A stretch of DNA of 9,862 nucleotides from Candidatus Omnitrophota bacterium (GTDB taxonomy: Bacteria > Omnitrophota > Koll11 > JAHIPI01). This document shows, in pieces, positions 1 to 9,862 of the stretch; the first letter of the stretch is position 1, and each line of letters starts with the position of its first letter. A program made the translations under genes and the position numbers. The stretch is from positions 1 through 9,862 of the forward strand of contig JAQUMG010000054.1 of NCBI GenBank assembly GCA_028718265.1, written 5' to 3'. A model generated the notes under the pieces. That model was given only the letters and a program-made list of their open reading frames with translations. It searched no databases and was not told the origin of the DNA.

Positions 1-184
1 CAGAATCTTCATCAACTTTCAGGCCTTCTTCGATTACATAACGCTGGCCTATGGGTTTTATGAATCCGACTTCGCCAAACCGCTTTCGAAACGCCGCTAT
101 CAGACCGAGTGAAACCGTAGTCTTGCCGTCATTCTGGCGCGTAGCTGCTATAAATACTCTTTTCGGCCGTCTGAGTATTCTCAT
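1..184 (-). CDS. P-loop ATPase, dethiobiotin synthetase/CobQ-like (partial, N-terminal 61 residues)
   Basis: Only the N-terminus is in the window; the gene runs off the left edge. The visible protein starts MRILRRPKRVFIAATRQNDG and has a deviant Walker A loop, ATRQNDGKTT, at residues 14-23. It is followed by a helix (SLGLIAAF) and a strand with FIKPIGQRY at 41-49. A loop in place of the usual GxxxxGKT and the KPIGQ strand are typical of the dethiobiotin-synthetase/cobyrinate-synthase ATPase fold, also found at the N-terminus of long phosphotransacetylases and in DRTGG-domain ATPases. The start was chosen because its ATG overlaps the TGA of the acsE-type gene (ATGA), which implies translational coupling. 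The substrate cannot be told from this fragment. A role in cofactor or corrinoid metabolism would fit the neighbours but is only inferred. Confidence 0.7.
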   Translation of the reverse strand, partial: MRILRRPKRVFIAATRQNDGKTTVSLGLIAAFRKRFGEVGFIKPIGQRYVIEEGLKVDEDS

Positions 185-975
185 AAAAGTTTGCCTGCTC
201 TGAAATTTTTTATATATTCAAGACAGAATTCATCGTCGCCCAAAAGCGCTGCCGATGTCTTCAGGATGGCATCTATTTTTTTATTCAACGGATCCAGAAT
301 GGCTGCATCCAGCCCCGCAGAAAGCATCATAGCTAAAAATACCGCATTGAGCATGCTTCTGTCGGGCAAACCGAACGAAACGTTACTCAATCCGCATGTT
401 AGTTTCGTATCAGAGGCTGACTTTATCAGCTTTACGGCCTTAATTACTTCCAGTGCCTGTTTGGGTTCGCTGCTTATCGGCCGCACCAGAGGATCCACAT
501 ACAGGTCCGCGCCGGGTATGCCGTAACTTTTCACAAGGTCTAACGCCTTCTTGGCCATATCGGCTCTTTCGCCGGCCGTTTCGGGCATGCCGCGCTCGTC
601 TATTGTTAATACGATAATGCCGGCCTTATATTTTTTTACAAGCGGGAGTATGACATCGCGCCTTCCCTTCTCAAGTGTAATAGAGTTTACAATGGCCCTG
701 CCCTTATGAACGCGCAAGCCTGCTTCCGTCGCCTCGGGATTGGGACTGTCTATTGATAGCGGAAGATTGGTCTCCTTCTGCACAATACCAACAAGCCATT
801 CCATATCTTTCGCCTCGTCTTTGGTATTGAAAGCGCAGTTTACATCGAGCATTTGAGCGCCCGCGGCTTTTTGAAGCGCTGCTTCGCGGCGGATAAAGGC
901 TTCATCTTTATTTTCCAGCGCCCGCGCTATCGTTGCCCTTGAGCTATTTATTCTTTCACCGATCTTAATAAACAT
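181..975 (-). CDS. acsE: Methyltetrahydrofolate:corrinoid/iron-sulfur protein methyltransferase (AcsE-type)
   Basis: This 264-residue protein matches the length (about 262) and layout of the Moorella AcsE pterin-binding TIM barrel. AcsE moves the methyl group of 5-methyltetrahydrofolate to Co(I) of the corrinoid iron-sulfur protein, the last step of the Wood-Ljungdahl methyl branch. Visible motifs are IGERIN at 5-10, LDVN at 43-46, SIDSPN at 74-79 (Asp76 corresponds to pterin-binding Asp75), YVDPL at 159-163 (Asp161 corresponds to Asp160) and GLSNVS at 195-200 (Asn198 corresponds to the catalytic Asn near 199). There is no cobalamin-binding or homocysteine domain, which argues against MetH. 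The ATG at 975 has AAGAGG seven bases upstream, in a 13-base gap after panE. The stop overlaps the next gene by four bases. A related corrinoid methyltransferase of a different system remains possible, because no corrinoid protein gene is in the window. Confidence 0.87.
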   Translation of the reverse strand: MFIKIGERINSSRATIARALENKDEAFIRREAALQKAAGAQMLDVNCAFNTKDEAKDMEWLVGIVQKETNLPLSIDSPNPEATEAGLRVHKGRAIVNSITLEKGRRDVILPLVKKYKAGIIVLTIDERGMPETAGERADMAKKALDLVKSYGIPGADLYVDPLVRPISSEPKQALEVIKAVKLIKSASDTKLTCGLSNVSFGLPDRSMLNAVFLAMMLSAGLDAAILDPLNKKIDAILKTSAALLGDDEFCLEYIKNFRAGKLL

Positions 976-988
976 GTTACGGCCTCTT

Positions 989-1927
989 CTATTGCACTTT
1001 TTCTACTATATTTTTATAATTCATTTCGATGGACTTTACCAGCTCGACCAGCATCTCGTTGGTCGGCGTTTTTATGTTCAGACTTTTTGCCTGCCGTACG
1101 ATCGCGCCGTTTATGTAGTCAATTTCCGTCAATTCCCCGGCAATGACATCCTGCAGCATGGATGAGAGGTTATCAGCCGTGGCCCTGCACACCGCTTCGA
1201 CTTTTTGTATGGGATCGTCATAAGTTAACTTTGCTTTTTTCCTCTTGGCTACTTTTACCGCCTCGGATACGGCCCGTCTCATGATCTCGCGGGTATATTC
1301 ATTTTCTACAAGCGCGCCGTTTTTAAGACGCGTTATGGCGCTCGGGGCATTTATGCCCACGTTTATGACAAGCTTGCTCCATATGACTGAATTTATGTCC
1401 TTTGTTATCTTGGTCGAAAAACCCGCCTTGGTTAAAATAGCGGCTATATCTCTTATCTCTCCCAGCACTTTTCCGTTTTCCTGCCCTATAATCGTCTCGC
1501 CTTTTCCGGTATGTCTCACCGTAACATCATTGACTAAAGTTGCGCCATGATACGTGACTCCGCCTATAATTTTGTCATTATCGACAAATTCGCTTATCAG
1601 CTGCAAATTTCCGAGGCCGTTTTGCAGACTTAATATGTAAGTCTTTTCCCCGATAAGGGCCTTGGCGTTCTTCAGCGCGCCTTCGGTATCATAACACTTA
1701 ACGCAGATCATGATAATGTCGGCAGTCCCTATATCCTTGCAGTCAGAAACGGCGCTGACCTTGACCCTGGAGCTGGTATTTCCGTTTTCTATCCTGACGC
1801 CGTCTTCGGATAATTTCTTAGCTCTATCAGCGTTTTTGTCAAGCACCCATATCTCGTTCTTCGTACGCGCAAGATGCGTCGCTAATAATAACCCTAATGC
1901 TCCCGGCCCCACAATAGCTATTTTCAT
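989..1927 (-). CDS. panE: 2-Dehydropantoate 2-reductase (ketopantoate reductase)
   Basis: The protein has 312 residues, normal for the family. It reduces ketopantoate to pantoate with NADPH, the second step of the pantoate arm of pantothenate/CoA synthesis, in the cytosol. The N-terminal Rossmann domain opens with a GPGALG dinucleotide loop at 7-12. A conserved LQNGLGN segment follows at 101-107. The helical C-terminal domain has WSKLVIN at 183-189, whose Lys185 corresponds to the catalytic lysine, and SSMLQD at 255-260 followed by TEIDYINGAIV, whose Glu268 corresponds to the conserved substrate-binding acid. All key residues are present, so an active enzyme is expected. The ATG overlaps the panB stop codon as ATGA, so panB and panE are probably translationally coupled. 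The pair sits between two folate one-carbon genes, metF and acsE. panC and panD are not in the window. Confidence 0.93.
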   Translation of the reverse strand: MKIAIVGPGALGLLLATHLARTKNEIWVLDKNADRAKKLSEDGVRIENGNTSSRVKVSAVSDCKDIGTADIIMICVKCYDTEGALKNAKALIGEKTYILSLQNGLGNLQLISEFVDNDKIIGGVTYHGATLVNDVTVRHTGKGETIIGQENGKVLGEIRDIAAILTKAGFSTKITKDINSVIWSKLVINVGINAPSAITRLKNGALVENEYTREIMRRAVSEAVKVAKRKKAKLTYDDPIQKVEAVCRATADNLSSMLQDVIAGELTEIDYINGAIVRQAKSLNIKTPTNEMLVELVKSIEMNYKNIVEKVQ

Positions 1928-2742
1928 AGTATTTTTTCAAGCTCCTCTTTTTTCATTGTGAAGCTATTTTCTTTTCTGGGGAACTCCCCTTTTTCTACTT
2001 CCGTTTTATATCGCGAAATCGCTTCTTTTGCCAGCGCGCCCAAGTCCGCGTATTTTTTTGCGAATTTCGGCAAAAACTTATCGAATAAGCCTAGTACATC
2101 ATTAAGGACGAGGATCTGGCCGTCGCATGAAGGCCCGGCACCGCAGCTGATCGTCGGTATTGACAAACTTGATGTTATAATTCCTGCGAGTTCTGCCGGC
2201 ACGCACTCTAAAAGTACACCAAAACAGCCTGTATTTTCTAATCTTTTTGCTGCCGCTACTATCTCCACGGCTGCGGCAGCGTTCTTACCCTGAACTTTAA
2301 ACTCCGAAGCTGTCTGCGGTGTAAGTCCGAGATGTCCCAGAACGGGAATCCCGCGTTTTATTATAGCAGACGCGGCTTCATAGGGTTCGCCCTCAAGCTT
2401 TACCGCCTCGCACCCTGCTTCCTCCGCAAATCTGGACGCATTTTTAACGGCGTCTTGCACATTCTCATATGATTTATAAGGCATATCTCCTATCAATAAC
2501 GCCCGCTTGGTCCCGCGTCTCACTGCTTGCGCATGCCGTATCATATCGTCCATCGTCACATGAATAGTCGATTCATAACCCAGAACGACCATGCCGAGAG
2601 AATCGCCTACTAATATGCCATCTACGCCGGATTCATCTACCATCTTGGCCAGAAAATAATCATAGGCAGTAAGCATTACTATCTTCTTGCCGTATTTTTT
2701 CTTCTGATTCAGATACGAAATTGTGACTTTTTCTTCGCTCAC
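1924..2742 (-). CDS. panB: 3-Methyl-2-oxobutanoate hydroxymethyltransferase
   Basis: PanB transfers a hydroxymethyl group from 5,10-methylenetetrahydrofolate to 2-oxoisovalerate, giving ketopantoate. It has 272 residues, a usual length, and a TIM-barrel pattern. Visible are LTAYDY at 24-29, LVGDSLGM at 44-51 (Asp47, metal ligand), IGDMP at 84-88 (Asp86, metal ligand), KLEGE at 115-119 (Glu117), GHLGLTPQ at 136-143, LLECVPAELA at 177-186 (Glu179, the conserved catalytic acid) and GAGPSCDGQ at 201-209. The usual TIGIGAG is TISCGAG here, a mild deviation. The start is GTG at 2742, seven bases after the metF stop, with a GAGG ribosome-binding site overlapping that stop codon. Its cosubstrate is the product of FolD and the substrate of MetF, both encoded just upstream, so its place in this operon makes metabolic sense. 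Confidence 0.95.
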   Translation of the reverse strand: MSEEKVTISYLNQKKKYGKKIVMLTAYDYFLAKMVDESGVDGILVGDSLGMVVLGYESTIHVTMDDMIRHAQAVRRGTKRALLIGDMPYKSYENVQDAVKNASRFAEEAGCEAVKLEGEPYEAASAIIKRGIPVLGHLGLTPQTASEFKVQGKNAAAAVEIVAAAKRLENTGCFGVLLECVPAELAGIITSSLSIPTISCGAGPSCDGQILVLNDVLGLFDKFLPKFAKKYADLGALAKEAISRYKTEVEKGEFPRKENSFTMKKEELEKIL

Positions 2743-2747
2743 CTTAA

Positions 2748-2752
2748 CCTCA
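2748..2752 (-). promoter_or_regulatory. Shine-Dalgarno overlapping metF stop, for panB GTG start
   Basis: On the minus strand TGAGG combines the metF stop TGA with a GAGG ribosome-binding site. Five bases (TTAAG) separate it from the GTG start of panB. The good spacing supports GTG as the real start and points to termination-reinitiation coupling of metF and panB. Confidence 0.7.
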
Positions 2753-3616
2753 AAACCCTGCCGCGTCCAGCACCAGCGGAACCTTCTTGTTCATTCCTAT
2801 CGACATAATATGTATCCCGCCGGCCAGTCCTTTTAAGTCTTTTATGAAACGCGCAGCTATCTCTATGGATTTTTTATCCCTGTCTTCTGCTTTTCCCATC
2901 TCGGTTATTATCGATTCCGGTACAAATACGCCCGGCACGTGCTTATTCATAAAGTTTGCCATCTCTGCGCTTTTCAGGACAACAACGCCTGCTATGATGG
3001 GCACGCCGAAGCCTTTAACCGTCTTCATAAATTTTTCGAACGCGTTAATATCAAAAATTGCCTGTGTCTGAAAAAATTCCGCGCCGGCGGCGATCTTCTT
3101 TTCCATCTTGATCAGCTCCGGTTCAAGCGGCTCAACGCCCGGATTTACTACAGCGCCCAGGCAAAATTTTGGGACACCGCGTAATTTCTTCCCTGCAATG
3201 TCTTGTCCGTTTTCGAGCAGCCGCGCCGCCCGCAAGAGCCCCACCGAATCTAAATCATACACCGGCTTAGCTTCGGGATGATCGCCCAGACTCGGATGAT
3301 CTCCGGTCAGAATAAGGACATTTCTTATACCTAAAATATATGCCGATAGTAAGTCCGATTGAAGCGCCAGTCTGTTTCTGTCGCGGCAAGTCATCTGATA
3401 TATCGGCTCTATTCCGCGCTCAATCAGAATCCGGCTGAAGGCTAGCGACCCGACCCGCATGACCGAACTCTGCAGGTCTGTCACATTTATGGCATCAACG
3501 CGGCCTTTGACAAGCGCGGCATCGGCAAGATGTCCGGCAATGTCCACCCCCTTAGGCGGGCCTATTTCGCTTGTTATCATAAATTTTTTTGCTTTAAGTT
3601 TCTCGCTGAATGTCAT
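2750..3616 (-). CDS. metF: Methylenetetrahydrofolate reductase (MetF family)
   Basis: This flavoprotein reduces 5,10-methylene- to 5-methyl-tetrahydrofolate and so feeds the methyltransferase encoded further downstream. The 288 residues form a single MTHFR barrel with no C-terminal extension. Visible are SEIGPPKG at 16-23 (Glu17 corresponds to the catalytic glutamate near the flavin), TDLQSS at 46-51, TCRDRNRLALQSDL at 76-89 and ILTGDHP at 102-108, which line the FAD/folate site. The TCRDRN...LTGD form resembles MTHFRs of acetogens, of archaea and of the homocysteine-methyltransferase/MTHFR fusions more than E. coli MetF. The ATG directly follows the folD stop (TAAATG), with AGGAAGG ahead of it inside folD. 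No metV and no hdr or rnf genes lie in the window, so the electron donor cannot be inferred. Confidence 0.93.
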   Translation of the reverse strand: MTFSEKLKAKKFMITSEIGPPKGVDIAGHLADAALVKGRVDAINVTDLQSSVMRVGSLAFSRILIERGIEPIYQMTCRDRNRLALQSDLLSAYILGIRNVLILTGDHPSLGDHPEAKPVYDLDSVGLLRAARLLENGQDIAGKKLRGVPKFCLGAVVNPGVEPLEPELIKMEKKIAAGAEFFQTQAIFDINAFEKFMKTVKGFGVPIIAGVVVLKSAEMANFMNKHVPGVFVPESIITEMGKAEDRDKKSIEIAARFIKDLKGLAGGIHIMSIGMNKKVPLVLDAAGF

Positions 3617-4477
3617 TTATGCCTTCCTGATCTTATTTTTATACAATTCTACTACATTTTTCATCAACATAACAGTCGTCACGGGGCCTACGCCGCCGGG
3701 CACGGGCGTAATATATGCCGCAACTTTTTTTGCACCGTCAAAATCCACATCACCGGATATTTTATCGCCGTTTTTATTTATGCCCACATCTATCACTATC
3801 GCACCTTTTTTGATCCAGTTGCCTTTTATTAAATACTTTTTTCCGACCGCGACGATAAGTATATCCGCTTTATTTACATGCTCTTCTAGTAACCCTGCTT
3901 CGTAAGTCCCGATATGACAAACTGTCGTTGTGGCCAGCCTTGACAATAACATAAGTGATAATGGCTTGCCGACTATGGCAGAATGGCCGATGATCACAGC
4001 CTCCTTACCTCTCAATTTTACGCCTGTTGAATCTATCAATACCATGCAGGCACTGGCAGTACATGGTGCTACTGTCCAGTTTTCGTATGCAAGTTTACCT
4101 ATATTTGAGGGATTTAACCCTTCAGCGTCTTTATGCGGAGCGATTTTTTCAAACAATCTTTCAATCTTCAGGGATTTTGGTACCGGTGTTTCTATAATTA
4201 TGCCGGTAACCGAATTGTCTCCATTCAATTTTAATATTTCATTTTCTGCTTCTTTCTGGGAAATTGACGATGAGAGCTCTCTTACGTAATATTCTATGCC
4301 GAGTTCGTCCGCAAGCTTCTTTTGGGCACTCAGATAGACGCCGGATGACGTGTCTTTTCCTATTTCGATCACCGCCAGTTTCATTTTTTCGTGAAGCGAT
4401 AACGATTCAATATCGCGCTTTATCGTGCGCTTTATTTCATCCGACATCTTTTTGCCGTCAAGTATCCGGGAATCCAT
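3617..4477 (-). CDS. folD: FolD-family methylenetetrahydrofolate dehydrogenase, cyclohydrolase site altered
   Basis: The protein has 286 residues, full length for FolD, which normally interconverts methylene-, methenyl- and 10-formyl-tetrahydrofolate. The two-domain layout is kept: a folate domain, then a Rossmann domain with IIGHSAIVGKPLS at 162-174, and the folate-binding PVPGGVGP loop at 258-265. Ungapped comparison with the E. coli and human enzymes shows that the YxxxK motif reads Y48-L-S-A-Q52, so the catalytic lysine (human Lys56, E. coli Lys54) is glutamine. The VQLPLP motif reads IETPVP, so the conserved Gln (human Gln100) is Glu96. The KDVDG motif reads KDAEG, so the folate-binding Asp (human Asp125) is Glu119. 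PCTP is PCTA. Known mutants of the human lysine lose cyclohydrolase activity. I infer a dehydrogenase that relies on FchA, encoded seven bases upstream. Its NAD or NADP preference is unclear: the position of human Arg173 is His165. Confidence 0.9.
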   Translation of the reverse strand: MDSRILDGKKMSDEIKRTIKRDIESLSLHEKMKLAVIEIGKDTSSGVYLSAQKKLADELGIEYYVRELSSSISQKEAENEILKLNGDNSVTGIIIETPVPKSLKIERLFEKIAPHKDAEGLNPSNIGKLAYENWTVAPCTASACMVLIDSTGVKLRGKEAVIIGHSAIVGKPLSLMLLSRLATTTVCHIGTYEAGLLEEHVNKADILIVAVGKKYLIKGNWIKKGAIVIDVGINKNGDKISGDVDFDGAKKVAAYITPVPGGVGPVTTVMLMKNVVELYKNKIRKA

Positions 4478-4482
4478 CTTTA

Positions 4483-4487
4483 CCTCA
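4483..4487 (-). promoter_or_regulatory. Shine-Dalgarno overlapping fchA stop, for folD start
   Basis: Minus-strand TGAGG joins the fchA stop TGA and a GAGG ribosome-binding site, five bases (TAAAG) before the folD ATG. The layout is almost identical to the metF-panB junction and suggests that FchA and FolD are made in a coupled way. Confidence 0.65.
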
Positions 4488-5084
4488 TCGTAAGAACTTT
4501 TGCGCTTTTCTGATCACAAGTTCCTTGGCCCTGCGTATTTTAGCTTCCTCACTTTTAAGCTTTTTACAGATTCTGTTTACATACGAAATATCATCAATGC
4601 TGCAAAGGTTTATGTGAACGTTCATCTTTGCCGACAGAAATGATGATTCACATAAAATGGCAGCTTCAACTGCATCAGATATTATAGATGTTTTGCAATA
4701 ATCGCACATCTCCAGGCACTTTGCCGCACTTTTGGCCGCGATCTCACAAACCTCCATAGGAACGTCAATAGCGTCTTTGTATAAGCGCAATATGCTTTTG
4801 GGGTGCTGTTTCTTAAGCTCTTTTGCCAGTCGATAATATGCTTTTTCATCTGCGCTCATGAGAATCCTCAGGCGGCGCGACGCACTTTCACTGGATTTTA
4901 ATATCAATACTGCCCTTTTGCGCATCCTGACGGTCTTCGTTTTCTTTAAAGCATACTTTGCTGTCATCGCAAGCAGTGCCGTGCCCAGGGCGCCCACAAG
5001 GGCTGCCGCACTGCCGCCGCCGGGCGAGGGTGTCTTCGCCGCTAACTTATTAAGATATTCTTCCAGGGACATTTTGCCCGCCAT
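4485..5084 (-). CDS. fchA: Methenyltetrahydrofolate cyclohydrolase (FchA; FTCD C-terminal family)
   Basis: The 199 residues match the stand-alone cyclodeaminase/cyclohydrolase family (about 200-210), an all-helical fold. The N-terminal SLEEYLNKLA at 6-15 and the glycine-rich TPSPGGGSAAALVGALG at 18-34 are the family hallmark. VPMEVCE at 108-114 and ISDAVEAA at 135-142 correspond to the conserved VPLEIAE and NxxSDxxxA segments. In folate one-carbon pathways this enzyme interconverts 10-formyl- and 5,10-methenyl-tetrahydrofolate; related proteins act as formiminotetrahydrofolate cyclodeaminases. The position between fhs and folD favours the cyclohydrolase role, all the more because the neighbouring FolD appears to lack that activity. 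The ATG has a strong AAAGGAG site five bases upstream. Cys123, Cys127 and Cys130 form a close group not typical of the family, as far as I know. Confidence 0.88.
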   Translation of the reverse strand: MAGKMSLEEYLNKLAAKTPSPGGGSAAALVGALGTALLAMTAKYALKKTKTVRMRKRAVLILKSSESASRRLRILMSADEKAYYRLAKELKKQHPKSILRLYKDAIDVPMEVCEIAAKSAAKCLEMCDYCKTSIISDAVEAAILCESSFLSAKMNVHINLCSIDDISYVNRICKKLKSEEAKIRRAKELVIRKAQKFLR

Positions 5085-5099
5085 GCCGACTCCTTTGAT

Positions 5100-6788
5100 T
5101 TACGATAGTCCTATGATATCCCCTTTTTTATCTATATCTATCCGCGTACCTATGGGGTTCGCCGGAAGTCCCGGCATCGTAGTTATGGTTCCGCAAATGG
5201 GTGTAATAAAGCCTGCTCCGGCAGACAGATGCACATCCCTCACCGGTAAAGTAAATCCTTTGGGCGCGCCCTTAACCGACGGGTCTGCGCTTAATGATAG
5301 ATGCGTCTTGGCTATGCACACAGGCAGTTTCCCGTAACCGAGTTTTTCGTAGCGGGCGATTGCGCTATCGGCAATCGTCGAATAGATGACCCGGGTAGCA
5401 CCGTATATCTCTTTCGCTATTTTTTCTATCTTATCTTTTATCGGCGAATTCAACCCGTACAGGAACTTAAATCTGTTTTTACTTCCCGCCGCCAGTATTA
5501 CCGCTTTGGCAAGTTCCGTACCGCCTTTCGAGCCGCGCTCCCAAAGTTCGCTTACTACCGCATCATCCGCGCCGGCCAAAAGTGCCTTCTTGCGTACAAG
5601 TATTATTTCCTTCGCAGTATCAGTAGAAAATTTATTTATAACGACTACGACCGGTATGCCGAACTTTTTTATATTTTTTATCTGCCTCTCGAGATTAGCG
5701 CAGCCTTTTTCCAGCGCACCAAGATTCTCCCTGAACAGCTTCTTATCTACGGGCTTCCCGGCGATCATTTTAAATTTCCCGCCGTGCATCTTCAGGGATC
5801 GTACGGTCGAGACCAAAACGGCAGCATCCGGTACCAGGCCGCTGGTTCTGCATTTTATGTCAAAAAACTTCTCGCCGCCTAAGTCGGCACCAAAACCGCT
5901 TTCGGTAACGACATAGTCTGAAACCGCCAGAGCCATCTTGTCCGCTATTATCGAACTGTTTCCATGCGCTATATTCGCAAATGGTCCGGTATGGATGAGG
6001 CACGGTGTTTGTTCTGTAGTCTGGACGAGATTCGGCTTAATGGCTTCTTTTAGAAGTGCTGCCATCGCACCTGCCACATTCAGATCCTTCGCGGTAACCG
6101 GTTTGCCGGCGGTCGTCAAAGCCACCACAACACGGTCAAGTCTGCGCCTCATATCCTCAATATCGCGCGAAAGAGCGAGAATAGCCATCAATTCGCTCGC
6201 CACAGTTATGTCAAAGCCGCTATCTCTTGAAGAGCCGCTTTCCCCCAAACCAATCTTTACGTTTCTGAGCGATCTGTCATTAATATCCAGAACTCTGCGC
6301 CACATAACTGCCTTAGGGTTGATATCCAGCTTATTTCCTCTGAATATCGAATTATCCAAAAACGCCGCCAGAATGTTATGCGCGACACCGACGGCGTGTA
6401 TATCGCCGGTAAAATGCAGGTTTATATCTCCGTTAGGAAGTACTTGTGAACGGCCGCCTCCTGTCCCAACGCCTTTTGCGCCGAAGATCGGTCCCATTGA
6501 AGGCTGCCGGAGACATACTATCGACTTCTTACCCATTCTATTCAGCGCCATGGACAGGCCTATGGTCGTAACAGTCTTCCCTTCTCCAAAAGGACTCGGC
6601 GTGATAGCCGAAACTAATATGTATTTTCCTTTGTGGCGGGTAGATTTTCCTTTCAAAAAGTCCAAATTTATCTTGGCTTTATACCGGCCTTGTATTTCTA
6701 CATACTTCGCCGGTATGCCGGCGCGCCTTGCAACGTCTTTAATTTCGGCCAGTTTTCCTTTTTTTGATCTTCCTGAACTTGAAAGCAT
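5100..6788 (-). CDS. fhs: Formate-tetrahydrofolate ligase (10-formyl-THF synthetase)
   Basis: Fhs activates formate with ATP and joins it to tetrahydrofolate, the entry step of the Wood-Ljungdahl methyl branch. The 562 residues are the normal length (about 555-560) for the homotetrameric bacterial enzyme. Motifs are YKAKINL at 36-42, the ATP loop TPSPFGEGKT at 63-72, LRQPSMGP at 93-100, NLHFTGDIHAV at 123-133, KPNLVQT at 251-257, GPFANIAHG at 268-276, GFGADLGGEKFFD at 298-310 and, near the C-terminus, LSAGAGFITPI and TMPGLP. Two deviations are seen: LREPS of Moorella is LRQPS, which also occurs in eukaryotic C1-THF synthase, and the near-invariant KGGAAGGG is KGVGTGGG at 105-112. The ATG lies 13 bases after rnhB, with AAGGA about ten bases upstream, slightly long. 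fchA follows after 15 bases. Confidence 0.96.
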   Translation of the reverse strand: MLSSSGRSKKGKLAEIKDVARRAGIPAKYVEIQGRYKAKINLDFLKGKSTRHKGKYILVSAITPSPFGEGKTVTTIGLSMALNRMGKKSIVCLRQPSMGPIFGAKGVGTGGGRSQVLPNGDINLHFTGDIHAVGVAHNILAAFLDNSIFRGNKLDINPKAVMWRRVLDINDRSLRNVKIGLGESGSSRDSGFDITVASELMAILALSRDIEDMRRRLDRVVVALTTAGKPVTAKDLNVAGAMAALLKEAIKPNLVQTTEQTPCLIHTGPFANIAHGNSSIIADKMALAVSDYVVTESGFGADLGGEKFFDIKCRTSGLVPDAAVLVSTVRSLKMHGGKFKMIAGKPVDKKLFRENLGALEKGCANLERQIKNIKKFGIPVVVVINKFSTDTAKEIILVRKKALLAGADDAVVSELWERGSKGGTELAKAVILAAGSKNRFKFLYGLNSPIKDKIEKIAKEIYGATRVIYSTIADSAIARYEKLGYGKLPVCIAKTHLSLSADPSVKGAPKGFTLPVRDVHLSAGAGFITPICGTITTMPGLPANPIGTRIDIDKKGDIIGLS

Positions 6789-6801
6789 AGTGTGCGCGTC
6801 C

Positions 6802-7476
6802 TTATTTAGTCAGCTCTGCCTCAGGCACGTTAGCGACAAAACTTTTTACCGGTTCAAAACTCACCCGATGCAAAGGTGACGGGCCGTGCTTTTTTATTGC
6901 GCTAAAGTGCGCGGCCGTACCATAACCCTTGTTACGGGCAAATCCGTACTGAGGATAAACATTGTGAAGTTTTTGCATTATTCTGTCTCGAGTAACTTTT
7001 GCCAGGATAGAAGCACATGCAATCGATAGCGAGCATCTATCCCCGCCTTTTATGCTGTGTCCTTTATATGGAATGGATAATTTTATCGTGCCGTCTATAA
7101 GTATGTAATCCGGCTTTACGTCCAGATTGGCAACCGCTTCTTCCATGGCCAACCTCGTTGCATTACGAATATTGACGCGGTCAATAACGTCTTTTTCAAT
7201 AACAGAAATACCGTATACGGATTTTTTTATGATCTCGCTATACGCGCATAGGCGGTTCTTTGGTGTAAGCCTTTTGGAGTCATCTATCCTGCTCCGAAAA
7301 TCATACCTCTTCAGGATCACGGCAGCAGCGACTACGGGTCCGGCCAGAGGCCCTACGCCCGCCTCGTCTATACCCGCTATAGTCTTATGACCCCTGGACT
7401 TTGCTTTCGTCTCGTGAAGAAGCGTCGGGCGCTGTCTGGAATATGTCCTCACCCTCGACTTTGCTTTTTTTGCCAA
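6802..7476 (-). CDS. rnhB: Ribonuclease HII
   Basis: RNase HII cuts RNA in RNA/DNA hybrids and removes single ribonucleotides from DNA. The 224 residues include a non-conserved head of about 30. The catalytic set is complete: Asp37 and Glu38 in GIDEAG, Asp128 in ILIDGT, and Asp146 before CSLSIACASILAKVTRD. The C-terminal YPQYGFARNKGYGT at 174-187 is typical. The GRG motif after the first acids reads GVG at 40-42: the arginine is Val41 (codon GTA). The start is TTG at 7476; an in-frame stop lies four codons upstream, and GAGGAAG precedes the TTG by four bases. The only later in-frame candidate before the core is a GTG at 7452 with no spaced ribosome-binding site. Either start overlaps rplS, by 92 or 68 bases. 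rnhB near rplS is a common bacterial arrangement. Confidence 0.93.
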   Translation of the reverse strand: MAKKAKSRVRTYSRQRPTLLHETKAKSRGHKTIAGIDEAGVGPLAGPVVAAAVILKRYDFRSRIDDSKRLTPKNRLCAYSEIIKKSVYGISVIEKDVIDRVNIRNATRLAMEEAVANLDVKPDYILIDGTIKLSIPYKGHSIKGGDRCSLSIACASILAKVTRDRIMQKLHNVYPQYGFARNKGYGTAAHFSAIKKHGPSPLHRVSFEPVKSFVANVPEAELTK

Positions 7477-7783
7477 TTTTCTTCCTCAGATAGTAAAGTT
7501 TGGCGCGCCTTACTTTGCCCTTTTTCACTACATCGATATGGTCGAGTGCCGGCGAATTTACAGGAAATGTCTTTTCGACGCCCTCGCCATACGATATTCT
7601 TCTGACGGTAAAAACCCGTCGGGTACCATTTCCCTTCAGACTGATGACGGTGCCTTCGAATGCCTGAAGCCTGGTTTTTCCCTCTTCCTGAATTCTTGAA
7701 TAGATTCTTACCGTGTCACCGGGCCGGAACTCAGCAATATCCTTCTTTATCTGTTTAGATTCTACGTAACTTATCTTATCCAT
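7385..7783 (-). CDS. rplS: 50S ribosomal protein L19
   Basis: L19 sits at the 30S-50S interface of the ribosome. The conserved core spans residues 1 to about 106: FRPGDTVRIY at 19-28, FEGTVIS at 42-48, GVEKTFPVNSP at 68-78 and VRRAKLYYLRKKIGKK at 91-106. Most L19 proteins stop near this point (about 115 residues). This one has a further 26 or so residues, hydrophilic and partly acidic, ending ...ESKVQGS, which gives 132. That tail is encoded in the stretch shared with the start of rnhB. The ATG follows an AGAGGAG site with six-base spacing in a 14-base gap after trmD. trmD-rplS is one of the most conserved bacterial gene pairs. Confidence 0.96.
   Translation of the reverse strand: MDKISYVESKQIKKDIAEFRPGDTVRIYSRIQEEGKTRLQAFEGTVISLKGNGTRRVFTVRRISYGEGVEKTFPVNSPALDHIDVVKKGKVRRAKLYYLRKKIGKKSKVEGEDIFQTAPDASSRDESKVQGS
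7391..7467. repeat. Short direct repeat inside the rplS/rnhB overlap
   Basis: Positions 7392-7407 and 7452-7467 are direct copies of a 16-base word (ccctSgactttgcttt on the plus strand) with one mismatch, exactly 60 bases apart and so in the same codon phase. In L19 they encode SKVEG and SKVQG; in the rnhB frame they encode KAKSR twice. The bases between and after the copies do not match, so this is not a full 60-base tandem duplication. Confidence 0.7.
7481..7487 (-). promoter_or_regulatory. Ribosome-binding site deciding the rnhB TTG start
   Basis: GAGGAAG on the minus strand lies inside the rplS coding region, four bases before TTG (7474-7476). It is the only well-spaced site near either candidate start of rnhB. 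An in-frame TGA at 7486-7488 rules out any earlier start. Confidence 0.55.
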
Positions 7784-7797
7784 TGTTACTCCTCTTT

Positions 7798-8493
7798 TTA
7801 ACCGCGACTAATTAAATCCGGACGTCTCTTTATTGTCCGCTTTACTGCTTCCTGCGTCCGCCATTCCTCTATTTTCTTATGATCCCCCGACAGCAATATC
7901 TCAGGTACGTCCCACCCGCGAAAAACTGCCGGTCTTGTATACTGCGGGTATTCGAGCAGATTATCCTCGAATGATTCCTTTACCGCCGAACTTTCATCAC
8001 CCAGAACACCGGGTACAAGCCGGGTCACGGCATCTATCACAACCATCGCCGGAAGCTCGCCGCAAGTAAGGACATAATCCCCTATCGATATCTCGCCATC
8101 GGCAAGATGTTTCCTTACTCTTTCATCTACACCTTCGTAATGACCGCATATCAGTACTAATCTATCTGTCTTCGCGAGACGCCTGGCTGTTTTCTGTTCG
8201 AACTTTTTACCCTGCGGGGATAATAAGATAACTTTCGTCTTCCGCCTGTCGTGTTTCGTCCTTCGTCCCGTAATATGTTTCAGAGCATTATATATCGGCT
8301 CTATATTCATCACCATGCCGGGACCGCCGCCGAATGGCTTATCATCCGCCTTATTATGCTTATCGGTACTGTAATCCCTGATGTTATGGATGTGGATATT
8401 GACTTTCTTTTTTTCCTGGGCGCGTTTAATTATCGACTCGCCCAGAAAATCGCGGAACATTCCCGGAAAAAGTGTAAGAACATCTATTCTCAT
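7798..8493 (-). CDS. trmD: tRNA (guanine-N1-)-methyltransferase
   Basis: TrmD uses S-adenosylmethionine to make m1G37 in tRNAs whose anticodons are followed by G, which protects the reading frame. The 231 residues carry the trefoil-knot SPOUT signatures: [10 protein letters not shown] at 4-13, [10 protein letters not shown] at 53-62, LSPQGKKF at 91-98, [11 protein letters not shown] at 115-125, [13 protein letters not shown] at 136-148 and YPQYTRP at 182-188. The catalytic acid position (Asp169 in Gram-negative enzymes, LLD) is Glu181 in LLE, a form also seen in Gram-positive TrmD. The start is fixed by the canonical [11 protein letters not shown]-terminus, yet its Shine-Dalgarno-like GGAAGG is about 12 bases away, so translation may be weak or coupled. 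rimM, usually just upstream, is absent. Confidence 0.97.
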
Positions 8494-8518
8494 GATAGAG
8501 ACAGGCCTTCCCGCTTAG

Positions 8519-8761
8519 TTACTTCGCGCTGCTTCTCTTCAGCAGGCTCTTTACCGTATCCGACGGCTTCGCGCCGACCTTCATCCAGTATTCCGCCCTG
8601 TCTTTCTTTATAGAAATAAGCGGCGGATTTTTTCTGGCGTCATAACTGCCGATCTCTTCAATGAATCTGCCGTCTCTGGGGTTTCTCGCGTCTGTGACCA
8701 CGATCCTGTGGCACATCTTTTTATTTGCCCCCATCCGTTTTAATCTTATTACTACTGCCAT
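8519..8761 (-). CDS. rpsP: 30S ribosomal protein S16
   Basis: S16 is a small-subunit assembly protein. The 80 residues are at the short end of the family. The N-terminal VVIRLKRMGANKKMCHRIVV (residues 3-22) and the following DARNPRDGRFIEEIGSYD (24-41) are textbook S16, as is the later RAEYWMKVGAKPSDTV at 55-70. The ATG has a strong GGAGGA site five to six bases upstream, in a 13-base gap after murA. It heads the ribosomal/tRNA-modification part of the operon, with trmD 25 bases downstream. Confidence 0.96.
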   Translation of the reverse strand: MAVVIRLKRMGANKKMCHRIVVTDARNPRDGRFIEEIGSYDARKNPPLISIKKDRAEYWMKVGAKPSDTVKSLLKRSSAK

Positions 8762-8774
8762 TGTTCCTCCGATT

Positions 8775-9862
8775 TTATTCTTTCACCCGTTTAACACTTG
8801 CGCCGAGTGCCTGCAGCTTTTCTTCTATTCTCTCGTATCCCCTGTCCAGGTGATAAATTCTGGATACTTCGGTAACGCCGTCTGCCACCAGCGCGGCGAG
8901 GATCAATGCCGCACTAGCCCGCAGATCCGATGCCATAACCGGTGCGCCGCTCAGATGCTTTACGCCCCTTACTATCGCGCTCGGGCCTTCAAGCATTATC
9001 TGGGCGCCCATCCTGTTCAGTTCGCTGATATGTATAAACCTTTCGGGATAAATCTTTTCCGTGATGACGCTGATACCGTCGGTAACACTCATCAATGCCA
9101 TCATCTGTGCCTGTAAGTCCGTAGGAAACGCAGGATACGGAAGCGTTGTTACGTATACCGGTTTCAGCCGCTTTACGTATTTTGCAAGAATCCCGCCTTT
9201 TTGCCTGGTTATGCTCACGCCGCTTTCGGTCAACTTGTCAATGGGCGCCAGAAGATGGTCGTAAACGGCGTCTTTTAAAAATATTTCTCCCTTGGTAATT
9301 GCGGCAGCCATCATGTACGTCCCTGTTTCTATTCTGTCGGGAATGAGGGTATACGTGCAACCGTACAATTTGGTAACGCCATTAACCAGTAATCTCGGCG
9401 AGCCGACTCCCTCGATATCGGCGCCCATGCTTTTAAGAAAATTTATCAGATCTGCTACCTCGGGTTCGCAGGCAACGTTCTCAATAACAGTCGTGCCTTT
9501 TGTAAGTACCGCTGCCATCAACACATTGGCGGTCGCTAAAACGCTTGAGCCGAAATGGCCGCCAAGATACACGCGGTTACCTTTCATATTTTTGCCGTCA
9601 GCGATTATGTAACCGCCCTTAATCTTTAAATCTGCGCCCAGCTCCTTCAGCCCTTTGAGATGCAGATCTATGGGGCGCGGCCCGATAATACATCCGCCGG
9701 GAAAGGAAACATTGGCTTTCTTGCGCCGGCTTAATAGCGGCCCTAAAACACATATCGAGCCGCGCATCGTGCTGACCAGATCGTAAGGTGCCCTGCACTT
9801 AGTCTTATCGCCGCCCCTTACCGTCACGATATCATCAATCATCGAAATGTCTTTGCCGAGTT
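8775..9862 (-). CDS. murA: UDP-N-acetylglucosamine 1-carboxyvinyltransferase (partial, N-terminus cut)
   Basis: MurA adds enolpyruvate from PEP to UDP-GlcNAc, the first committed step of peptidoglycan synthesis. The reading frame stays open to the right edge, with LGKDIS visible ahead of the Met at 9842. That Met corresponds to about residue 50 of the roughly 420-residue enzyme, so it is not taken as the start. Counting from it, the active-site loop PGGCIIGPRP lies at 48-57 with the PEP-reactive Cys51, so a fosfomycin-insensitive Asp variant is excluded. PDRIETGT is at 168-175, FPTDLQAQ at 239-246 (Asp242, the general base), ERFIHISELNRMGA at 267-280, SDLRASAALILA at 305-316 and DRGYERIEEKL at 333-343. 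All main catalytic residues in the visible part are kept. rpsP follows after 13 bases; murA next to this ribosomal cluster is uncommon but not unknown. Confidence 0.97.
   Translation of the reverse strand, partial: LGKDISMIDDIVTVRGGDKTKCRAPYDLVSTMRGSICVLGPLLSRRKKANVSFPGGCIIGPRPIDLHLKGLKELGADLKIKGGYIIADGKNMKGNRVYLGGHFGSSVLATANVLMAAVLTKGTTVIENVACEPEVADLINFLKSMGADIEGVGSPRLLVNGVTKLYGCTYTLIPDRIETGTYMMAAAITKGEIFLKDAVYDHLLAPIDKLTESGVSITRQKGGILAKYVKRLKPVYVTTLPYPAFPTDLQAQMMALMSVTDGISVITEKIYPERFIHISELNRMGAQIMLEGPSAIVRGVKHLSGAPVMASDLRASAALILAALVADGVTEVSRIYHLDRGYERIEEKLQALGASVKRVKE

Follow-up and report, generated by a model that had tools for sequence, protein, structure and literature searches.

The FolD protein encoded on contig JAQUMG010000054.1 of a Candidatus Omnitrophota bacterium is probably a dehydrogenase-only enzyme, with the cyclohydrolase step performed by the FchA-type protein encoded next to it. 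We infer this activity, as well as the direction of the pathway and the cofactor, from the residues of the protein, their conservation, the operon, the co-occurrence with fchA and the predicted fold. The whole stretch of 9,862 nucleotides that was analysed is referred to here as the window.

In the proposed mechanism the window FolD would act as a methylenetetrahydrofolate dehydrogenase and no longer catalyse the methenyltetrahydrofolate cyclohydrolase step. FchA would interconvert 10-formyl- and 5,10-methenyl-tetrahydrofolate, and FolD would interconvert 5,10-methenyl- and 5,10-methylene-tetrahydrofolate using a nicotinamide cofactor. With Fhs acting before and MetF and AcsE after these two, the proteins would make up the methyl branch of a Wood-Ljungdahl or C1-reducing pathway based on folate. 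In the active site, the Lys supporting the cyclohydrolase step would have been replaced by Gln, the Gln partner of that Lys would then have been free to drift (to Glu in the window FolD), and the pterin-binding carboxylate would have been retained, as Glu. Acetogenesis and full or partial Wood-Ljungdahl pathways have been described for Omnitrophota in the accessible text of PMC10066038.

The window FolD and its gene neighbourhood

The window FolD contains both Pfam domains of the family (PF00763, 94.2 bits with a cut-off of 32.8; PF02882, 201.7 bits with a cut-off of 27), and its AlphaFold2 model has a mean pLDDT of 91.4, with human MTHFD1 (1a4i) as the best solved match (TM 0.92). Alignment with 1a4i placed Q52 over K56, E96 over Q100 and E119 over D125, which together with the codons bears out the three substitutions reported in the first-pass annotation (Table 1). 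Tyr48 is encoded by TAT. The protein consequently fails a residue test for bifunctional FolD (YxxxK, Gln100 and Asp125 in human numbering). The same annotation had described the PVPGG loop and the Rossmann core as intact and free of frameshifts, in agreement with the open frame, the domains and the model. All NCBIfam FolD models matched by the window FolD are named bifunctional, and its score was below the cut-off in all 25 families listed of the 30 matching (best NF008058, 286 against a cut-off of 355).

The gene belongs to a one-strand run of fhs, fchA, folD, metF, panB, panE and acsE, where fhs/fchA, fchA/folD and folD/metF are separated by 15, 7 and 0 bp; fchA is thus directly upstream of folD, as first annotated. 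Within this run, metF is followed by the pantothenate pathway genes panB and panE (window 989-2742), and these by acsE. PanB consumes methylene-THF.

Table 1. Features of the window discussed in the text
Feature	Position	Strand	Evidence
acsE-type methyltetrahydrofolate:corrinoid/iron-sulfur protein methyltransferase	181..975	-	NF005719, 311.2 bits (cut-off 259); end of gene run
metF-type methylenetetrahydrofolate reductase	2750..3616	-	PF02219, 134.4 bits; first base right after the end of folD
folD, Gln/Glu type, 286 aa	3617..4477	-	ORF, PF00763 and PF02882; lacks YxxxK
codon GAA, Glu119, for pterin-binding Asp (human Asp125, E. coli Asp121)	4121..4123	-	alignment, codon
codon GAA, Glu96, for Gln (human Gln100, E. 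coli Gln98)	4190..4192	-	alignment, codon; drifting in the branch
codon CAA, Gln52, for catalytic Lys (human Lys56, E. coli Lys54)	4322..4324	-	alignment, codon
fchA-type cyclohydrolase, 199 aa	4485..5084	-	PF04961, 128.2 bits (cut-off 24.5)
fhs, formate-tetrahydrofolate ligase	5100..6788	-	PF01268, 806.7 bits

The window FchA is a member of PF04961 and scored 89.6 bits against the FchA equivalog NF045657, below its cut-off of 275, a cut-off that was reached in none of the 115 Bacillota genomes with a match. Its matches in the PDB are 1o5h, 1tt9 and 7vg4, the last being an FchA entered there as a methenyltetrahydrofolate cyclohydrolase. Judged from its NF045657 score, the window FchA is diverged, with PGGG and Asp79 retained. 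Asp79 corresponds to residue 412 of FTCD (1tt9; ungapped count from 339), and Asp412 of porcine FTCD is the active-site Asp. The residue is conserved in all 139 aligned rows (93/93 from Omnitrophota and 46/46 from Bacillota).

In the cofactor loop, residue 165 of the window FolD, which precedes a Ser, is His. At this position Arg was found in 97 of 109 FolDs with the Lys-Gln-Asp residues of the bifunctional type, and among 127 Gln/Glu FolDs (Gln for the Lys and Glu for the Asp) His was found in 75 and Gln in 25. The replacement of Arg by His or Gln hints at a shift in cofactor preference. The inhibitor carolacton touches Lys54 of E. coli FolD and the K54N variant is insensitive to it, according to the available text of PMC5688156, and by analogy Gln/Glu FolDs may be naturally carolacton-insensitive.

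Conservation of the substitutions and pairing with fchA

A protein search with the window FolD scored 7,999 candidates and gave 7,996 matches. Among the best 120 of these, which include the window protein, residue 52 was Gln in 119 and Leu in one, residue 119 was Glu in 119 and Asp in one, and residue 96 was Gln in 83, His in 17, Glu in 8 and others in 12. The best nine relatives with an organism name were all from Omnitrophota genomes (loci L001-L009). Out of 193 Omnitrophota genomes sampled, 179 encode FolD, and 90 of these 179 FolDs were read (30 top-scoring, 40 picked down the list and 20 fetched around fchA, of which two span both). Residue 52 was Gln in 87, Leu in two and Ile in one; residue 119 was Glu in 90/90; residue 96 was Gln in 50 and any of ten other residues in the remaining 40 (S, H, A, T, F, E and others), with Glu in two. 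In three Omnitrophota FolDs (L185, L189 and L191) the Lys is Leu or Ile and residue 96 is Phe; Glu119 is retained, and each locus contains fchA.

As judged from these columns, the change of Lys to Gln with Asp to Glu is an old, branch-wide pair, and position 96 is drifting, the Glu of the window FolD being one of its states, and a rare one in Omnitrophota. The three residues had initially been regarded as one set; the Lys to Gln and Asp to Glu pair stands, whereas the Gln100 position is relaxed, and a joint three-residue signature was rejected. Residue 96 may be free to vary because Gln100 mainly works with Lys56, as can be taken from the accessible text of PMC3368264.

The search for fchA-type genes used PF04961 for Omnitrophota and Planctomycetota, and NF045657 for Bacillota. 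A first scan found fchA within 1 kb of folD in 9/9 Omnitrophota loci. Of the 193 Omnitrophota genomes, 179 have an fchA-type gene and 178 have both genes, i.e. 178/179 of those with FolD. Genome G090 gave a weak fchA match alone (E 1.6e-6) in that search, and its FolD piece begins at a contig end. Among the 90 loci read, 18 of which were fetched around fchA, 88 contain fchA; the two others are from G143, where folD and fchA are at two contig ends, and G106. The 30 Planctomycetota proteins examined were the best matches to a Gln/Glu query, which biases the ratio of classes: 27 were Gln-x-Glu, 25 of them in genomes with an fchA-type gene, and three were Lys-Gln-Asp, one of them in such a genome.

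In Bacillota, FolD was found in 192 and an fchA-type gene in 115 of 199 genomes, and FolD was read in 188 of the 192 (unread: G231, G232, G246 and G286). A Lys-Gln-Asp FolD is kept in 79/80 genomes without an fchA-type gene. Of the 112 FolD genomes that have such a gene 108 were read, and 41 of these 108 have a Lys-Gln-Asp FolD: among the copies read, 67 genomes lack this type, 34 have only this type and 7 have both types. The Lys-Gln-Asp FolD is thus lacking among the copies read in 67/108 genomes with an fchA-type gene versus 1/80 without (Fisher p ~8e-21, which ignores kinship and unread copies; Fisher values overstate the evidence because related genomes are not independent). At least five of the 67 (G262, G284, G295, G354 and G360) have another, unread copy. 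The FolD copy of G320 ends after the Lys site.

In 48 Bacillota genomes (36 + 12) a FolD adjoining fchA was read, and in none of the 48 was this FolD Lys-Gln-Asp. As the 60 loci L195-L254 were mostly chosen for a nearby fchA, the adjacent pairs do not give a frequency; FolD was not found beside fchA in 11 of the 60, and ten of these genomes were read later (G232 is the unread one). Many fchA-linked FolDs of Bacillota either retain the Lys and carry Glu in place of the Gln, or carry Ala, Leu, Ile, Val or Met in place of the Lys. Loss of the Lys, one of the changes noted at the outset, is thus only one of several patterns. FolDs that keep the Lys and have Glu for Gln98 (L195, L196, L198-L214 and others) often adjoin fchA, and this group may have arrived at the same specialisation by another route.

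Altered FolDs (Gln-x-Glu or Ile-Gln-Glu) are also present in 8 of the 80 fchA-free Bacillota genomes. Seven of the eight in addition hold a Lys-Gln-Asp FolD, with the two genes close to each other in G263, G305 and G337, and the same kind of close pair occurs in six genomes with an fchA-type match (G233, G275, G313, G348, G378 and G403). Tandem or close Gln-x-Glu and Lys-Gln-Asp genes were seen at L219, L231, L351, L353 and L357, and further close pairs at L404/L415, L408/L417, L428 and L230, the last with two other frames between. At L219, L351 and L353 the genes are flanked by a NusB-like frame at one end and an xseA-like frame at the other (names assigned by eye). The two products of a tandem pair might even assemble into a mixed dimer in which one site is dehydrogenase-only and the other bifunctional.

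The pairing has exceptions in both directions. Gln/Glu/Glu FolDs in genomes that depend on FolD alone had been anticipated as counter-evidence; there were none among the FolDs read, although four genomes (G106, G456, G544 and G369) have a Gln-x-Glu FolD with neither fchA nor a Lys-Gln-Asp FolD detected. No fhs was detected in G106 and G456; in G544 fhs is present, with no fchA-like frame in the stretch around it; and G369 has three altered FolDs. Assembly gaps are a possible cause; survival without the enzyme may be another, as E. coli mutants that lack measurable cyclohydrolase are viable (PMC5688156). An MCH-type cyclohydrolase as the missing enzyme of G106, G456 and G544 was rejected, as PF02289 had no matches in six genomes (five Planctomycetota and one Omnitrophota, a set separate from the genome of the window).

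In the reverse direction, Lys-Gln-Asp was the sole FolD type among the copies read in 34 of the 108 Bacillota genomes that have an fchA-type gene. Of 20 fchA-type loci from such genomes, at least eight are near histidine-degradation genes (seven hutI, one urocanase), as judged from one neighbour, picked by eye, that was scanned in 10 of the 20. Three of these eight also hold fhs, and the fchA-type gene is near fhs in 3/20. The fchA-type genes near histidine-degradation genes are probably cyclodeaminases, and on the basis of these loci the idea that an FTCD_C gene of whatever kind can be taken to indicate FchA was rejected.

Conservation, operon context and co-occurrence together give good support to both specialisation over decay and a split dehydrogenase/cyclohydrolase pair, as put forward in the first-pass annotation, with the activities themselves predicted. 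A broader and rather tentative reading is that Gln/Glu FolDs may represent a second, ancient FolD type that catalyses the dehydrogenase reaction alone and would need FchA (Omnitrophota, Planctomycetota) or an often-adjacent Lys-Gln-Asp FolD (some Bacillota).

Alternative explanations

It is unlikely that the window FolD is still bifunctional, with, for example, Glu119, Glu96 or ordered water replacing the Lys and fchA being accessory. Published mutants point in different directions. In the available text of PMC5688156, E. coli FolD K54N has undetectable cyclohydrolase and ~19% dehydrogenase activity, and Q98H has ~1% and ~8%, respectively; mutants without measurable cyclohydrolase are viable, with K54N slow-growing, which the authors credit to spontaneous hydrolysis. 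In contrast, K53A of Bombyx mori MTHFD retains near-normal cyclohydrolase kinetics (kcat/Km 0.097 vs 0.13), and D120A retains cyclohydrolase activity with undetectable methylene-THF dehydrogenase kinetics (PMC6443876, Table 2, in the part accessible). Position 96 is unconserved in the branch and is therefore improbable as a new catalytic residue. The absence of Lys-Gln-Asp FolD beside fchA in the 48 Bacillota genomes also argues against continued bifunctionality, which the four genomes with such a FolD and no detected alternative would favour.

The role of the Lys in the dehydrogenase step has also been discussed. Lys56 and Gln100 are said to aid hydride transfer too (accessible text of PMC3368264), and their loss could therefore harm the dehydrogenase as well. 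A computational study, as far as its text was available, assigned human Lys56 no noticeable catalytic role in the dehydrogenase step and left its role in the cyclohydrolase open (PMC9173628). Human mutagenesis is summarised in the available parts of PMC3368264, PMC6443876 and PMC9173628; text searches for Lys56 variants did not find the primary human data.

Somewhat less probable still is that inheritance alone explains the pattern, i.e. that an old fhs-fchA-folD operon moved as a unit and the substitutions are neutral and mark only the lineage. A FastTree analysis of 278 FolDs, each of at least 230 aa, was made with duplicates removed, the three columns masked and Curtobacterium-type rows reduced to three; it comprises the genomes read before a later set of 46. 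All altered FolDs minus two Gln-Gln-Asp proteins formed a clan of 165 (support 0.92, three Curtobacterium intruders), and few changes are required, three for the Gln/Glu class, both as expected from common descent. Together with the three Leu/Ile Omnitrophota proteins, this class formed a single clan of 130 (support 1.0) with members from Omnitrophota and Planctomycetota and seven Bacillota copies. Its only intruders were the three Curtobacterium sequences (Lys-Gln-Asp), perhaps placed there by long-branch attraction. Two further groups were pure: Lys-Glu-Asp including one Leu-Leu-Asp member (n=26, support 0.983) and Ala/Ile-Phe/Met-Asp (n=9, support 0.999). Neutral markers fit poorly with the variety of replacements at two recurrent sites: the Lys has become Gln, Ala, Leu, Ile, Val or Met, and the Gln has become Glu, Phe, Met or Leu. 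Moreover, the altered FolDs, few exceptions aside, belong to genomes with an fchA-type gene or a second FolD, and both Gln-Gln-Asp proteins outside the clan are also from genomes with an fchA-type gene.

A change of substrate, for example to another pterin with folate no longer served, is very improbable. The Asp is Glu throughout the branch, and this pterin-binding carboxylate has been termed invariant (PMC6443876, accessible text), which would speak for such a change; however, the carboxylate as such is retained, folD is flanked by the folate-enzyme genes fhs, fchA and metF, and MCH was not found in the six genomes searched with PF02289. Decay of the gene, for which only the loss of catalytic residues would speak, was rejected, as the frame is open, the predicted fold is of high confidence and the same residues occur in most of more than 100 homologs.

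Implications and comparison with known systems

If the window FolD and its relatives are dehydrogenase-only enzymes, the two replacements, Gln for Lys and Glu for Asp, would serve as a signature to predict such FolDs, and would thus flag genomes that need FchA or a second FolD. Gln/Glu FolDs offer naturally occurring material for studying how a single active site handles two reactions, and bear on whether Glu substitutes for the pterin-binding Asp once the Lys is lost. In acetogens, split steps would fit pathways running in the reducing direction. A full-text literature search, which covered few subscription papers, did not find a description of the Gln/Glu branch or of its pairing with a normal FolD in some Bacillota, and the words 'lysine' and 'K56' are absent from the main text, as available, of a 2024 family-wide study (PMC11064299).

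The window FolD resembles the bifunctional FolD/MTHFD1 proteins (1b0a, 1a4i) in predicted fold, domain order, Tyr48, PVPGG and the Rossmann core, and differs from them in lacking the Lys of YxxxK and the Gln at position 96, and in having Glu for Asp at 119. A division of labour between dehydrogenase and cyclohydrolase is already known in kind. Clostridium perfringens reportedly has FolD, FchA and Fhs, where FolD and FchA are distinct proteins acting in a single pathway; the fchA-linked FolDs read in Bacillota are mostly Lys-Glu-Asp or Ala/Leu/Ile/Val-Phe/Met/Leu-Asp, and not Gln-x-Glu. In Methylobacterium, MtdA is a dehydrogenase without cyclohydrolase activity and is complemented by FchA, but MtdA is of a different dehydrogenase family. 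Yeast MTD1 (1edz), described as a monofunctional NAD-dependent dehydrogenase, is related to FolD, although the match to the window protein is distant (56.8 bits, residues 40-184 only); to our knowledge MTD1 is eukaryotic and lacks an FchA partner. The E. coli FolD mutants K54N and Q98H are changed at two of the same positions as the window FolD, with cyclohydrolase undetectable or at ~1% and the dehydrogenase partly retained, but unlike the window FolD they are selected laboratory mutants with single changes, and the K54N strain is slow-growing (PMC5688156, available text).
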